Shown: piece after piece, positions 1 through 64,000 of the stretch
Position numbering within the stretch: the first letter of the stretch is position 1
How the letters are laid out: each line of letters begins with the position of its first letter
NCBI RefSeq assembly: GCF_013280595.1
Contig: NZ_JAAATY010000016.1
Coordinates: 1-64,000 of the forward strand
Direction of reading: 5' to 3'
Length of the DNA stretch: 64,000 nt
From: Kibdelosporangium persicum
GTDB lineage: Bacteria; Actinomycetota; Actinomycetes; Mycobacteriales; Pseudonocardiaceae
Position numbers and translations under genes: made by a program
Notes under the pieces: generated by a model
The model's database searches: none
The model's input: only the letters and a program-made list of their open reading frames with translations
What the model was told of the DNA's origin: nothing

Positions 1-486
1 GCCTGACGCTTCTGCTCCGCCTCCGTCTCCCGCTTCGCCGTCTCCTTACGGTCAGCGATCTGCGCGTCCCGGTTCTTCGCCTGCTTCCGCGCCTTCTTCT
101 CCGCCGCGGTCTCCTGCTCGGCCGTGAACTTACGGTCGGCGATCTGCGCGTCCCGGTTCCTGGCCTGACGCTTCTGCTCCGCCTCCGTCTCCCGCTTCGC
201 CGTCTCCTTACGGTCAGCGATCTGCGCGTCCCGGTTCTTCGCCTGCTTCCGCGCCTTCTTCTCCGCCGCGGTCTCCTGCTCGGCCGTGAACTTACGGTCG
301 GCGATCTGCGCGTCGCGGTTCTTCGCCTGACGCTTCTGCTCCGCCTCCGTCTCCCGCTTCGCCGTCTCCTTACGGTCAGCGATCTGCGCGTCCCGGTTCT
401 TCGCCTGCTTCCGCGCCTTCTTCTCCGCCGCGGTCTCCTGCTCGGCCGTGAACTTACGGTCGGCGATCTGCGCGTCCCGGTTCCTG
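1..486 (-). repeat. 162-bp tandem repeat inside the coding region, three full copies and open at the window edge
   Basis: Copies start at 1, 163 and 325 with only a few base differences. Each encodes 54 residues made of two related sub-units of 28 and 26 residues that both begin (K/R)NRDAQIADRK. The near identity at DNA level points to recent expansion or gene conversion. The array continues beyond base 1. Confidence 0.95.
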
Positions 487-2012
487 GCCTGTTGCGCCTT
501 TTTCGCCTCTTCCGCCTTCTTCGCCGCCGTCTCCCGCTGGGACGTCGCCTTCTTGTCGGCGATCATGGCGTCGCGTGCCTGGTCCGGGTCCTTCTTCGGG
601 CCGTAGGTGTCGTGGATGTACTTCTCCCACTTCTGCCGGATCGGGTGGAACTCGTAGACGTAGTTGCCGTTTCCGTCCTGCACCAACTGGGGCCGGTACG
701 TGTCCCGCAGGGCACGCAGGAACGTGGCGCGCTTCTTCGGGTCAGGCAGGTGGAGATTCCTGATCGTGTCGTCGAGCCAGCGCTTGTCCTGGTCCGTGCC
801 ACTGATTTCGGCCGTGTACAGGGTTTCCGCGAGCCCGTACGCGGTCGGCAGGTAGCGGTTCTTGCGCTCCTCGTCGATCGAGAACGGCGGCGCCGCGCCC
901 TGACCGGGGGTGCCTGCTCGCGCCCAACCGGCCCTGGTGGGCAGTTTCGGCGTGGTGACCCGGCTTGCCGTGGTGCGCCGGCCGTTCCCGGTTGGGCTCA
1001 CGGTCTTCTTGGGCGCCAACTGTTTCGCCTGCGCCCGGTCGATCGCTTCCTGTTTGGCTATGCTGGCGGCCCGGCCAGGGCCGGTTGTGCCCCGCGTGGA
1101 ACCTTGCTTGCCCTGAGGAACGTTGGTCGTGGACTTCTTGCCCTGAGGAACGTTGGTCGTGGGTGTTTTCGCCTGTGCCCCCGTGGAACCGGGACCCCCT
1201 GAGCCGCCCTTCCGTGGACGCGCCTGCTGACCAGGCTCGTCCGGCCCCTTGTCGTCGCCGCCACGCTTGTACGCGTCGAGCACTTTCTTGGCTTCGCCCT
1301 TGAAATGGGCCGCGCGCTGCCGCAGTTGGTCACGTTCGTAGGCCGTGCGAGCGTCCTTCGCGCGTTGTTGGTACTGCGCCTCTTGCTTCTTCAACTGTTG
1401 GTAGCGGTCAAGGGCCTGCTGGGCTTTCGCGAGGTCCGTCTCCGCCCTGGCCAGGTCCGCCCTGGTCTGCCTGACTTTGCCCGCGGTACCGCGCTTCGGG
1501 GTGGGGCCGCCCTTCGAGCCTTGCTTCGGGCGCAGTTCGTCCAAGTCCTTCTGGAACGCGTCGACCCTTGTCCTGGCGTCCTTGACCTGGCTTTCCAAGA
1601 ACTTGTGCGGAACGAGTTTGGTCAACTGGCCGTCGACCGACTTGCGGATCGACGGCCAGTTCGTCGTGGCCCACTTGGCGACGTTGGAGGCCGAAGGCTT
1701 GCCTGCCCAGTCAGTGCCGACGCTCTGCGCGTAACTGAAGACGTGCTTGAGCCCGGCCTGCTCGATCGCCCGGTCGAACGCGGCGCCGTACCGCGCCCGG
1801 CCGTCCCGGTAGTAGTCCCGCAGCTTCTTCATCGCCGACTGGTCGTCGGGATCAGGCGTGGCGGGACGGCTCGGCTGCGCGGCCGACGCGAAGTCAGGCA
1901 ACGCTGCCGCGATGCCCCCGAACGCCATCACCGTGGCCAGGGCGACAGCAGGCACCTGCAATCCCGCACGACGCAATCGCAACCGCGCTTCCGCCAAGGT
2001 TTCCGGCTTCAT
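1..2012 (-). CDS. Repeat-rich exported protein, partial (3' end lies outside the window)
   Basis: The reading frame opens with ATG at 2012 and stays open to base 1, so the C-terminus is missing. It begins MKPETLAEARLRLRRAG and has a hydrophobic stretch at about residues 16-36 (signal peptide or anchor). The middle part is helical and charged (many Q, K, D, R, A), with a Gly/Pro/Thr-rich linker that holds a tandem TTNVPQGKK repeat. From about residue 510 the protein consists of near-identical 54-residue units (core NRDAQIADRK), predicted to form long charged helices or coiled coil. The start overlaps the stop of the upstream gene (ATGA), so the two are translationally coupled. I recognise no family; a surface, stalk-like or large secreted protein is inferred from the signal/anchor plus repeats. 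Confidence 0.8.
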   Translation of the reverse strand, partial: MKPETLAEARLRLRRAGLQVPAVALATVMAFGGIAAALPDFASAAQPSRPATPDPDDQSAMKKLRDYYRDGRARYGAAFDRAIEQAGLKHVFSYAQSVGTDWAGKPSASNVAKWATTNWPSIRKSVDGQLTKLVPHKFLESQVKDARTRVDAFQKDLDELRPKQGSKGGPTPKRGTAGKVRQTRADLARAETDLAKAQQALDRYQQLKKQEAQYQQRAKDARTAYERDQLRQRAAHFKGEAKKVLDAYKRGGDDKGPDEPGQQARPRKGGSGGPGSTGAQAKTPTTNVPQGKKSTTNVPQGKQGSTRGTTGPGRAASIAKQEAIDRAQAKQLAPKKTVSPTGNGRRTTASRVTTPKLPTRAGWARAGTPGQGAAPPFSIDEERKNRYLPTAYGLAETLYTAEISGTDQDKRWLDDTIRNLHLPDPKKRATFLRALRDTYRPQLVQDGNGNYVYEFHPIRQKWEKYIHDTYGPKKDPDQARDAMIADKKATSQRETAAKKAEEAKKAQQARNRDAQIADRKFTAEQETAAEKKARKQAKNRDAQIADRKETAKRETEAEQKRQAKNRDAQIADRKFTAEQETAAEKKARKQAKNRDAQIADRKETAKRETEAEQKRQARNRDAQIADRKFTAEQETAAEKKARKQAKNRDAQIADRKETAKRETEAEQKRQ
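1111..1162 (-). repeat. Short in-frame tandem repeat (period 30 bp)
   Basis: The block CCCTGAGGAACGTTGGTCGT occurs at 1111 and again at 1141, in the linker of the repeat-rich exported protein. It encodes two copies of a TTNVPQGK-type decapeptide. Confidence 0.85.
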
Positions 2013-3274
2013 CGCCCGCCCCTTCCGTTCGCTGGGAGGACCATGAATCCGGTCGGCCCTTCCTCGGCCAGCACGTGCTCGCCGATCGATTTCGAGTCCC
2101 GGCCCTCGAAGGTGATGACCGGCTCGGGTTTGGTCTCGGCTGGCCGCTTGGTCCTGCCGACCGGCTCGGCCTCGACCGCTTTCCGTGCCGGGGCCGGCCG
2201 CTCGATGACCGGGGCTTCGACGCGCTGGGCACGCGCCGGACGGACCTCAGGCGCGGGCTTGACCTCAACCACCGGAGCCTTCCGCGCACCAACAGGCGCC
2301 GGCCGCTCGACAACCGGACCAACCTCAGGCGCGGGTTCAACCCCAACCACCGGAGCCTTCCGCGCACCAACAGGCGCCGGCCGCTCGACAACCGGACCAA
2401 CCTCAGGCGCGGGTTCAACCCCAACCACCGGAGCCTTCCGCGCACCAACAGGCGCCGGCCGCTCGACAACCGGAGACTCGACACGCTCAGGCGCTGGCTC
2501 AACCATCGCCACAGCTGTCTGCGCGTCAGCAGCCACCGTCAGAGCCATGGGCGCGTCCGTAAGCACCGGGCCCGGCTGCTCCACCGCCACCACCTCGGCC
2601 GGTTCAGCCACCGGCTCGACCCCCGCCAGAAGCATCGGCGCCTCGACAGGCGCCGGACCCCGCCGCTCAGCCACCGGACCGATCCCGAGCGCTGCTTCGA
2701 CGTCGGCCGTCAGAGCCAGCGGCGACGGCTCATCCGCCCCCTCGGCCGGACCGACTGCGAGCTTCACCTCGGCCACGCCGAGGTCTGCCGCAACCGCCAC
2801 GCCGGCCGGTGAGGCCTTCACGTCAGCCGACACGCCGGCCGCCGCGACCTCAACGTCCACATCCGCCCGCTCGGGAACGTCCGCCGGAACCGGCGCCAAC
2901 GCCACCTCCTCGGTCTTCTCGCGCGGCGGTGCCCAGATCACCGGTGGCGTCGGGGCGGGTGGCGGCGTCGGGGCGGCGGGCGCCTGCACCGGCGGTTCGG
3001 GAAGATCCACGATCTCCGGTCCGAACACCGGCTGTTCCTCGATCACCGGCGGTGCTTCGATCCCCCGCTGCTCCAGATACTCGTCAACCAGGTGGCTGAC
3101 GTCGTCCGGTGACAACGCGACTGCCGGATCGTCGTCACCCGACAGCAGGTTCGCCACCAAGGCACCCATCGCCACTCCGCCGGCGAAGCCCGTCCAGATC
3201 CATACCTTTGGCATGTTCGGTTTACGGCGGTGAATCCGTACACCGGCCCGCCGTGGCACTCGACGCCGTGGCAT
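2009..3274 (-). CDS. Membrane-anchored Pro/Ala/Val-rich repeat protein of unknown function
   Basis: About 421 residues, ATG at 3274 preceded by GGAGGGAG, a strong ribosome site. A basic N-terminus (MPRRRVPRRAG) is followed by one membrane segment at about residues 22-45 (WIWTGFAGGVAMGALVANLL). The rest is low complexity, rich in P, A, V and E, with three perfect or near-perfect 26-residue repeats (core VVERPAPVGARKAP) and a short C-terminal non-repeat part (ending FMVLPANGRGGR). Such extended Pro-rich regions often span cell wall. It overlaps the next gene by ATGA, so this pair is one operon, divergent from the HTH membrane protein. No family recognised; a wall-spanning partner of the repeat protein is an inference. 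Confidence 0.75.
   Translation of the reverse strand: MPRRRVPRRAGVRIHRRKPNMPKVWIWTGFAGGVAMGALVANLLSGDDDPAVALSPDDVSHLVDEYLEQRGIEAPPVIEEQPVFGPEIVDLPEPPVQAPAAPTPPPAPTPPVIWAPPREKTEEVALAPVPADVPERADVDVEVAAAGVSADVKASPAGVAVAADLGVAEVKLAVGPAEGADEPSPLALTADVEAALGIGPVAERRGPAPVEAPMLLAGVEPVAEPAEVVAVEQPGPVLTDAPMALTVAADAQTAVAMVEPAPERVESPVVERPAPVGARKAPVVGVEPAPEVGPVVERPAPVGARKAPVVGVEPAPEVGPVVERPAPVGARKAPVVEVKPAPEVRPARAQRVEAPVIERPAPARKAVEAEPVGRTKRPAETKPEPVITFEGRDSKSIGEHVLAEEGPTGFMVLPANGRGGR
2271..2474 (-). repeat. 78-bp tandem repeat, about 2.6 copies, in coding sequence
   Basis: The string ACCGGAGCCTTCCGCGCACC recurs at 2271, 2349 and 2427, exactly 78 bp (26 codons) apart, with almost no divergence between copies. 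Confidence 0.95.
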
Positions 3275-3434
3275 CGCTCTCCCTCCAGTTCCGATGCGTT
3301 CCAGGAGAGAACCAATCGGCCGACGTGTCCGGTCACAAGGCTTTGAGCTGTCCGGATCAGTCCAGGACGGTTTCGGACACCCGGCGGGCGCCCTTATCCT
3401 GTGCATCTCACACAGGGACTTCGGAGGGAAACCG

Positions 3435-4295
3435 GTGCCGGGGGAAGACTGGCCGGATCCACGAGCCGCCACGACCGATGCCGAGTTCGTCGCGGCACTG
3501 CGAGAAGTGCGGACACGAGCCGACATGAGCTTCCGGGCGCTCGAACGCCGGGCCGCCCAGGCCGGTGACGCGTTACCGAGCTCGACGACCAACTCGGCGC
3601 TCGCACGCGACACGTTGCCACGCACCGAGTTCGTGGCCGCGTTCATCCGGGCGTGCGGCGGTGACGACAAAACCGTCCAGGCATGGGTCAACGCACGGGC
3701 GGACCTGGCCAGCGGTGGCGCTCCGGCCGTGACGTCTGACAACAGGCGGAAGGTCGCCTGGCTCGTCGGGGCGATCGCGTTGCTGATCGCGGTCGCCACG
3801 ACGGTGCTGATCACCACAAGCGCCAGTACGGACCAGACGATCACGACGGGCGCCCAGCAGATCCGGGTCGCGGCGACCGGCATGTGCCTGGGCGAGGGCC
3901 CGGAGAAGTTCAAGGACACCGGCCGTGAGGTGCTCGGTCAGCACGAGTGCGCGTCCGCCGGACCGCCGATCAGCATCGAACCGGCTGCCGAAGGGCGTTA
4001 TCAGCTGGTTCTCCATCACCCCCAGCACGGGCCTGGGTGCGTGACGATCGACGGCGGCGGCCAGTACACCGAGGTGCTGATGGCGGGCGCCCCTTGTGAG
4101 GCCGGCCGGCCCGATCAGGAGTTCACGTTCGAGGCCGTCACCAGCCCGGTCGAGGGCTACCGGCTGCGTTCCGTGTCAGGCGCCAAGTGGTGCGTGGGCG
4201 TCTACCAGAACAGCGGGGAGCCAGGCGTCCAGCTCATCCAGAACCCGTGCGACAACGGGCCGCACCAGGTGTTCCAGCTACGACCGCCCGGCTGA
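3435..4295 (+). CDS. Membrane-anchored XRE-type HTH protein with ricin-like C-terminal domain
   Basis: GTG start at 3435 chosen because GGAGGG lies 7 bases upstream; 286 residues. Residues about 12-90 form the actinobacterial helix-turn-helix found in many Streptomyces-type proteins (EFVAALREVRTRADMSFRAL). One membrane helix follows at about residues 105-125 (VAWLVGAIALLIAVATTVLI). The outer part has six cysteines in a beta-trefoil-like pattern and ends in HQVFQLRPPG, as ricin-type or similar lectin-like domains do. The layout suggests a transmembrane sensor with inner DNA-binding or protein-binding part and outer ligand-binding part. It ends directly against tatB (convergent, no gap). Ligand and targets are unknown. 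Confidence 0.75.
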   Translation: MPGEDWPDPRAATTDAEFVAALREVRTRADMSFRALERRAAQAGDALPSSTTNSALARDTLPRTEFVAAFIRACGGDDKTVQAWVNARADLASGGAPAVTSDNRRKVAWLVGAIALLIAVATTVLITTSASTDQTITTGAQQIRVAATGMCLGEGPEKFKDTGREVLGQHECASAGPPISIEPAAEGRYQLVLHHPQHGPGCVTIDGGGQYTEVLMAGAPCEAGRPDQEFTFEAVTSPVEGYRLRSVSGAKWCVGVYQNSGEPGVQLIQNPCDNGPHQVFQLRPPG

Positions 4296-4703
4296 TCAGG
4301 TGGCGTCGGGGTCGAACGGCGGCTTCTCGCCCGGGTTCAGCGGCGGCGGGGTCGATGGCGCCGGAGGAGACGCCGCCGGAGGAGATGACGCCGCGGGTGG
4401 CGGCGGCGTGTAGCCGTTCGGCTTGGGGCCGCTGGTGTCGTCGCTGAACAGGTGCTGCGAGACCATCCGCTTCGGGTCGAAGCTGCGCAGCTCGCGGAGG
4501 TTCTCCAGCGGCTTGCGCAGTTCGTCGAACTCCGGGCCCATCTCGTTGCGGAGCTGGTCGCGCGCGCCGGTGGCGAACTCGCGCACCTTGCGGATGCTCC
4601 GGCCGATCCACGCCGCCGCGGACGGCAGGCGTTCCGGGCCGAGGATGAACAGCGCCGCCAACAACAGCACGAGAATCTCCGGCCAGCCAATGCTGTCGAA
4701 CAT
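4296..4703 (-). CDS. tatB: Sec-independent protein translocase subunit TatB
   Basis: TatB is the single-span receptor subunit of the twin-arginine export pathway. The protein (135 residues) shows the classic N-terminus: a short membrane helix ([19 protein letters not shown]), the Gly-Pro hinge (LGPERLP) and an amphipathic helix, then a charged region and a Pro-rich tail ([11 protein letters not shown]). The position directly after htrA matches M. tuberculosis Rv1223-Rv1224, which favours TatB over TatA. The gap to htrA is 37 bp, so co-transcription is likely. Confidence 0.93.
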
Positions 4704-4740
4704 GCCGCAACCTCCACCGAGTCAGCTTCAGCTTACCGAC

Positions 4741-6249
4741 TCAGTCGGACTGCAGGACCACGTCGATCGTCAGCTCCCTGCCGTCCCGCACGAGCACCAC
4801 CGGAACCTTCGCCCCGATTTCATGCGCTCGTACCGCGACGGTCAGCTCGGCCGAGTTGCGGACGATCCGGTCGCCGACCTTGATGATCACGTCGCCTTCC
4901 TGGATGCCCGCCTTCTGGGCCGCGCTGTCCTGCGCGACGTTGGCCGCACGGGCGCCCTGGGACGACTCGGCGCTGACGTCGGTCACCGCGTTGACGCCGA
5001 GCTCCGCGTGCTTGACCTGCCCGTCCCTGATCAGCGCCTGGGCGATCTTGCGGGCGTCGTTGGCCGGGATGGCGAAGCCGAGACCGATCGAGCCGCCCTC
5101 CTCGGTCGGGCTGACGATGAACGAGTTGATGCCGACCAGTGCGCCGGTCGCGTCGACGAGCGGGCCTCCGGAGTTGCCCTTGTTGATCGAGGCGTCGGTC
5201 TGGATCGCGTCGTACGCCACAGGCGGGTCGCCGCCGTTGCCGGGCACCAGCCGCGGCCGGTGCAGAGCGCTGACGATGCCCTCGGTGAACGTGTTGGACA
5301 GGCCGAGCGGCGACCCGACGGCGATCACCGAGTCACCGACCTGCAGTGAGTCGGAGTTGCCGAACTGCAGCACGGTCGGATTGTTCACCTGCACCTTGAT
5401 CACCGCGAGGTCGGTCTTCGGGTCCCGGCCGACGATCTTGGCATCGGCGCGGCTGCCGTCCTGGAACACCGCGGCCAGCTTCATCGACTGGTCCTTGGCG
5501 GCGGGCTCGATCACGTGGTTGTTGGTGACGATGTAGCCCTGGCCGTCGATCACCGCGCCGGACCCGATGGTGCCGGAGGTGCTACCGCGCAGCTCGATCG
5601 ACACGACCGAAGGCGCCACCCGCTTCGCGATGTCGGCGATCGAGCCCGGTGGCCGCTCCACGTTCGGCTGCACCTCGGCGAGCGTCACGTCGCTGGTGAG
5701 GTCGTTGCCGGTCCGGGCGATCCACCAGCCCACCGCGCCGCCCGCGGCGCCGATCACCAGCACCACGACCCCCAGGATGATCAGCGCGGTCGTCTTCACG
5801 CGCCGCCCGAACAGCAGTTCGGGCACGCTGAGCAGCTGCCCGCTGTCCCTGACGGGCTTCTCCTTGACCTCCGGCTCCGGCTGGTCCAGCGCGGGCGGGC
5901 CGATCATCGCCCCGGCGCCGGGATCGCGCCACGGATCGGAACCCTTGGCCGACCACAGCGGCGAGTCGTCGCGCTCGTCACCGTTCTGCTCGCCAGGCGG
6001 CCGCTGGAGCAGGACGTCCGGGTTCTCCGGCGGACGGCTGAACGCCTCGGTCAAGGCGGCCGCGGGCGGAGGAGCTGACCGCAGCACCGGGTCCGGGTGG
6101 TTGCCGTTGCGGTGGGCGAAGGCACTGTCCACACCGGGCGGACGGCCGAACACGGCCGCCTGAGCGGGGTCGACCGCCGGCCTGCGCAACGGGCGCGGAC
6201 CAAGCCGGTCAGGCTCAGGGGCCGGGTTGTGCTCAGGGTGCTGGTTCAT
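4741..6249 (-). CDS. htrA: HtrA/DegP-like membrane-anchored serine protease with PDZ domain
   Basis: S1C-family envelope protease that degrades or refolds damaged exported proteins. About 502 residues: a Pro-rich cytoplasmic N-terminus of about 150 residues, a membrane helix (about 153-178), the trypsin-like domain with catalytic His in VTNNHVIEP (about 245), Asp in KTDLAVIKV (about 280) and Ser in NKGNSGGPL (about 360), and a C-terminal PDZ domain (about 415-500). ATG at 6249 is taken; a GTG lies directly before it. It follows sigE and rseA, as in mycobacteria, and is a probable target of that stress circuit. The 267-bp gap and hairpin upstream suggest it can have its own promoter. Confidence 0.94.
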   Translation of the reverse strand: MNQHPEHNPAPEPDRLGPRPLRRPAVDPAQAAVFGRPPGVDSAFAHRNGNHPDPVLRSAPPPAAALTEAFSRPPENPDVLLQRPPGEQNGDERDDSPLWSAKGSDPWRDPGAGAMIGPPALDQPEPEVKEKPVRDSGQLLSVPELLFGRRVKTTALIILGVVVLVIGAAGGAVGWWIARTGNDLTSDVTLAEVQPNVERPPGSIADIAKRVAPSVVSIELRGSTSGTIGSGAVIDGQGYIVTNNHVIEPAAKDQSMKLAAVFQDGSRADAKIVGRDPKTDLAVIKVQVNNPTVLQFGNSDSLQVGDSVIAVGSPLGLSNTFTEGIVSALHRPRLVPGNGGDPPVAYDAIQTDASINKGNSGGPLVDATGALVGINSFIVSPTEEGGSIGLGFAIPANDARKIAQALIRDGQVKHAELGVNAVTDVSAESSQGARAANVAQDSAAQKAGIQEGDVIIKVGDRIVRNSAELTVAVRAHEIGAKVPVVLVRDGRELTIDVVLQSD

Positions 6250-6469
6250 CACCGCTCAGCCTGCCTGTCAGGTGGTGAAAGCCCAGTAAACACGGCGGGC
6301 GGACGGCCTGGCGGCCCCCGACGTCCAGCCTACGACGGGACACCGGCAACGCCCGGCGGACAGAGATCCACTCCGGCTGGTTGTCCACAGGGCGACGATG
6401 CGGCGGTGCTGTCCGAAGCTGATCGGCCAGCGCGGAGCCATGCGCGCGGTGAAGGGCCCGGAACGCCGC

Positions 6470-6499
6470 GAAGCCCCCGTTTCGGTCAACGAGGGCTTC
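6470..6499 (-). terminator. Hairpin after rseA
   Basis: GAAGCCC (6470-6476) pairs with GGGCTTC (6493-6499) across a 16-base loop, 18 bp after the rseA stop. It probably ends or reduces sigE-rseA transcripts before htrA. No clear U-run follows. Confidence 0.5.
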
Positions 6500-6516
6500 G
6501 TGTCCTTGGAGAAAAG

Positions 6517-7110
6517 TCAGCGAATGATCGGGCCCGGGCGGACGAGAACGGGCGCGACGTGCACGGGTCCCCTGGGCGGTGTCCGTACGACGGGGGCGGT
6601 CGCCTCGCCGTTCGCGGCGGGGGCGCCGGACGGGGCGACAAGCGCCAAAGCGCCGAGTACCAGGCCGGAGACGACGACACCCGCGCCTTGCGCTGTGCGC
6701 CGGCCGCGGCCGAGGACGTTCGGGCCTTCGCCTAAGCGGGGCTGGGAGCCCAGCGCCACCTTCGAGCCCAGCGGGGCGCTGGTGCCGACGCGGTCCGGGC
6801 GCTGGACGGCGACGAGCTTGCCGTCCTGGGTCATCGCGAGGTTGTCGGGCATCTCCGGCAACTCGGTGTTCTGCGGAATGGCCCGCAGGCTGGCCAGCAA
6901 GGCCGCCGGCAGGGACGGGGCATCAGCAGCACGTACGGCCGCGCGTGCCTGCCGCTGTGCCGCGATCTCCGCGGCGCAGTTCGAGCAGCTCAGCATGTGC
7001 GCGGCCACCCGGTCACGGGCGCTCGCGGACAGCTCGCCGTCCACGAACGCCACGACCGCGTCCGGCATCAGGTGCTGCTCGGGCAGATTCCACCCGCGCA
7101 GGTCGGTCAT
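6517..7110 (-). CDS. rseA: Anti-sigma factor of the SigE system
   Basis: 197 residues. The N-terminal zinc-binding anti-sigma domain carries the HxxxCxxC motif (HMLSCSNC, about residues 37-44) that clamps an ECF sigma factor. The rest is Pro/Ala-rich, with a hydrophobic stretch near the C-terminus ([18 protein letters not shown]) that could anchor it. The ATG at 7110 overlaps the sigE stop (ATGA), giving balanced synthesis of sigma and anti-sigma. Order sigE-rseA-htrA-tatB equals M. tuberculosis Rv1221-Rv1224. Confidence 0.92.
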
Positions 7111-7688
7111 GCGGAAGCCTCCCGGGTCACTTCGCGGCGCCGCTCGAGCGAGGCGCGCAGGGCCTGACGGCCACGGTGGATCCTGCTGCGAACAGTACCC
7201 AGCTTGACCCCGAGGGTCGCACCGATCTCCTCGTACGACAGGCCTTCCACGTCGCACAGGACCACGGCGGCCCGGAACTCCGGCGGCAACTCGTCCAACG
7301 CCGCCTGCAGGTCGGGGTCCAGGTGGGTCTCCGAGTAGACCTGCTCCGGCGACGGGTCGTCGCCCGCGAGCCGGTCGGTGTCCTCGGGCAGTCCCTCCAT
7401 GCGCAGCCGCGAGCGGCGGCGCGCCATGTCGAGGAACAGGTTCGTGGTGATGCGGTGCAGCCAGCCCTCGAAGGTGCCCGGCTTGTACGACGCCAACGAG
7501 CGGAACACCCGGATGAAGGTCTCCTGGGTGAGGTCCTCGGCGTCGTGCGAGTTGCCGGTGAGACGGTAGGCGAGCCGGTAGACCCGGTCGGCGTGTTCCC
7601 GGACGACCTCGTCCCAGGTCGGAGGTGTCCACACCGGTTGGTCGTCCAGCTCGACTGGCGCCGCCAACGCGACGTCGGAATCGCTCAT
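7107..7688 (-). CDS. sigE: ECF RNA polymerase sigma factor SigE
   Basis: Group 4 sigma factor for envelope stress. Region 2 is seen around [18 protein letters not shown] and [17 protein letters not shown]; region 4 has the [22 protein letters not shown]. The ATG at 7688 is chosen because GGGAGGA sits 10 bases upstream; it gives 193 residues. An in-frame GTG at 7805 would add 39 residues, and mycobacterial sigE is also known for several starts, so both forms may exist. Coupled to the anti-sigma gene by ATGA overlap. Transcribed away from the O-methyltransferase gene. Confidence 0.93.
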
Positions 7689-7869
7689 CAGGTGGGTATC
7701 CTCCCGCGGACTCAACTGCCCACTACGTTCCTCAACGACGGACTCGTTCACGGTGTTCCCCACTTCGGCTGTGCGACTCCCCTTGATGTCGACAGCTAAG
7801 TGCACCGCGTTAGGGGCCGGGTGAGAGTCAGCTAAGACGAACCTGAGAATCCGTCCTCCGGCGCGTTGC

Positions 7870-7885
7870 CTGAGGGTTCCCTCAG
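7870..7885. promoter_or_regulatory. Short palindrome in the sigE / O-methyltransferase divergent region
   Basis: CTGAGGGTTCCCTCAG is a perfect inverted repeat with 7-bp arms and a 2-base centre. On the minus strand it contains GGGAAC, which resembles ECF -35 elements, so it could be part of a sigE autoregulatory promoter; a dimeric repressor site is the alternative. It ends 2 bases before the ATG at 7888, so it would also cover the start of the + gene. Confidence 0.4.
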
Positions 7886-7887
7886 AA

Positions 7888-8556
7888 ATGGCCCGGACGA
7901 CGCTAATCTCGCCAGGCGTGACACCCGAATGGCCGGCCGGGCTGCGTGACTACGTCGAGGACTACCTGGCCGAGGACGAGATCCTGAGCGCCGCCAGGGC
8001 GCGTGGGCGCGCGCTGGGCTGTGTGCCGATCGGCGTGGCGGGCGGCGCCGCGCTGCGGTTCCTCGCCACCGCGCTGCGGGCGAAAGCCGTGGTGGAGGTC
8101 GGCACGGGGGCCGGGCTGAGCGGCCTCTACCTGCTGCGGGGCATGGCCCCGGACGGCGTGCTGACGTCGATCGACGTCGAACCCGAGCACCAGGCGGCCG
8201 CCCGGCGGGCCTTCGCGGCCGAGGGCATCACGCCCGGCCGGACCAGGCTGATCATGGGCCGGGCGCTGGACGTGCTGCCGAGGCTGACCGACTCGGGCTA
8301 CGACCTGATCTTCGTGGACGCGGCGAAGACGGAGTACCCGAGCTACTACGAGCAAGGCGTGCGCCTGCTGCGGCCGGGCGGCGTGATCGCGTTCGACAAC
8401 GTCCTGTGGAAGGGCCGCGTGGCCGACCCGGACGACCGCGAACCGGACACGACGGCGCTGCGCGAGGTCACCCGGCTGGTCAAACAGGACGACCGCCTGG
8501 TGCCCGTGCTGCTCCCAGTCGGCGACGGCCTGCTCGTCGCCGCCAAGGCCTCGTGA
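7888..8556 (+). CDS. SAM-dependent O-methyltransferase (family 3, catechol-type)
   Basis: 222 residues. The SAM-binding motif I is [16 protein letters not shown], with the acidic residue of motif II in [11 protein letters not shown] and the metal-binding Asp in [11 protein letters not shown] followed by DNVLWKG, as in Mg-dependent O-methyltransferases. It is the counterpart of Rv1220c, divergent from sigE. The ATG at 7888 has GAGGG upstream; a GTG at 7918 would also leave the fold intact. The substrate is unknown. Confidence 0.88.
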
Positions 8557-8592
8557 GTGTTTATCCGGGTTAGAACCCGGACAAACACTCAC
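8553..8592. terminator. Bidirectional terminator shared by convergent genes
   Basis: GTGAGTGTTT (8553-8562) pairs with AAACACTCAC (8583-8592), and CCGGGTT (8565-8571) with AACCCGG (8574-8580), forming one long stem with an AG tip and one mismatch. The stop codons of the O-methyltransferase (8554-8556) and of glgC (8589-8591) both lie inside the stem. Confidence 0.9.
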
Positions 8593-9809
8593 GACAGGAC
8601 CTGGGCGCCCTTGCCGAGGACGATCACGCCGCCCGCGCTGACGGTGTACTTCTCCCGGTCGGCGTCCAGGTCCACGCCGATCTGGGCGCCGTCCGCGACG
8701 ACCACGTTCTTGTCCAGGATCGCCTTGCGCACCACGGCGCCCTTGCCGATCCGCACGCCGGGCAGCAGCACGCTGCCCTCGACCACGGCGCCGTCCTCCA
8801 CGACCACGTCCGCGCTCACCACGGACTCCCGCACCGAGGCGCCGGACACGATGGTCCCCGGGCCCACGATCGACTCGACCGCCGAGCCCGCGTTGACGAA
8901 CTTCGCGGGCGGCAGCGGCGGCGTCGCGGTCCGGATCGGCCAGGCCTGGTTGTACAGGTTGAACACCGGGTGCACGGACACCAGGTCCATGTGGGCGTCG
9001 TAGTAGGCGTCGAGCGTTCCCACGTCACGCCAGTAGCCGCGGTCGCGTTCGGTCGCACCGGGCACGACGTTGTCGTCGAAGTCGTAGACGGCCGCGTTCC
9101 CGTCGTCGACCATCATGGGGATGATGTCGCCGCCCATGTCGTGGTCGGAGTCGCGGTTCGCCGCGTCCGCCCGGAGCGCTTCGAGGAGCACCTCGGTGCG
9201 GAACACGTAGTTGCCCATCGAGGCGAACGTGACGTTCGGGTCGCCGGGCACGTGCGGCGGGTCCTTGGGTTTCTCCAGGAACCGGGTGATCCTGCCGCTG
9301 TCGTCGGAGTCGATGCACCCGAAGGCACTGGCCTCCTCGCGCGGGACCCGGATGCCCGCCACGGTCACGCCCAGGCCCGAGTCGATGTGCTGGGCGACCA
9401 TCTGCGACGGATCCATCCGGTACACGTGGTCCGCGCCGAACACCGCGATGTGGTCGGGGCGTTCGTCGTACACCAGGTTGAGCGACTGGAAGATCGCGTC
9501 CGCGCTGCCGGTGTACCACCTCGGCCCGAGGCGCTGCTGCGCCGGGACCGGGGTCACGTACTGACCGAGGATGTTGGACAACCGCCAGGTGGTGGAGATG
9601 TGCCGGTCCAGTGAGTGCGACTTGTACTGGGTCAGCACGCACAGCCGGTGATAGCCGGCGTTGACCAAGTTGGACAGTACGAAGTCGACTAACCGGTAGT
9701 TGCCGGCGAACGGAACAGCTGGCTTGGCCCGGTCCGCGGTCAGGGGCCAGAGGCGTTTGCCCTCGCCGCCCGCCAGCACGATCCCGAGTACCTTCGGCTG
9801 GCCTGTCAC
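8589..9809 (-). CDS. glgC: Glucose-1-phosphate adenylyltransferase (ADP-glucose pyrophosphorylase)
   Basis: Makes ADP-glucose from glucose-1-phosphate and ATP, the first step to glycogen and, in actinobacteria, to maltose-1-phosphate. 406 residues, family length. The nucleotide site [20 protein letters not shown] is at the N-terminus, with GSADAIFQ and DHVYRMD further on; the C-terminal third is the left-handed beta-helix with hexapeptide-like repeats. GTG start. It is divergent from glgA, as Rv1213 is from Rv1212c, with a 103-bp shared promoter region. Confidence 0.96.
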
Positions 9810-9912
9810 GGTTGGGACCCTAGTGTCCCGACCACGATGACGGCCAGATCAAAACGCCACGATTGGCGTCACGTTCACTCGGGCGCACCATCGGCAACTA
9901 CGGTTACCAACT

Positions 9913-11067
9913 GTGCGAATCGGTCTGCTGACACGCGAATACCCGCCTGAGGTCTACGGCGGGGCAGGCGTCCATGTCGGTTTTCTCGTCCCTCGGCTGC
10001 GTGAGCTGATCGAGGTGGACGTGCATGCCTTCGGCGGGCCGAGGGCGGACGCGTACTCCCACGGGCCCGCGCCCGGTCTTGAGCACGCCAACGCGGCGCT
10101 GCGGACGTTGTCGGTCGATCTGGCGATGACGGCCGCGACGGAAGGCGTGGACCTGCTGCACTCGCACACGTGGTACGCGAACATGGCAGGTCATCTCGGC
10201 AAGATCCTGCACGGGGTGCCGCATGTCGTGACCGCGCATTCGTTGGAGCCGAGGCGGCCGTGGAAGGCCGAGCAGCTCAAGGGCGGGTACCGGCTGTCCT
10301 CCTGGGTGGAACGGACGGCGTACGAGGCCGCGGACGCGATCATCGCGGTCAGCGAGGGCATGCGGGCCGACGTGCTCGACTGCTACCCGGCCTTGGATCC
10401 GGCCCGTGTGCACGTCGTGCGCAACGGCATCGACACGAGCGCGTACCACCCGGTGAGCGAGACGGACGCGCTTGAGCACTACGGCATCGACCCGAAACGG
10501 CCGATCGTGGCGTTCGTCGGCCGGATCACCCGGCAGAAGGGCGTCGGGCACCTGATCGCGGCCGGGCACGGCATCAACCCGGACGCCCAGCTCGTGCTGT
10601 GCGCGGGCGCGCCCGACACGCCGGAGATCGCCGAGGAGACCAAGCAGGCGGTGTCCGAGCTGGCGAGCAGCCGGCCCGGGGTGTTCTGGATCCAGCAGAT
10701 GCTGCAGCCCGCCGAGGTTCGCCAGATCCTCAGCCACGCGACCGCGTTCGTGTGCCCGTCGGTGTACGAACCGCTGGGCATCGTGAACCTGGAGGCTATG
10801 GCGTGCGGCACAGCCGTGGTCGCCTCGGACGTCGGCGGGATTCCGGAAGTGGTGGCCGACGGGCAGACCGGACTGCTCGTGCACTACGACGACCACAACG
10901 TCGAAGATTTCCGCTCCGGCCTGGCGGAAAAGGTCAACGAGCTGGTCGGTGACCCGGCACGCGCGGCGGCGATGGGCGAGGCGGGCAGGCAGCGCGCGGA
11001 GCGGGAGTTCGCGTGGACGACGGTCGCTCAGCAAACTGTCGATGTCTACAGGTCCGTCGTTCACTGA
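9913..11067 (+). CDS. glgA: Glycogen synthase / alpha-maltose-1-phosphate synthase (GT4)
   Basis: 384 residues, GT-B fold. The N-terminus MRIGLLTREYPPEVYGGAG is the actinobacterial GlgA/GlgM signature; the C-terminal nucleotide-sugar site is seen in EPLGIVNLEAMACGTAVVAS. The Rv1212c homologue uses ADP-glucose and glucose-1-phosphate to form maltose-1-phosphate for the GlgE route, so the true name may be glgM. GTG start at 9913. It faces away from glgC, which supplies its ADP-glucose. Confidence 0.93.
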   Translation: MRIGLLTREYPPEVYGGAGVHVGFLVPRLRELIEVDVHAFGGPRADAYSHGPAPGLEHANAALRTLSVDLAMTAATEGVDLLHSHTWYANMAGHLGKILHGVPHVVTAHSLEPRRPWKAEQLKGGYRLSSWVERTAYEAADAIIAVSEGMRADVLDCYPALDPARVHVVRNGIDTSAYHPVSETDALEHYGIDPKRPIVAFVGRITRQKGVGHLIAAGHGINPDAQLVLCAGAPDTPEIAEETKQAVSELASSRPGVFWIQQMLQPAEVRQILSHATAFVCPSVYEPLGIVNLEAMACGTAVVASDVGGIPEVVADGQTGLLVHYDDHNVEDFRSGLAEKVNELVGDPARAAAMGEAGRQRAEREFAWTTVAQQTVDVYRSVVH

Positions 11068-11078
11068 GGCGATCCTCA

Positions 11079-11588
11079 GTGAATACGGGTAAATATGTAG
11101 GCGTGACACGCGTTTTCACCCGGTACACGATGGCATCGCTGCTGGCGACGGCCATCAGCCAGGTGGTTTTGCTCGCGCTGTACTGGGCGTGGGAAGCCGA
11201 CGCCATGACCGCGAGCACGGTCGCGTTCCTGGTCGGCGCGGTCCCGCACTTCCTGCTGATCCGGCAGTGGGCGTGGGGCAACAGGGGCCGTGCGGGCAGG
11301 CGGGCCGAGATCGTCGCCTACGTCGTGGTGACGGCCGCGGGCGGCGCGCTGTCCATCGGGATCACGACGGCGGTGGACTGGCTGCTCGCCCCGCTGATCG
11401 ACGACCGCGGCTGGCACGCGTTCGGTCTGGTGATCGCCTACCTGGCCAGTGGCGCGCCGGTCTTCCTGCTCAAGTTCTTCGCACTGGACCGGGTGTTCCG
11501 GCGGAACGTCAGCAATACTCCCAGCGCGCCCACCGACAGCCAGGACAGCGAGACCGCGATCAGCGCGCTCCAGCCCAACGCCGCGTAG
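11079..11588 (+). CDS. GtrA-like four-helix membrane protein
   Basis: 169 residues with four membrane helices (for example LLATAISQVVLLALYWAW and LVIAYLASGAPVFLLKFFAL) in the GtrA/DPMS pattern (FTRYTMASLL near the start, RQWAWG in the middle). The family is thought to help move lipid-linked sugars across the membrane. GTG at 11079 is preferred for its GAGG site 9 bases upstream; GTG at 11103 is the alternative. Lies 11 bp after glgA on the same strand. Its last 151 bp overlap the convergent MFS gene. Confidence 0.82.
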   Translation: MNTGKYVGVTRVFTRYTMASLLATAISQVVLLALYWAWEADAMTASTVAFLVGAVPHFLLIRQWAWGNRGRAGRRAEIVAYVVVTAAGGALSIGITTAVDWLLAPLIDDRGWHAFGLVIAYLASGAPVFLLKFFALDRVFRRNVSNTPSAPTDSQDSETAISALQPNAA

Positions 11589-12619
11589 ACCATCGTCCCG
11601 GCGGTGCCGCCGATGCACGCCCCGGCGTAGTACGCGCCGGTGTAGAGCCCGGACGCCGGGCCCTTGCTCGGCGCGACGGTGTTCACCCACGCGCCCGCGG
11701 CCGCGTGCGCCGCGAACCAGCCCGCCGTGAGCAGCACGAACCCGATGGCGATGGGCACGATGTGCGTGGGAATCGTGAGGATCACGCCGACGGCCGTGAC
11801 GCCGAGCATTCCAAAGAGGACCGTCCGGCGGTTCGGGTGGCGGCCGGTCGTGGCCGAGGCGAAGCCGCCGACCGCGTACGCGACGAAGACCAGCGACGCG
11901 ACCTGCGGACTGAGCTCCAGCGGTGGCGAGGCGAGCCGGAACCCGACCGAGTTGTACAGCGCCACGAACGAGCCCATGCCCAGGAAAGCGACGGCGTAGA
12001 GGGCCCACAACAGCGGCCGGGTGACCGCGTCCTTCAGGCCGCCTGTGGTCCTTGTCACGGCTTCGGTTCGCTTGGGCAACGCCCAGATGAGCACGACGGT
12101 GGCCGCCGCGGCGCAGACGGCCACGAGTCCGGTGCCCTCGCGGTACGTGCCGACCTGGCCGGCGATCAGCCGGCCCACCATGCCGCCGAACGAGTTGCCC
12201 GCGACCAGCATGCCGATGGCCTTCAACCTGCCCTGTTCGGCCAGGTACGCCATGGCGACGGCCGGAAAGCCCGCGATGGCAACGCCTTGCACCGCTCGCA
12301 ACGCGACAAGCAAGGGAAAGTCACCGACGTACGGCAGGCACAGGCCGATCACGGCGGCGACGATCACCGAGGACAGGATCAGCGGGCGCCGGCCGACCAC
12401 TTCGGACAGTAGGGAAAGCGGGATCACCGCGACGGCCAACGCGCCGGTGGCGATCCCGATCACCAGCGAGGCCTGCCCCGGCGTGACCTGGAACTCGTGC
12501 GCGAGGTGCGGCAGCACCGGCTGCGGGGCGTAGAGCAACGCGAAACTCGCGAGCCCGCCCGCCGCGATACCGATGGTCAGCCTGTCCACGCGTTGTGACG
12601 TTAGGCAGCCCCGATCCAT
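11438..12619 (-). CDS. MFS transporter (YnfM/aromatic-drug efflux type)
   Basis: 393 residues with 12 predicted membrane helices; the loop 2-3 motif is LLSEVVGRRPLIL, the usual GxxxDR/KxGRR-like signature. It is divergent from and overlaps at the start with a LysR regulator, a common arrangement where the regulator controls the exporter. The start may be GTG at 12589 (VDRLTIGIAAGG) rather than ATG at 12619. The C-terminal part, including helix 12, is encoded antisense to the end of the GtrA-like gene. Confidence 0.88.
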   Translation of the reverse strand: MDRGCLTSQRVDRLTIGIAAGGLASFALLYAPQPVLPHLAHEFQVTPGQASLVIGIATGALAVAVIPLSLLSEVVGRRPLILSSVIVAAVIGLCLPYVGDFPLLVALRAVQGVAIAGFPAVAMAYLAEQGRLKAIGMLVAGNSFGGMVGRLIAGQVGTYREGTGLVAVCAAAATVVLIWALPKRTEAVTRTTGGLKDAVTRPLLWALYAVAFLGMGSFVALYNSVGFRLASPPLELSPQVASLVFVAYAVGGFASATTGRHPNRRTVLFGMLGVTAVGVILTIPTHIVPIAIGFVLLTAGWFAAHAAAGAWVNTVAPSKGPASGLYTGAYYAGACIGGTAGTMVYAALGWSALIAVSLSWLSVGALGVLLTFRRNTRSSAKNLSRKTGAPLAR

Positions 12620-13547
12620 ACGTCCAATACGGCATCATGAGGTCATCGATACGTCAGCGCATGACTCTCTCGCCGCGTCGATCGCGCCGCGGCTGGCGAT
12701 GCTGCGCCTGCTCGCGTCCACGGGGAACGTGACCAGGACGGCGGAGTCGCTCGGCGTGCCTCAGCCGACCGTGAGCCGATGGCTGGCCGCGCTGGCCGCC
12801 GAAGTCGGCGCTCCGGTGGTCGTCCGGGACGGTCGCGGTGTCCGGCTCACCCGGGCCGGGCACCTGCTCGCCTCGGCGGCGACGGCCGCGATGGGCGCGC
12901 TGGAGGCCGGGACCCGCCGGGTCGTCGAAGAGATCGACCCGGACAACGGCCGGGTGGAGCTGGGTTTCCTGCACATGCTCGGCCGGTCACTGGTGCCCGA
13001 ACTGCTGCGGGCCTTCCGGTTCCGGCATCCTCGTGTCCGATTCGGACTGAGCCAGGCGTCGCGGGCGGAGATCATCACCCGGCTGCGGTCCGGCGAGGTC
13101 GACCTGGCGTTCTTCGGTCCGCCCCCGGACGAGCCCGATCTGGCGTGGGCGCCCGTGCAACGGCAGGAACTCAAGCTCGTGCTGCCCGAGTCGCACCGGC
13201 TGGCTGGGCGGTCCCGGGTCCGGGTCGCCGAGCTGGCCGATGAGGAGTTCGTCGGGCTTGAGCACGGGTTCGGTGTGCGTCAGCTGACCGACGAGCTGTG
13301 CGCCGCGGCCGGGTTCGTGCCGCGGATGGCCTTTGAGGGACAGGAATCCGACACCGTGCGCGGCTTGGTCGCGTCAGGGCTCGGGGTCGCGATCCTGCCG
13401 GTGGCGGAGCTGCCGATGCCCGGGCTGGTCGAGATCTCGCTCAGCCCTCAGGCAAGCAGGGTTGTCGCGCTGGTGTGGCCCGCACAAGACCAGCTGACGC
13501 CGGCTGTGCGGGCGTTCCGCGACTTCGCCTCGGTTCAGGAGGCGTAG
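12573..13547 (+). CDS. LysR-family transcriptional regulator
   Basis: The HTH is RLAMLRLLASTGNVTRTAESLGVPQPTVSRWLAALAAEVG split over the winged domain, followed by the periplasmic-binding-like effector domain. It lies head to head with the MFS gene, which it probably controls. The only start codons in frame are ATG at 12573, which overlaps the MFS start by 47 bp, and ATG at 12699, which trims the first helix; neither has a good ribosome site. ATACG occurs three times (12618, 12627, 12649) in the shared region and could mark the operator. The stop overlaps the aminopeptidase stop region by 13 bp. Confidence 0.85.
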   Translation: MVSLSTRCDVRQPRSIRPIRHHEVIDTSAHDSLAASIAPRLAMLRLLASTGNVTRTAESLGVPQPTVSRWLAALAAEVGAPVVVRDGRGVRLTRAGHLLASAATAAMGALEAGTRRVVEEIDPDNGRVELGFLHMLGRSLVPELLRAFRFRHPRVRFGLSQASRAEIITRLRSGEVDLAFFGPPPDEPDLAWAPVQRQELKLVLPESHRLAGRSRVRVAELADEEFVGLEHGFGVRQLTDELCAAAGFVPRMAFEGQESDTVRGLVASGLGVAILPVAELPMPGLVEISLSPQASRVVALVWPAQDQLTPAVRAFRDFASVQEA

Positions 13548-15019
13548 GAGGCCGCCAGTTCCACCAGAGTCCGTGTCGAGAAGCCGGTCGCGCCGGGCAC
13601 GACTTCGTCGTAGGTCTTCTCGGCTCGGGCCGGGCCCGCGATGTCCAGGTGGGCCCAGGGAAGGCCGCCGGTGAACTTCCGCAGGAACAGCGCTGCCGTG
13701 ATGCCGCCGGGGCCGGGCGGGCACTGGCGCCAGTCGGCGATCTCGCTGACGACCTCGTCCTCCAGGTCCGCCAGCAACGGCATCCGCCACCAGGACTCGC
13801 CGCTGCGGGTTCCCGCCTCGATGATTCGCGACGCGAGTGCGTCGTCCGAGGCGAAGAGGCCGCCGGTACGCACGCCGAGGCTGACCTTCATCGCTCCCGT
13901 CAGCGTGGCGACGTCGACAATCAGGCCGGGCTTCAGGCGACGGACCGCGTAACCGAGCGCGTCGGCGAGGACCATCCGGCCTTCGGCGTCCGTGTTGGTC
14001 ACCTCTGTCGTCTGGCCGTCGTAGTGCCGGACGATGTCGCCGGGCCGGTACGACGACCCTGACACGTGGTTCTCCGCCAGCGGTACCAGGCCGGTGACTC
14101 GAACGGGCAGTCCCAGGCGGGCGATCGTCACGAGGGCCGCGATCACCGAGGCGCCACCGCACATGTCGGTTCGCATCAGGTGCATGCCGTCGGCCGGTTT
14201 GAGCGAGATGCCGCCGGTGTCGAACGTGATGCCCTTGCCCACGTAGACCAGGTGCGGTCCAACTGGCTTGGCGGGGCGCCACGACAGTTCGACGAACCGC
14301 GGCGGGCTCACCGAGCCGCCGCCGACCGCCAGCAGGCCGCCGAAACCCTCGGCGGCGATCCACTTCTCGTCCCGGACTTCCACCGAGAGGCCGGGCAGCT
14401 GCGCGGCCAGCTGGACAGCGGCCGACGCCAGCCAGGCCGGGTCCTTCACGTTCGACGGAGTGTTGCCCATGTCACGTGTCGCCGTCGTGCCGAGGGCGAC
14501 CGCGAGCGCGCGGTCCACTACCGGCTGCAGGTCGGCGTCCGTGACCAGGCGCAGGGACTTCAAGCGCGGCTTCTCGACCGACGACACCTTGTACCGGTAG
14601 CCGCCCAGCGACACCCCCAGCACCAGTGCGGAGATCTGCTCCGACGTGGTGTCCGGCGGCAGTGTGAGCTGCAGGGACCGGACGACTCGGCGACCCGCGT
14701 CCGAGTCGGCCTCGGCCCGCGCCTCGACCGCACGGACCAACGCCGCTCCGGCCTTGCGCCACTCCGCCGCCGTGCCGTCGCCGACTCCGGCGACCCAGCG
14801 GATACCGGCGCCGTGGCCCGCCGCGACGTGCACTTCGCCCGCCTTGCCGGTCAGCCCGACGGTCGACGCCCACACGTCGCTCAGGTCGGAACCACCCGGG
14901 CCCAGCACGGGCGAGTCACCGCCGTACGCGAGCACGACGATCGGGACACCACGGCGAGGGGACGACGCCACCTCGATCTCGGGCATCGGACTGGGTAACC
15001 GCGGCACGGGCGTGCGCAC
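13535..15019 (-). CDS. Leucyl aminopeptidase (peptidase family M17)
   Basis: 494 residues, family length. The two-metal centre motifs are visible: VGKGITFDTGGISLKP (Lys and Asp ligands) and TNTDAEGRMVLADAL, the M17 signature NTDAEGRL with Leu replaced by Met. It removes N-terminal residues from peptides in the cytoplasm, as hexamer in known members. Convergent with the LysR gene. Confidence 0.95.
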   Translation of the reverse strand: MRTPVPRLPSPMPEIEVASSPRRGVPIVVLAYGGDSPVLGPGGSDLSDVWASTVGLTGKAGEVHVAAGHGAGIRWVAGVGDGTAAEWRKAGAALVRAVEARAEADSDAGRRVVRSLQLTLPPDTTSEQISALVLGVSLGGYRYKVSSVEKPRLKSLRLVTDADLQPVVDRALAVALGTTATRDMGNTPSNVKDPAWLASAAVQLAAQLPGLSVEVRDEKWIAAEGFGGLLAVGGGSVSPPRFVELSWRPAKPVGPHLVYVGKGITFDTGGISLKPADGMHLMRTDMCGGASVIAALVTIARLGLPVRVTGLVPLAENHVSGSSYRPGDIVRHYDGQTTEVTNTDAEGRMVLADALGYAVRRLKPGLIVDVATLTGAMKVSLGVRTGGLFASDDALASRIIEAGTRSGESWWRMPLLADLEDEVVSEIADWRQCPPGPGGITAALFLRKFTGGLPWAHLDIAGPARAEKTYDEVVPGATGFSTRTLVELAASYAS

Positions 15020-15055
15020 TCAAGACCTCCTGCGGCTCGCTTCAAGACGTGACGC

Positions 15056-15089
15056 GGCCCCGGCTCCACTCCTCGCGGATACCGGGGCC
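15056..15089 (-). terminator. Hairpin after the DUF3117 gene
   Basis: GGCCCCGG (15056-15063) pairs with CCGGGGCC (15082-15089) across an 18-base loop, 19 bp beyond the DUF3117 stop and before the aminopeptidase start. A GC-rich stem without U-run, so termination is probable but not certain. Confidence 0.5.
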
Positions 15090-15107
15090 CGCCTGGGAAA
15101 CTCGGTG

Positions 15108-15275
15108 TCAGCCCGCGGCGGCCTTCAACGCGTCGCCCAGGGCGCTGGCCTCGTCCGGTGTCATCTCCACCACCAGGCGTCCACCACCCTCCAGTGGGAC
15201 GCGCATCACGATGCCCCGACCCTCCTTAGTCACCTCGAGGGGACCGTCACCGGTCCGGGGCTTCATGGCCGCCAT
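15108..15275 (-). CDS. DUF3117 small conserved protein
   Basis: 55 residues (MAAMKPRTGDGPLEVTKEGR ... DALKAAAG), an almost invariant actinobacterial protein (Rv1211 in M. tuberculosis) of unknown function. ATG at 15275 with GGAGGGAG 6 bases upstream. Too short to appear as a typical ORF call, but the sequence leaves no doubt. Confidence 0.93.
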   Translation of the reverse strand: MAAMKPRTGDGPLEVTKEGRGIVMRVPLEGGGRLVVEMTPDEASALGDALKAAAG

Positions 15276-15568
15276 AGCGTGCTCCCTCCGTCATAGCCTG
15301 CCCACCGCAGGCCGGGTCCACCAGCCTCGGCTAACGCCATTCTCTCCTATCCACTCACCGCGACGAAATCGAACCGATCTTTTGCGTGTCGTTTGGTCAC
15401 CACTCACCGACCTGCCGTGACAGTTTCCAGGTGGGCGGTCCGCATGCGACAACAACGACTTCGACCGGCGACACGCCGTGGTGCGACACGCCGGGCCAAT
15501 TTCCCCCGTTTTGGTAACGAGATGGTCACGCAATCGTGCCGTGCGTGACGGGAAATGGCCCGGCATTT
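15276..15568. other. Non-coding stretch between tag and DUF3117
   Basis: No credible gene. Less GC-rich than its surroundings (for example GATCTTTTGCGTGTCGTTTG near 15370). It must hold the promoter of the DUF3117 gene on the minus strand and the end of the tag transcript. Confidence 0.6.
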
Positions 15569-15578
15569 TCATCGGGCC
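15557..15578 (-). terminator. Small hairpin at the end of tag
   Basis: GGCCCG (15557-15562) pairs with CGGGCC (15573-15578); the loop contains the tag stop codon and an A/T-rich tract. Weak candidate. Confidence 0.35.
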
Positions 15579-16114
15579 CGCCAACAGGTGGCGATATGGT
15601 CGTCGACGATCCCGGTGGCCTGCATCAGCGCGTAGCACGTGGTCGGTCCGAGGAACACGAACCCACGGCGTTTGAGCTCCTTGGCCATGGCCTTCGACTC
15701 GTCGGTGACCGCGGGCACGTCGGCCATCGTGCGGGGCCGCTTGTGCCGGGCGGGCCGGAACGACCACAACAGCTCGTCGAGCGGGACGTCGAGCGACAGC
15801 ACCGCGCCCGCGTTGCGGACCGCGGCGTCGATCTTGGCGCGGTTGCGTACGATGCCCGCGTCCCCCATCAGCCTGGCCACGTCGTCCTTGCCGAATTCGG
15901 CGACCAGCTTCGGGTCGAACCCGGCGAACGCGGCGCGGAAGTTCTCCCGTTTGCGCAGAATCGTGATCCAGGACAACCCGGACTGAAAGGACTCCAGGCA
16001 CAGCCGTTCGTACATGGCGGCTTCGCCGCGTAACGGCGTGCCCCACTCCTCGTCGTGGTACGCCACGTAATCCGGTGTCGAGTCGCCCCACGCGCAGCGC
16101 ACCAGGCCGGTCAC
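15569..16114 (-). CDS. tag: DNA-3-methyladenine glycosylase I
   Basis: Base-excision repair enzyme that removes 3-methyladenine. 181 residues. It shows the Tag zinc ligands: Cys in RCAWG near the start, His in YHDEEWG, and His/Cys in the C-terminal DDHIATCW, together with YHDEEWGTPLRG and SWITILRKRENF. GTG start at 16114 overlaps the stop of the DivIVA-like gene (GTGA). Counterpart of Rv1210. Confidence 0.95.
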   Translation of the reverse strand: MTGLVRCAWGDSTPDYVAYHDEEWGTPLRGEAAMYERLCLESFQSGLSWITILRKRENFRAAFAGFDPKLVAEFGKDDVARLMGDAGIVRNRAKIDAAVRNAGAVLSLDVPLDELLWSFRPARHKRPRTMADVPAVTDESKAMAKELKRRGFVFLGPTTCYALMQATGIVDDHIATCWRAR

Positions 16115-16425
16115 TGGGCGGCCGCCTTGCCCGCGACCTGCTCCTCCAGTTCGGCGACCCGGGACCGCAGGTCGCCGACCTCCTTGCCAAGGCGCTGCAA
16201 CACCCAGTCCACCTCGGACATCTTGTAACCCCGCAGGACCATCTGGAACCGGACTCTGCTCACGTCCTCCGCGGTGATGTCCTCGGCGGGCAGCCGCGTC
16301 GGCGACGCGCCGGGCGGCAGCGGCGGCAGTTCCTCACCGCGGCCGAACAGCACCGAGGCGAGCAGGAACACCACAGCCGCCACGAAGACCATGACGACGA
16401 GGTAGAACAGCGCGGTGGTCACCAC
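16111..16425 (-). CDS. Membrane protein with a DivIVA-type domain
   Basis: 104 residues: one N-terminal membrane helix (LFYLVVMVFVAAVVFLLASV), then ITAEDVSRVRFQMVLRGYKMSEVDWVL, the DivIVA-like N-terminal lipid-binding motif, and a short coiled coil (LGKEVGDLRSRVAELEEQV). Counterpart of Rv1209. It probably takes part in polar or septal organisation, but the role is not known. GTG start with a second GTG directly after it. Coupled to tag. Confidence 0.85.
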   Translation of the reverse strand: MVTTALFYLVVMVFVAAVVFLLASVLFGRGEELPPLPPGASPTRLPAEDITAEDVSRVRFQMVLRGYKMSEVDWVLQRLGKEVGDLRSRVAELEEQVAGKAAAQ

Positions 16426-16437
16426 GCAATCTTGCCA

Positions 16438-17118
16438 CTAGACCGCGAACCGGACGGCCTTTCGCGCCATCACCGTCAGGCGGGCGAGCACGAGCACCGC
16501 GAACACGCTCGCGAGCAGCAGAACCGGTGTATGGAACATCAACGCCGGGTTGACGAACATCGACGCGACGCCCAGCGCGACGTTGGCCGACAGCGCGGCG
16601 CTGGCCGCGACCATCGCGACACCGGCGGCGCACCGGGCGATCAACCGGTTGTCAGCGGTGCGGCGGGACCACAGCCGCGCGATGAGCAACGCGAGCGCGG
16701 TCGCGATCGACACGGCCCACGTCATGCTGTCGCTGATCTGCGCGAACGGCATGTACCACTGCGGCGGCGGGTTGCCGCCGGGAGCGTTTTCCCACCCGCC
16801 TAACCAGATCAGCCGCGCACCTTCCCACAGCATGTGCGTCGCGGGGAGCACGAAGAGGATCGAGCGGAGCGTACGGGCGCCGTACGCCACCGCGAGTTCG
16901 CCCTGGTAGTCCCGGGCGATCACGGCGACGGGCCCGAAGTCCTCGACCGCCTTGCGTTGCGCGTCGTGCTCGGCGAAGCCTGCCCGCCGGTAGCACTCGG
17001 CCGCGTCCTCAAGGCTGTCGCGCGCCTCGGTCAGCAGGTCGGTCTTGACTTTCCGGCCGCCGGGCAGCCGCGCATCCAGATCAGCGACATAGTCGTCGAT
17101 CACGCTTGCGCGGGCCAT
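16438..17118 (-). CDS. Membrane protein with permease-prefix (HAAS/DUF1700-like) domain
   Basis: 226 residues. The N-terminal 70 residues (VIDDYVADLDARLPGGRKVKTD ... AVEDFGP) resemble the HAAS/permease-prefix domain that binds PadR-type regulators; four membrane helices follow. It overlaps the PadR gene by 19 bp, the normal pairing of this family, in which the membrane protein is thought to signal to the repressor. Confidence 0.75.
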   Translation of the reverse strand: MARASVIDDYVADLDARLPGGRKVKTDLLTEARDSLEDAAECYRRAGFAEHDAQRKAVEDFGPVAVIARDYQGELAVAYGARTLRSILFVLPATHMLWEGARLIWLGGWENAPGGNPPPQWYMPFAQISDSMTWAVSIATALALLIARLWSRRTADNRLIARCAAGVAMVAASAALSANVALGVASMFVNPALMFHTPVLLLASVFAVLVLARLTVMARKAVRFAV

Positions 17119-17438
17119 GGTCCCTCCCCGAGTACGCCCTCGATCGCCGCCGTGAACTCACGCCATGCGTTCCGTTCCTGAACGAGCGCGCGTTGCCCGG
17201 CCTTCGTCAGATGGTAGGTACGGCGCTGACGGCCGGACACAGTGCTCCACTCACTGGTGACGTATCCGGCTCGCTCCAGACGACGCAGCGCCGGGTAGAC
17301 CGTGCCGGTCGGAAGGTCCAGCGCGCCGCCACTACGCAGCTGAAGTGCTTCGATGATGGCGTAACCGTGCAGCCGCCTGCCGTCGAGTGTGGCGAGCAGC
17401 AACGCGTCGAGGTGTCCCCGCAGCACATCCGGCTTCAT
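17100..17438 (-). CDS. PadR-family transcriptional regulator
   Basis: 112 residues. Winged HTH of the PadR type: LRGHLDALLLATLDGRRLHGYAII, then GTVYPALRRLERAGYV and RRTYHLTKAGQRAL. ATG at 17438; ATACGTAG just upstream, repeated at 17512, may belong to its operator. It heads the operon with the HAAS-domain membrane protein. Confidence 0.9.
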   Translation of the reverse strand: MKPDVLRGHLDALLLATLDGRRLHGYAIIEALQLRSGGALDLPTGTVYPALRRLERAGYVTSEWSTVSGRQRRTYHLTKAGQRALVQERNAWREFTAAIEGVLGEGPWPAQA

Positions 17439-18081
17439 ACGTAGCGAGTCTACGGGTTCGAAGTCACACCGCCCAGCATTTTGTCGCAGTTTCAGGGAGA
17501 TCCCTGATCGATACGTAGCCTGCCAACCCATTGACCTGACGCCCTTGGGACGGTCGCGGTTCGCCGCCTCGTGGCGGTCGGCCAGATCGACACGGGCATC
17601 GCGCCCGCTTCGCACATCGCGTCCACCGTTGTTCTTCCCGGTCCGGCCATCACCGATTCGGCACTGATCGCCGGGTGGCCAAACGCGGTCCGGCGCCGCC
17701 GAACGAACCGGTGAATACCGGGGCAGGCATGGATTTCCCCCGGATTCTCCGGCCGGCGCCGGTTATTTCGCATTGACGGGTTATGACCACAGCGCCGGAG
17801 TTCCGCTCCGGCCGACCGCCGCCTGAACGTGCCCGCCACGAACCGAACACCTACCACGACTCGCCGGCCGCCGAAAGAATGCTCCGCGCGGTGGCGTTTT
17901 CTCGCCAGCCATGCCTCTGACCAGCGACAATACAAGTGACGTGGATCACAGTCACACTTGTTTCCTTGCTTGAATGAACATCCGTCAGTTGAGTGGTGAC
18001 GGGAACGCACCGCATCCGGGGAATCACCGACAGTTCCGTGCACTGTGGCCTCGCCATGGGCTCACACGGCCGAGGGGGACG
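17439..18081. other. 643-bp non-coding region at the left border of the biosynthetic operon
   Basis: No gene with credible codon use or similarity on either strand. It holds the PadR promoter at its left side and the promoter of the biosynthetic operon at its right side, including a Crp-like palindrome at 17935-17950. It is the presumed left junction of the inserted cluster. Confidence 0.6.
17935..17950. promoter_or_regulatory. Crp-like operator candidate
   Basis: AGTGACGTGGATCACA fits the Crp/FNR-family pattern TGTGA-N6-TCACA with one mismatch, and the GTGA/TCAC cores are perfect. It lies 132 bp upstream of the first start codon of the operon. Cyclic-AMP control is an inference. Confidence 0.4.
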
Positions 18082-19386
18082 ATGCGCACGACGCCAACGG
18101 CAACCGTCCTGCCTGCCGGGTTCCGGTGGTTCTGGGGCAGTCAGACGATGAGCTTCGTCGGCGACCGGCTGACCGGCTTCGCCGTGCCGAGTGCCGCGAT
18201 CCTCGTGCTGAACGCGTCCAGCGCCCAGGTGGGACTCGTCTCGGCGGCCGGTTGGCTGGCGTATCCGGCGTTCGGCATGGTCGCCGGCGCGCTGTTGGCC
18301 GGGCGCAGACGCAGGCACGTGATGATCACCGGCGAACTGGTGCGGTTCGTGGCGTTCCTCAGCATCCCGCTGGCCGCACTGGCCGGTTGGCTGAGCGTCA
18401 CGCAGATGGTCGTGGTCGTCGCACTGGCCGGAGTCGCGACCGTCTTCGTGGACATCGCCAGTCAGTCCTATCTGCCCACTCTGGTCGCGCCAGGACAACT
18501 GTTCGCGGCCAACTCCCGGTTGCAGGGCTCGGACAGCCTCTCCAAGCTGATCGGTCCGGCGCTGGCCGGCGCGGTGATGAACCTGCTCGGCGGGATCACC
18601 GCGATCGCCGTGAACGCGTTGCCGTTCCTGTTCTCCGCCTTCGGCCGGACCCGGGTCGGAGTCGTCGAGGACCTGCCGCCACGGCTGGAATCACCTCCGT
18701 CGATCGCGGCCAGAATCCGCGTGGGCCTGGCCTTTGTCTGGAGCCGGCCGCCGTTGCGGCAGGTGGTCTGCGGTACGGCGGTGCGTGGCTTCGGGACCGG
18801 CATCGTCGACGCGGTTCTGCTGCTTTTCGCGTACCGGGCGCTGGGTCTGTCGAGTTTGGGCGGCGGTCTGCTGCTCGCGGCGGGCGCGGTCGGCGCGTTG
18901 CTCGGTGCCTTGCTGACCCAACGGATCGCCGGCCGGATCGGCGTCCGGGCGGCACTGCTGGCCAGCGCGTTCGAAGGTCTGCTGTGGCTTGCCGTGCCGG
19001 TCACGTTGTTCGCCGCACCAGTGGTGTTCCTGGTGGCCATCCGCGTCTGCTCGGCCTTCTGGCTGCCGGTCTGGAACGTGCTGACGACCAGCATCCGGCA
19101 GTCGCTGACACCACCGGGCGAACAGTCAGGCGTGCACGCGACCGCCCGGACGCTGGCGTCGTCGACGATCCCGCTCGGCTCGCTCGTCGCCGGTTTCGCC
19201 GCGGGAGCACTGGGGTCCTGGTTCGGCACCGCGACAGGTCTGGTGGTGGTGCTCGCCGTGGGCGGTGTCTGCACCGCGGCGAGTGTCCTGCTGGTGCGCG
19301 ACGTACCTGAACTGGCCACAACGCAAGGAGGAGGATCGAATGCACCCGACCACCACACGGACGTTGAACGCCAAGGAGTTCGCTGA
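18082..19386 (+). CDS. MFS exporter of the biosynthetic cluster
   Basis: 434 residues. ATG at 18082 is chosen for the GAGGGGG ribosome site 4 bases upstream; the frame is open further upstream but without coding character. Twelve membrane helices of the MFS_3/macrolide-efflux type (FRWFWGSQTMSFVGDRLTGFAV at the start). As first gene of the operon and 47 bp overlapping the radical SAM gene, it is probably the product exporter and a self-protection factor. Confidence 0.85.
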   Translation: MRTTPTATVLPAGFRWFWGSQTMSFVGDRLTGFAVPSAAILVLNASSAQVGLVSAAGWLAYPAFGMVAGALLAGRRRRHVMITGELVRFVAFLSIPLAALAGWLSVTQMVVVVALAGVATVFVDIASQSYLPTLVAPGQLFAANSRLQGSDSLSKLIGPALAGAVMNLLGGITAIAVNALPFLFSAFGRTRVGVVEDLPPRLESPPSIAARIRVGLAFVWSRPPLRQVVCGTAVRGFGTGIVDAVLLLFAYRALGLSSLGGGLLLAAGAVGALLGALLTQRIAGRIGVRAALLASAFEGLLWLAVPVTLFAAPVVFLVAIRVCSAFWLPVWNVLTTSIRQSLTPPGEQSGVHATARTLASSTIPLGSLVAGFAAGALGSWFGTATGLVVVLAVGGVCTAASVLLVRDVPELATTQGGGSNAPDHHTDVERQGVR

Positions 19387-20515
19387 CATCAAGCACACCG
19401 TGGCGATCCGGTCACGGGCCCGCAGGAACCTGTTGGCGGACCCCGGGTACGCCGCGCCACTGCCACAGGAAGTCAGCCTGCAACTGACGTACAAGTGCAA
19501 TCTCCGGTGCACGCACTGCTACCAGTGGAACGAGCAGGGCTTCTTCCGCGACTTCAGCATCGAGCGGCAACGCACCGAACTGGACGTCGAGATCGTCGAG
19601 CAGATCCTGCGCACGACGGCACCGGTACGGTCGAAGACCTTCCTCTGGGGCGGCGAACCGTTGATGCACACCAGGTTCGACGAAGTCGCCCGGTTGCTCG
19701 AAAAATATCCGCGCACGGTCAACATGTGCACGAACGGCCTGCTGTTCAAGCGCAAGCTGGACGACCTGCTGCGGATCGGCGAGAACCTCAACCTGCTGGT
19801 CAGCCTGGACGGGCTCGGCGAGGACCACGAGGCCCTGCGCGGCAAGGGCACGTTCCGGCGCACCATGGAGAACATCCGGCTGATGCTGGACCTGAAGGCC
19901 AAGGGCGAGTTCGACGGCGAGGTCTCGTTGTCGTGCATGGTCTCGCACGTGACCGTGTCCAAGATGTACGAGTTCATGGAATGGGCCGAGGAACTCGGCG
20001 TCAACACGGTCTACTTCCAGTTCCCGTGGTTCATCAGCCCGGAAGTCGCGCAGGCGATGGACAAGGTCTACGAGGAGTCGTTCGCCTGGCTGCACCCCGA
20101 CACCAAGACCAAGCAACCGACCTGGCACTCGTACACCTATCAGCTGCCGGAGGAGCAGATCCCGGTGCTGCGGGAGTCCATGGCACGACTGGCGAGCAGG
20201 CCGTGGCGGGTCCGCGTGCGCTACCAGCCTCAGCTGGAGGCCGACGAGGTCGAGGACTTCATCCGCGGCACGTCCCGGCCGGCACAGCACCGCAACAAGT
20301 GCCTCGCGGTGTCCAACCGGATGGAGGTGCACGCGGACGGCGCCGTGAGCTCGTGCAAGTTCTTCCCGGAGTTCGTCGTCGGCAACCTGTACGACACCCC
20401 GGTCGCGGACCTGTGGCAGGGCCCCGACTTCCGCGAGATCCGCAGGATCCTCTCGGCCAACGGCATGATGCCGGTCTGCTCGAAGTGCATCCTGCTCTAC
20501 CTGAACGGAGTGTGA
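19340..20515 (+). CDS. Radical SAM enzyme with short SPASM/twitch-like C-terminal domain
   Basis: 391 residues, ATG at 19340 after AAGGAGGAGG. The SAM-binding iron-sulphur motif is CNLRCTHC (Cys53, 57, 60), followed by the GGEP motif at about 104-107 (LWGGEPLMH). The C-terminal part has only four cysteines (321, 339 and CSKC at 380/383) in a layout GAVSSCKFF, VVGNLYD, typical of the SPASM/twitch extension; this fits one auxiliary 4Fe-4S cluster rather than two. SPASM enzymes modify peptides, sugars or carrier-bound units. No precursor peptide is seen nearby, and a carrier protein gene follows after 5 bp, so a carrier-bound or small-molecule substrate is inferred. Confidence 0.88.
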   Translation: MHPTTTRTLNAKEFADIKHTVAIRSRARRNLLADPGYAAPLPQEVSLQLTYKCNLRCTHCYQWNEQGFFRDFSIERQRTELDVEIVEQILRTTAPVRSKTFLWGGEPLMHTRFDEVARLLEKYPRTVNMCTNGLLFKRKLDDLLRIGENLNLLVSLDGLGEDHEALRGKGTFRRTMENIRLMLDLKAKGEFDGEVSLSCMVSHVTVSKMYEFMEWAEELGVNTVYFQFPWFISPEVAQAMDKVYEESFAWLHPDTKTKQPTWHSYTYQLPEEQIPVLRESMARLASRPWRVRVRYQPQLEADEVEDFIRGTSRPAQHRNKCLAVSNRMEVHADGAVSSCKFFPEFVVGNLYDTPVADLWQGPDFREIRRILSANGMMPVCSKCILLYLNGV

Positions 20516-20520
20516 AAGCC

Positions 20521-20781
20521 ATGTCCGACACCGAGTCCACCATCAAGACCGTGCTCGCGGGCGTGCTGGCGTCCGGCATCACGCCCGCCGAGATCCGCTC
20601 GGACGCGGACCTGGTCGAGGAGTACGGGCTCGACTCGTTGCAGACGATCTCGTTCCTGCTGGGCATCGAGGACGCGTTCGACATCGAACTGGACTACGAG
20701 ACGCTGGAACTCGACCACCTGCGGTCGGTCGGCCAGTTCGCCGCGTTCATCGGCTCGATGAACCGTGTGGCGGCCGGATGA
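20521..20781 (+). CDS. Acyl/peptidyl carrier protein
   Basis: 86 residues. The phosphopantetheine site is Ser39 in YGLDSLQTISF (DSL motif), followed by LGIEDAFDIELDYETLELDHLRSV, the normal helix 2-3 of type II carrier proteins. GGAG lies 10 bases before the ATG. The stop overlaps the ATG of the ATP-grasp gene (ATGA). It is a stand-alone carrier, as in butirosin-type pathways where an amino acid is loaded by an ATP-grasp ligase (BtrI/BtrJ). The bound unit here is not known. Confidence 0.92.
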   Translation: MSDTESTIKTVLAGVLASGITPAEIRSDADLVEEYGLDSLQTISFLLGIEDAFDIELDYETLELDHLRSVGQFAAFIGSMNRVAAG

Positions 20782-21986
20782 GTTCAGCCAGGCTGGGCAC
20801 GTTCGACGCGGAGAAATGGTGGCGTCCCGCCGATCTCGCCACGCTTCCCGCCATCAGCCGTGCCGGTTCCGACGACGCCGTCGCCACGATGGACGAACTC
20901 CTCGCGGGGTTCTGCTCGCCGGACGACCGGCTGATCACCCGGAGGCCCATGGCAGGCGCGGTCCGGGACGGACTGGCGGCCGCCGGGATCACGTTCGAGC
21001 ACGTCGCCGTCGACGGTCCGCACGAGCCTTTCGAACGGAACGTCTCCCGGGACTTGGTCACTGGCTACGACGTCGAGCCGTATGCGGTTCTCCCGGCGAC
21101 CGCACACCTGTCGGATTCGTTGCCTGACACCGCTGTCGTGGCCCAGGTGAACTCGAAGACCTGGTCGAACGCACTGGCTGCCGACCTCGATCTGCCCGGC
21201 ACGGGGACGGTTGTCCGGTCTGTCGCCGAGCTGTCCGAGGTCGTCTCGCGTCACAGATCGGCCGTCGTCAAGGACCCGTACGGGGTTTCCGGTCGGGCCG
21301 CCCTGGTCGTGGAATCGCCGGGCGTGCTGCGGGCGATCGAGCGGACCCTGACCAGGCAGGGCAAGCGGATCGAGTTGGTGGTCCAGGAGAAGTACGACGT
21401 GCGGCGGGATTTCTCCGCGCACGTCCGGATCTCGCCGGACGGCACGTGGCACCACCGCGGCATCCAGGTGATGACCAATCGGGGCTTGCGGCACATGGGT
21501 TCGTCACCGGCCACATCGGACTTCGTCGAGTTCCTGGCGGACAGGGGTTACCACGACGTCGTCGCCTCGGTCGCGGAGGCGTTGGCCCAGGCGGGATACC
21601 ACGGCCCGGCCGGTGTCGATTCCATGATGCTGCGGGACGGCACGCTCGTGCCGCTGCTGGAGATCAACGCCCGACATTCCTTGGGGTTGCTCTCGCTGGT
21701 GCTGAACGAACGCGCCGCCACACACGGCCTGGCCGCGCATTTCACGCAGCTGGAGCTGAACGTCCCGGCTGGTGGCGGCATCGCGGACCTGTGCGGGGCG
21801 CTGACGCGTTACACCGGCGGGGAACGTGAAGGTGTGCTTGTCCTCAACGGCAGCACCTTGACGGCACCAGGCGGGCGAGTCTACTTCGCCTTGATTTCGC
21901 AGCATCCTGATGCCTTACGGCAGCACTTGCTGGACGCCGTCGCGGCTGCCGGGATGTCGGTCAGAGGAGTCGCCCATGCGGCTTGA
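20778..21986 (+). CDS. ATP-grasp ligase, probable loader of the carrier protein
   Basis: 402 residues. ATP-grasp features: a Lys in AVVKDPYGVSGRA (about 170), the basic loop RDFSAHVRISPDG, and the Mg-binding EINAR at 295-299 (LLEINARHSLG). The arrangement directly coupled to a carrier protein recalls BtrJ, which joins glutamate to the carrier BtrI. Predicted job: ATP-dependent acylation of the carrier with an amino or carboxylic acid. A single TTA leucine codon (21915-21917, residue 380) makes translation a candidate for bldA control. Confidence 0.85.
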   Translation: MSSARLGTFDAEKWWRPADLATLPAISRAGSDDAVATMDELLAGFCSPDDRLITRRPMAGAVRDGLAAAGITFEHVAVDGPHEPFERNVSRDLVTGYDVEPYAVLPATAHLSDSLPDTAVVAQVNSKTWSNALAADLDLPGTGTVVRSVAELSEVVSRHRSAVVKDPYGVSGRAALVVESPGVLRAIERTLTRQGKRIELVVQEKYDVRRDFSAHVRISPDGTWHHRGIQVMTNRGLRHMGSSPATSDFVEFLADRGYHDVVASVAEALAQAGYHGPAGVDSMMLRDGTLVPLLEINARHSLGLLSLVLNERAATHGLAAHFTQLELNVPAGGGIADLCGALTRYTGGEREGVLVLNGSTLTAPGGRVYFALISQHPDALRQHLLDAVAAAGMSVRGVAHAA

Positions 21987-22926
21987 CATCGGCCTGATCG
22001 GGGCGACGAAGATCGCCGAGCGCGCGATACTCGCGCCCGCGAGCCGCCGGGACGACGTCCATGTCCGCGCGGTGGCGGCAAGCGATGTCGTTCGTGCCCG
22101 TGAATTCGCTGCCAGGAACGGCATCCCTCGCGTACACGACGACTACGAATCGTTGTTGGGTGATCCGGATGTCACAGTGGTGTACGTGTCGCTCCACAAC
22201 TCCGCCCACCACGAGTGGGCCGTCCGTGCCGCAGCACGGGGAAAGCACGTCATCGTCGAGAAGCCACTGTGCCTGACGGCCGAGCAGTACGCGGAGATCA
22301 GCAGCACCGCACGGGCCAACGGCGTGCAGGTCGCCGAGGCGATCCCGACGGCCGGTCACCCGTGGCAGGCGGCGGTCCGGCAGATGATCGGCACCGGCGA
22401 GTTCGGTCCGCTGCGCCGGATCAACACCCGGATCCAGTTCCTGACGCCGGCCGAAGGCAGCTACCGCACCCGTCCGGAACTGGGCGGCGGGATCTTCTTC
22501 GACTCGGCGAGCTACTGGCTTCAGGCCGTGCAGTCGACCGTCGGCCTGGCCGGTGCCGCGGGCGACGGCGAGTCCTCATTCGACGGTCCACACGGCACTG
22601 ACACGTCGTTCCTGGCCACGTTGCGGTGGGACGACGGCAAGGAGGCCACTTTGGAGTGTTTCGTCGGTGCCAGACACGTCGCCGAGGTGGAGTTCTTCTT
22701 CGACCACGCGTCCGTGCGGCTGCGTAACCTGCTCCGGCCGATCGTGGCGCCGTTGCCGTTGAACCTGGTGATCAAGGGCTCGAAGACGGAAGTCCGTGCC
22801 TTCGGACCGGTTTCCTACTACGACGCGCAACTGGACCGGTTGTTCACCGCCGACGACGAGCCCGGGCAGCGAATCGCGTTGATGGCCGCGATCCACGCGG
22901 CCGCTCGGGGAGCTCTGGTCCGATGA
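21976..22926 (+). CDS. Gfo/Idh/MocA-family oxidoreductase
   Basis: 316 residues, ATG at 21976 with GAGGAG 6 bases upstream, overlapping the ATP-grasp stop by 11 bp. Rossmann start IGLIGATKIAERA and the family motif EKP (residues 95-97, VEKPLCLT) for NAD(P) and catalysis; the C-terminal half is the alpha/beta sheet domain. Members act on sugars, inositols, or reduce imines and ketones, and some make amino sugars. The substrate here is unknown. Coupled to the next gene by ATGA. Confidence 0.88.
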   Translation: MRLDIGLIGATKIAERAILAPASRRDDVHVRAVAASDVVRAREFAARNGIPRVHDDYESLLGDPDVTVVYVSLHNSAHHEWAVRAAARGKHVIVEKPLCLTAEQYAEISSTARANGVQVAEAIPTAGHPWQAAVRQMIGTGEFGPLRRINTRIQFLTPAEGSYRTRPELGGGIFFDSASYWLQAVQSTVGLAGAAGDGESSFDGPHGTDTSFLATLRWDDGKEATLECFVGARHVAEVEFFFDHASVRLRNLLRPIVAPLPLNLVIKGSKTEVRAFGPVSYYDAQLDRLFTADDEPGQRIALMAAIHAAARGALVR

Positions 22927-24080
22927 TCAAACCGACCGCGATCTGGCAACGGTTCGCGTACACCTTGGACGCCGCACGGCCCGGTTTCGCGCTCGGGCCG
23001 TGGTTCACCATGAACGCCGTCGTGGACATCCGCGGCCCGCTGGACGTCCGGCGGCTTGAGCAGGCGGTGCGGGACCTGGTCGCACGGCACGACCTGCTAC
23101 GCACCCGGGTCGAGGACGGCATGCAGGTCATCCGTCCGCACGTCTCGGTTGACCTGGAAACCTTCGACGACACCGAGTTGCTGCACGTCCCCGTCGAATC
23201 GTCGCGGCTGAGCCCGCTACGGGTGCGGCTCAAGCGTGTCGCCGCCGACCAGCACATGCTGTGCCTGCACATCCATCACATGATGGCCGACCCGGTGACG
23301 TTGTGGGTGTTGCTCGACGAGCTTGCCGCGTTGTACCGGGGCCCGTTGCCCGCTCCCCCGGCCCAGTTCTGGCAGTACGCCGAGGACCAGGCACGTCTGG
23401 TGGCCGACGGCCGGCAGGCAGCGGAGGCGTGGTGGGGACGGTTCACCGGCCCGTTCGCCGCACCCTCCACCACACCGGCCGGGGACTTCGCCTTCCGGCA
23501 GCGGATTCTCGACGCCGGCGAAGCGACCGAAGTGGAGCGGTTCTCCCGCAGGCACCGCGGAACCATGTTCGTCTCACTGCTCGCCGGGTTCACGTCCGCG
23601 ATGCTGCCGTATCTCGGACCTGGTGAGAGCGTCATGGTCAACACGCTGTTCAGCCGCCGGAACCGCACGGAATGGCGCAGGCTGCCGGGACCGTGCACAG
23701 TTCCCGCCTACATCCCATTGCCACGACCGCCCGAATCGCTGACCGGTGAGTACGTCGCCGCGGTCCGTGACGTGGTCCTCGGTGCCCAGCAACACATCCT
23801 GGTCGACGCACTGGGCCCGCCGAGCCCGTTCATCGAGTACGTCCCCGACGCCCGCCCGCAGGCGCTGCGGTTCGGCGAAGCGACCGGCGCCGTGGTCGAC
23901 GCCGCCGGACCCAAGGACACCGGGCAGGCGGGCGACTTGGGCATCCGGGCCCGGCGCACGGATTCCGGCGAACTCTTCGCCCACCTGAGCGGGGACGGTG
24001 TCGGCTGGTCCAAGAAACGGGTGCTGGCCGTGTGCGACGCGTTGCCCTGGCGGGTTTCCCTAGTTTCGGAGGTTTCGTGA
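22923..24080 (+). CDS. Stand-alone condensation-domain protein (NRPS C-domain/PapA-like)
   Basis: 385 residues, shorter than the usual 430-450. It has the core fold landmarks: LEQAVRDLVARHDLLRTRV near residue 45 and the active-site motif HHMMADP at 118-124. The canonical HHxxxDG keeps both His and the Asp, but Gly is replaced by Pro. It probably transfers or releases the carrier-bound unit onto an acceptor amine or alcohol. No adenylation domain is present in the cluster, so loading must come from the ATP-grasp enzyme. GTGA overlap with the next gene. Confidence 0.85.
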   Translation: MIKPTAIWQRFAYTLDAARPGFALGPWFTMNAVVDIRGPLDVRRLEQAVRDLVARHDLLRTRVEDGMQVIRPHVSVDLETFDDTELLHVPVESSRLSPLRVRLKRVAADQHMLCLHIHHMMADPVTLWVLLDELAALYRGPLPAPPAQFWQYAEDQARLVADGRQAAEAWWGRFTGPFAAPSTTPAGDFAFRQRILDAGEATEVERFSRRHRGTMFVSLLAGFTSAMLPYLGPGESVMVNTLFSRRNRTEWRRLPGPCTVPAYIPLPRPPESLTGEYVAAVRDVVLGAQQHILVDALGPPSPFIEYVPDARPQALRFGEATGAVVDAAGPKDTGQAGDLGIRARRTDSGELFAHLSGDGVGWSKKRVLAVCDALPWRVSLVSEVS

Positions 24081-24982
24081 CCAAGCGGGTGTTGTCGTCC
24101 GACGAGCTGGACAACGTGCTGAAGACGTGTGGCGTCGATCCTGAGCAGGTCCGGATCCGAGAGCAGTTGGCCGAAGGCACGTACAACACGGCGTACCGCA
24201 TCCGTACGGCCGACGCTGGGTACATCCTCAAGGTCGCGCCCGATCCGGCTTCGCCTTCGTTGACCTACGAGCGTGGCCTGATGGGCACCGAGGCGATGTT
24301 CTACCGCGAGGCTGCTGGGTTGCCCGTGCCCGAACTGATCCACGCGGAGCAGGACTTCCTGTTGATGACCGAGATCCCCGGCAACCCGTGGTATCCGCGC
24401 AAGCCTGCCGACGACAAGAAGGCGAAGCTGCGCGGGCAGCTCGGCGGGATCGTCGCCGGGCTGCACCGGATCACCGGCACCGGCTTCGGCTATCCGCAGA
24501 TGGGGCTCCAGTCGTCCTGGCGGGACGCGTTCCGCGCGATGGTCATGGCCGTGCTCGACGATGCCGCGCGGTACTCGGTCGAACTGCCCGTTCCGGCCGC
24601 CAGGATCGTGGCCGCGCTGGACTCCGAGTACTTCGACGACGTCACGCAGCCGGTGCTGGTGCACTTCGACCTCTGGGACGGCAACATCCTGATCGACGAG
24701 GACCGGATCACCGGCCTGATCGACGGCGAGCGCGCGTTCTGGGGCGACCCGGTCGCCGAGTTCGTGTCGCTGGCGCTGTTCGGGGACATCCGGCAGGACA
24801 AGGCGTTCCTCGCCGGGTACGGGCCGCTGCGGTTCACCGAATCGGTGGCGTTCCGGCTGGCGTTCGCCAAGGTGTACCTGTACCTGATCATGCTCGTCGA
24901 GTCCGTGCCGCGGGGGAACTCCGACGAGACCATGCACCGGCTGATCACCCGTGGCCTGACCGACGCGGCGGCGCGGCTGTGA
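24077..24982 (+). CDS. APH-type phosphotransferase (small-molecule kinase)
   Basis: 301 residues, GTG at 24077 with GGAGG 4 bases upstream. The Brenner motif HFDLWDGN (H196, D198, N203) and LIDGER (D216) mark the aminoglycoside phosphotransferase/choline-kinase fold; the Lys of the N-lobe is in YILKVAPD. It phosphorylates a hydroxyl of a small molecule. In a biosynthetic operon it is either a tailoring step or self-resistance by inactivating the product inside the cell. Confidence 0.87.
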   Translation: MTKRVLSSDELDNVLKTCGVDPEQVRIREQLAEGTYNTAYRIRTADAGYILKVAPDPASPSLTYERGLMGTEAMFYREAAGLPVPELIHAEQDFLLMTEIPGNPWYPRKPADDKKAKLRGQLGGIVAGLHRITGTGFGYPQMGLQSSWRDAFRAMVMAVLDDAARYSVELPVPAARIVAALDSEYFDDVTQPVLVHFDLWDGNILIDEDRITGLIDGERAFWGDPVAEFVSLALFGDIRQDKAFLAGYGPLRFTESVAFRLAFAKVYLYLIMLVESVPRGNSDETMHRLITRGLTDAAARL

Positions 24983-26010
24983 TCGAGATCCTGACTTCCG
25001 GTGTGGCCCTTGGCGTGCACGTACCCGGTCTGGTGCTGGCCGACCGGCTGCGCGAACGCGGGGCCGAGGTCACCGTGTCGGTGCTGGAACGCATGCTGCC
25101 CGCGGAGACCCTGGCGACCACGACGAAGATGAAGTGGGCGTTCCACCGCGACTTCCGGGTGGCGCTGGCCGGGCAGCGGGTGGCCAGGGACGCCTCGGTC
25201 GCCGTCCCGCCGGACGCCCAGGCGGCGATGCTGGAGTCGTGGCGTGCCCGGGATGTGCGCCGGTTCGTGGTGTTCTCCGGGTTCTGGTTGCCGATCCTGG
25301 AACAGTACGGCGCCGTCGACGTCGACGTGTGCCACGTGGATTCCGTTGTCTCACCTTCGTTCCAGAAGGTTCGTACCACGTTGGCGCCACGGGAGATCTG
25401 GCTCGCCAACGCCGATCGCGGCACACTGCCGTTCAGCATCCCGGTGACACGCGAGGCGCCGATCCCGTGGGAATCACGCGACAGACGGCTTCTCGTGCAC
25501 GGCGGCGGCTGGGGCATGGGCACGTACCGGGAACGCGCGTCCGAGTTGCGGGCTCATGGTTTTTGCCTGGACGTCGTCGCCTACGAACAGCGTGATGTGT
25601 CGTCCGATCCCGGCATCCGGCACTTCATGATCGACCCGGAGTGGCACCCGTGGCTGGACGACGGCTACCCGCCGTTCGGCCAGATCGTCGACGGCACGGC
25701 GACGTTCACCCGCGGCCAGGGACATCACGGCTCGTTCTCGTTGACACGTTCCGTGGTCGCGACCGTGAGCAAGCCCGGCGGCGGCACCCTGCTGGACTCG
25801 TTGTGGTCGGCGACCCCGGCCGTGCTGCTCGAACCGTTCGGCGCCCACGAGAAACGCAACGCCGAGCTGTGGGAACGGCTGGGGTTCGGTATCTCGTTCG
25901 ACAAATGGCGTGCGTCAGGCTTCGATATGGGCATGCTGGAGAAGCTGCACGTCACGCTCGACCAGGTCCGTGAGTCTATTGTGGACTACTCGGCCGTGCT
26001 GGCCGGATGA
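24979..26010 (+). CDS. GT-B glycosyltransferase, UGT/MurG-like
   Basis: 343 residues, GTG at 24979 inside the stop of the kinase gene (GTGA). The N-terminus (VIEILTSGVALGVHVPGLVLA) fits an acceptor-binding Rossmann domain, and the C-terminal part has the nucleotide-sugar site of UDP-type enzymes: SKPGGGTLLDSLWSATPAV followed by LEPFGAHEKRNAELWERLG. It probably adds a sugar to the cluster product or an intermediate. No sugar-nucleotide genes are in the operon, so a housekeeping donor is likely. Confidence 0.8.
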   Translation: MIEILTSGVALGVHVPGLVLADRLRERGAEVTVSVLERMLPAETLATTTKMKWAFHRDFRVALAGQRVARDASVAVPPDAQAAMLESWRARDVRRFVVFSGFWLPILEQYGAVDVDVCHVDSVVSPSFQKVRTTLAPREIWLANADRGTLPFSIPVTREAPIPWESRDRRLLVHGGGWGMGTYRERASELRAHGFCLDVVAYEQRDVSSDPGIRHFMIDPEWHPWLDDGYPPFGQIVDGTATFTRGQGHHGSFSLTRSVVATVSKPGGGTLLDSLWSATPAVLLEPFGAHEKRNAELWERLGFGISFDKWRASGFDMGMLEKLHVTLDQVRESIVDYSAVLAG

Positions 26011-26474
26011 ACGAGGTCCGGCAGGCGTCGCCGGACGACTGGGCGGCGTTCCGTGACATCCGGCTGGCCGCGTTGGCGGACGCGCCGGACGCGTTCGGGT
26101 CGACGTTGCGGGACGAGGTCGACAGCACCGAAGCGGACTGGCGCCGGAGGCTGACCACCTCGGTGGTCTTCCTGGGCAGCCGGAACGGCGAGGTGCAGGC
26201 GATCGCCTCGGCATTCCCCCTTGAGGGCGACGAGGTCGAACTGATCAGGATCTGGACGGACCCGCGTGCCCGAGGCACAGGCCTGGCCGCCGAGACCGTC
26301 GGCGCGGTCCTGGAGTGGGCGCAGGGGAAGACCGTCACGCTGTGGGTCGGCGAGAAGAACCCGGCGGCTGAACGCTTCTACGCCAAGCTCGGGTTCGTCC
26401 GGACAGGCAGGCGCGGCCCGCTGCCACGAGACGAGTCGATCATGGAAGTCGAGATGGTGCTACGCGCGGACTGA
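26007..26474 (+). CDS. GNAT-family N-acetyltransferase, last gene of the biosynthetic operon
   Basis: 155 residues with the acetyl-CoA motif IWTDPRARGTGLAAETVGAV and the C-terminal NPAAERFYAKLGFVRTGRR. ATGA overlap with the glycosyltransferase. Either acetylates an amine of the product or gives self-resistance. Its end overlaps the convergent gpgS gene by 15 bp, which sets the right border of the cluster. Confidence 0.88.
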   Translation: MNEVRQASPDDWAAFRDIRLAALADAPDAFGSTLRDEVDSTEADWRRRLTTSVVFLGSRNGEVQAIASAFPLEGDEVELIRIWTDPRARGTGLAAETVGAVLEWAQGKTVTLWVGEKNPAAERFYAKLGFVRTGRRGPLPRDESIMEVEMVLRAD

Positions 26475-27365
26475 CCGCATCGGCGGGCGGTCCGCCACCT
26501 CGATCGCCTTGGTGTCGGGCAGCCACTTTCCCGCGACCTGCACGAACTGCGTCAGCTCAGTCGCGCTGTCGACGGAGCAGCGCCGCAGCATCGCGCCGAG
26601 GATCTGACTGGCCATCACGCCGAGCTGCAGCAGGTTCCGGTTCCTGTGCTTACGGACACCCAGGTTGACCTGCGCGATCGCGTCCAGGCCGAACGCGGAA
26701 TGCGCGTCCAGCAGCATACCGATCTCCACCGCGTACCCCGCCGCGAACGACACCGACTCCAGCAGCTCCCGCGTCGCCGCGTATTCCCCGCCAAGAGGCT
26801 GGACCAGCCCGGAAAGCTCCGGCCTGAGGGCGTTCAGCAACGGCCGGGCCAGCAGTTCGGTCACCCGGCCGCCGCCGGTGCCGTAGTCCTCGGTCTCCAG
26901 CCTGAGCGGCCGCCGGTAGAAGCCCTTGACCAGGTGGACGTCCTCGGTCAGCAGCGGTCCGAGCAGCGCGGGGACGAACGCCGGATCGGGGTCCACCAGG
27001 TCGGCGTCCAGGAAGACGATCAGGTCACCGGAGGTCGCGGCCAGCGAGCGCCACAACACCTCGCCCTTGCCAGGCAACGGTTCGACCTCCGGCACGACGT
27101 CCTCCCGCCGCACCACCCTCGCTCCCGCCGCGGTGGCCACCTCCGCGGTCCGGTCGGTGGACCCGGAATCCATCACCACGATCTCGTCCACCAGGACACC
27201 GAGCAACGGCCGGACCGTCCGCACGACGTCGCCGACGGTCGCTTCCTCGTTCAACGCGGGCAACACCACACTGACCGTGCGGTCGCGCCCGGACAGCTCG
27301 TCCACTGTCCACTGTGGCTCCTGCCAGGTCCTCGACTCGAACCACGCCCGTGCGGCTGGGTTCAC
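26460..27365 (-). CDS. gpgS: Glucosyl-3-phosphoglycerate synthase (GT81)
   Basis: First step of methylglucose-lipopolysaccharide/glucosylglycerate synthesis: glucose from a nucleotide donor to 3-phosphoglycerate. 301 residues, family length. GT-A features SVVLPALNEEATVGDVV, MDSGSTDRT and the metal motif FLDADLVDPDP. GTG at 27365 overlaps the folP2 stop (GTGA). Counterpart of Rv1208. Confidence 0.95.
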   Translation of the reverse strand: MNPAARAWFESRTWQEPQWTVDELSGRDRTVSVVLPALNEEATVGDVVRTVRPLLGVLVDEIVVMDSGSTDRTAEVATAAGARVVRREDVVPEVEPLPGKGEVLWRSLAATSGDLIVFLDADLVDPDPAFVPALLGPLLTEDVHLVKGFYRRPLRLETEDYGTGGGRVTELLARPLLNALRPELSGLVQPLGGEYAATRELLESVSFAAGYAVEIGMLLDAHSAFGLDAIAQVNLGVRKHRNRNLLQLGVMASQILGAMLRRCSVDSATELTQFVQVAGKWLPDTKAIEVADRPPMRSVRA

Positions 27366-28231
27366 GCGAGCGCCCGCAGGACTCGGGCAGGCGGCCGGGT
27401 GCCCGCGATGCTGGCGACCATTTCGAGCACCTTCCTGGTCTGCCGCACCTGGTGGGCACGAAAGACGCGGGCGCCGGTCCATGCCGCGACCGAGGTGGCG
27501 GCCAGGGTCCCGTCCACCCGGTCGGACAGTTCGACGCCGAGCGTCTCCCCGACGAAGTCCTTGTTGGACAGCGCCATCAGCACCGGCCAGCCGGTGGCGA
27601 CCAGTTCGTCCAGGCGCCGCAACAACTCCAGGCCGTGCCACGTGTTCTTGCCGAAGTCGTGCGTCGGGTCGATCAGCACGCCTTCCACGGGCACACCGAG
27701 CTCGACCATCCGGTTCGCGCGCCGCACGAGTTCGTCGGCGACCTCCGCGACCACGTCGAGGTACCGCACCCGGTGCGGGTCCGTGCGCGGCGGCACTCCC
27801 CCGGTGTGCGAACACACGATCCCGACCCGGTACTCGGCCGCGACCTCGGCCAGCCGCGGATCGGCGCCCGCCCACGTGTCGTTGAGCAGGTCGGCACCGG
27901 CCTCGCAGGCGGCCTGGGCGACCTCGTGCCGCCAGGTGTCGATGCTGATCACCACGTCGGGGAACTTCTCACGCACAGCCGCGACGAACGGGACGATCCG
28001 GCGCAGTTCCTCCGCGGTGTCCACGATCTCGCCGTGTGCCCCCGCCCGCACACCGCCGATGTCCACGATGTCCGCGCCGTCCGCCACCGCTGCCGCGACC
28101 GCCGCCATCGCGGCATCGTCGCTGAACGTGGCACCGCGGTCGTAGAAGGAATCCCTGGTGCGGTTGACGATGGCCATCACCAACGCGCGGTCCTGGGCCA
28201 CCTCACGGGTGCCGAACTTGAGGGGTCGCAC
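27362..28231 (-). CDS. folP2: Dihydropteroate synthase paralogue FolP2
   Basis: 289 residues from GTG at 28231 (VRPLKFGTREV). Pterin-binding TIM barrel: MAIVNRTRDSFYDRGATF, DIVDIGG, LINDTW-like LLNDTWAG, and LIDPTHDFGKNTWH. Pairs with gpgS as Rv1207-Rv1208 do. The mycobacterial FolP2 is reported to lack dihydropteroate synthase activity, so a true folate role is doubtful; a role linked to methylglucose lipopolysaccharide is only suggested by context. A longer form to 28366 is possible but has no coding character. Confidence 0.88.
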   Translation of the reverse strand: MRPLKFGTREVAQDRALVMAIVNRTRDSFYDRGATFSDDAAMAAVAAAVADGADIVDIGGVRAGAHGEIVDTAEELRRIVPFVAAVREKFPDVVISIDTWRHEVAQAACEAGADLLNDTWAGADPRLAEVAAEYRVGIVCSHTGGVPPRTDPHRVRYLDVVAEVADELVRRANRMVELGVPVEGVLIDPTHDFGKNTWHGLELLRRLDELVATGWPVLMALSNKDFVGETLGVELSDRVDGTLAATSVAAWTGARVFRAHQVRQTRKVLEMVASIAGTRPPARVLRALA

Positions 28232-28422
28232 TGTCTGATCGTGCCATGCGGGGTGGGCAGGCCGCCTCACGGCGCGTGACCGGCCTCGGCCGCCGTCGTG
28301 GCTCAGGGCGATGTCGGGCGTGTTGCGTGGCGTAAATAACCAGCGCGACCAAGCCCTCGAAACCACCGTTTTGACACTCCGCCTCTTACAGTGGACGTAT
28401 CCCCCACCGCAGGAGGCCCTCC

Positions 28423-29091
28423 TTGTTCTACCGCGCGCTGCGTGCTGTCTGTGCCTTCATCGCGAAGGTGCTGTTCCGCCCGAAGGTCGAAGGCCTGGAG
28501 AACATCCCGGCCAAGGGCGCGGTCATCCTGGCGAGCAACCACCTCTCGGTGTTCGACAGCATCCTGATCCCGCTGGTCGTGCCCAGGCAGGTGAACTTCC
28601 TGGCCAAGGAGGAGTACTTCCTCGGCCGTTCGCCGTACAAGCGGGTCCGGGCGGCCTTCATGCGTGCCATCGGCCAGGTGCCCGTGCAGCGTGGTCAGGC
28701 GCGTGCCGGGGTGGCGGCGCTGGAGGTGGCCGGCAATGTGCTGGCGAACGGCAACGTGTTCGGGATCTACCCGGAGGGCACACGCTCGCGCGACCTGCGG
28801 CTGCACCGTGGCCACACCGGTGTCGGGCAGCTCGCGCTGTCCTGCAACGCGCCCGTCGTGCCGATGGCCGTGATCGGCACCGAACGGATCCAGCCGCCGG
28901 GTCAGCGGTTCCCCCGGCCGAGCCGGGTGACGATCCGGATCGGCAAACCGCTGGACTTCTCCCGGTATGACGGCATGGCGGCCTCACCGGCCATTCGCCG
29001 CGCGGTGACCGACGAGATCATGTATTCGATCATGGAACTGTCCGGCCAGGAATACGTGGACGTTTACCACAAGCTGCCGGACGCGGCCTGA
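28423..29091 (+). CDS. 1-acyl-glycerol-3-phosphate acyltransferase-like protein (PlsC family)
   Basis: 222 residues. The LPLAT motifs are NHLSVFDS (HX4D) and YPEGTRSRD, with VPVQRG between. TTG at 28423 is the start, fixed by AGGAGG 6 bases upstream. Acts at the membrane to acylate lysophosphatidic acid or a similar lipid. Divergent from folP2 with 191 bp between. Confidence 0.9.
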   Translation: MFYRALRAVCAFIAKVLFRPKVEGLENIPAKGAVILASNHLSVFDSILIPLVVPRQVNFLAKEEYFLGRSPYKRVRAAFMRAIGQVPVQRGQARAGVAALEVAGNVLANGNVFGIYPEGTRSRDLRLHRGHTGVGQLALSCNAPVVPMAVIGTERIQPPGQRFPRPSRVTIRIGKPLDFSRYDGMAASPAIRRAVTDEIMYSIMELSGQEYVDVYHKLPDAA

Positions 29092-29119
29092 CCTGCCTAT
29101 ACCACAGCCCACTGAGCCA

Positions 29120-29144
29120 ATCTTGTGAATGGTGATCACAAGAT
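29120..29144. promoter_or_regulatory. Inverted repeat upstream of the DyP gene
   Basis: ATCTTGTG (29120-29127) and CACAAGAT (29137-29144), 8-bp perfect arms with 9 bases between. It lies 29 bp after the acyltransferase stop and 178 bp before the peroxidase start. An operator is favoured over a terminator because no U-run follows. Confidence 0.4.
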
Positions 29145-29321
29145 CGGACGAATCACACGTCCCACTCGCGCCCCTGTGTACGTCAATTGAGAGCCAATTG
29201 GCCTGTTATTCGGCCGTTCGAGTGAACTGACTTGAAGCCGCTGCCCGGCTCGGGCTCACTGGAAGTAGGGGACGGCGAATGGGGAGCCGTCCACCGCCAC
29301 CGGGGGAATCCAGGGGGATTC

Positions 29322-30785
29322 ATGAGTGACCACGGTGCGGACGCGGCTGCCCGAAAACTGCCGCTCCGCTATTCGGACGATATCCAGGGCGACATTCTCG
29401 CCGGTTTCCGGAAAGATCACGAAACCGTCCTGATGTTGCGCTTCCCGGACGATCCGGAACCCGTCCGAAAATGGCTGCGCCGGCTCATCCCGCAGATCTC
29501 GACGACCCGCCAGGTCGCCGCGTTCAACGCCGAATACAGCACGGCGAGGCACACCCTCGCGGGCACGGACCCGGCCGGGCTGAGCGCGACGTGGATGAAC
29601 GTCAGCCTGACGTACCCGGGCCTGAAATTCCTGATGGGCACCGAGCCGTTACCCGACCAGGAACCTGACGGCGTACAGGCGTTCGTACAGGGCGCGTTCG
29701 CCCGTGCGGAGATCAACGGAGACCAGGGCGACAGCGCACCTGAGGAATGGCTGTTCGGTCGCGCCGACCAACCGGTGCACGCCGTGCTCACGATCGCGTC
29801 CGACGACCAGGCGAAACTCGAAGTCCGCGCCTCGGAACTGCGGGTGGCCGCCGCCCGCGCGGGCCTGACCGTCACGTTCGAGCAGGTCGGCGCGACCCTG
29901 CCGGGCGAACGCAGGGGACACGAGCACTTCGGGTTCAAGGACGGCATCAGCCAGCCCGGCGTCCGTGACTTCGACCGGCCCGACCCACGAGACCCGATCC
30001 ACGTCGACGGCAAGCCGGGCACCCGGATCCTGCCGGCCGGCGAGTTCGTGCTCGGGCACCCGAAACTGACCGGGGACGCGCCCCAGCTGCCGGAATGGAC
30101 CCGCAACGGGTCGTTCCAGGTGGTCCGCCGGCTCGCACAGGACGTGCCGGCGTGGTGGGCGCAGGCCGGTGCCGCGCGCAGGCAGCTCGACAAGGAGGGG
30201 GTCGAACTGCCGCCCGGCACCGGCACTGAATGGCTGGCCGCCCGGGCGGTCGGCAGGTGGCGTTCGGGCGCGTCGGTGGCGCACAACCCGAACGCCGAAC
30301 CACCGACCAAACCGGGCGCGCCGGACGACAACCTGATCAGCTACGTGGAGGACGGCGAAGGCCACACCACACCGCACTTCGCCCACATCCGGAAGACCAA
30401 CCCGCGCGACGGGATCGGCGGCGACTTCGCACCGGCCGACGTCCGCCGGATCATCCGCCGCGGAATCCCGTACGGCCAGCCTTTCGACCCGGCCGCGGGC
30501 CAGGGCCACGGCCCGGACGCGGACCGCGGGCTGGTCTTCATCGCCTACATGTCGGATCTCGCCTTCCAGTTCGAGTTCCTGCAGCAGGCCTGGATCAACA
30601 ACAGGGACTTCCTCCAGGCCGAAACCGGAACCGACCCGGTGATCGGCGTGGACAGCGACGTCACCCTGAAACTGGACACCCTGCCCAGCGGCAGGAAACT
30701 GCACTTCGCACAGTTCGTGCGCACAGAGGGGACCGTTTATGCCTTCGCACCATCACTCAGCACCTTGCGGGAACTCGCAGGCTGA
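29322..30785 (+). CDS. DyP-type haem peroxidase
   Basis: 487 residues, ATG at 29322 after AGGGGG. The DyP signature GXXDG is seen in GFKDGISQPG (about 200-210), and the proximal haem His is probably in HFAHIRKTNPRD (about 360). The length and inserts fit the large (C/D-type) DyP group. There is no Sec or Tat signal peptide, so it acts in the cytoplasm or inside an encapsulin-like shell; no encapsulin gene is next to it. Oxidises phenolics or dyes with hydrogen peroxide. Confidence 0.92.
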   Translation: MSDHGADAAARKLPLRYSDDIQGDILAGFRKDHETVLMLRFPDDPEPVRKWLRRLIPQISTTRQVAAFNAEYSTARHTLAGTDPAGLSATWMNVSLTYPGLKFLMGTEPLPDQEPDGVQAFVQGAFARAEINGDQGDSAPEEWLFGRADQPVHAVLTIASDDQAKLEVRASELRVAAARAGLTVTFEQVGATLPGERRGHEHFGFKDGISQPGVRDFDRPDPRDPIHVDGKPGTRILPAGEFVLGHPKLTGDAPQLPEWTRNGSFQVVRRLAQDVPAWWAQAGAARRQLDKEGVELPPGTGTEWLAARAVGRWRSGASVAHNPNAEPPTKPGAPDDNLISYVEDGEGHTTPHFAHIRKTNPRDGIGGDFAPADVRRIIRRGIPYGQPFDPAAGQGHGPDADRGLVFIAYMSDLAFQFEFLQQAWINNRDFLQAETGTDPVIGVDSDVTLKLDTLPSGRKLHFAQFVRTEGTVYAFAPSLSTLRELAG

Positions 30786-30812
30786 CGACCGCGACATGTG
30801 ACCGGAACGCCA

Positions 30813-30833
30813 GGGCCCGGCTCCGCCGGGCCC
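30813..30833 (+). terminator. Terminator of the DyP gene
   Basis: GGGCCCGG (30813-30820), loop CTCCG, CCGGGCCC (30826-30833): a perfect 8-bp stem 28 bp after the stop codon. Confidence 0.75.
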
Positions 30834-30838
30834 TCGCC

Positions 30839-31089
30839 GTGTCCACCATTCCAGCACCCCGAAACACACGTTCCAGCACCCCGAAACACACGTTCCAGCA
30901 CCCCGAAACACACCTTCCAGCACCCCGAAACACACGTTCCAGCACCGCGAAACGCACCTTCCGGCACAGTGAAATCCCCGGCGGAAGTCAGCCGCCGCCA
31001 CACGCCATGCCCGAGAAAATTTCATGGTGCCGGAAAGGCGGACACGACATGCCGCAACGTGCGACACGGGGTGCTGGAATGGTGGACAC
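30839..31089. repeat. Dispersed intergenic element, copy 1: inverted arrays of 22-bp repeats
   Basis: Perfect 23-bp terminal inverted repeats, 30839-30861 and 31067-31089, begin GTGTCCACC and end GGTGGACAC. Inside the left arm, five 22-bp units (core TTCCAGCACCCCGAAAC) start at 30849, 30871, 30893, 30915 and 30937, with a degenerate sixth at 30959. The right arm holds degenerate units in the opposite direction. It sits between the convergent DyP and LOG genes. A related element lies at 55053-55217. Confidence 0.85.
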
Positions 31090-31122
31090 GGGGTGGCGTG
31101 GGTGGTCAAGTGGGGTGGGTGG

Positions 31123-31664
31123 TCAAGTGGCGCTGTTCGCGAACGTGTCCAGGATCTTGACCGGGTCCGGGTCGACCGTGATGAACTCGCGATATCCGGA
31201 CCGGATGAAACCCTCGGCCACCATGTGCTCGACCATCCGCACCAGCGGCTGATAGAACCCGTCGATATCCACGATCCCAATGGGTTTGCTGTGGATACCG
31301 ATCTGGGCCCACGTCCAGATCTCGAAGAGCTCGTCCAGCGTCCCCGCCCCGCCGGGCATCGCCAGGAACCCGTCCGACAGCTCGGCCATCAGCGCCTTGC
31401 GCTCGTGCATGCTGCCGACCACATGCAGCTCGGTCAGGCCCTCATGCGCGAGTTCGCGATCCATCATGCTCACCGGGATCACGCCGATCACCTCGCCGCC
31501 CGCCTCGAGCGCCGCGTCGGCGATCACGCCCATCGTGCCGACGGACGCGCCGCCGTAGACCAGGGTGATGCCGCGTTTGGCCAGCAGTCGTCCCAGGTCG
31601 GCGGCAGCGGAGGCGTACAAGGGCCTGCGGCCCGGCTGCGAGCCGCAGAAAACGCAGACACGCA

Positions 31665-31665
<1 letters not shown>
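31123..31665 (-). CDS. LOG-family protein (cytokinin riboside monophosphate phosphoribohydrolase type)
   Basis: 180 residues from GTG at 31665, chosen for GGAGG 10 bases upstream. LOG motif PGGAGTLDE in AMPGGAGTLDELFE and the N-terminal VCVFCGSQPG. Family members cleave nucleoside monophosphates to a base and ribose-5-phosphate. Counterpart of Rv1205, the cytokinin-producing enzyme. It begins on the last base of the stop of a second LOG gene, so the two are co-translated. Confidence 0.9.
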
Positions 31666-32483
<818 letters not shown>

Positions 32484-32529
32484 ATGACCACCGGAAAAAC
32501 GGTGATCAGCCCGCCCGGCCCGGGAAGGA

Positions 32530-33612
32530 TCACCGGGTGAGCCACCGGGTCAGCACCGCGGCACAGTCCCGGATCTGCTGGACGTGCACATGCTCCTGGC
32601 GGGTGTGCGCCAGTGTCGGGTCGCCGGGACCGAAGTTGACCGCCGGCATGCCGAGCGCGGCGAACCGGGCGACGTCCGTCCAGCCCAGTTTGGCGACCGG
32701 CCGTCCCCCGGCGGCCTCGACCAGTTCCCTGGCGGCGGGCGCCTGCAGGCCAGGCAGCGCGCCCGCCGCCAGGTCCACCACTTTCACGTCGAACCCGTCG
32801 AACACCTCACGCAGGTGCTGCTCGGCCTCGTGCGCGCCGCGGTCGGGCGCGAACCGGTGGTTGACCGTGAGCACGGCCTCGTCCGGCACGACGTTGCCCG
32901 AGACCCCGCCTTCGATCTTCACGGCCTGCAGGCCTTCGCGGTACGTGCACCCGTCGATCTCCACGGTCCTCGGCTCGTACGCCTCGAGCCTCCTGAGCGC
33001 TTCCCCGAGTGCGTGGATCGCGTTGACCCCCATCCACGCTCGGGCCGTGTGCGCACGCTGGCCCGTTGTACGGACCTGAATCCGCATCGTGCCTTGGCAA
33101 CCGGCTTCGATCACGCCGTTCGAGGGCTCACAGACCACCGCCACGTCGCCCTTCAGCCACTCCGTGAGCTCACGCTCGACGCGGCCGAGGCCGTTGCGGG
33201 CGGCGTCGATCTCCTCGCAGTCGTAGAACACGAAGGTGAGGTCGTGCCTGGGATCCGTGAGCGTGGCGGCGAGGTGCAGCATGACCGCGTCGCCGCCCTT
33301 CATGTCCACCGTGCCGCACCCGTGCAGGATCTCGCCTTCCCGGCGGGACGGCAGGTTGTCGTTGATCGGCACGGTGTCGATGTGTCCCGCGAACACCACT
33401 CGCTGGGCGCGGCCGAGGTTCGTGCGCGCCAGGACCGTGTTGCCCGAACGCGTGATTTCGAGGTGGTCGAGCTTCCGCAGCGCTCGCTCCACCGCGTCCG
33501 CCAGTTCGGCCTCGTTCTCCGAGACGCTCGGGATGTCGACGAGGACAGCGGTCAGATCCACCGGGTCGGCGGCAAGGTCCAGTTCAACGCGCACACCGGC
33601 ACGGTACGGCAC
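32530..33612 (-). CDS. dapE: Succinyl-diaminopimelate desuccinylase
   Basis: Last step of the succinylase branch: N-succinyl-LL-diaminopimelate to LL-diaminopimelate. 360 residues, M20 peptidase fold with metal motifs [33 protein letters not shown] and the C-terminal [12 protein letters not shown] at 33612 lies within the large palindrome; GTG at 33594 (VRVELDL) is an equally good start. Faces away from the toxin-antitoxin pair and dapD. Confidence 0.95.
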
Positions 33613-33646
33613 GTGGGTTTCACGTGGACCACGTGAAACCCACGTG
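33610..33646. promoter_or_regulatory. 37-bp perfect palindrome with four CACGTG cores
   Basis: Left arm CACGTGGGTTTCACGTGG (33610-33627), one central A, and its exact reverse complement (33629-33646). CACGTG starts at 33610, 33621, 33630 and 33641. It ends 13 bp before the antitoxin ATG and overlaps the 5' end of dapE, so it is well placed as an autoregulatory operator of the toxin-antitoxin operon that may also touch dapE. Half sites resemble ParB-binding GTTTCACGTG. Confidence 0.75.
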
Positions 33647-33659
33647 ATAACCTGGCGTT

Positions 33660-33944
33660 ATGAAGCGAAACATCACCGTGCAGTTAGACGAGGAAGTCAT
33701 CGACCGGGCGAAGGTGCTGGCCGCGAAACGCGGAACCTCGGTCAGCGCCTTGCTCTCGCAGCAGGTCATCAAGATGGCTGAGGAAGCAGCCCGCTACGAA
33801 GCAGCCAAACAACGCGCCCTCGCCATGATGGACGAGATCAGCAGCCGCCGACGCCCCGGCGAAGGTGAGAAGTTGACGTGGACCCGCGAGGAGATCAACG
33901 ACCGCTGGGCACAGCGCAAAGAAGCCGAGGGAACCACCGAGTGA
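33660..33944 (+). CDS. VapB-like antitoxin
   Basis: 94 residues. The N-terminal ITVQLDEEVIDRAKVLAAKRGTSVSALL fits a ribbon-helix-helix DNA-binding fold; the acidic and charged C-terminus (LTWTREEINDRW) would bind the toxin. It overlaps the PIN-domain gene by GTGA, the normal antitoxin-toxin order, and lies next to a large palindrome that it probably binds. Confidence 0.88.
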   Translation: MKRNITVQLDEEVIDRAKVLAAKRGTSVSALLSQQVIKMAEEAARYEAAKQRALAMMDEISSRRRPGEGEKLTWTREEINDRWAQRKEAEGTTE

Positions 33945-34372
33945 CAGGCGCAATCCCCGAACTGGTCTTCATCGACACCAACGTCCTCGTCTACGCCCAC
34001 GATGGACGGGACCCGGTCAAGAACAAGATCGCGAAGGCCGCATTGACCGAACTGTGGGACACCGACACAGGTGCACTGAGCACACAAGTCCTGCAGGAGT
34101 TCTATTCGGTTGCCATTCGCAAGCTCGACCTGCCGCATGATCGCGCTCGAGAGATCGTCTCGGTCTACGGCGAGTGGTGCGCCACGACCACAGACGCCCA
34201 GTTACTCGTCTCGGCGAGCGTGCTGTGCGAGCGGTATCAGCTCTCCTGGTGGGATGCGCTGGTCGTCGAAGCCGCCCTCCGATGTGGCGCGACGACGTTG
34301 CTGTCGGAGGACCTTCAGGACGGTCAGACCTTCGGCTCGCTGACGATCCGCAACCCGTTCGTCGAGAACTGA
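33941..34372 (+). CDS. PIN-domain toxin (VapC-like ribonuclease)
   Basis: 143 residues. Acidic active-site residues are in FIDTNVLVYAHD, LQEFYSV, SWWDALVVEAA and LLSEDLQDGQ, matching the four conserved PIN carboxylates. Mg-dependent cleavage of RNA, neutralised by the antitoxin encoded directly upstream. GTG start inside the antitoxin stop. Confidence 0.9.
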   Translation: MTGAIPELVFIDTNVLVYAHDGRDPVKNKIAKAALTELWDTDTGALSTQVLQEFYSVAIRKLDLPHDRAREIVSVYGEWCATTTDAQLLVSASVLCERYQLSWWDALVVEAALRCGATTLLSEDLQDGQTFGSLTIRNPFVEN

Positions 34373-34396
34373 GCCGGCGTTGGTTACCTTTGGCAC

Positions 34397-35374
34397 GTGA
34401 GCGTGAACCCCGAGTCGAGCGGCGCCTACGGCGTCGGCCTTGCGACAGTCACCACTGATGGCACCGTGCTGGACTGCTGGTTCCCCAAGCCGAAACTGGG
34501 GGACGCGCCCGCGCCCGGCACCCAGCGGTTGTCCGAAATGGAGGCAGCCGGGGAACTCGGCGAGGGGATCTCGGCGATGCTCGGGCCGGACGACGCCCGC
34601 GGTGTCGAGGTCATCGCCGTGCGGACCGGCATCACCGCGCTGGCCGAGCAGCCTGTCGACGCGTACGACGTCTACTTGCGGCTGCACCTGCTGTCCGCCC
34701 GGCTCGCGACGCCGAACAGCCTGAACCTCGACGGCGTTTTCGGGCTGCTGGCCAATGTCGTGTGGACCAACCACGGACCGTGCCCGGTGGAGAACTTCGC
34801 CGAGACGCGACTGGCGCTGCGGGCTCGTGGTGCGGTGACGGTGCACGGCATCGACAAGTTCCCGCGCATGGTCGACTACGTCGTGCCGAGCGGGGTCCGG
34901 ATCGCCGACGCGGACCGCGTGCGGCTGGGCGCGCACCTGGCGAGCGGCACGACCGTGATGCACGAGGGCTTCGTCAACTTCAACGCGGGCACGCTCGGCT
35001 CGTCGATGATCGAGGGCCGGATCTCGCAGGGTGTCGTCGTCGGCGACGGCTCGGACGTCGGCGGCGGCGCGTCGATCATGGGCACGCTGTCCGGCGGCGG
35101 CAAGGAGACGATCACCATCGGCGAGCGTTGCCTGCTCGGCGCGAACGCCGGCATCGGCATCTCGCTGGGTGACGACTGTGTCGTCGAGGCGGGCCTGTAC
35201 GTGACCGCGGGCACGAAGGTCACGCTGCCCGACGGCCGGCTGGTCAAGGCCCGTGATCTCTCGGGCGCCGGCAACCTGCTGTTCCGCCGCAACTCCAGCA
35301 CCGGAACGGTCGAGGTCGTCGAGCGCAGCGGGTCGGGCGTCGCCCTCAACGCGGCGCTGCACGCCAACGATTGA
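34397..35374 (+). CDS. dapD: Tetrahydrodipicolinate N-succinyltransferase
   Basis: 325 residues, the actinobacterial DapD type (Rv1201c). Left-handed beta-helix with [24 protein letters not shown] and [21 protein letters not shown], the succinyl-CoA binding part. Converts tetrahydrodipicolinate to N-succinyl-2-amino-6-ketopimelate, ahead of DapC and DapE. GTG start. Separated from dapE here by the toxin-antitoxin insert. Confidence 0.95.
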
Positions 35375-35413
35375 CCACCGAAAGACGCCCTTCGTTCACC
35401 TAAGATTCATCAG

Positions 35414-36352
35414 ATGACCACTTCCCTCACGCCGGTGGATCTCGGGCTGACGCCTGAGCCGATCACCGCCCGCCGCAAGGACCCGCCAGCCGTGCACGTC
35501 CGTGTGCGCCTGGACAGTCAGCTGCGTGCGCTGCTCGCGCACGAGGCGGGCACCAAATCCGGCGTGGACCCGGAAGACCTGCACCAGATGCGCGTCACCA
35601 TCCGGCGCCTCCGCGCGGCGGTCAACGCGGACGGCGCCGGACTGGGGGACGCGGCGTCACCGCTGCAACTGGAGCTCAAGTGGCTCGGCAACGTCCTCGG
35701 TCCGGTCCGTGACCTGGACGTCCAGCTCGACCGGCTGCGCACGGAGGCCGCGGGCTTCGAGGACACCGAGCGGGCGGCCGTCGAACGCCTGCTCGGCGGC
35801 CTGATCAAGCAACGCCGGGCGGCCCGCCGCCGCATGCTGGCGGCGATGCGCACCCAGCGTTACTCCGACCTGCTGACCGCGTTAGCCGCCGCCACCGCTT
35901 CGGCGCCCTCGGCGGAGGCTCCCGTCGGGACGGACGGCAGCACTCCGGCCGTGGTCAGCGTGATCTACAAGCCGTACCGCAAGCTCTTCAAGGCAGTCGA
36001 GGCCCTCGGCGAGGACCCGCCGGACGACGACCTGCACGCCCTGCGGATCAAGGGCAAGCGGTTACGCTACGCCGCCGAACTGGTCGGCGCCGCGGGCCGG
36101 GAGCCGGTGAAGAACCTGATCAAGGCGACCAAGGCGTTCCAGGAAGTCCTCGGTGAACACCAGGACGCGGCCGTGGCGGAGGAGACGATCCGCCGCCTGC
36201 TCGCCGACCACGAGGACCCCGAGGTCACCTTCGTCGCCGGCCGCCTGGTCGAACGTGAACACGCCCGCCGTCTCGCCTACCGGTCACAGTGGCGCGAGAA
36301 ATGGGACGCGGTCGCGGCCTTCGCCCCCGAGTTCCACCGCAAGGCCACCTAG
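35414..36352 (+). CDS. CHAD-domain protein
   Basis: 312 residues, all helical, with two copies of the CHAD histidine motif: LHQMRVTIRRLRAA near 57 and LHALRIKGKRLRYAAE near 210, plus GEHQDAAVAEE. CHAD domains bind inorganic polyphosphate. No CYTH phosphatase domain is attached. It follows dapD by 39 bp on the same strand. Confidence 0.93.
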   Translation: MTTSLTPVDLGLTPEPITARRKDPPAVHVRVRLDSQLRALLAHEAGTKSGVDPEDLHQMRVTIRRLRAAVNADGAGLGDAASPLQLELKWLGNVLGPVRDLDVQLDRLRTEAAGFEDTERAAVERLLGGLIKQRRAARRRMLAAMRTQRYSDLLTALAAATASAPSAEAPVGTDGSTPAVVSVIYKPYRKLFKAVEALGEDPPDDDLHALRIKGKRLRYAAELVGAAGREPVKNLIKATKAFQEVLGEHQDAAVAEETIRRLLADHEDPEVTFVAGRLVEREHARRLAYRSQWREKWDAVAAFAPEFHRKAT

Positions 36353-36361
36353 GCACGGAAC

Positions 36362-37171
36362 TCAGTCGACCAGGGCTCCGCCGGACAGGTTGGCGATCGT
36401 CCCGGTGACGACTCCGGCCCGGTCCGAAGCCAGGAACGCGGCCGTCTCCGCGATCTCGGCGAGCGTGGGCAGCCGTTTCAGCAGTGTCCCCTGCGCCAGC
36501 CCGCCTTCGAGGAACTCCTGGACCGACTGCCCGCCCGCGGCCGCGGTCTGCTCGAAGAGGTCCTTGGTGTAGGAACCCGCAGCCGGTGCGTCGACGACGG
36601 CGTGCGGACGGATGCCGACGACCCGGATGTTGCCGGGGGCCAGCTCCGCTGCCAGCACGCGCGAGAAGGCCTCCTTGCCTGCCGCGCTCACGGCGTGCCC
36701 CAGGATGCCGCCGACAGCCAGTTTCGCGCCCGGCTCGGACAGGGTCAGGATGACGCCAGGCCGCTCCCGGCCCATGTGCCGGGCCACGGCCTTGCTGGTG
36801 ATGAACAGCGTCCGCAGGAAGCCGTCGATCGGCCGGATGAACTCCTCCAGCGTGAGGTCCGCCAGCGAAGTCCCCTGGTCGTGCATGACACTCACCGCGT
36901 TGAGGGCGATGTCGATGCTGCCTGCCGTCGCCGCGACCTCGGCGGCGTGCTGGTCGACCGCCTGCTGATCGAAAACGTCGACGACCGCGGTCTCGACCTT
37001 CCCGCCTGTGGCGGCGATCTCCCGCTCCACGGCGTCGAGTTTCGCCTGGGTCCGTCCGGCGATGAAGACCCGCGCGCCTTCACGGGCGAAGACCCGTGCG
37101 ACAGCGCCGCCGATCGCACCTCCGCCGCCGTAGATCACGGCGTTCTTGTCCGCCAGCAGCAATCCACTCAT
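36362..37171 (-). CDS. SDR-family protein lacking the catalytic tyrosine
   Basis: 269 residues, ATG at 37171 with GGAGGG upstream. Rossmann start NAVIYGGGGAIGGAVARVF and AGRTQAKLDAVE. Where SDR enzymes have YxxxK, the sequence reads HAVSAAGKEAF, so the Lys is present but Tyr is not. It may be an enoyl-reductase-like or non-classical member. Divergent from an HxlR regulator that probably controls it. Confidence 0.85.
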   Translation of the reverse strand: MSGLLLADKNAVIYGGGGAIGGAVARVFAREGARVFIAGRTQAKLDAVEREIAATGGKVETAVVDVFDQQAVDQHAAEVAATAGSIDIALNAVSVMHDQGTSLADLTLEEFIRPIDGFLRTLFITSKAVARHMGRERPGVILTLSEPGAKLAVGGILGHAVSAAGKEAFSRVLAAELAPGNIRVVGIRPHAVVDAPAAGSYTKDLFEQTAAAGGQSVQEFLEGGLAQGTLLKRLPTLAEIAETAAFLASDRAGVVTGTIANLSGGALVD

Positions 37172-37192
37172 GTGTGCCCTCCAGGTAGCTGT

Positions 37193-37205
37193 TGGTTGCA
37201 AACCA
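37193..37205. promoter_or_regulatory. Operator candidate between SDR and HxlR genes
   Basis: TGGTTGCAAACCA, 5-bp arms around GCA, followed by an A/T-rich tract (GGTTTTAAAAAACAACT) that must hold the divergent promoters. Confidence 0.4.
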
Positions 37206-37275
37206 TAGCCACATGAGGTTTTAAAAAACAACTAACTGCTGTGGTATTTTCCTATCAGACTGGGAAGGGGTGGTC

Positions 37276-37929
37276 ATGCCAACCAGCCGTAGCTATCGGG
37301 ACTCCTGCGGGATCGCCCGGGCGCTCGACGTCGTCGGCGAGCGCTGGGCACTGTTGGTGGTCCGCGAGCTGTTGCTGACGCCTCAACGTTTTTCCGAGCT
37401 ACGGCACGCCCTGCCACACGTCAGCTCGAACCTGCTGGCGGACCGGCTCCGGGAACTCGAACAGAACGGGGTGGTCCGTCGTGCCGAGGCACCGGCGAAC
37501 GGCCCGCGGGTCTACGAACTGACCGAACGGGGCCGGGCGTTGGAGCCGGTCCTGGTGGCGCTGGGCGACTGGGGAATCGACGCCCCGCAACCCCCGCCGC
37601 CGACCGCGCTCAGCGCCACGTCGGTGCTGATCTTCCTGCGCCGGGCCGCTCGTCCCGACCCCGCGGCACCGCCCACGACCTGCCGTCTCGAGCTCGACGG
37701 TCGAGTGTGGACGGTCCGGATGGCGGCCGGGGAGGTGGACGTGCGGCCCGGCGAACCTGCGACGGCGGACGTTTCGCTCCGTGCGGACCCCAAGACGCTC
37801 AGCGCACTGCTGACTGATCCGGCCGCACTCGCCACCGCGTGCGCCGACGGCAGCGTGGCCGTCGTCGGCGATCTGTCGGCGATCGGCCGGCTGCTGCACG
37901 CGGTCGCCGACCCGTGGCCCGCCGGCTAG
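37276..37929 (+). CDS. HxlR-family regulator with C-terminal SCP2-like domain
   Basis: 217 residues from ATG at 37276 (GGAAGGGG 6 bases upstream; a GTG at 37270 is the alternative). Winged HTH: YRDSCGIARALDVVGERWALLVVRELL and SSNLLADRLRELEQNGVV. The C-terminal 100 residues (RLELDGRVWTVRMAAGEVDVRPG ... ADPKTLSALL) resemble a sterol-carrier-protein-2 fold that may bind a lipid-like effector. Confidence 0.9.
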   Translation: MPTSRSYRDSCGIARALDVVGERWALLVVRELLLTPQRFSELRHALPHVSSNLLADRLRELEQNGVVRRAEAPANGPRVYELTERGRALEPVLVALGDWGIDAPQPPPPTALSATSVLIFLRRAARPDPAAPPTTCRLELDGRVWTVRMAAGEVDVRPGEPATADVSLRADPKTLSALLTDPAALATACADGSVAVVGDLSAIGRLLHAVADPWPAG

Positions 37930-37934
37930 CCGAA

Positions 37935-37964
37935 GTCCGCCCGGCGGGGATGTGCCGGGCGGAC
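37935..37964. terminator. Bidirectional terminator between HxlR and S9 peptidase genes
   Basis: GTCCGCCCGGC (37935-37945) and GCCGGGCGGAC (37954-37964), perfect 11-bp stem with 8-base loop. Confidence 0.85.
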
Positions 37965-37975
37965 TGAGTTTCGAG

Positions 37976-40102
37976 TCAGGCGAACATCTCGGCGAGCAAC
38001 TCGGGGCCGATCGGGATGGGGGCAGGGCGGTATGCGGGCGGCTGCGTGCCCATCAGCTCGCGCACCAGGAAGTCCCAGCAGCGCTTGCGGACCTGAGCGA
38101 TGCAGTCGATGAGCGTGTGCTCCGCTCCGGGCACGATGAACAGCTCGAAGTCCTTGTCGGCGGCCAGGAGCCGGTCGGCGAGCCGCAGCGAGTGCTGTGG
38201 GTGGACCTGGTCGTCCAGCTCGCCGTGGACGAGCAACAACTTGCCGGTCAACCGATCCGCGATGTCCACATTGGAGGAACGGGCCCAGGCCCCAGGGTTG
38301 TCCGCACCGTCGTAGCTCTCCACGAAGCCCAGGTTGAAGCAGCGGGCGTCGTGTGAGCCCGAGAGAGCCACTCCGGCCTTGTACGTCTCGGGGAAGTCCA
38401 GCATCGCCCGCGCCGCCGCGAATCCGCCGCCGGAGTGGCCGAACACGCCCACACGGTCCAGGTCCATCCACGGCCGGGTCTCGGCCAGCTGCCGCAGCGC
38501 CGCGACGTGGTCGGCCAGGCAGCCCGCGTCGGCCAGATGGCCGTATGAGGCGTCATGGAAGGCCTTGCTGCGGCCCGGGGTGCCCCGGCCGTCCAGTGCC
38601 ACCACCACAAAACCCAACGCCGCCAGGGGTTCCGCGTCCATCCCCATGCCGCCGGGGTCGAAGCCCGGCTCGACCCGGTTGACCTGCGGGCCGGGGTAGA
38701 CGTTGTCCACGACCGGGTAGCGCCCGGCGGGGTCGAAGCCGCGCGGCCGGTACAGCACGCCGTAGATGTCCGTCACGCCGTCAGCGGCCTTGACGCAGAA
38801 CCGTTCCGGCGCGGTCCAGCCGGTGGCGACGAGCTTGCTGATGTCAGCGCGTTCGAGGTCGACCAGCACTCGCCCGGACCAGTCGCGGACCGTCGCCACC
38901 GGCGACGTGTCCACAGTGGACGCCGAGTCGACGAAGTACGCCATGGAGTCCGGCAAGGTGACGACGTGGTCCAGGTCGTCGTCGGTGACCTTGGCGAACC
39001 CGGTGCCGTCCAGACTGACCCGGCACACCGTGCGCCGGTAGGGATCGGCGGCGACCAGCCCGGAGGCGGTGAAGTACACCACCCGCTCGGCCTCGTCGAC
39101 GTGCAGGATCTGCCGCACCGCCCACTGCCCGGACGTGACCTGCCCGAGTAGCTCGCCGGTGCGCAGGTCGTACCGGTACAGGTGGCCCCAGCCGTCCCGC
39201 TGCGAGTACCACAGCACCTCGTCGCTGAGCACCCGCACGATCGGGGGCTCGTACATCCACTGGTTGGGCTCGACGCGGGTGCTCCCGGTCTCGCTGAGCA
39301 CAGTGGTGACCTCGCCCGTCGCCGGGTCGAGTCGGTACAGAGTCAGCGTGCGCAGGTCGCGGGGCCGGGCGAGGTAGTAGACCGCCGAGCCGTCCGGAGC
39401 CCACCACGCCCACTTGATCATGATTGGCGACAGCTGCGGCATGAGCAGCGGCTCGGTCTGCGCGCGGACCACCGTGCCTGTGGTCACGTCCAGGACGACC
39501 AGCTCGGCCAGCGGCATGTGTTCGTCGCCGGGGTACGCGTACCGCTGGGTGTGTAGCGCCGGAGCGCTGCCGTCGGCGGGCCTGGCCTGCACCAGATGGG
39601 TCTGACGGACCTCGCGCTCATCGGTCCGGTGCGCCAGCACCTTCGTGGAGTCAGGTGACCACGCGACCGCAGGCGGCAGGTGCGGCAGACCGATCTTGCG
39701 CAGCAACGTGGCGTTGCTCGTGCAGTCCGGGCCGTAGCCGTACCCGTAACCGGGTTCTCCGTCGGTGGTCAACGCCCACTCACGACCGTCGGAAAGCGAA
39801 CGGGCCCACAGGTCGTGTCCTCGCCGGGACACCGCGACCTTCTGGTCAGGCGAGAGCACCTCCAGCGGACTGCCCAGGGGCGCGTCCGCGAGCGCGGTGG
39901 GGTCGAAGTCGGGCTGGCGGGTGCCCGCCGCCGGGTCGACCAGCACGAACCGGTTCCGCTCGCCGTCGTTCACCGCGTACCAGAAGCGGGCGCCGCCGTC
40001 GATCCACTGTGGCCTGACCTTGTCGCCGGTGACGAGTTCGCCGGGGCGGGCCGGACGGCGCAGGAGTTGTTCCGCGGCCTGGTAGTTCTCGGTGCTGCTC
40101 AT
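37976..40102 (-). CDS. S9 family prolyl oligopeptidase (DPP-IV type)
   Basis: 708 residues: an N-terminal beta-propeller (DPPIV_N) to about 470, then the alpha/beta-hydrolase domain with nucleophile Ser in FGHSGGGFAA, Asp in LVHGELDDQVHP and His in PGAEHTL. Cleaves dipeptides or short peptides after Pro or small residues. No signal peptide is seen, so cytoplasmic. Confidence 0.93.
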   Translation of the reverse strand: MSSTENYQAAEQLLRRPARPGELVTGDKVRPQWIDGGARFWYAVNDGERNRFVLVDPAAGTRQPDFDPTALADAPLGSPLEVLSPDQKVAVSRRGHDLWARSLSDGREWALTTDGEPGYGYGYGPDCTSNATLLRKIGLPHLPPAVAWSPDSTKVLAHRTDEREVRQTHLVQARPADGSAPALHTQRYAYPGDEHMPLAELVVLDVTTGTVVRAQTEPLLMPQLSPIMIKWAWWAPDGSAVYYLARPRDLRTLTLYRLDPATGEVTTVLSETGSTRVEPNQWMYEPPIVRVLSDEVLWYSQRDGWGHLYRYDLRTGELLGQVTSGQWAVRQILHVDEAERVVYFTASGLVAADPYRRTVCRVSLDGTGFAKVTDDDLDHVVTLPDSMAYFVDSASTVDTSPVATVRDWSGRVLVDLERADISKLVATGWTAPERFCVKAADGVTDIYGVLYRPRGFDPAGRYPVVDNVYPGPQVNRVEPGFDPGGMGMDAEPLAALGFVVVALDGRGTPGRSKAFHDASYGHLADAGCLADHVAALRQLAETRPWMDLDRVGVFGHSGGGFAAARAMLDFPETYKAGVALSGSHDARCFNLGFVESYDGADNPGAWARSSNVDIADRLTGKLLLVHGELDDQVHPQHSLRLADRLLAADKDFELFIVPGAEHTLIDCIAQVRKRCWDFLVRELMGTQPPAYRPAPIPIGPELLAEMFA

Positions 40103-40132
40103 TGTTTTCGTCTCCCCAGATGTCGTGGTCGG

Positions 40133-40795
40133 TCAGAGGCTGCGGGCAGTGATGTCGCCGTGGGCGGTGGTCGCGTGGATGGTCAGGTCGGCGGCCCCGG
40201 TGTTCTTGAGCGAGTTGTGCACCCGGCCGAGGGTCGTGCCTGCGTCCAGTGCGGCGGAAACCCCCGCGGCGGCGCCGACCGACACGTCACCGGCCTGCGT
40301 GGTCACCACGACCGTGCCGCGTACGGCCTCGTCGATCCGGATGTCGCCCTTGCCGGTGCTGATCTCGGCGGGGCCGTTGAGGCGGCCGACTGAGACGTCG
40401 CCTGCATGGGTCGCGAGGCGCACGCTTGCTGCCTCGTCGAGCTTGATCGCGCCGTGCGAGCCCTCGAAGGTGACGTCGCCCAGCCGTCCGACGCCGCGGA
40501 GTTCGGCGCTGGCCGCCTTCGCCTCGACGCGGGAACCGGCCGGCAGCTGGACGGTGACCTCGATGGCCCCGGACGGGCCGAGGATCTGGTTCTTCGCCGA
40601 GGCCTCGATCCGCAGGACGCCGTCGGCGTAGTCGACCTTGGTCTGCTCCGCCACCTTCACGTCGCGGCCCTTCGAGGCGTCCGCGGGCAGGACCTCGACC
40701 GTGGTGTCCGTCCGGTCGGCGGCGATGAACCGGACCTGCCCGGCGGGGATGTCCAGAACGGTGGCGATCGGGGCCGGGGTGTCGAACTTCCGCAT
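40133..40795 (-). CDS. DUF4097 beta-strand repeat protein
   Basis: 220 residues of repeated beta strands (VRLATHAGDVSVGRL, GKGDIRIDEAVRG, TTQAGDVSVG), the DUF4097 adhesin-like fold. No signal peptide or membrane segment. Divergent from a MarR-type regulator, and the pair shares an operator-rich region. Function unknown. Confidence 0.88.
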   Translation of the reverse strand: MRKFDTPAPIATVLDIPAGQVRFIAADRTDTTVEVLPADASKGRDVKVAEQTKVDYADGVLRIEASAKNQILGPSGAIEVTVQLPAGSRVEAKAASAELRGVGRLGDVTFEGSHGAIKLDEAASVRLATHAGDVSVGRLNGPAEISTGKGDIRIDEAVRGTVVVTTQAGDVSVGAAAGVSAALDAGTTLGRVHNSLKNTGAADLTIHATTAHGDITARSL

Positions 40796-40860
40796 CGTGT
40801 TCTCCTGACTGAGCCGCTTGTTTCTGACACCGGAAACGCTACGTTGCGTTCACAGTTTGG

Positions 40861-40876
40861 GCAACTAGTTTGTTGC
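40861..40876. promoter_or_regulatory. Operator candidate in the DUF4097 / MarR divergent region
   Basis: GCAACTAGTTTGTTGC, 5-bp arms with 6 bases between, 65 bp before the DUF4097 start. A second motif, TTGCAAT, occurs twice as direct repeat (40916 and 40971). The region is notably A/T-rich for this genome. Confidence 0.45.
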
Positions 40877-41017
40877 TTATGATCAGTATTTATGCACGTC
40901 AAGAACACATAATCATTGCAATGGCTCTGATTTCAACGCAACGCAAGCGGACTCGACCCGTTGCAATAGACGGACACCGCGCACTACGGTGGACCCATCG
41001 AGCACGAAGGAGACGTG

Positions 41018-41749
41018 ATGCCCGGAGGCAGGCTCACCCAGCAGGAACGCCGGCAGATCGCGCTGGGCCTGGCCGACGGCCTCGCCTACGCGGAGATCGC
41101 CCGAGGTCTCGACCGTCCCACGTCGACGATCACGCGTGAGGTGATGCGCAACGGCGGCCCCACCGCCTACCGCGCCGACCTGGCCCACCGGGCCACCGAA
41201 CGCCGCACGCACCGGCGCAGGCAGGCCACGCCCCGAGGGCCGCAAACGGCGCCGCAGGCGCACGGACGCGACGCCGAGGCCGTCCTCGAATACGAGGAGA
41301 CGTTCACGACACTGCTCATGCAGTCGGGCCTGCCGAAGATGATGGCCCGGGTGCTGACCTGCCTCTTCACCACCGACGCGGGCAGTCTCACGGCGGCCGA
41401 ACTCGTCCAGCGCCTCCACGTCAGCCCGGCGGCGATCTCGAAGGCGATCGCGGGCCTGGAGAACCAGGGGCTCGTCCGCCGGGAACGCGACGAACGCCGC
41501 CGCGAACGCTACTTCGCCGACAACGACGTCTGGTACCAGTCGATGGTCGCCAGCGCCCGATCCAACGCGCTGCTGGCCGAGACCGCACGGGAAGGCGTCG
41601 GCATCCTCGGCCCGGGCACCCCGGCCGCCGTCCGCCTGGAGAACATCGCCCGCTTCATGGACTTCGTCGGCGAGAGCATCGCCCGCGCCGCGGAACAGGC
41701 GCGCGACATCCTGTACGCGAAGGTCGAAACGGACAACCGGCCGTCCTGA
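41018..41749 (+). CDS. MarR-type regulator with N-terminal HTH_38-like domain
   Basis: 243 residues, ATG at 41018 with AAGGAG 5 bases upstream. Residues 5-60 (LTQQERRQIALGLADGLAYAEIARGLDRPTST, split over helix-turn-helix) look like the IS30-transposase/HTH_38 DNA-binding region; residues about 85-190 are a MarR/GbsR winged HTH (LTAAELVQRLHVSPAAISKAI). Two DNA-binding parts in one chain are known in actinobacterial members. It probably controls the divergent DUF4097 gene. Confidence 0.85.
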   Translation: MPGGRLTQQERRQIALGLADGLAYAEIARGLDRPTSTITREVMRNGGPTAYRADLAHRATERRTHRRRQATPRGPQTAPQAHGRDAEAVLEYEETFTTLLMQSGLPKMMARVLTCLFTTDAGSLTAAELVQRLHVSPAAISKAIAGLENQGLVRRERDERRRERYFADNDVWYQSMVASARSNALLAETAREGVGILGPGTPAAVRLENIARFMDFVGESIARAAEQARDILYAKVETDNRPS

Positions 41750-41751
41750 CG

Positions 41752-41787
41752 GTCAGGGCCCGGCTTCCTGCGAAGCCGGGCCCTGAC
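41752..41787. terminator. Strong bidirectional terminator
   Basis: GTCAGGGCCCGGCTTC (41752-41767) and its perfect complement (41772-41787), a 16-bp stem with a CTGC loop, between the convergent MarR-type and dapC genes. Confidence 0.92.
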
Positions 41788-41799
41788 CTGCAACACAGG

Positions 41800-42888
41800 T
41801 CAGCCGGTCAGCCGGGAAGCAGCCGCCGCGACGCGCTCGTCGGTCGCCGTCAACGCGATCCGGACGTGCTTGGCCCCTGTCGGCCCGTAGAAGGTCCCCG
41901 GGGCGACCAGAATCCCGCGCTCCGCGAGCCACGACACCGTCTGCCAGGCGTCCTCGCCCCGGGTGGCCCACAGGTACAGGCCGGCCTCGGAGTGGTCGAT
42001 CGTGAAGCCCGCGGCCGTCAAGGCCTCCCGGAGCACCGAGCGGCGTGCCCGGTAGCGCTCCTTCTGCGCCTCCACGTGCGAGTCGTCGGACAGCGCCGCC
42101 GTCATGGCCTCCTGCACGGGCCGCGGCACCATCATCCCGGCGTGCTTGCGGACCTCCAGCAGCGAGGCCACCAGCACCGGATCACCGGTCACGAACCCCG
42201 CGCGATAACCGGCCAGGCTGGACGACTTCGACAGCGAGTGCACCGCGAGGACGTTGTCCAGGCTGCCTTCGTTGACCGAGTGGTGCAGCACCGACACCGG
42301 CGTGACGTCCCAGCCCAGGGACATGTAGCACTCGTCGGACACCACGATCGCGCCGCGTTCACGGGCCCACGTGACGACCTTGCGGAGGTGTTCCACGGGC
42401 AGGACGCGGCCGGTCGGGTTGGACGGCGAGTTGAGCCAGATGATCGCCGGTTTCCGCGGCCCGAGGGCCGTCAGGCCGTCCGTGCGCACGACGGACGCCC
42501 CGGCCAGCAGTGCCCCGACCTCGTAGGTCGGGTACGCCAGCGGGGGGATGACGATCACCGATCCCGGGGCGACCCCGAGCAGCGTCGGCAGCCAGGCGAC
42601 CAGTTCCTTCGACCCGATCGTCGGCAGCACGCCGTCCGCGGCGACACCGCCGACGCCGTACCGGCGGCCGAGCGCCTCGACCGCCGCTTGCCGCAGCTCA
42701 GGCGTGCCGTGTGTGGTGGGATAACCGGCACGGTCGGACACTGACGCCAGCGCCGCCCTGATCTTGTCGGGCACCGGGTCGACGGGGGTGCCCACCGAGA
42801 GGTCGACCACCCCGTCCGGGTGCGCACGGGCCTGGGCCGCGGGACCGGCCAGCGAGTCCCACGGGAAGTCCGGCAAACCCTTGATCAA
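41800..42888 (-). CDS. dapC: N-succinyl-diaminopimelate aminotransferase
   Basis: Class I/II PLP aminotransferase of 362 residues. The PLP lysine is in [16 protein letters not shown], with [12 protein letters not shown] before it. TTG at 42888 overlaps the ferredoxin stop (TTGA), which fixes the start. The fdxC-dapC pairing and the presence of dapD and dapE close by support DapC, as in Corynebacterium; the M. tuberculosis neighbour is Rv1178. Converts N-succinyl-2-amino-6-ketopimelate with glutamate. Confidence 0.9.
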
Positions 42889-43211
42889 TGCTCCGGCTCG
42901 CGCGGCGCCAGGTCCTTGATCCACTGCGGGTCGGCCGAGACCTTGCCGACCTTGGACGCCCCGCCGGGCGAACCGAGCTCGTCGAAGAAGTCGACGTTGG
43001 CCTTGGTGTAGTCCTTCCACTGGTCGGGGACGTCGTCCTCGTAGTAGATGGCCTCCACCGGGCAGACCGGCTCGCAGGCACCGCAGTCGACGCACTCGTC
43101 AGGGTGGATGTAGAGCATCCGGTCGCCTTCGTAAATACAGTCGACCGGGCACTCCTCGATGCACGCCTTGTCGAGCAAGTCGACGCAGGGCTCGGCGATG
43201 ACATAGGTCAC
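42885..43211 (-). CDS. fdxC: 7Fe ferredoxin
   Basis: 108 residues, GTG at 43211 after [19 protein letters not shown] and [15 protein letters not shown] give one 3Fe-4S and one 4Fe-4S cluster. Counterpart of Rv1177. Electron carrier of the cytoplasm; coupled to dapC by a TTGA overlap. Confidence 0.95.
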
Positions 43212-43366
43212 GGTGCTCTGCTCCTTCTGAAAACCGTGGTCACGCGCGTTCGGGAAGTACGCGATAGGGCCAGTATCCCCCGTCCACCCGGCGGACGAGT
43301 AGCCGGTGTCAGAGGGTGACCAGGATCTCAGCAAGTCGGCCGGGCCGATCACCCCAGAATCGGGTC

Positions 43367-44092
43367 ATGGACACCGTCACCCGACTCGAACACGAGTGCG
43401 CCCAGGCCTGGCCCGCGGTGGTCGACGAGCGCCTCGGCGACTGGCGGATGCGGGCCGCAGGCGGGTTCACCGGACGCGCGAACAGCACGCTGACCTGCGG
43501 CGACCCTGGCATCGACCTGCCGCTGGCGTTGCGCCGGGCCGCCGGGTTCGCCGAACGCAACGGCATCCGGCCGACCGCGCACGTGGTGCTGGGCTCGCGG
43601 GTGGACGCCGAGATCGCCGGACAGGGCTGGGTCGTCAACCTCGACCACCCGGGCGGGGCGGAGTCCTTGGTGATGATCGGACCTTTGTCCCCTGGAGCGC
43701 ACGAGGGCGCGCGTGTCGACGACGCGCCGTCGCCTGGTTGGTGGGAGCTCACCGCGGGCTCCCAGGAGCCTTCGTCAGCCCAGCGGCACGTCCTGTCGTC
43801 CATCTCCGGAGTCGGTTACGGCGTGCTCGAACGTGACGGTCAGGTCGTCGCTGCCGTGCGCGGCGCGGTCGTCGGCGACCTCCTGCACGTCGCACGGTTG
43901 GCCGTGCGCCCGTCACATCGCCGCCAGGGCCTTGCCGTCGGCCTGTTGAAAACGCTGTACGCGTGGGCGGACGCCAAGGGCGCGAAACGCCAGGCACTGC
44001 AGGTCGCCGAGCACAACACGGCGGCGATCCGGCTGTACGAGGGCTTCGGCTGCGCCGAACACCACCGCTACCGCTACTGGATCCCCTGCTGA
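43367..44092 (+). CDS. GNAT-family N-acetyltransferase
   Basis: 241 residues from ATG at 43367; the frame is open to GTG 43316. The C-terminal half is a GNAT fold with VRPSHRRQGLAVGLLKTL and HNTAAIRLYEGFGCAEHHRY. The N-terminal half (LEHECAQAWPAVVDERLGDW) is a degenerate second domain. Substrate unknown. Its end overlaps the next, convergent gene by 19 bp. Confidence 0.85.
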   Translation: MDTVTRLEHECAQAWPAVVDERLGDWRMRAAGGFTGRANSTLTCGDPGIDLPLALRRAAGFAERNGIRPTAHVVLGSRVDAEIAGQGWVVNLDHPGGAESLVMIGPLSPGAHEGARVDDAPSPGWWELTAGSQEPSSAQRHVLSSISGVGYGVLERDGQVVAAVRGAVVGDLLHVARLAVRPSHRRQGLAVGLLKTLYAWADAKGAKRQALQVAEHNTAAIRLYEGFGCAEHHRYRYWIPC

Positions 44093-44865
44093 GCAAGCCA
44101 CCTCGTGCCGTGCTTGGCGGCACGTTTCAACGCGGAGCGCTCGCCGAGGTAGTCCCCGGCCATGCCGACGACCGGCAGCATCCCGAGTGCCTTGTGGTAG
44201 AGCCGTCCCTGGGGACGTTTCTCCAGCTCGCCGGTGATCGCGAAGAGGATCCGGGCCTGGCGCCACAGCCACTTGAAGCCCGCCTTGACACCGAACCGCT
44301 TGCCCTTCACCGGCTCTTCGACCGGTTCCTCCTCCTCAGGCGCCAGCTTGGCCACCAGCTCCTCGTCGGCCGCGGCGTCACCCTTGCCGCGTGCGGTCAC
44401 CGGGTCGATGTCCCGGTCGAACAGCACCGCGCCCAGCAGGCGGACCTTCACGCCGATGTCGTCGACCCCGCGCTCAGCGGCGATGGCGCACAACAGCAGG
44501 CCCTGACTGGCCGAGCCGAGCATGTCCTGCAACGGCAACCGGTCGCCCCACACGCCGGCCAGCCCGGTGACCGAGGCGAGCAGGGACGTGAACCGGCCGA
44601 CCCGGCTGATCCACCAGTCCACCCGCTCGTCGATCGGCAGCTGCCCCCAGCCCTTCATGCCGGGCCGCCTGATGCTCGCGACCCTGCCGGCCACCGTGGT
44701 CCTGACCTTGTCCAGAATGGACCTGTCCACCTCGGGGTCGTCGCCGTCGAGGTCGTCCTCAACCGGTTCACCGTCGTCACGCAGCCGGGTCAGCATCGGC
44801 TCGCACCTGCGCACGAACACGCGCAGGACCGCGGCCACATGCTGGTCGGTGATCGCCTCTGCCAC
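44074..44865 (-). CDS. Conserved hypothetical protein
   Basis: 263 residues, helical, charged, with an acidic stretch (LAPEEEEPVEEPVKG) in the middle and a possible amphipathic part (LPLQDMLGSASQGLLLCAIAAE). It resembles uncharacterised actinobacterial proteins encoded near mshB; I cannot assign a function. It follows the MBL-fold gene by 3 bp and is probably co-transcribed. Confidence 0.75.
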   Translation of the reverse strand: MAEAITDQHVAAVLRVFVRRCEPMLTRLRDDGEPVEDDLDGDDPEVDRSILDKVRTTVAGRVASIRRPGMKGWGQLPIDERVDWWISRVGRFTSLLASVTGLAGVWGDRLPLQDMLGSASQGLLLCAIAAERGVDDIGVKVRLLGAVLFDRDIDPVTARGKGDAAADEELVAKLAPEEEEPVEEPVKGKRFGVKAGFKWLWRQARILFAITGELEKRPQGRLYHKALGMLPVVGMAGDYLGERSALKRAAKHGTRWLAQQGIQ

Positions 44866-44868
44866 GGC

Positions 44869-45591
44869 TCAGCAGCGTAAGGCCATGCCCTCGGTGGCCG
44901 CAGCTATATCTCCGGAAAACTCGGCGTAGGCCGACGAAACCGCCGCCGTCCGGTCGCTTCCCGGCCAGAAATGGGTCAGCAGCAGCTTGCGCACCCCGGC
45001 CCGTTTGGCCCACATCCCGGCCTCCCGCGCGGTCAGCAGCGTGCGCGGGCCCTCCTGCGGTTCGAGCAACGTCGCCTCGGCGATGAACAGGTCCGCGTCC
45101 TTCGCCAGCTCGGCCAGCGCGGGATCGGGCCCGGTGTCCCCTGTGTACGCCAGCACACTGTCACCTGTGGACAGTCGGACGCCGGAGTTCGGGACGTGGT
45201 GCGGCAACGGCACCCCGGTCAGCTCGAACGGCCCGACCTGGTAGCCGCCGGGCAGCTCGAAGATGTCGAACACCGCGGACAACGGCGGATTCGCCTCGAT
45301 CACGCTCATCCGCCGCACGACACCCATCGTGCAGTACAACGGAATCCGGTTGGGCGCACCGTAGAACTTGGCGCGCAGCAACGCGTTCAGGTCCACGCAG
45401 TGGTCCGGGTGTTCGTGCGTCACGACGACCGCGTCCACGGCCCCCGGCGGGCACACCTCGAACAACCGCGAAGCCACGCCGAAGCCCAGGTCCAGCACCA
45501 GCCGGAAGCCGTCGTGTTCCACCAGGAAACCACTGCAGGCACGGCCGGGCTCAGGCCAGGCGCCGCAGCTGCCGAGAACGGTGATCTGCAT
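44869..45591 (-). CDS. MBL-fold metallohydrolase (RNase Z-like)
   Basis: 240 residues with the zinc motif THEHPDH and further ligands in PLPHHVPNSG, YTGDTGPDP and LLTHFWPG. Close to the ribonuclease Z/AtsA-like branch, but the long arm of tRNase Z is not obvious. ATG at 45591. Confidence 0.88.
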   Translation of the reverse strand: MQITVLGSCGAWPEPGRACSGFLVEHDGFRLVLDLGFGVASRLFEVCPPGAVDAVVVTHEHPDHCVDLNALLRAKFYGAPNRIPLYCTMGVVRRMSVIEANPPLSAVFDIFELPGGYQVGPFELTGVPLPHHVPNSGVRLSTGDSVLAYTGDTGPDPALAELAKDADLFIAEATLLEPQEGPRTLLTAREAGMWAKRAGVRKLLLTHFWPGSDRTAAVSSAYAEFSGDIAAATEGMALRC

Positions 45592-45659
45592 ACCTCAGCC
45601 TTCCACCGAGCAGCGTGACCAGCTTGTCCGACAAGGCAGGAAACGGCGTGAACACGCCG

Positions 45660-46067
45660 TCAGTGCGTCAGTTTGCCCGTGGGCGGAGGAGTTTGTCTGC
45701 CCAGCATCCCGCCGAGCGAGACGGCGCCCGCCAACGCGCCACAGCCGAGCAGCAGCAACGCCCGCCAGTCGCCGACCAGCACGACATCGCCGCCCGGGCC
45801 GGGAAACGCCGAGGCCAGCACGCACAGCAGCCAGATCCACAGCGGTGAACCGGCAACAAGCAGCCGGGGCGACACCCGGCTCGCCCGCTTGACCAGCCTC
45901 GGCAACGTCACCGCCGCCACGACGGCCGAGATCGGGAACGGCAGCCCGCCGGCCATCGGCAGGATGGCGCCGTCGAACCGCAACGGCAGGTAGAGCAGTT
46001 CGACGGCCGCGAGCGCCGCGCTGACCAACAGCAGGCCGGCCAGCCGGAACCCGTTCCGGACGCTCAT
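45660..46067 (-). CDS. Small membrane protein next to mshB
   Basis: 135 residues with about four hydrophobic helices (LAGLLLVSAALAAVELLYLP, LWIWLLCVLASAFPG and LLLLGCGALAGAVSL). ATGA overlap with mshB. Counterpart by position of Rv1171. Function unknown. Confidence 0.8.
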   Translation of the reverse strand: MSVRNGFRLAGLLLVSAALAAVELLYLPLRFDGAILPMAGGLPFPISAVVAAVTLPRLVKRASRVSPRLLVAGSPLWIWLLCVLASAFPGPGGDVVLVGDWRALLLLGCGALAGAVSLGGMLGRQTPPPTGKLTH

Positions 46068-46909
46068 CCGAGGCCTCCGAACAGGTCGTTCTCCGCCTCG
46101 TCCGGCGGGCCGCTGGCCAGGATGTAGTACTCGTGGTCGACGATCGGCTGCGCGATGTCGTTCGACAACGCGTAGCACGACGAGCCGGAGTCGTCCTGCC
46201 AGACCGTGACCTGGGTCTGGTGTGCCCGCAACGCACGGAGTTTCGCGTCGAGGTGGTCCGCGATCGGGATCACCGTGGTGATCTCGTCGTCCGGGGTGAC
46301 CGGTAGTTCACCGGGTTCCGGCAGGCGGTGCGGCAGGTCGGCCACCGCGGCCAGCTCCGCGATGCCCGCCTCGGTGGCGTTCTGGGACGTCACGACGTGG
46401 AAGACCCGGCGCACGTCGGCCTGGGCACACGCGACGGTCGTGATCTCGTGGGCACGGATGTGGTCCGGGTGCCCGTAGCCGCCGTCCGGTCCGTACGTGA
46501 CGACGACGTCCGGTTTGACCTCACGCAGGATCTCCAGCAGCTGCGTGGCCTGCTCGGTGAAGTCACCGTTGATGAACGCCCGGGGGTGCTCGTTGGACGG
46601 CACGCCCACCATCCCGGAGTCGCGCCACCGGCCTATCCCGCCGAGATACCGGTGATCCACGACACCCAACGCCGCGCACGCCGCCCGCAGCTCGCCGTTG
46701 CGGTAGCCGCCGAGCTGGTCGGCCTCGCCGGCGGTGAGCAGGGCGAGACCGTCCGGGATGATCTCGCCCTCCTCGCCCAACGTGCAGGTCACGAGGGTGA
46801 CATGGGCGCCGTTGGCCGCGTATCGGGCAATGGTGCCGCCCGTCCAGAGACTCTCGTCGTCCGGATGGGCGTGCACCAGCAGCAAGCTCGGTGGAGCAGT
46901 CAACATCAC
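46064..46909 (-). CDS. mshB: Mycothiol biosynthesis deacetylase MshB
   Basis: N-acetyl-1-D-myo-inositol-2-amino-2-deoxy-alpha-D-glucopyranoside deacetylase, second step of mycothiol synthesis. 281 residues. Zinc motif AHPDDE at 14-19 and HPDH in GYGHPDHIRAHE. The GTG at 46909 is directly followed by ATG. Mycothiol is restricted to actinobacteria. Confidence 0.95.
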   Translation of the reverse strand: MMLTAPPSLLLVHAHPDDESLWTGGTIARYAANGAHVTLVTCTLGEEGEIIPDGLALLTAGEADQLGGYRNGELRAACAALGVVDHRYLGGIGRWRDSGMVGVPSNEHPRAFINGDFTEQATQLLEILREVKPDVVVTYGPDGGYGHPDHIRAHEITTVACAQADVRRVFHVVTSQNATEAGIAELAAVADLPHRLPEPGELPVTPDDEITTVIPIADHLDAKLRALRAHQTQVTVWQDDSGSSCYALSNDIAQPIVDHEYYILASGPPDEAENDLFGGLG

Positions 46910-46943
46910 GCCCTCAGCCTAGGGAATCAGGCCTCGGCCGTGG

Positions 46944-47978
46944 TCACAGCACCTGACGTTCCTCGGCGAAGTGGCACGCCGAGGACAGTCCACCGGAACC
47001 GTGCGGCACCAGCGGCGGCTCCTCGGTCGCGCAGATGTCCTGCGCCTTCCAGCAGCGGGTCCGGAACCGGCAGCCCGACGGCGGGTTGACCGGGCTCGGC
47101 ACGTCACCGGTGAGCACGATCCGCTGCCGTTCCCGCTCCTGGCGCGGGTCGGGCACCGGCACGGCCGACAGCAGCGCCTGCGTGTACGGGTGGGTCGGAC
47201 GCGTGTAGATGTCCTCCCTCGGCCCGATCTCCACGATCTTGCCCAGGTACATCACGGCCACCCGGTGGGAGATGTGCCGCACCACGGACAGGTCGTGCGC
47301 CACGAACAGGTACGCCAGGTTGAAGCGCTCCTGGAGTTCCTCCAGCAGGTTCACCACACCGGCCTGGACCGAGACGTCCAATGCGGACACCGGCTCGTCC
47401 AGCACGACCATGCGCGGGTTGAGCGCCAGCGCACGGGCGATGCCGATGCGTTGCCGCTGACCGCCGGAGAACTCGTGCCCGTACCGGTTGCGGTGCTCCG
47501 GGTTGAGGCCGACGAGTTCGAGCAGCTCGTCCACCCGCTGCTGGCGGTCGGCCGCGGACCCCTGGAAACCGTGGATGTTGAACGGTTCCGACACGATGTC
47601 GTTGATCTGCCAGCGCGGGTTCAACGACGCGTACGGGTCCTGGAACACGATCTGCATGTCCTTGCGGACCGCCCGCATTCCCCGCTGGCCGAGCGTGGTC
47701 AGCTCCTTGCCGTCGAACTTCACCGAACCCGACGTGGGCTGGTGCAGTTGCAGCACGGCACGGCCGGTCGTGGACTTGCCACAGCCGGATTCGCCGACCA
47801 GGCCGAGGGTTTCCCCGGCCGCCAGCGTGAAGCTGACGCCCGACACGGCGTGCACCTGCCCGATCGTGCGCGGGATGATGCCGCCGCCACGCACCGGGAA
47901 GGTCTTGACCAGATCGGTCACCTCGAGCATGGGCGCGGTGCCCGCCTTGGCCTTCTCCTGCTGCACCTGTGTGGTCAC
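46944..47978 (-). CDS. oppF: Oligopeptide ABC transporter ATP-binding protein
   Basis: 344 residues. Walker [12 protein letters not shown], signature [15 protein letters not shown], Walker [12 protein letters not shown], and the C-terminal oligopeptide-transporter zone with a Cys cluster ([14 protein letters not shown]). GTG at 47978 overlaps the oppD stop (GTGA). Confidence 0.94.
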
Positions 47979-49159
47979 GATTCCTCCGCCCGCTGCTCGT
48001 CCAGCCGCTTCTCGACCTCGGCCAGATCCTCGACCTGCACGAGATCCGGTGCCTCCGCGACGAGCGCGGCCGGATTCTCCACGACACCGATCTCCTCGGT
48101 GGCGAAGAGCTTGCGCGGGTCCTCGATCCCGGCGAGGTGCTCCCACCGGATGCAGCGTGCGCTGTGGTTGCTCCCGGTCTGGATCAACGGCGGCTCGCCT
48201 TCGTGGCACTCGTCGATCACGAGTGGGCACCGCGGCGAGAACACGCACCCGCTCGGCAGGTTCATCAGCGACGGCGGCGCACCCTTGATCGGGGTCAGCC
48301 GCCTGCCCAGCAGGGTCGGGTTGGGGATCGAGCCGAGCAGGCCGACGGTGTACGGCATCCGCGGCGTTTCGAAGACGTCGTGCACGCCTCCGGTCTCCAC
48401 GATCGTGCCGCCGTACATCACCTGCACGCGGTCGACCATGCCGGCCACGACACCGAGGTCGTGGGTGATCATGATGATCGCGGCGTTGGTCTCGTCCCGG
48501 ATGTTGAGCAGCGTCTCCAGGATCTGCGCCTGCACGGTCACGTCGAGCGCGGTGGTCGGCTCGTCCGCGATGATCAGCTCGGGGTCGTTGATGATCGACA
48601 TGCCGATCACCGCGCGCTGGCGCATACCGCCGGAGAACTCGTGCGGATACTGCTTGGCCCGCCGGTCCGGCTGCGGAATGCCGACCAGGGCAAGGGTTTC
48701 CACGGCCTTGGACCACGCGGCCGCCTTGGACACCTCGTGGTGCGCCCGGTATGCCTCCGCCAGTTGGTAGCCGACGGTGAACACCGGGTTGAGCGACGTC
48801 ATCGGGTCCTGGAAGATCATCGCGATCCGGTTGCCCCGGTAGCGGCGCATCTCCTTGTACGGCAGCCCGGCCAGCTCGTCACCCTGGAACCTGATCGAGC
48901 CGGACACCTTGGCGGTCTTGGGCAGCAGCCCCATGATCGCCAAGGACGACACCGACTTGCCGGAGCCGGACTCGCCCACGATGCCGAGAACCTCGCGCTG
49001 CCCCAACGAGAACGTCACGTTGCGCACCGCGTGCACGGCGCCGTCCTCGGTGTTGAAGTCCACCGACAGGTCGGTGACCTCCAGCAGCTTGCCGGTCGGC
49101 TCCTCGTGCGGGCGGGCGCCTTTCAGCGCCGTGTCGCCGAAGTCCGAGAATTCACTCAT
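47975..49159 (-). CDS. oppD: Oligopeptide ABC transporter ATP-binding protein
   Basis: 394 residues. Walker [12 protein letters not shown], signature [15 protein letters not shown], Walker [13 protein letters not shown], and the C-terminal [14 protein letters not shown] zone. About 55 residues longer at the C-terminus than typical OppD, acidic ([15 protein letters not shown]). ATGA overlap with oppC. Confidence 0.94.
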
Positions 49160-50109
49160 GCCCGCACCCTCTTCTGCCGTGGGTCGAACGCGTCCCGAAG
49201 GCCGTCACCGATGAAGTTCACCGACAGCGAGATCAGCACGATGAAGATGAACGGGAAGTAGAACAGCCACGGGTGCACGAGCAACTCGTTCTGGTTCTCG
49301 CTGATCAGCAGGCCGAGCGAGGTGTCCGGGTACTTCACGCCCAGTCCGACGAACGACAGCGCCGACTCCAGCAGCACCGCCTGCGCCATGCTGATCGTGG
49401 CGTTGACGATCACCACGTCCATCGTGTTGGGCAGGATGTGCTTGAAGATGACCCGGCCGGGACCGCCGCCGAGCGCCCGCGCGGCCTCGACGAACTCCTT
49501 TTCCCGCAACGAGAGCACCATGCCGCGCACGGTCCGCGCGGTGATCATCCAGTTGGTCAGGCCGAGGATGATGGCCACCTGGAGCCAGTTGCTCGACCCG
49601 CCGCCCTGCTCGAGTTCCGCGGTGGAGAACGTGCTGCGCGACAGCACCGCGGCGACCAGGAAGGTCGGGATGACCAGGACGAGGTCGGTCAGCCGGGAGA
49701 CCGCGCTGTCCACCCAGCTGCGGTAGTACCCGGCGAGAGCGCCGAGCACGACCCCGACGGCCGTGTTGATCACCGCGGCGACCAGCGCGATCTGCATCGA
49801 GAACCCGGTGCCGCTGAGCACCTTCGCGAACAGGTCGTCACCGATCTGGCCGGTGCCGAACGGGTGGTCGGCGCTCGGCGGCTGGTAGCGGCCGAGGTTG
49901 AGCTCCGACGCGTCGTACTTCCACAGCATCGGGCCCAGCACGGCGAACAGCACGAGCAGCCCGAAGACGATCATGCCGACGATCGCGGCCTTGTGCCGGA
50001 AGAACCGGCGCAGGACCACCTGCCATTGCTTGCGCGGCTTGGCGATGTCCAGGCCTGCCGCGGCCGCGGACGCGCCGCCCGCTGTCGTAGTGGTGGTGTG
50101 GTCAGCCAA
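49156..50109 (-). CDS. oppC: Oligopeptide ABC transporter permease
   Basis: 317 residues with the N-terminal OppC prefix (RRFFRHKAAIVGMIVFGLLVL), six membrane helices and the EAA loop EAARALGGGPGRVIFKHILPN. Overlaps oppB by 8 bp. Confidence 0.94.
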   Translation of the reverse strand: MADHTTTTTAGGASAAAAGLDIAKPRKQWQVVLRRFFRHKAAIVGMIVFGLLVLFAVLGPMLWKYDASELNLGRYQPPSADHPFGTGQIGDDLFAKVLSGTGFSMQIALVAAVINTAVGVVLGALAGYYRSWVDSAVSRLTDLVLVIPTFLVAAVLSRSTFSTAELEQGGGSSNWLQVAIILGLTNWMITARTVRGMVLSLREKEFVEAARALGGGPGRVIFKHILPNTMDVVIVNATISMAQAVLLESALSFVGLGVKYPDTSLGLLISENQNELLVHPWLFYFPFIFIVLISLSVNFIGDGLRDAFDPRQKRVRA

Positions 50110-51100
50110 GACGGATCCTCGGGTCCAAGCGGGCGTACAGGATGTCCGCGATCAGGTTGGCGATCACCACGATGACCGCCGTGACCATGACCACGCCGAG
50201 CACCATGAAGACCTCTTTCTCATAGATGCTGCGGATCAGCAGTCTGCCCATGCCCGACCAGTTGAACACCGTCTCGGTGATCACGGCGCCGCCCATCACG
50301 CTGCCGAAGTTCACCGCGAAGACGGTGAGCACCGGGATCAGGCCGTTGCGGAACGCGTGCCGGAAGATCACCCGGCCGGACGACAGGCCCTTGGCCTGCG
50401 CGGTGCGCACGTAGTCCTGGCCGAGCACGTCCAGCATGGAGGCTCGCTGGAACCGGCTGTAGAGCGCGAACTGGATCGCCAGCAGGGCCAGCGTCGGCAG
50501 CAGGAACGTGCCGATGTACTGGGTGATCTGGTGGCCGAAGCTGCCGCTGAAGCCGCCGGGTGGTGGCCCGGCGGTGGTGATCCATCTGTCCATGCCGATG
50601 GACTCGAGGAAGTTGTTGAACGGGATCGCGGCGCTCTTGAGGATCAGGCCGATGCAGAACACCGGCATCGAGAACAGCGCGAACGCCACGCCGGTCGCCG
50701 TGTAGTCGAAGATCGAGTACTGGCGGACGGCACCGATCACGCCCACCGCCATGCCGATCAGCAGGGCCAGGATCTCCGCCCCGATCACCAGGCGGAAGGT
50801 GGTCCACAGGCCGTGGAAGACCTCGTCCTGGACGTCCTTGACGCCCGATCCGGGGATGATGGTGGTTCCCCAGTCACCCTGGACGAACCCACCCACCCAG
50901 TTGACGTAGCGCTCCAGGAACGGATCGTTGTAGCCGATCCGCTCGTAGGCGAGCGCGATCTCGTCTGGTTCGCGCGGCTTCTGCAGCTTCCACTCACCGA
51001 GTGGATCGCCCATGCCCTGCACGAGGGCGAACACCAGAAAAGAGCCGACGATCAGCAGCGGGATCGTGATCAGGATCCGCCGCACGATGTAACGGAACAC
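50102..51100 (-). CDS. oppB: Oligopeptide ABC transporter permease
   Basis: 332 residues from GTG at 51100, chosen for AGGAG 8 bases upstream. N-terminus VFRYIVRRILITIPLLIVGS, six helices and the EAA loop RTAQAKGLSSGRVIFRHAFRN. Separated from oppA by 125 bp with a hairpin. Confidence 0.93.
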   Translation of the reverse strand: MFRYIVRRILITIPLLIVGSFLVFALVQGMGDPLGEWKLQKPREPDEIALAYERIGYNDPFLERYVNWVGGFVQGDWGTTIIPGSGVKDVQDEVFHGLWTTFRLVIGAEILALLIGMAVGVIGAVRQYSIFDYTATGVAFALFSMPVFCIGLILKSAAIPFNNFLESIGMDRWITTAGPPPGGFSGSFGHQITQYIGTFLLPTLALLAIQFALYSRFQRASMLDVLGQDYVRTAQAKGLSSGRVIFRHAFRNGLIPVLTVFAVNFGSVMGGAVITETVFNWSGMGRLLIRSIYEKEVFMVLGVVMVTAVIVVIANLIADILYARLDPRIRLG

Positions 51101-51163
51101 TTCGCTTACTCCTAGGGCCTGGCTCCCAGCGGTGGCCAGGGTAGCCATGAACTCCACGCGAGC

Positions 51164-51192
51164 GGGGGCCGGTGCTCGTGGCACCGGCCCCC
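51164..51192 (-). terminator. Hairpin between oppA and oppBCDF
   Basis: GGGGGCCGGTGC (51164-51175), loop TCGTG, GCACCGGCCCCC (51181-51192): a perfect 12-bp stem. It probably stops part of the transcripts or protects the oppA 3' end, so that the binding protein is made in excess over the membrane parts. Confidence 0.75.
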
Positions 51193-51225
51193 ATCACGCC
51201 CGGTTGGAGCAAATCAGATGACGGT

Positions 51226-53046
51226 CTACCTCTTGACCCAGGCCCAGGCGTTCCACGTCTGCCCACCCTGGAAGTTCAGGTAGGAGATGTCGCCGACCTT
51301 GCCGTCCGCTCCCATCACGCCGATGCTGGCGTCGGTCGCGGCGAAGTCCGGCAGCTGGAACAGCGGGATCGAGTGCATGTCGGCGGCCATCAGCTTGTCG
51401 GCCTCGTTGAGCTGCTTGACCCGTGCCTCGAAGTCGAGGTTGGTGTTCGCCTCGTTGAACAGGCGGTCGACCTCGGCGTTGGAGTACAGGTTGTAGTTGG
51501 CGGTGCCGCCCTTGTCCTTGGAGAGGTAGTTCTCCGTGGAGCTGGACTTGCTCAGGCCGCCGACCCAGGCGAACAGCGCCGCGTCGAACGCGCTCGCGGT
51601 CAGGTCGTCGTCGTTGAACTTGTCCTTCTGGCCGCTGTTGATCTGGATGCCGGCTTCCTTGCACTTCTGGCTGACCAGCTGCCAGGTCTTGTGCCTGCGG
51701 TCCACGGTCTTGTAACCCAGGGTGAACTCGGCACGGGTGCCGCCCTTGGCGTAGATGCCGTCGGAGCCGAGCTGCCAGCCGGCGTCCTCCATCAGCTTCT
51801 TGGCGTCCGCGACCTTGCCCTCGCCGATGCCCTGGTAGTGGTCCTCGTAGCCGACCTCGTTGGGCATGAACATGAAGTTGCCGAGCGGCTTGGCGTTCGG
51901 GTCGATGTCCTTGATCAGGTTGTCGATGATCGCGTTGCGGTCGATGCAGGTCGCGACGGCCTTACGCAGCTCGGGGTTGTCCTTGAAGATCGGCCGCGAC
52001 ATGTTGAAGTCGATGTGCTCGTAGGTCTGGCCACCCTGGGCGAGCAGCTTGACCGTCGGGACGGCCTTGAGCTGGATGGCCGTCGGGCCGTCAGCCTGGA
52101 CGTCGATCGACTGGACTTCCTTGTTCTGCAGCTGCTGCGACGCGGACTGGGCGTTGGTGTTGGTCCGGATCGTCAGCTTCGACGGGCCGGTCTTCGGGCC
52201 CCAGTACTTCGGGTTGCGCACCAGCACGAGCACGTCACGCAGGTCCGTGCTCTCGATGGTGAACGGGCCGCCGGAGAGGGCGGTCTCCTTCTTGTAGCCC
52301 AGCCAGTTCTCGGTGTACGCCTTCACGGCCGCGTCGGTCACCAGCTCGGGGCTGGTGCGGGTCAGCTTGGTGATGTCGGCGACACCGGCGGCCTTCTCCC
52401 AGATGTGCGCCGGCAGCAGGCTCTGGTTGCCCGTGTAGGAGAACAGGCCGCGGTAGTCGGCGAACGGCGTCTCGAAGATCACCGTGGCGGTCTTGAGATC
52501 ATCGGAGCACTTGACTTCCTTGATGTTCTCGTACCCGGCGGTCGACGAGTCGAACTTCTTGCCGGTCTCCTTGCCACGGACCAGGAACTGCAGGTAGATG
52601 TCCTTGCAGCTGATCGGGGCGCCATCCTCCCAGACGGCAGCCTTCTGGAACTTGTACTCGATCGTCTGCGGGCTCTTCGAGGTGACCTTCACGGACTCCA
52701 TCAGGTCGCCGTCGATCTGCTGCTCGAACCGGCCGTTCTCGAAGACACCGATGTACGGCGACGGCTGGATGGCCACGGTCGCGGCGAGGTTGGCCGCGCT
52801 GTTGGTGACGCCGAGCAGGTTGTTGTAGTCCTGGAAGTTCTCCTCGGTCACCGTGGTGACTTCACCCATGTCCGGGACCGTGGGACGCTTGTAGATCTTG
52901 TCCTCGCCGCCGAGCTCACCCGGCTTCGCGTTCTGCTGGTTGGCCCCGCTGCCACCCGAGTTGTCGGTCCCGGCGCTGCATGCGCCGAGCACCATGCTCG
53001 CCGCGGCGAACAGCGCAATCGCGGAGACTGCCTTTGATCTCCTCAT
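51226..53046 (-). CDS. oppA: Oligopeptide-binding lipoprotein (family 5 solute-binding)
   Basis: 606 residues from ATG at 53046, with GGAGG 10 bases upstream. Lipoprotein signal: MRRSKAVSAIALFAAASMVLGACSAG with lipobox LGAC. The rest is the SBP_bac_5 fold (for example YKFQKAAVWEDGAPISCKDI). Binds peptides outside the membrane and delivers them to OppBCDF, encoded downstream. Confidence 0.93.
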   Translation of the reverse strand: MRRSKAVSAIALFAAASMVLGACSAGTDNSGGSGANQQNAKPGELGGEDKIYKRPTVPDMGEVTTVTEENFQDYNNLLGVTNSAANLAATVAIQPSPYIGVFENGRFEQQIDGDLMESVKVTSKSPQTIEYKFQKAAVWEDGAPISCKDIYLQFLVRGKETGKKFDSSTAGYENIKEVKCSDDLKTATVIFETPFADYRGLFSYTGNQSLLPAHIWEKAAGVADITKLTRTSPELVTDAAVKAYTENWLGYKKETALSGGPFTIESTDLRDVLVLVRNPKYWGPKTGPSKLTIRTNTNAQSASQQLQNKEVQSIDVQADGPTAIQLKAVPTVKLLAQGGQTYEHIDFNMSRPIFKDNPELRKAVATCIDRNAIIDNLIKDIDPNAKPLGNFMFMPNEVGYEDHYQGIGEGKVADAKKLMEDAGWQLGSDGIYAKGGTRAEFTLGYKTVDRRHKTWQLVSQKCKEAGIQINSGQKDKFNDDDLTASAFDAALFAWVGGLSKSSSTENYLSKDKGGTANYNLYSNAEVDRLFNEANTNLDFEARVKQLNEADKLMAADMHSIPLFQLPDFAATDASIGVMGADGKVGDISYLNFQGGQTWNAWAWVKR

Positions 53047-53289
53047 TGACACGTGCCCTCCTAGCACAGGGTCATCTCCACAAGCCGATCTGTCGCTTGA
53101 AGAGCACCCATGACTCTTAGACGCGCCCAACTGCCGTGGGCCGCGCACTGCCGTGGAACGCTAGGAACCCAAATGGTCGCCGGTCACCCATGCCGCTCCG
53201 ATCGTGACCAAAGGGTGACACGTCGATAGCACTCGGCAACCCATCCGTTACCGGCCGGTACTATTCCGTCCCCGGGCAAGCACGCAGAG

Positions 53290-54933
53290 CTAGTTCTGCT
53301 TGCGTTGCCAGCTGACCGCGGACGCGAACGGCGCGTTCAGCGGAGCGGTCAGGTCACCGGTCGACAGCTCCGCACGGGCGGCGACCGAATCGGCCGACTG
53401 GAACAACGGGACGGCCACCGCTTGGCGCCACAGCCGTGGCTCCACGATGCCGATGGCCTCGGCCAGCGCCATGGACCCGTTCAGGGCGGCGTCGATCGTC
53501 GGCTGGAGGCTCTGGTCGCAGAACCCGGCCAGGTTGCCCGGCGGCGCCTGGGTCGCGTCGGTCGACCGGACCGGGCAGCCGTACACGGAGGCCATCACGG
53601 CGGCCGGGCTGTCGCCGACCGGGCGCGGCGCGATCAGGATGTTCGGGCCCGCCTCCGTCCCGCTCGACCGCATCAGCTGGTCACCGGCCGGGGTGACGAG
53701 TTTGACCTGGACGCCCGCGGCGACGAGCTGCCGCTGCACCTCCTTGGCGACGAGGACGTACGGCTCCTTGTCGGCCGGCGCGCCCAGCGTGACCACCAGA
53801 GGGCGCCCTTCGCGCGTCCAGACGCCCGATACGAGCGAGTAACCGGCCTGGGTGAGCAGGGACTGCGCCGCGGCCGGATCGTGCGCCAGCGGGCCAGTTG
53901 GGCCGTATCCCGCCTGGGACGGCGCGAGCACCAGCGCGTCGGCCCGCACGCTCGGCCCGCCGCCCGTGCCGACCCTGATCACCTCGTCCCGGTCGAGCAG
54001 GTTGACCAGCGCGGTGCGGACCCGGTCATCGGCCAGGTCGGTCCCGGCCGGCCTGAGGAACAGGCTGACGACGGCCGGGCGCGGCGCGGCCTTGACCGTG
54101 ACCTTGTCGCCCAGAGCCTGGAGCATGGCCACGCCGCCGGCGTCGGTCCGGGCGACGACCAGCTGGTCGTGCCCGGTCCGCAGGGCGTCGCTCAGCCCGG
54201 CGGGGTCGGCACGCCGCAGGATCACCCGGTCGGCGACCGCGGGCCGCTCCCAGTACCGCTCGTTGCGTTCGAGCACGATCTCGCCGCGAGGGGCGTCGAG
54301 CTGCTTGATGGAGAACGGCCCGGCCGTGGCCGGGAAGGTGCTCTCCAGAACCTGGTCCCAGCCGCCGGGGGCGTCCTTGAGCAGGTGCGCGGGCAGCAGG
54401 CTGGTGAAGAGGGACCGCCAGCCGGGGTAAGGGGCGGCGAAGGTGACCTGGACGACCTTGCCGCTCTCCTCGGACTTGATGTCGGTGATGAGGCGGTAAC
54501 CGGCCGAGTCGACGCCGCCGGGTTCGTCCCGCATCTGCTCGCGCAGGTAGAGGAAGTCCTCCGCGGCGATCGGAGCACCGTCCGACCAGGCAGCGTCACC
54601 CCTGAGGCGGTAGGTGACGGTGTAGGGCTCGGTCCTGGTGACGTCGGCGGACACCATGAGCGTGCGATCGAGCTGCGGGCTGCCGTCCGGCGCGGTCCGG
54701 AACACGCTCGGCAGCAGCATCGTGGAGAGCGCAGTGGTGATTGTGGACTGATCCGCCAGCACATGCGGGTTGTAACCGCCCGCGATGCTGTCGACCCCGA
54801 CGACGATCTCACCGGGTTTGGCCGCGGACGCCGACGGAACCGGCGGAACCGTGCCCACCACAGGCGGCGGAGGCGTGTTCGAGCAGGCAGTGAGCATCAC
54901 CAGCGCGGCGACAACCGCGGCAGCCATTCGCAC
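53290..54933 (-). CDS. Second family 5 solute-binding lipoprotein
   Basis: 547 residues from GTG at 54933, chosen for GGGGG 9 bases upstream; ATG at 54927 and ATG at 54966 are alternatives. Signal VRMAAAVVAALVMLTACSN with lipobox LTAC. SBP_bac_5 fold (LRGDAAWSDGAPIAAEDFLY). Lies 243 bp upstream of oppA on the same strand and may share the same permease with another ligand range. Confidence 0.88.
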   Translation of the reverse strand: MRMAAAVVAALVMLTACSNTPPPPVVGTVPPVPSASAAKPGEIVVGVDSIAGGYNPHVLADQSTITTALSTMLLPSVFRTAPDGSPQLDRTLMVSADVTRTEPYTVTYRLRGDAAWSDGAPIAAEDFLYLREQMRDEPGGVDSAGYRLITDIKSEESGKVVQVTFAAPYPGWRSLFTSLLPAHLLKDAPGGWDQVLESTFPATAGPFSIKQLDAPRGEIVLERNERYWERPAVADRVILRRADPAGLSDALRTGHDQLVVARTDAGGVAMLQALGDKVTVKAAPRPAVVSLFLRPAGTDLADDRVRTALVNLLDRDEVIRVGTGGGPSVRADALVLAPSQAGYGPTGPLAHDPAAAQSLLTQAGYSLVSGVWTREGRPLVVTLGAPADKEPYVLVAKEVQRQLVAAGVQVKLVTPAGDQLMRSSGTEAGPNILIAPRPVGDSPAAVMASVYGCPVRSTDATQAPPGNLAGFCDQSLQPTIDAALNGSMALAEAIGIVEPRLWRQAVAVPLFQSADSVAARAELSTGDLTAPLNAPFASAVSWQRKQN

Positions 54934-55052
54934 GGCTCGACACCCCCTTGGCGCGGAGGATGCCATTGTCCAAGAACCCACGCACCCGAGTTTTCCAGTC
55001 CGGGCGGCGTCCCGTGGCCGGAACCGGAGCAATTCACAGGATTCCCGAGCCC

Positions 55053-55217
55053 GTGTCCACCATTCCGGCACCCCGTGTCGACCTTTCCGGCACCCCGAGT
55101 TGACCTTTCCGGCACCCCGAGATTCCCGTCACGCTCCGGGCCGGTGGTCTTCACCCTTCCGGAACGTGGTTTCGCGGTGTCGGAACGTGGCTTTCACGAT
55201 GCCGGAAAGGTGGACAC
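55053..55217. repeat. Dispersed intergenic element, copy 2: inverted arrays of 22-bp repeats
   Basis: Same bounds as the copy at 30839: GTGTCCACC at 55053 and GGTGGACAC ending at 55217. Left arm: three 22-bp units starting at 55059, 55081 and 55103 (core TTTCCGGCACCCCGAG). Right arm: related units in reverse direction, more diverged (CGGAACGTGG twice). It lies in the gap between typA and the solute-binding gene. Confidence 0.8.
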
Positions 55218-55227
55218 GACGGTGGGG

Positions 55228-57126
55228 TCAGCCCTGGGTCTTGGCGCGGGACCGAGCCCGGGCCCGCTGAGTGGAGTCCAGGATCAGCTTGCGGACGCGG
55301 ATCGCGTTCGGCGCCACCTCGACGCACTCGTCGCTGGCACAGAACTCCAGCGCCTCCTCCAGGCCCAGCTTCCGGGGCCGTGCGAGGCGCTCGAGCTCGT
55401 CACCGGTGGACGACCGCATGTTGGTCAGCTTCTTCTCCCGCGCCACGTTGACGTCCAGGTCCTCGGCGCGCGGGTTCTCCCCCACGACCATGCCCTCGTA
55501 GGCGTCCTGGCCGGGCTCGACGAAGAACGTGCCGCGGTCGGCGAGCTGGATCATCGCGTACGCGGTGATCGGGCCGGTCCGGTCGGCGACCAGGGAACCG
55601 CTGTGCCGCGTGCGCAGTTCGCCCACCCACGGGAAGTAGCCCTCGAAGACGTGGTTGGCGATGCCGGTGCCGCGCGTCTCGGTGAGGAACTCGGTGCGGA
55701 AACCGATCAGGCCACGGGCCGGGACCACGTACTCCAGGCGGATGCGGCCGGTGCCGTGCCCGCCCATGTGCTCCATCTTGCCCTTGCGTGACGCGAGCAG
55801 CTGCGTGATCGAGCCGAGGTGCTCCTCGGGGGCGTCGATCGTCAGGCGTTCGAACGGCTCGCACAGTTTGCCGTCGATCGTGCGGGTGACCACCTGCGGC
55901 TTGCCGACGGTCAGCTCGAAGCCCTCCCGGCGCATCGTCTCGACGAGGATCGCCAGCGCGAGCTCGCCACGGCCCTGGACCTCCCAGGTGTCCGGGCGCT
56001 CGGTCGGCAGGACCTTCACGCTCACGTTGCCGACGAGCTCGGCGTCCAGCCGGGCCTTGAGCACCCTGGCGGTGAGCTTGGTGCCGCCGTTGCGGCCGGC
56101 CAGCGGCGAGGTGTTCACACCGATGGTCATCGCGATGGCGGGCTCGTCGACGGTGATCCGGGGCAGCGGCACCGGGTTGTCCACGTCGGCGAGGGTGTCG
56201 CCGATGGTGATCTCCGGGATGCCGGAGATGGCCACGAGGTCACCGGCCGCGGCCTCCTCGCCGGGCACCCGGTCAAGGGCCTCGGTGATCAGCAGCTCGG
56301 CGATCCGGACGTTGGCGACCGAGCCGTCCGCGCGGCACCACGCGACGGTCTGGCCCTTGCGCAACCGGCCCGCGTGGATGCGGCACAGCGCGATCCGGCC
56401 GAGGAAGCTGGACGCGTCGAGGTTGGTGACGAGCGCCTGCAACGGCGCTTCGGGGTCGCCGGTCGGCGACGGGATGTGCCGCAGCAACACGTCGAACAAC
56501 GGGTCAAGGTTCTCGCTGTCCGGCAGGCCACCGTCGGCTGGCTGTGTCAGCGACGCACGGCCCGCCCGCGCGGAGGCGTAGACGACCGGCAGGTCCAGCA
56601 CGGCGTCGAGGTCTTCCAGCTCCAGTTCGCCTGCCAGGTCGAGCAGCAGGTCGTGGCTCTCGCTGACGACCTCCTCGATCCGGGCGTCCGGGCGGTCCAC
56701 CTTGTTCACCACGAGCACCACCGGCAGGCCGGCGGCCAGCGCCTTGCGCAGCACGAAGCGGGTCTGCGGCAGCGGGCCCTCGCTGGCGTCGACGAGCAGC
56801 AGCACGCCGTCCACCATGGCCAGGCCGCGCTCGACCTCACCGCCGAAGTCGGCGTGCCCGGGGGTGTCGACCACGTTGATGGTCACCACGCCGTCCGGGG
56901 TCTGCCTGCGTACGGCCGTGTTCTTGGCCAGGATCGTGATGCCCTTCTCCCGCTCGAGCTCGCCGGAGTCCATCACGCGGTCGACCACCTCGGCGCGTTC
57001 GGCGAAGGCGCCGGACTGGCGCAGCATGGCGTCGACGAGAGTGGTCTTGCCGTGGTCGACGTGCGCCACAATGGCGACGTTGCGCAGGTCCGTCCTGGTC
57101 CTGCTGGCAGTGGCCGATGCGGGCAC
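55228..57126 (-). CDS. typA: Ribosome-associated GTPase TypA/BipA
   Basis: 632 residues from GTG at 57126 (AGGAG 7 bases upstream). G1 [15 protein letters not shown]3 [17 protein letters not shown]4 NKVDRPDA; then EF-G-like domains and the BipA-specific C-terminal part. Translation factor of the EF-G group, involved in ribosome assembly and stress. Counterpart of Rv1165. A longer form to 57228 is possible but would overlap the regulatory motifs. Confidence 0.96.
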
Positions 57127-57192
57127 GCGAGAGCTCCTGTACCTCAAGTTACGGGGATGGCCCCACGCTTGCATGCGGACGAGGCCCACCGG

Positions 57193-57211
57193 AAAGGTTA
57201 CCCTGACCTGA
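57193..57211. promoter_or_regulatory. DtxR/IdeR-like iron box candidate 1
   Basis: AAAGGTTACCCTGACCTGA matches the IdeR/DtxR consensus TTAGGTTAGSCTAACCTAA at 14 of 19 positions by hand alignment. It lies 67 bp upstream of the typA start. Confidence 0.4.
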
Positions 57212-57240
57212 GGTGTGATCAGCCGCACAGGACGATCAAG

Positions 57241-57259
57241 GAAGGTTAACCTAGCCTTA
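57241..57259. promoter_or_regulatory. DtxR/IdeR-like iron box candidate 2
   Basis: GAAGGTTAACCTAGCCTTA matches the same consensus at 14 of 19 positions. It ends 31 bp before the small Cys-rich gene. AAGGTTA is shared with the first box, 48 bp away. Confidence 0.4.
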
Positions 57260-57290
57260 CTTCAACTCGTCAGCCGAGGTTGGAGCGCGT

Positions 57291-57470
57291 GTGGGCAAGA
57301 AGAAGATCAAGGCCAAGTACGTGGGCAAGACGCCCGCGGAAACCGTGCGCAACCTGATGAAGGCGGGCAAGGTCAAGAAGAAGTGCTGCAAGTCGAAGGA
57401 CCGCTGCGGCAAGTGCCCGGTCCTCGCCCTGCGCCGGGCCAAGGACGCCCAGGCCACGAAGGCCGCCTGA
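57291..57470 (+). CDS. Small Lys/Cys-rich actinobacterial protein
   Basis: 59 residues from GTG at 57291: very basic N-terminus (VGKKKIKAKYVGKTPAET), then CCKSKDRCGKCP, a CCx5CxxC cluster that could bind zinc or a metal cluster. Similar short proteins are widespread in actinobacteria; their function is unknown to me. Divergent from typA, with two iron-box-like motifs between. Basic character suggests RNA or ribosome binding. Confidence 0.8.
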   Translation: MGKKKIKAKYVGKTPAETVRNLMKAGKVKKKCCKSKDRCGKCPVLALRRAKDAQATKAA

Positions 57471-57667
57471 CCGTTCCCCCAGAGTTCATCTCGTGACGCA
57501 CGCCGCTCCCGCGCACCGTCGGCGCCGGCGAACCGAGCCGGAGTTCGGCACGGGAAAGTAAAAAGTCGTTCACAAGCCCATTTCCGGATGACCGGCCCGG
57601 ACCGGCTTGAGGCGGTCGATCCGGGCAGTTCGGTGCGTACCGAAATATGACGAACCGACACTTTTCA

Positions 57668-57967
57668 CTAACCGACGAGCGCCTCGTTGACCTTGGCGAG
57701 TTCCGGCGCCGTGCGGGTGGCCTCGAACTCGACCACCTCGTGCTGGACCATCCGTGCGGTGTGCAACGGATCCGTGGCCAGCATGGCTTCCAGCTTCACC
57801 CGGGGCATCGGCCGGGCGATGATCACCCGCCCGGTCCGCTCGGGACGGCGGCCCGAACACAGAAAGTGCCCGGCGTCGTAGTGCCTGCTGAGCCATTCCA
57901 TGTGATCGGGCAGCAGATAGTCGATCTCTTCAATTGGCGCTTTGTAAGCGAGCATCACGATGTACAT
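57668..57967 (-). CDS. YCII-related domain protein
   Basis: 99 residues, MYIVMLAYKAPIEEIDYLLPDH at the start and HYDAGHFLCSGRRPERTGRVII with the conserved His-Asp environment of the YciI fold. Ferredoxin-like small protein; role unknown. Confidence 0.9.
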   Translation of the reverse strand: MYIVMLAYKAPIEEIDYLLPDHMEWLSRHYDAGHFLCSGRRPERTGRVIIARPMPRVKLEAMLATDPLHTARMVQHEVVEFEATRTAPELAKVNEALVG

Positions 57968-58058
57968 GCGATTTACGGTACGCCCGGGACAGCACAACAG
58001 GAATGACGTCCGAGCGGCATATACGCGTTCTTTATGTGTCCCTGCTACCCTCGGTGTC

Positions 58059-58118
58059 ATGCACAGCAACCCCGGGATGTGGTGGGCCGCGAGAGGCGGC
58101 CGACCGACCGTGCGCTGA
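58059..58118 (+). CDS. trpS leader peptide with tandem Trp codons
   Basis: MHSNPGMWWAARGGRPTVR, 19 residues, ATG 58059, two adjacent TGG codons at 58080-58085, TGA at 58116. No ribosome site; a -10-like TACCCT lies close, so translation may be leaderless. Placed exactly as needed for ribosome-mediated attenuation of trpS. Confidence 0.85.
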   Translation: MHSNPGMWWAARGGRPTVR

Positions 58119-58165
58119 CTGTGCACGCCAGCCAAGGGCCGCCCCGACCGGGCGGCCTTCTTTGT
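58085..58165 (+). promoter_or_regulatory. Tryptophan attenuator of trpS
   Basis: Four strands: GGCCGC (58085-58090), GGCGGCC (58095-58101), GGCCGCC (58137-58143), GGGCGGCC (58150-58157). 1:2 and 3:4 pair when Trp-tRNA is plentiful; 3:4 (GGCCGCCC/GGGCGGCC, loop CGACC, then TTCTTTGTGT) is the terminator. When the ribosome stalls on the TGG codons, which overlap strand 1, strand 2 pairs with strand 3 and transcription continues. Confidence 0.88.
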
Positions 58166-58208
58166 GTCTCCCTGCCGGCGGCGGCCAAGCCGAGAGAGGG
58201 AGGACATC

Positions 58209-59174
58209 ATGACCAGACTGTCCGGGATGACACCGTCCGGGCGTGCACACTTGGGCAACTACCTGGGGGCAGTCCGCCGGTGGGCACGCGAGGGCGCCGA
58301 GGACGACCTGTACTTCGTCAGCGACATGCACGCGATGACAACGGCGTACAACCCGCAACGGCTGAGAGCGCTGAGCCGGGAAATGCTGGCGGTGCTGATC
58401 GGCTCGGGCATCAAACCGGAGCGTGTCTTCGTGCAGTCGGACATCGCGAGCCAGTTGACCACGCTGACCTGGGTGCTGGAGTGCACGTGCACGTTCGGCG
58501 AGGTGTCCAGGATGATCCAGTTCAAGGAGAAGTCCGCGGGCACCAAGACGGTCCGGCTGGGCCTGCTGACGTACCCGGTGCTGATGGCGTCCGACATCCT
58601 GCTGCCCGGGGCGGCCGAGGTCCCGGTCGGCGAGGACCAGGCGCAGCACGTGGAACTGGCACGGGTGCTGGCACGGCGGTTCAACAGCACGTACGGCGAA
58701 GCGTTCGTGGTGCCGCGCGCGGTCACGCCGACGGTCGCGGCGCGGATTCGTGACCTGGCCAACCCCGACCGCAAGATGGCCAAGTCCACCCGTGACGAGG
58801 CCGGAGTGGTGTTCGTGCTGGACAACCCGGACATGATCCGCCGCAAGTTCCGGCGCGCGGTGACCGACACCGCCGACCGGGTCGAGTACCGGCCGGACGA
58901 GCAGCCGGGTGTGGCGAACCTGCTGGAGATCCTCGGCGCGTGCACCGGCCGGTCGCCGCAGCAGGCCGCGACGGGCATCGACTCCTACCGTGTGCTGAAG
59001 GAGACCGTGGCCGACGCCGTCATCGAGGAACTGCGGGACGTGCAAAAACGTACGGAGGACCTGCTGGGTGATCCGGCCGAGCTCGACCGGATCCGGGCGA
59101 CCGGGGCCCAGCGGGCCGCGGAGCGCGGCCGTCACCGGCTGGAGTCCGTGCTGCGGCTGGCCGGTCTCGGTTGA
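58209..59174 (+). CDS. trpS: Tryptophanyl-tRNA synthetase
   Basis: 321 residues from ATG at 58209, with GAGGGAGGAC upstream. Class I motifs: HIGH variant GRAHLGNYLGA and KMSKS variant KMAKSTRDE; DMHAMT contains the active-site His seen in bacterial TrpRS. The attenuator in front recalls Streptomyces TrpRS1 (SCO3334), an auxiliary indolmycin-resistant enzyme with the same mode of control, so this may be a second TrpRS rather than the only one. Confidence 0.93.
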   Translation: MTRLSGMTPSGRAHLGNYLGAVRRWAREGAEDDLYFVSDMHAMTTAYNPQRLRALSREMLAVLIGSGIKPERVFVQSDIASQLTTLTWVLECTCTFGEVSRMIQFKEKSAGTKTVRLGLLTYPVLMASDILLPGAAEVPVGEDQAQHVELARVLARRFNSTYGEAFVVPRAVTPTVAARIRDLANPDRKMAKSTRDEAGVVFVLDNPDMIRRKFRRAVTDTADRVEYRPDEQPGVANLLEILGACTGRSPQQAATGIDSYRVLKETVADAVIEELRDVQKRTEDLLGDPAELDRIRATGAQRAAERGRHRLESVLRLAGLG

Positions 59175-59177
59175 AGA

Positions 59178-59900
59178 TCACGTGCCCTCGTGGGTGCCCG
59201 CATCCACGAGGGCACGGAACACCGGCAGCAGGATGCGGTCCGCGGGCAGCCAGTCCACGTCGCCGAGTTCGTCCCGGCTGAGCCAGCGCACCGCCTCGTG
59301 CTCGACCGCCTTGGGTTCGCCGTCGGTCGTCGCCTGGTAGATCCGCAGCAGTTTGCCCCCGGGCAGCACGACATCCGGCCCGGCCGCCTCGCCGGGTGAC
59401 ACGTCGACGCCCAGTTCTTCCCGGCATTCCCGGCGGACGGCGTCCTGGTCGCTCTCCCCCGGCTCCACGCGGCCGCCCGGCAGTTCCCACATCCCCGCGA
59501 TCTCGGCGGGAAAAGCCCGCCGCTGAGCCAGAATCCGGCCGTCCCGGACAATCGCGGTGCCGACGATCACGGGCGCGCCGGTCAGTTCCACGGCCCGCGC
59601 ACGAGTCGACTCGGCGACCGAGCCGAGCAACGACAACACCGGGCGGCGTACCGCGATGCCGTCCACGAAAGCGTTGGGCGACAACCACGAGAGCTCACAC
59701 GTGAGCAACGTCCCGGCCTCGGTCGATGCGCACTTCCCGGTCAGCCGCGCGGCGCGGAACGGCCTGCCCGGCAGGACCGCGGCGATCATGTCGTCGGACA
59801 CCGAGACCACGTGCGCACGTTTGGACGCGAGCTCGATGAACGCGCCCGCCACCGTGCGTGCGGGCGCGTCGATCAACGCGGTGGTTCGCAGCGCGGGCAT
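59178..59900 (-). CDS. Nudix hydrolase with N-terminal SRPBCC-like domain
   Basis: 240 residues. The C-terminal half has a full Nudix box (GGRVEPGESDQDAVRRECREELGV), MutT-like, for hydrolysis of oxidised or other nucleoside triphosphates. The N-terminal 100 residues (TTALIDAPARTVAGAFIE ... CASTEAGTLLTCELSW) look like a polyketide cyclase/SRPBCC helix-grip fold. The fusion is unusual. One base overlap with the TetR gene. Confidence 0.85.
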   Translation of the reverse strand: MPALRTTALIDAPARTVAGAFIELASKRAHVVSVSDDMIAAVLPGRPFRAARLTGKCASTEAGTLLTCELSWLSPNAFVDGIAVRRPVLSLLGSVAESTRARAVELTGAPVIVGTAIVRDGRILAQRRAFPAEIAGMWELPGGRVEPGESDQDAVRRECREELGVDVSPGEAAGPDVVLPGGKLLRIYQATTDGEPKAVEHEAVRWLSRDELGDVDWLPADRILLPVFRALVDAGTHEGT

Positions 59901-60490
59901 CAGATGCGTACCAACGGAAGGAAGACCTGGTCGACGATCTCCTCGATCGTCTCGTCCGGAACGGCGGGGCCACCGCCGTGCTGCAGGATCTCGTTGCGCA
60001 TCAGGTCCAGCGGCAGGGTGCGCAGGCGTTCCGGCAGATCACCGCGGACCTCGCCGCGTGCCTCGGCTCGTTCCAGAATCCCGTGCATCTGCTTGGGTTT
60101 CATCATCGAGAGGCGTTCCCGGATCTTGCGGCGCAGGTCGTCGTTCATGCCCGCGTCGGCCAGCACACCGAACACCAGGTGCAGCATGGCGGGCGTGGCG
60201 CGGTCGGCCGTCCGCCGCAGCAACGTGATGACGTCCGTGCGCAGGCTGCCGGTGTCCGGCACTTCCAGCTCGGCCGCGGCGAACCGGAAGTAGGCGTCGA
60301 TGATCAGGTCGGCCCGGCCGGTCCACCGCCGGTAGAGCGCCGCTTTGCTGGTGCGCGCCCGGATGGCGATGCGCTCCATGCTCACCGCGGTGTAGCCGAC
60401 TTCGGCCAGCTCGTCGACGGCCGCGCGCATGATCGCCTCCTCGAGCGCCTCACCGCGTCTGCGCGGACCCTTCCGATGATCGACCTGCAC
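59900..60490 (-). CDS. TetR-family transcriptional regulator
   Basis: 196 residues from GTG at 60490 (VQVDHRKGPRRRGEAL). HTH ELAEVGYTAVSMERIAIRARTSKAALYRRW, then a TetR_C-type ligand domain. Stop overlaps the Nudix gene start, so both are one operon. Targets unknown. Confidence 0.92.
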   Translation of the reverse strand: MQVDHRKGPRRRGEALEEAIMRAAVDELAEVGYTAVSMERIAIRARTSKAALYRRWTGRADLIIDAYFRFAAAELEVPDTGSLRTDVITLLRRTADRATPAMLHLVFGVLADAGMNDDLRRKIRERLSMMKPKQMHGILERAEARGEVRGDLPERLRTLPLDLMRNEILQHGGGPAVPDETIEEIVDQVFLPLVRI

Positions 60491-60775
60491 CCGGCGAAGT
60501 GTAGTCCCGGATCGCGGAAAGAAGGCGATGACCTGGCGTTTTGCCCTACCGGCCAGCGCCATCCGCCGCGCTGCGAGATCGGCACCCGCACACCCGGCGG
60601 CCTCCGGCCCCCGAAATCCAGCGTAGCGGTGGGTACCGACGATCCCGGCCCCGTCAAGATCCATTGGCCGCGGTTTGTCCACAGATCCCGTATCGGGACG
60701 ACGCCGTGGCCCGGTTTTCCTGACATTGTCCTGACGAAGGCGTCCGACGGCCGGGAGTAGTGGTAGGAGTGGGAT
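60491..60775. other. Non-coding region between TetR and ferredoxin genes
   Basis: 285 bp without a convincing gene; holds the divergent promoters of TetR and the ferredoxin. I see no strong repeats. Confidence 0.5.
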
Positions 60776-60970
60776 ATGCACGTAGAAGGTGACCGTGATG
60801 TGTGCGTCGGCGCGGGGATGTGTGTGCTGACCGCACCCGAGGTGTTCGATCAGGACGACGAGGGCATCGTGCAGGTGCTGCACCCGGTGCCGAGCGCGGA
60901 CGAGGAGAACGTGGTCCGGCAGGCCGCCACGTTGTGCCCGTCGGGAGCGGTGAAGCTCAGCTCAGACTGA
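60776..60970 (+). CDS. Small 3Fe-4S ferredoxin (P450-partner type)
   Basis: 64 residues. CVGAGMC (Cys 10 and 16) with the distal Cys in LCPSGAV gives three ligands and so a 3Fe-4S cluster, as in ferredoxins that serve cytochromes P450. No P450 gene is in the window. Convergent with the histidine kinase gene, 3 bp apart. Confidence 0.9.
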   Translation: MHVEGDRDVCVGAGMCVLTAPEVFDQDDEGIVQVLHPVPSADEENVVRQAATLCPSGAVKLSSD

Positions 60971-60973
60971 TCA

Positions 60974-62302
60974 TCACACGGACTTCCACCGGACCTGGAA
61001 CCGTGCGCCGCCGTCCGGGGACTCGGTGACCAGGACCGATCCGCCACGCCGTCGCACGAGTTCGGCGACCAGGGCGAGCCCCAGGCCGGACCCACCGGTC
61101 TGCCTCGCCCGGTCGTCCTGGACCCGGTAGAACCGGTCGAACACCTTCTCGCGGTGTTCCGGCGCGACACCGGGACCGTCGTCGTCCACAACCAACCGCA
61201 TGAATCCGCCCGCGGGCAACACCCCGACGGTGACTTGGGCGCGCGCGTACAGCACCGCGTTGCGCAACAGGTTGTCCAGGACAAGGTCCACTTCGGCCGG
61301 TGCGGCCAGCACCCACGCCGATCCGGTCGGCGCCTGCAACGTCACGCGGGGCGTTTCGCTGGTGCACCGGGAGATCGCCGCCTCGGCTGCGGCCACCAGG
61401 TCGACCGGCTGGGCGATCGGCAGCTCGCCCGCGTCCGACCGGGCGAGCGTGAGCAAGCCATCCACCAAAGTGGACAGCCGTTCGGACTCGTGCACGATGT
61501 CGGCCAGAACTTCCTGCGACAGCACGGGATCCGGGTTCGCCACGGCCACCTCGGCCTGGACCCGGATGGACGTGACCGGCGAGCGCAGCTCGTGCGCGGC
61601 GTCCCCGGTGAACCGCCGCAGACGCTCGGTCGCCTCGTCCCGGCGATCCAGCAGACCGTTCAACGCACCGGCCAACGAATGCAACTCGTCATGGGCGTCC
61701 GGCAAGGGCAAGCGTTCTCCGGCAGGCAGTCGCGCCGCAGCCAGCCGCATGCGTTCCACCGGCCGCAAGGAGGACCGCACGGCGAACCACGTGGCGACCC
61801 CGGTGGCGGTCGCGCCGAGCACACCGGCGATCAACAGCCAGTTCAGGCCGTGTCGTTGTGCCTGCTGGTAGCCGGCGAGACCGGCGCCCGCGACCACGAG
61901 CCGTTGCTGGCCGTTGGGTGCGGTGACGACCGTGCCGATCCAGCGCGTCGGCGGGTCGTCGGAGTACTGCAGGACCGGCTCCGCGCCTTTCAAGTCCCGG
62001 ATCGCCCAGTCCCTCAACCCCGGATCAAGCCCGCCGTCCTGCGGCTGGCCTGCCGTGTCGAGCACTCTGACCTGCACGTACGGCTTGTCGGGAGCCGGTG
62101 TGCGGCCCGCGGCGACGTCCGCGATCGCGGCGTCGAGGATCGGTTGCAGCTCACGGTCCGCCGAGTCGATCAGCAGGCTGCCGATCCGGCCACCGGAGTA
62201 CCAGGCCAGCGCCAGCAGGATGACCAGAGTCGCCGCCGTGGCCATGGTCGCGATCCGGAACCGGATGGATCGCCGGAACCAGGCTTCCTTGAGCTTATTC
62301 AC
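60974..62302 (-). CDS. Sensor histidine kinase
   Basis: 442 residues: membrane helix at 15-37, an extracellular sensor of about 110 residues, a second helix (LNWLLIAGVLGATATGVATWF), HAMP, the H-box FTGDAAHELRSPVTSIR, and the ATPase domain with N-box LVLDNLLRNAVLYA and G-boxes DDDGPGV and GGSGLGLALV. GTG start overlapping the response regulator stop (GTGA). Signal unknown. Confidence 0.94.
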   Translation of the reverse strand: MNKLKEAWFRRSIRFRIATMATAATLVILLALAWYSGGRIGSLLIDSADRELQPILDAAIADVAAGRTPAPDKPYVQVRVLDTAGQPQDGGLDPGLRDWAIRDLKGAEPVLQYSDDPPTRWIGTVVTAPNGQQRLVVAGAGLAGYQQAQRHGLNWLLIAGVLGATATGVATWFAVRSSLRPVERMRLAAARLPAGERLPLPDAHDELHSLAGALNGLLDRRDEATERLRRFTGDAAHELRSPVTSIRVQAEVAVANPDPVLSQEVLADIVHESERLSTLVDGLLTLARSDAGELPIAQPVDLVAAAEAAISRCTSETPRVTLQAPTGSAWVLAAPAEVDLVLDNLLRNAVLYARAQVTVGVLPAGGFMRLVVDDDGPGVAPEHREKVFDRFYRVQDDRARQTGGSGLGLALVAELVRRRGGSVLVTESPDGGARFQVRWKSV

Positions 62303-63009
62303 GACCCCATCACTGCGTCGATCTCGCCAGTGGACGCCAGATAGCCGTGACCGCGCACGGTACGGACGATGGACCCCGCGCCAACGGCGTCAAGCTTGCG
62401 CCGCAGATACCCCACATAGACCTCGACGGCATTACGCGTCGCCGCCTGCTCGTCGCCCCAGACGGCACGCAGGAGCTCGTCCTTGGTGACCACCGAGCCC
62501 GCGCGGCTGGCGAGCACGTCCAGCACGGCGAACTCACGCGGGCTGAGCGACACCGGCTCACCGGCCATGCTGACCTGCCGCGCGGCCCGGTCGACGACAA
62601 GATCCCCCAGCCGGAGCCGTTGACCCGTGCCCTCCACGGCGCCACGCCTCAGCAACGCCCGGACCTGGGCGACCAGCACCACGAAGGAGAACGGTTTGAC
62701 CAGGTAACCGTCGGCCCCGAGGTCCAGCCCGTCGGCCTGGTCGATCTCGCCGTCCTTCGCGGACACCAGCAGCACGGGCGTGCGCACGCCCTCGGCTCTC
62801 AGTGCCTGCAGCACGCGATAACCGGACAATCCGGGCAGCATGATGTCGAGCAGGATGGCGTCGAACGAGCCGGTCCGCGCGACCTGCAGTGCGCTGGGGC
62901 CGTCCGCGGCCACCACTACGTCCATGCCTTCCGCGGTCAGGCCACGCTGCAGCGCCCGGCGTACGCCCGGCTCGTCGTCAACCACCAGTACCCGAGGTCT
63001 CACGCGCAC
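62299..63009 (-). CDS. OmpR/PhoB-family response regulator
   Basis: 236 residues. Receiver with VLVVDDEPG, phospho-acceptor Asp in ILLDIMLPG and Lys in LVKPFSF; C-terminal winged HTH (LSPREFAVLDVLASRAGSVV ... VYVGYLRRKLD). First gene of the two-component operon. Divergent from the exported LolA-like protein, which is a likely target. Confidence 0.94.
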   Translation of the reverse strand: MRVRPRVLVVDDEPGVRRALQRGLTAEGMDVVVAADGPSALQVARTGSFDAILLDIMLPGLSGYRVLQALRAEGVRTPVLLVSAKDGEIDQADGLDLGADGYLVKPFSFVVLVAQVRALLRRGAVEGTGQRLRLGDLVVDRAARQVSMAGEPVSLSPREFAVLDVLASRAGSVVTKDELLRAVWGDEQAATRNAVEVYVGYLRRKLDAVGAGSIVRTVRGHGYLASTGEIDAVMGS

Positions 63010-63142
63010 AGCATGCCTGTCCGCCCGCCGCCAGGCCGGGATTTCTGAGCTTTCTCTCAGCTCCTCAGCCTCGTCTCAGGTGCTGGCGGGCAGTCTCTGT
63101 GGTGCGGGAACATCACATGACGCGACAACGGGGAGCTGACGG

Positions 63143-64000
63143 ATGAACACCAAGAAGACGGCACTGGCCGTGGCGGGAGCGGGGGTGCTCGCCGGCGTGG
63201 TCGGGCTGGGCATCCTGGCCGTTCCGGCCGGCGCGGACGAGCCGCCGCCAGTGCTGCCGTCGATCACCGCCGAACAGCTGGTCGAGTCGGTGGCGAACGC
63301 CAAGATCCCGGCGCTGAACGGCAAGGTCTCCGCCCAGGAGAACCTGGGCCTGCCGATCAAGGTGCTCGACGGCATGAACTCGGCCACGGTCTGGGCCGAC
63401 GGCCAGAACCGGTTCCGGGCGACCGTGCCGGGCAGGACCTCGGAGCGGACCCTCGTCGAGGACGGCGGCACGCTGTGGACCTGGGACTCGCAGAAGAACA
63501 CGGTCACCAAGCACAGCCACGGCCAGCAGGCCACGCCGGAGAACCTGGCCGGCAAGGACCCGGCGACGCTGGGCAAGGACCTGCTCGGCCTGGTCCGCCA
63601 GTACAGCGACGTCAAGGTCGACGGCACCGCACGCGTGGCCACGCGCCCCGCGTACGAGCTGGTCGTGACGCCGAAGCCGACCGAGCGCACGCTGCTGCGT
63701 GAGGTCCGCGTGGCGGTCGACTCGGAGACCCGGCTGCCGCTGCGCCTGCAGGTGCTGGCCAACGGCCAGGCCGACCCGGCGCTGAAGGTCGAGTTCACCG
63801 AACTGACCGTCGGCCCGCAGGACGCCAAGCTGTTCCAGTTCACGCCGCCGCAGGGTGCGACGGTCAAGGAGCGCACCGACGCGGGCAAGCCGCACAACGA
63901 GGCTGAGGGCCGCAAGGGCCTGCAGGACTTCGTCAGCGGCCTGAACCTGCAGACCGTGGGCGACGGCTGGGACACGACCTTCGTGGCCAAGCTGCCTGGT
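63143..64000 (+). CDS. Exported LolA/RseB-like protein, partial (3' end outside the window)
   Basis: Open from ATG 63143 (GGGGAG 7 bases upstream) to the end of the window, 286 codons so far. Signal-type N-terminus: MNTKKTALAVAGAGVLAGVV with a possible cleavage after PAGADE. The rest fits the LolA/LppX-like half-barrel used by sigma-E regulatory proteins and lipid carriers (AEQLVESVANAKIPALNGKV; FTELTVGPQDAKLFQFTPP). Divergent from a two-component regulator. In gram-positives the family is thought to bind lipids or sense envelope state. Confidence 0.8.
   Translation, partial: MNTKKTALAVAGAGVLAGVVGLGILAVPAGADEPPPVLPSITAEQLVESVANAKIPALNGKVSAQENLGLPIKVLDGMNSATVWADGQNRFRATVPGRTSERTLVEDGGTLWTWDSQKNTVTKHSHGQQATPENLAGKDPATLGKDLLGLVRQYSDVKVDGTARVATRPAYELVVTPKPTERTLLREVRVAVDSETRLPLRLQVLANGQADPALKVEFTELTVGPQDAKLFQFTPPQGATVKERTDAGKPHNEAEGRKGLQDFVSGLNLQTVGDGWDTTFVAKLPG

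Follow-up and report, generated by a model that had tools for sequence, protein, structure and literature searches.

An operon of eight genes, found in a 64,000-nucleotide stretch of DNA (hereafter the window) on a contig of a 10.35-Mb genome that shares its genus with Kibdelosporangium aridum, appears to build a small molecule and has related forms in many actinobacteria. A search for related loci in actinobacteria, such as the preliminary description had advised, gave 33 loci including the window, and 30 remained after three duplicates were removed. We tentatively consider it possible that these loci represent a new class of cassette: a stand-alone carrier system that has neither adenylation nor ketosynthase domains and produces a single constant acyl donor, edited by a radical SAM (rSAM) enzyme and possibly glycosylated, and whose divergent condensation (C) domains pass this donor to varied acceptors including diterpenoids, the donor genes being passed on, and in one genome swapped, as a module. 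The invariance of catalytic residues across thirty related operons speaks for a genuine product family, of which we have found no described member. Clusters of this kind are usually recognised by adenylation and ketosynthase domains, both of which are absent from the cassette. The preliminary description knew of no pathway with such a gene set; none was found in the open-access literature, although this absence is weak evidence, subscription papers being mostly outside that scope.

Gene content and boundaries of the operon

The region 18082-26474 holds nine open reading frames, all on the + strand:

18082..19386, + strand: MFS transporter, probable exporter and optional part (Pfam MFS_1, 1.4e-19)
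19340..20515, + strand: rSAM enzyme with a C-terminal SPASM/twitch-like cluster domain (Pfam Radical_SAM, 7.4e-19; SPASM, 2.9e-12)
20521..20781, + strand: free-standing acyl/peptidyl carrier protein (ACP), Ser39 (Pfam PP-binding, 2.6e-9)
20778..21986, + strand: ATP-grasp ligase, putative ACP loader (homology to an ACP-linked ATP-grasp family; structure 8ynd, 1.1e-9)
21976..22926, + strand: Gfo/Idh/MocA oxidoreductase of sugar-ketoreductase type (Pfam GFO_IDH_MocA, 1e-22; KijD10 match)
22923..24080, + strand: stand-alone C domain, putative release/transfer enzyme (Pfam Condensation, 2.7e-23)
24077..24982, + strand: APH-fold small-molecule kinase (Pfam APH, 9e-27)
24979..26010, + strand: GT-B glycosyltransferase (GT; predicted GT-B fold)
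26007..26474, + strand: GNAT acetyltransferase, probably a resident neighbour outside the pathway (Pfam Acetyltransf_1)

The junctions are, in order, a 47-bp overlap, a 5-bp gap and overlaps of 4, 11, 4, 4, 4 and 4 bp, in agreement with the co-directional, overlapping arrangement and the gap before the carrier gene that had been described earlier. The family assignments made at that time hold as well: Pfam backs seven of the nine proteins with the families given above, and the ATP-grasp and GT proteins, which have no Pfam match at E 0.01 and whose genes are annotated as hypothetical proteins in one annotated relative, were assigned on profile, context and structure evidence. The view that this is not an ordinary NRPS, PKS or RiPP cluster is likewise borne out. 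No adenylation or ketosynthase family was matched by Pfam among the nine proteins; AMP-binding, the adenylation domain that is the NRPS hallmark and also the family of MitE-type acyl ligases, gave no match in them at E 0.01. The nine frames are not due to chance, since the MFS start is kept in the genus, dN/dS against a relative (L024) is 0.12-0.49 across the nine genes with no internal stops, and the genes recur in 30 loci.

The boundaries can be examined with two genomes of the genus that have no rSAM match and no operon. In one of them (G006, locus L100), the window flanks are collinear up to 17526 and resume from 26470, with 2.4 kb between them containing pieces that resemble, by eye, ABC exporter genes found here in K. 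aridum; in the other (G005, locus L101), the left flank stops at window position 17459, beyond which lie a GNAT homologue (53%) and a dihydropteroate synthase gene. On the basis of these collinear flanks, the operon has the character of an island, spanning roughly 18.0-26.0 kb, amid housekeeping surroundings. The GNAT had been proposed earlier as an enzyme that acetylates the product; we have set this aside, because the gene is present in only 5 of the 30 loci, all of one genus, and its homologue occupies the same site in the operon-free L101. The GNAT is thus probably a resident neighbour, against which stand its 4-bp overlap with the GT gene, its presence in five of the six operon-bearing loci of the genus, and its absence from the G006 site, the best G006 match (43%) lying elsewhere. 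As for export by the MFS protein, the family assignment stood and the protein can be aligned from its first residue with those of all five other loci of the genus that carry the operon, but it is not a constant part, being found in only 18 of the 30 loci.

Distribution, conserved residues and exchange of genes

The rSAM, ACP and C-domain genes are present in all 30 loci, the ATP-grasp and GT genes in 29 (absent from L066), the kinase gene in 28 (absent from L027 and L066) and the Gfo/Idh gene in 26 (absent from L066, L070, L073 and L074), where the counts for rSAM and ATP-grasp depend on the search, the loci having been collected via queries with one or the other. The order rSAM-ACP-ATP-grasp is retained in all 29 loci having the three genes. 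The counting queries contained the own C domains of L025, L033 and L078 as well as the MFS and kinase of L078; the L025 C domain has separate support from Pfam, that of L033 is 32% identical to the window's, and that of L078 falls within the C-domain cluster, the kinase and MFS of this locus being 39% and 25% identical to those of the window. The C-domain gene of L030, which is split by inserted DNA encoding a transposase-like protein (judged by eye), was scored as present.

The cassette is rare in the phylum at large, where 1 of 396 genomes has it at E 1e-60, namely the window's own, and it was found at E 1e-40 in 23 of 297 genomes of the window's family, the window's genome counted, and in 2 of 297 genomes of family f18; a contig scan covering close relatives gave seven loci. 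Holders beyond the genus include Streptomyces lycii, Micromonospora sp. KC723, Umezawaea endophytica and Saccharothrix yanglingensis, and the cassette is also carried by two large linear Streptomyces plasmids.

Residues that have catalytic roles in the respective enzyme families are invariant wherever the respective gene occurs. The rSAM protein keeps C53, C57 and C60 of the CxxxCxxC motif and another four close to the C-terminal end (C321, C339, C380 and C383) in 30/30 loci; four such cysteines define the twitch cluster of BtrN-type rSAM enzymes, and the window protein scores 97 bits with the NCBIfam twitch model NF033640, below its cut-off of 170. Also invariant are Ser39 of the ACP (30/30), K127, K165, E295, N297 and R299 of the ATP-grasp protein (29/29), K96 and Y180 of the Gfo/Idh protein (26/26), H196, D198, N203 and D216 of the kinase (28/28), and H119 and D123, the catalytic His and Asp of NRPS condensation domains, in the C domain (30/30), the motif of which reads HHxxxDP in 23 loci, QHxxxDP in three and [SD]HxxxDG in four.

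Over the 25 loci in which all seven genes occur, the median pairwise identity is 76% for rSAM, 57% for GT, 53% for Gfo/Idh, 51% for ACP, 46% for the kinase and 44% for ATP-grasp, and it is lowest, at 29%, for the C domain. We also considered rSAM-ACP co-evolution judged by distance correlation, which is 0.94 over the 25 loci and 0.85 within the main group of 19; we have dropped it as evidence, because the latter value is not special beside the 0.91 of rSAM and GT in the same group.

Four loci (L032, L060, L066 and L071) carry an extra luciferase-fold monooxygenase and an LPG_synthase_TM protein. Three of these (L060, L066 and L071) also have a P450, a prenyl diphosphate synthase and a squalene-hopene-cyclase-family protein, taken here as a class II diterpene cyclase; L060 and L071 have a terpene synthase in addition. 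These families were assigned by Pfam on the L060 and L032 copies and by identity for the others, and the L066 P450 is only 27-30% identical to the other P450s. One genome (G574) has both the diterpene-side locus L066 and an ordinary cassette, L065. The L066 rSAM and ACP are 96% and 83% identical to those of L065, compared with 67% and 33% to those of L060; the rSAM tree groups L066 with L065 (99/97); and the L066 C domain is 58% identical to those of L060 and L071 and 30% to that of L065. These sequence relations point to a joint exchange of the rSAM and ACP genes into a diterpene cluster whose own C domain was retained, which fits an rSAM enzyme acting on the ACP and a C domain matched to the acceptor. 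This is one exchange event only, in one genome, and since L066 has no ATP-grasp, GT, kinase or Gfo/Idh gene, it may be a decaying cluster; if active, it would need these four from L065.

A predicted pathway and its alternatives

In the scheme to which we would give about even chances, and whose every reaction, order, substrate and product is predicted from the observed genes, families, conserved residues and conserved set, the ATP-grasp ligase would attach an amino or other carboxylic acid to the ACP as a thioester, and the rSAM enzyme would alter the ACP-bound group by dehydrogenation, epimerisation or a new bond. The GT would put a sugar on an acceptor, the nucleotide sugar probably being edited by the Gfo/Idh ketoreductase, and the stand-alone C domain would take the acyl group off the ACP and pass it to an amine or alcohol of the glycosylated acceptor. 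The kinase may phosphorylate an intermediate or inactivate the product in the cell, and the MFS protein would export the product. The action of the rSAM enzyme on a single ACP-bound residue, if true, is testable directly with a few small proteins.

The loading step is suggested by gene arrangement and homology. The ACP gene adjoins the ATP-grasp gene in all 29 loci having the latter, and the ligase is homologous over 382 columns (E 4.5e-40) to an ACP-linked ATP-grasp family, in whose distant members (L082-L089) an ACP lies near the ATP-grasp in seven of eight cases and a PLP decarboxylase is present in all eight; the coupling of the two proteins proposed earlier is thereby supported. This constant company, together with the lack of an adenylating protein among the nine, argues against the reading, rather improbable in our judgement, that the ATP-grasp enzyme joins free small molecules through a peptide or amide bond as PGM1-type ligases do and that loading of the ACP falls to a different enzyme; in its favour, the best solved-structure match, 8ynd (1.1e-9), is an ATP-grasp peptide ligase, and PreATP-grasp and PGM1_C are weakly found in 3/11 and 1/11 ATP-grasp members, the window member giving neither below E 0.1. 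The scheme of loading, editing and transfer is further favoured by the invariant ACP serine, C-domain H119/D123 and rSAM cysteines, by the low conservation of the C domain, which fits acceptor matching, and by the luciferase-fold monooxygenase in four loci, a member of the superfamily to which BtrO of butirosin biosynthesis belongs (PMC2922099).

The sugar step draws on the Gfo/Idh protein, which matches KijD10 (3rbv) at 5.2e-35; its K96 and Y180 fall on the KijD10 catalytic pair and align with the positions where chains 3rcb and 3rc7, which we take to be active-site mutants, differ from 3rbv. This likeness, together with rfbA (glucose-1-phosphate thymidylyltransferase), which precedes the cassette at a distance of about 3 kb or less in L025, L079 and L080, and rfbB (dTDP-glucose dehydratase) near it in L025 and L079, suggests a dTDP-sugar as the sugar source, at least in the strains bearing these genes. 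Several findings count against the scheme: no dTDP-sugar gene was found within the window at E 1e-6, and the best RfbB homologue of its genome (64%) lies on another contig; the GT model, a two-domain GT-B fold, matches UDP- and dTDP-sugar enzymes alike among the families listed by VIA-align; Gfo/Idh is absent from four of the 30 loci; the rSAM-ACP exchange is single and its locus may be decaying, and the rSAM-ACP correlation is not special; and no acceptor gene has been recognised beside the window operon.

The missing acceptor gene would be explained if the whole molecule were built on the ACP as in mitomycin biosynthesis, where MitB glycosylates ACP-bound AHBA and MitF and MitD act on the tethered sugar (PMC8621148; PMC9570651). 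The ATP-grasp enzyme would then load the acid, the GT would glycosylate it on the ACP, the rSAM, Gfo/Idh and kinase proteins would modify the sugar in its tethered state, and release of the completed glyco-acyl unit to a small acceptor would be the task of the C domain. We regard this as unlikely, yet as the strongest of the alternatives. The functional roles equal those of MitE, MmcB, MitB, MitF and MitD (PMC8621148; PMC9570651), the distances of GT, ATP-grasp, kinase and Gfo/Idh are tightly correlated in the main group (0.93-0.96), and in the neighbourhood listings no gene outside the cassette is common to its varied surroundings; however, the likeness to MitB, MitD and MitF is one of described roles, the diterpene loci (3/30) have an obvious separate acceptor, and Gfo/Idh is missing from 4/30 loci. 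A closer analogue of the butirosin system, in which the operon would make an aminoglycoside, the kinase giving self-resistance and the ACP arm adding an acyl side chain, seems quite improbable to us. The kinase profile finds hygromycin-B 7''-O-kinase (5.8e-16), the ACP and ATP-grasp are paired, and the C-terminal region of the rSAM protein finds BtrN, at 4e-4 only; against these, tblastn with the decarboxylases of two relatives as queries matched no BtrK-type PLP decarboxylase in either the 30 loci or the window (E 1e-3), no aminocyclitol gene was recognised among the nine proteins, and the kinase is absent from the otherwise complete L027.

Comparison with known systems

Each enzyme class of the cassette has precedents, and its carrier logic has, by analogy, two, butirosin and mitomycin: the cassette would bring together the carrier-bound acid known from the former and the sugar and radical-SAM enzymes known from the latter. 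In butirosin biosynthesis, the ACP BtrI, the ATP-grasp ligase BtrJ and the PLP decarboxylase BtrK are arranged together, and BtrH performs acyl transfer. The roles of BtrK and BtrO in the side-chain system are described in PMC2922099. The window operon resembles this system in its free ACP next to an ATP-grasp ligase, in the proposed delivery of an acyl group from the ACP to a sugar-type acceptor and, in 4 of the 30 loci, in a luciferase-fold monooxygenase comparable to BtrO; unlike it, the cassette has a C domain instead of BtrH, no BtrK-type decarboxylase, and rSAM, GT, Gfo/Idh and kinase added as one set, and the likeness of the window ATP-grasp to BtrJ is one of gene arrangement.

The Pseudonocardiaceae clusters of ACP, ATP-grasp and PLP decarboxylase (L082-L089) share a full-length homologous ATP-grasp and mostly an ACP, but they differ in having the decarboxylase throughout, and at E 1e-4 nothing in them matches the rSAM, GT or kinase of the window. 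One of them (L083) has a Gfo/Idh-like protein, recognised by eye, and another (L085) a C-domain match. The Gfo/Idh protein itself is probably comparable to KijD10-type sugar ketoreductases, with the same catalytic Lys and Tyr. With the mitomycin proteins MitE, MmcB, MitB, MitF and MitD, as presented in PMC8621148 and PMC9570651, the cassette shares one ACP, a GT, an rSAM enzyme, a reductase and an acid activated onto the ACP; it differs in having an ATP-grasp enzyme for the acyl ligase MitE and a Gfo/Idh protein for the FabG-like MitF, and in adding a kinase and a C domain to a set of proteins compared here by role.

Motifs and a rare codon in the cassette genes

Condensation domains usually carry the motif HHxxxDG. 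When the 30 cassette loci were compared, the motif of this protein was HHxxxDP or QHxxxDP in 26, and the Gly-type motif was found in the remaining four (L025, L078, L079 and L080), whose sources are Streptomyces or family f18. Across the nine genes of the operon a single TTA codon occurs, in the ATP-grasp gene (20778-21986); in streptomycetes, expression can be bldA-dependent through such codons.

Cassette loci within the genus

The records of two loci, L023 and L024, bear the titles Rhodococcus rhodnii and Actinosynnema sp., which are probably wrong: both loci are collinear with that of Kibdelosporangium aridum (L022) and their genomes were scored as belonging to the genus of the window. In K. 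aridum, four genes (L022 1863-7176) separate the left flank from the MFS gene, and L023 has their equivalents; named by eye, they look like a cytochrome bd oxidase together with its ABC exporter, and the window lacks them. The operon-free equivalent site in genome G006 (L100) seems to retain pieces of the ABC exporter genes at 12444-14812. In genome G007 (L030), the cassette's C-domain gene is split, at roughly 11295 to 12439, by an insertion encoding a transposase-like protein, also named by eye, and the operon of this strain may therefore be inactive.

Neighbouring and related gene sets

On a Streptomyces linear plasmid (L081; NZ_CP134205.1 338000-364000), the cassette is adjoined by a further group of genes, also of unusual composition:

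ACP, aminotransferase, two Gfo/Idh proteins, TauD-type dioxygenase and argininosuccinate-synthase-domain protein
AMP-binding protein, carbamoyltransferase, C domain, LLM oxidoreductase and fructosamine-kinase-family protein

A second conserved family was observed in Pseudonocardiaceae (L082-L089), in which the ATP-grasp and a PLP decarboxylase are present in all eight loci and an ACP in seven, often alongside further acyl-handling genes recognized by eye. The family looks like an aminoacyl-ACP starter-unit system.
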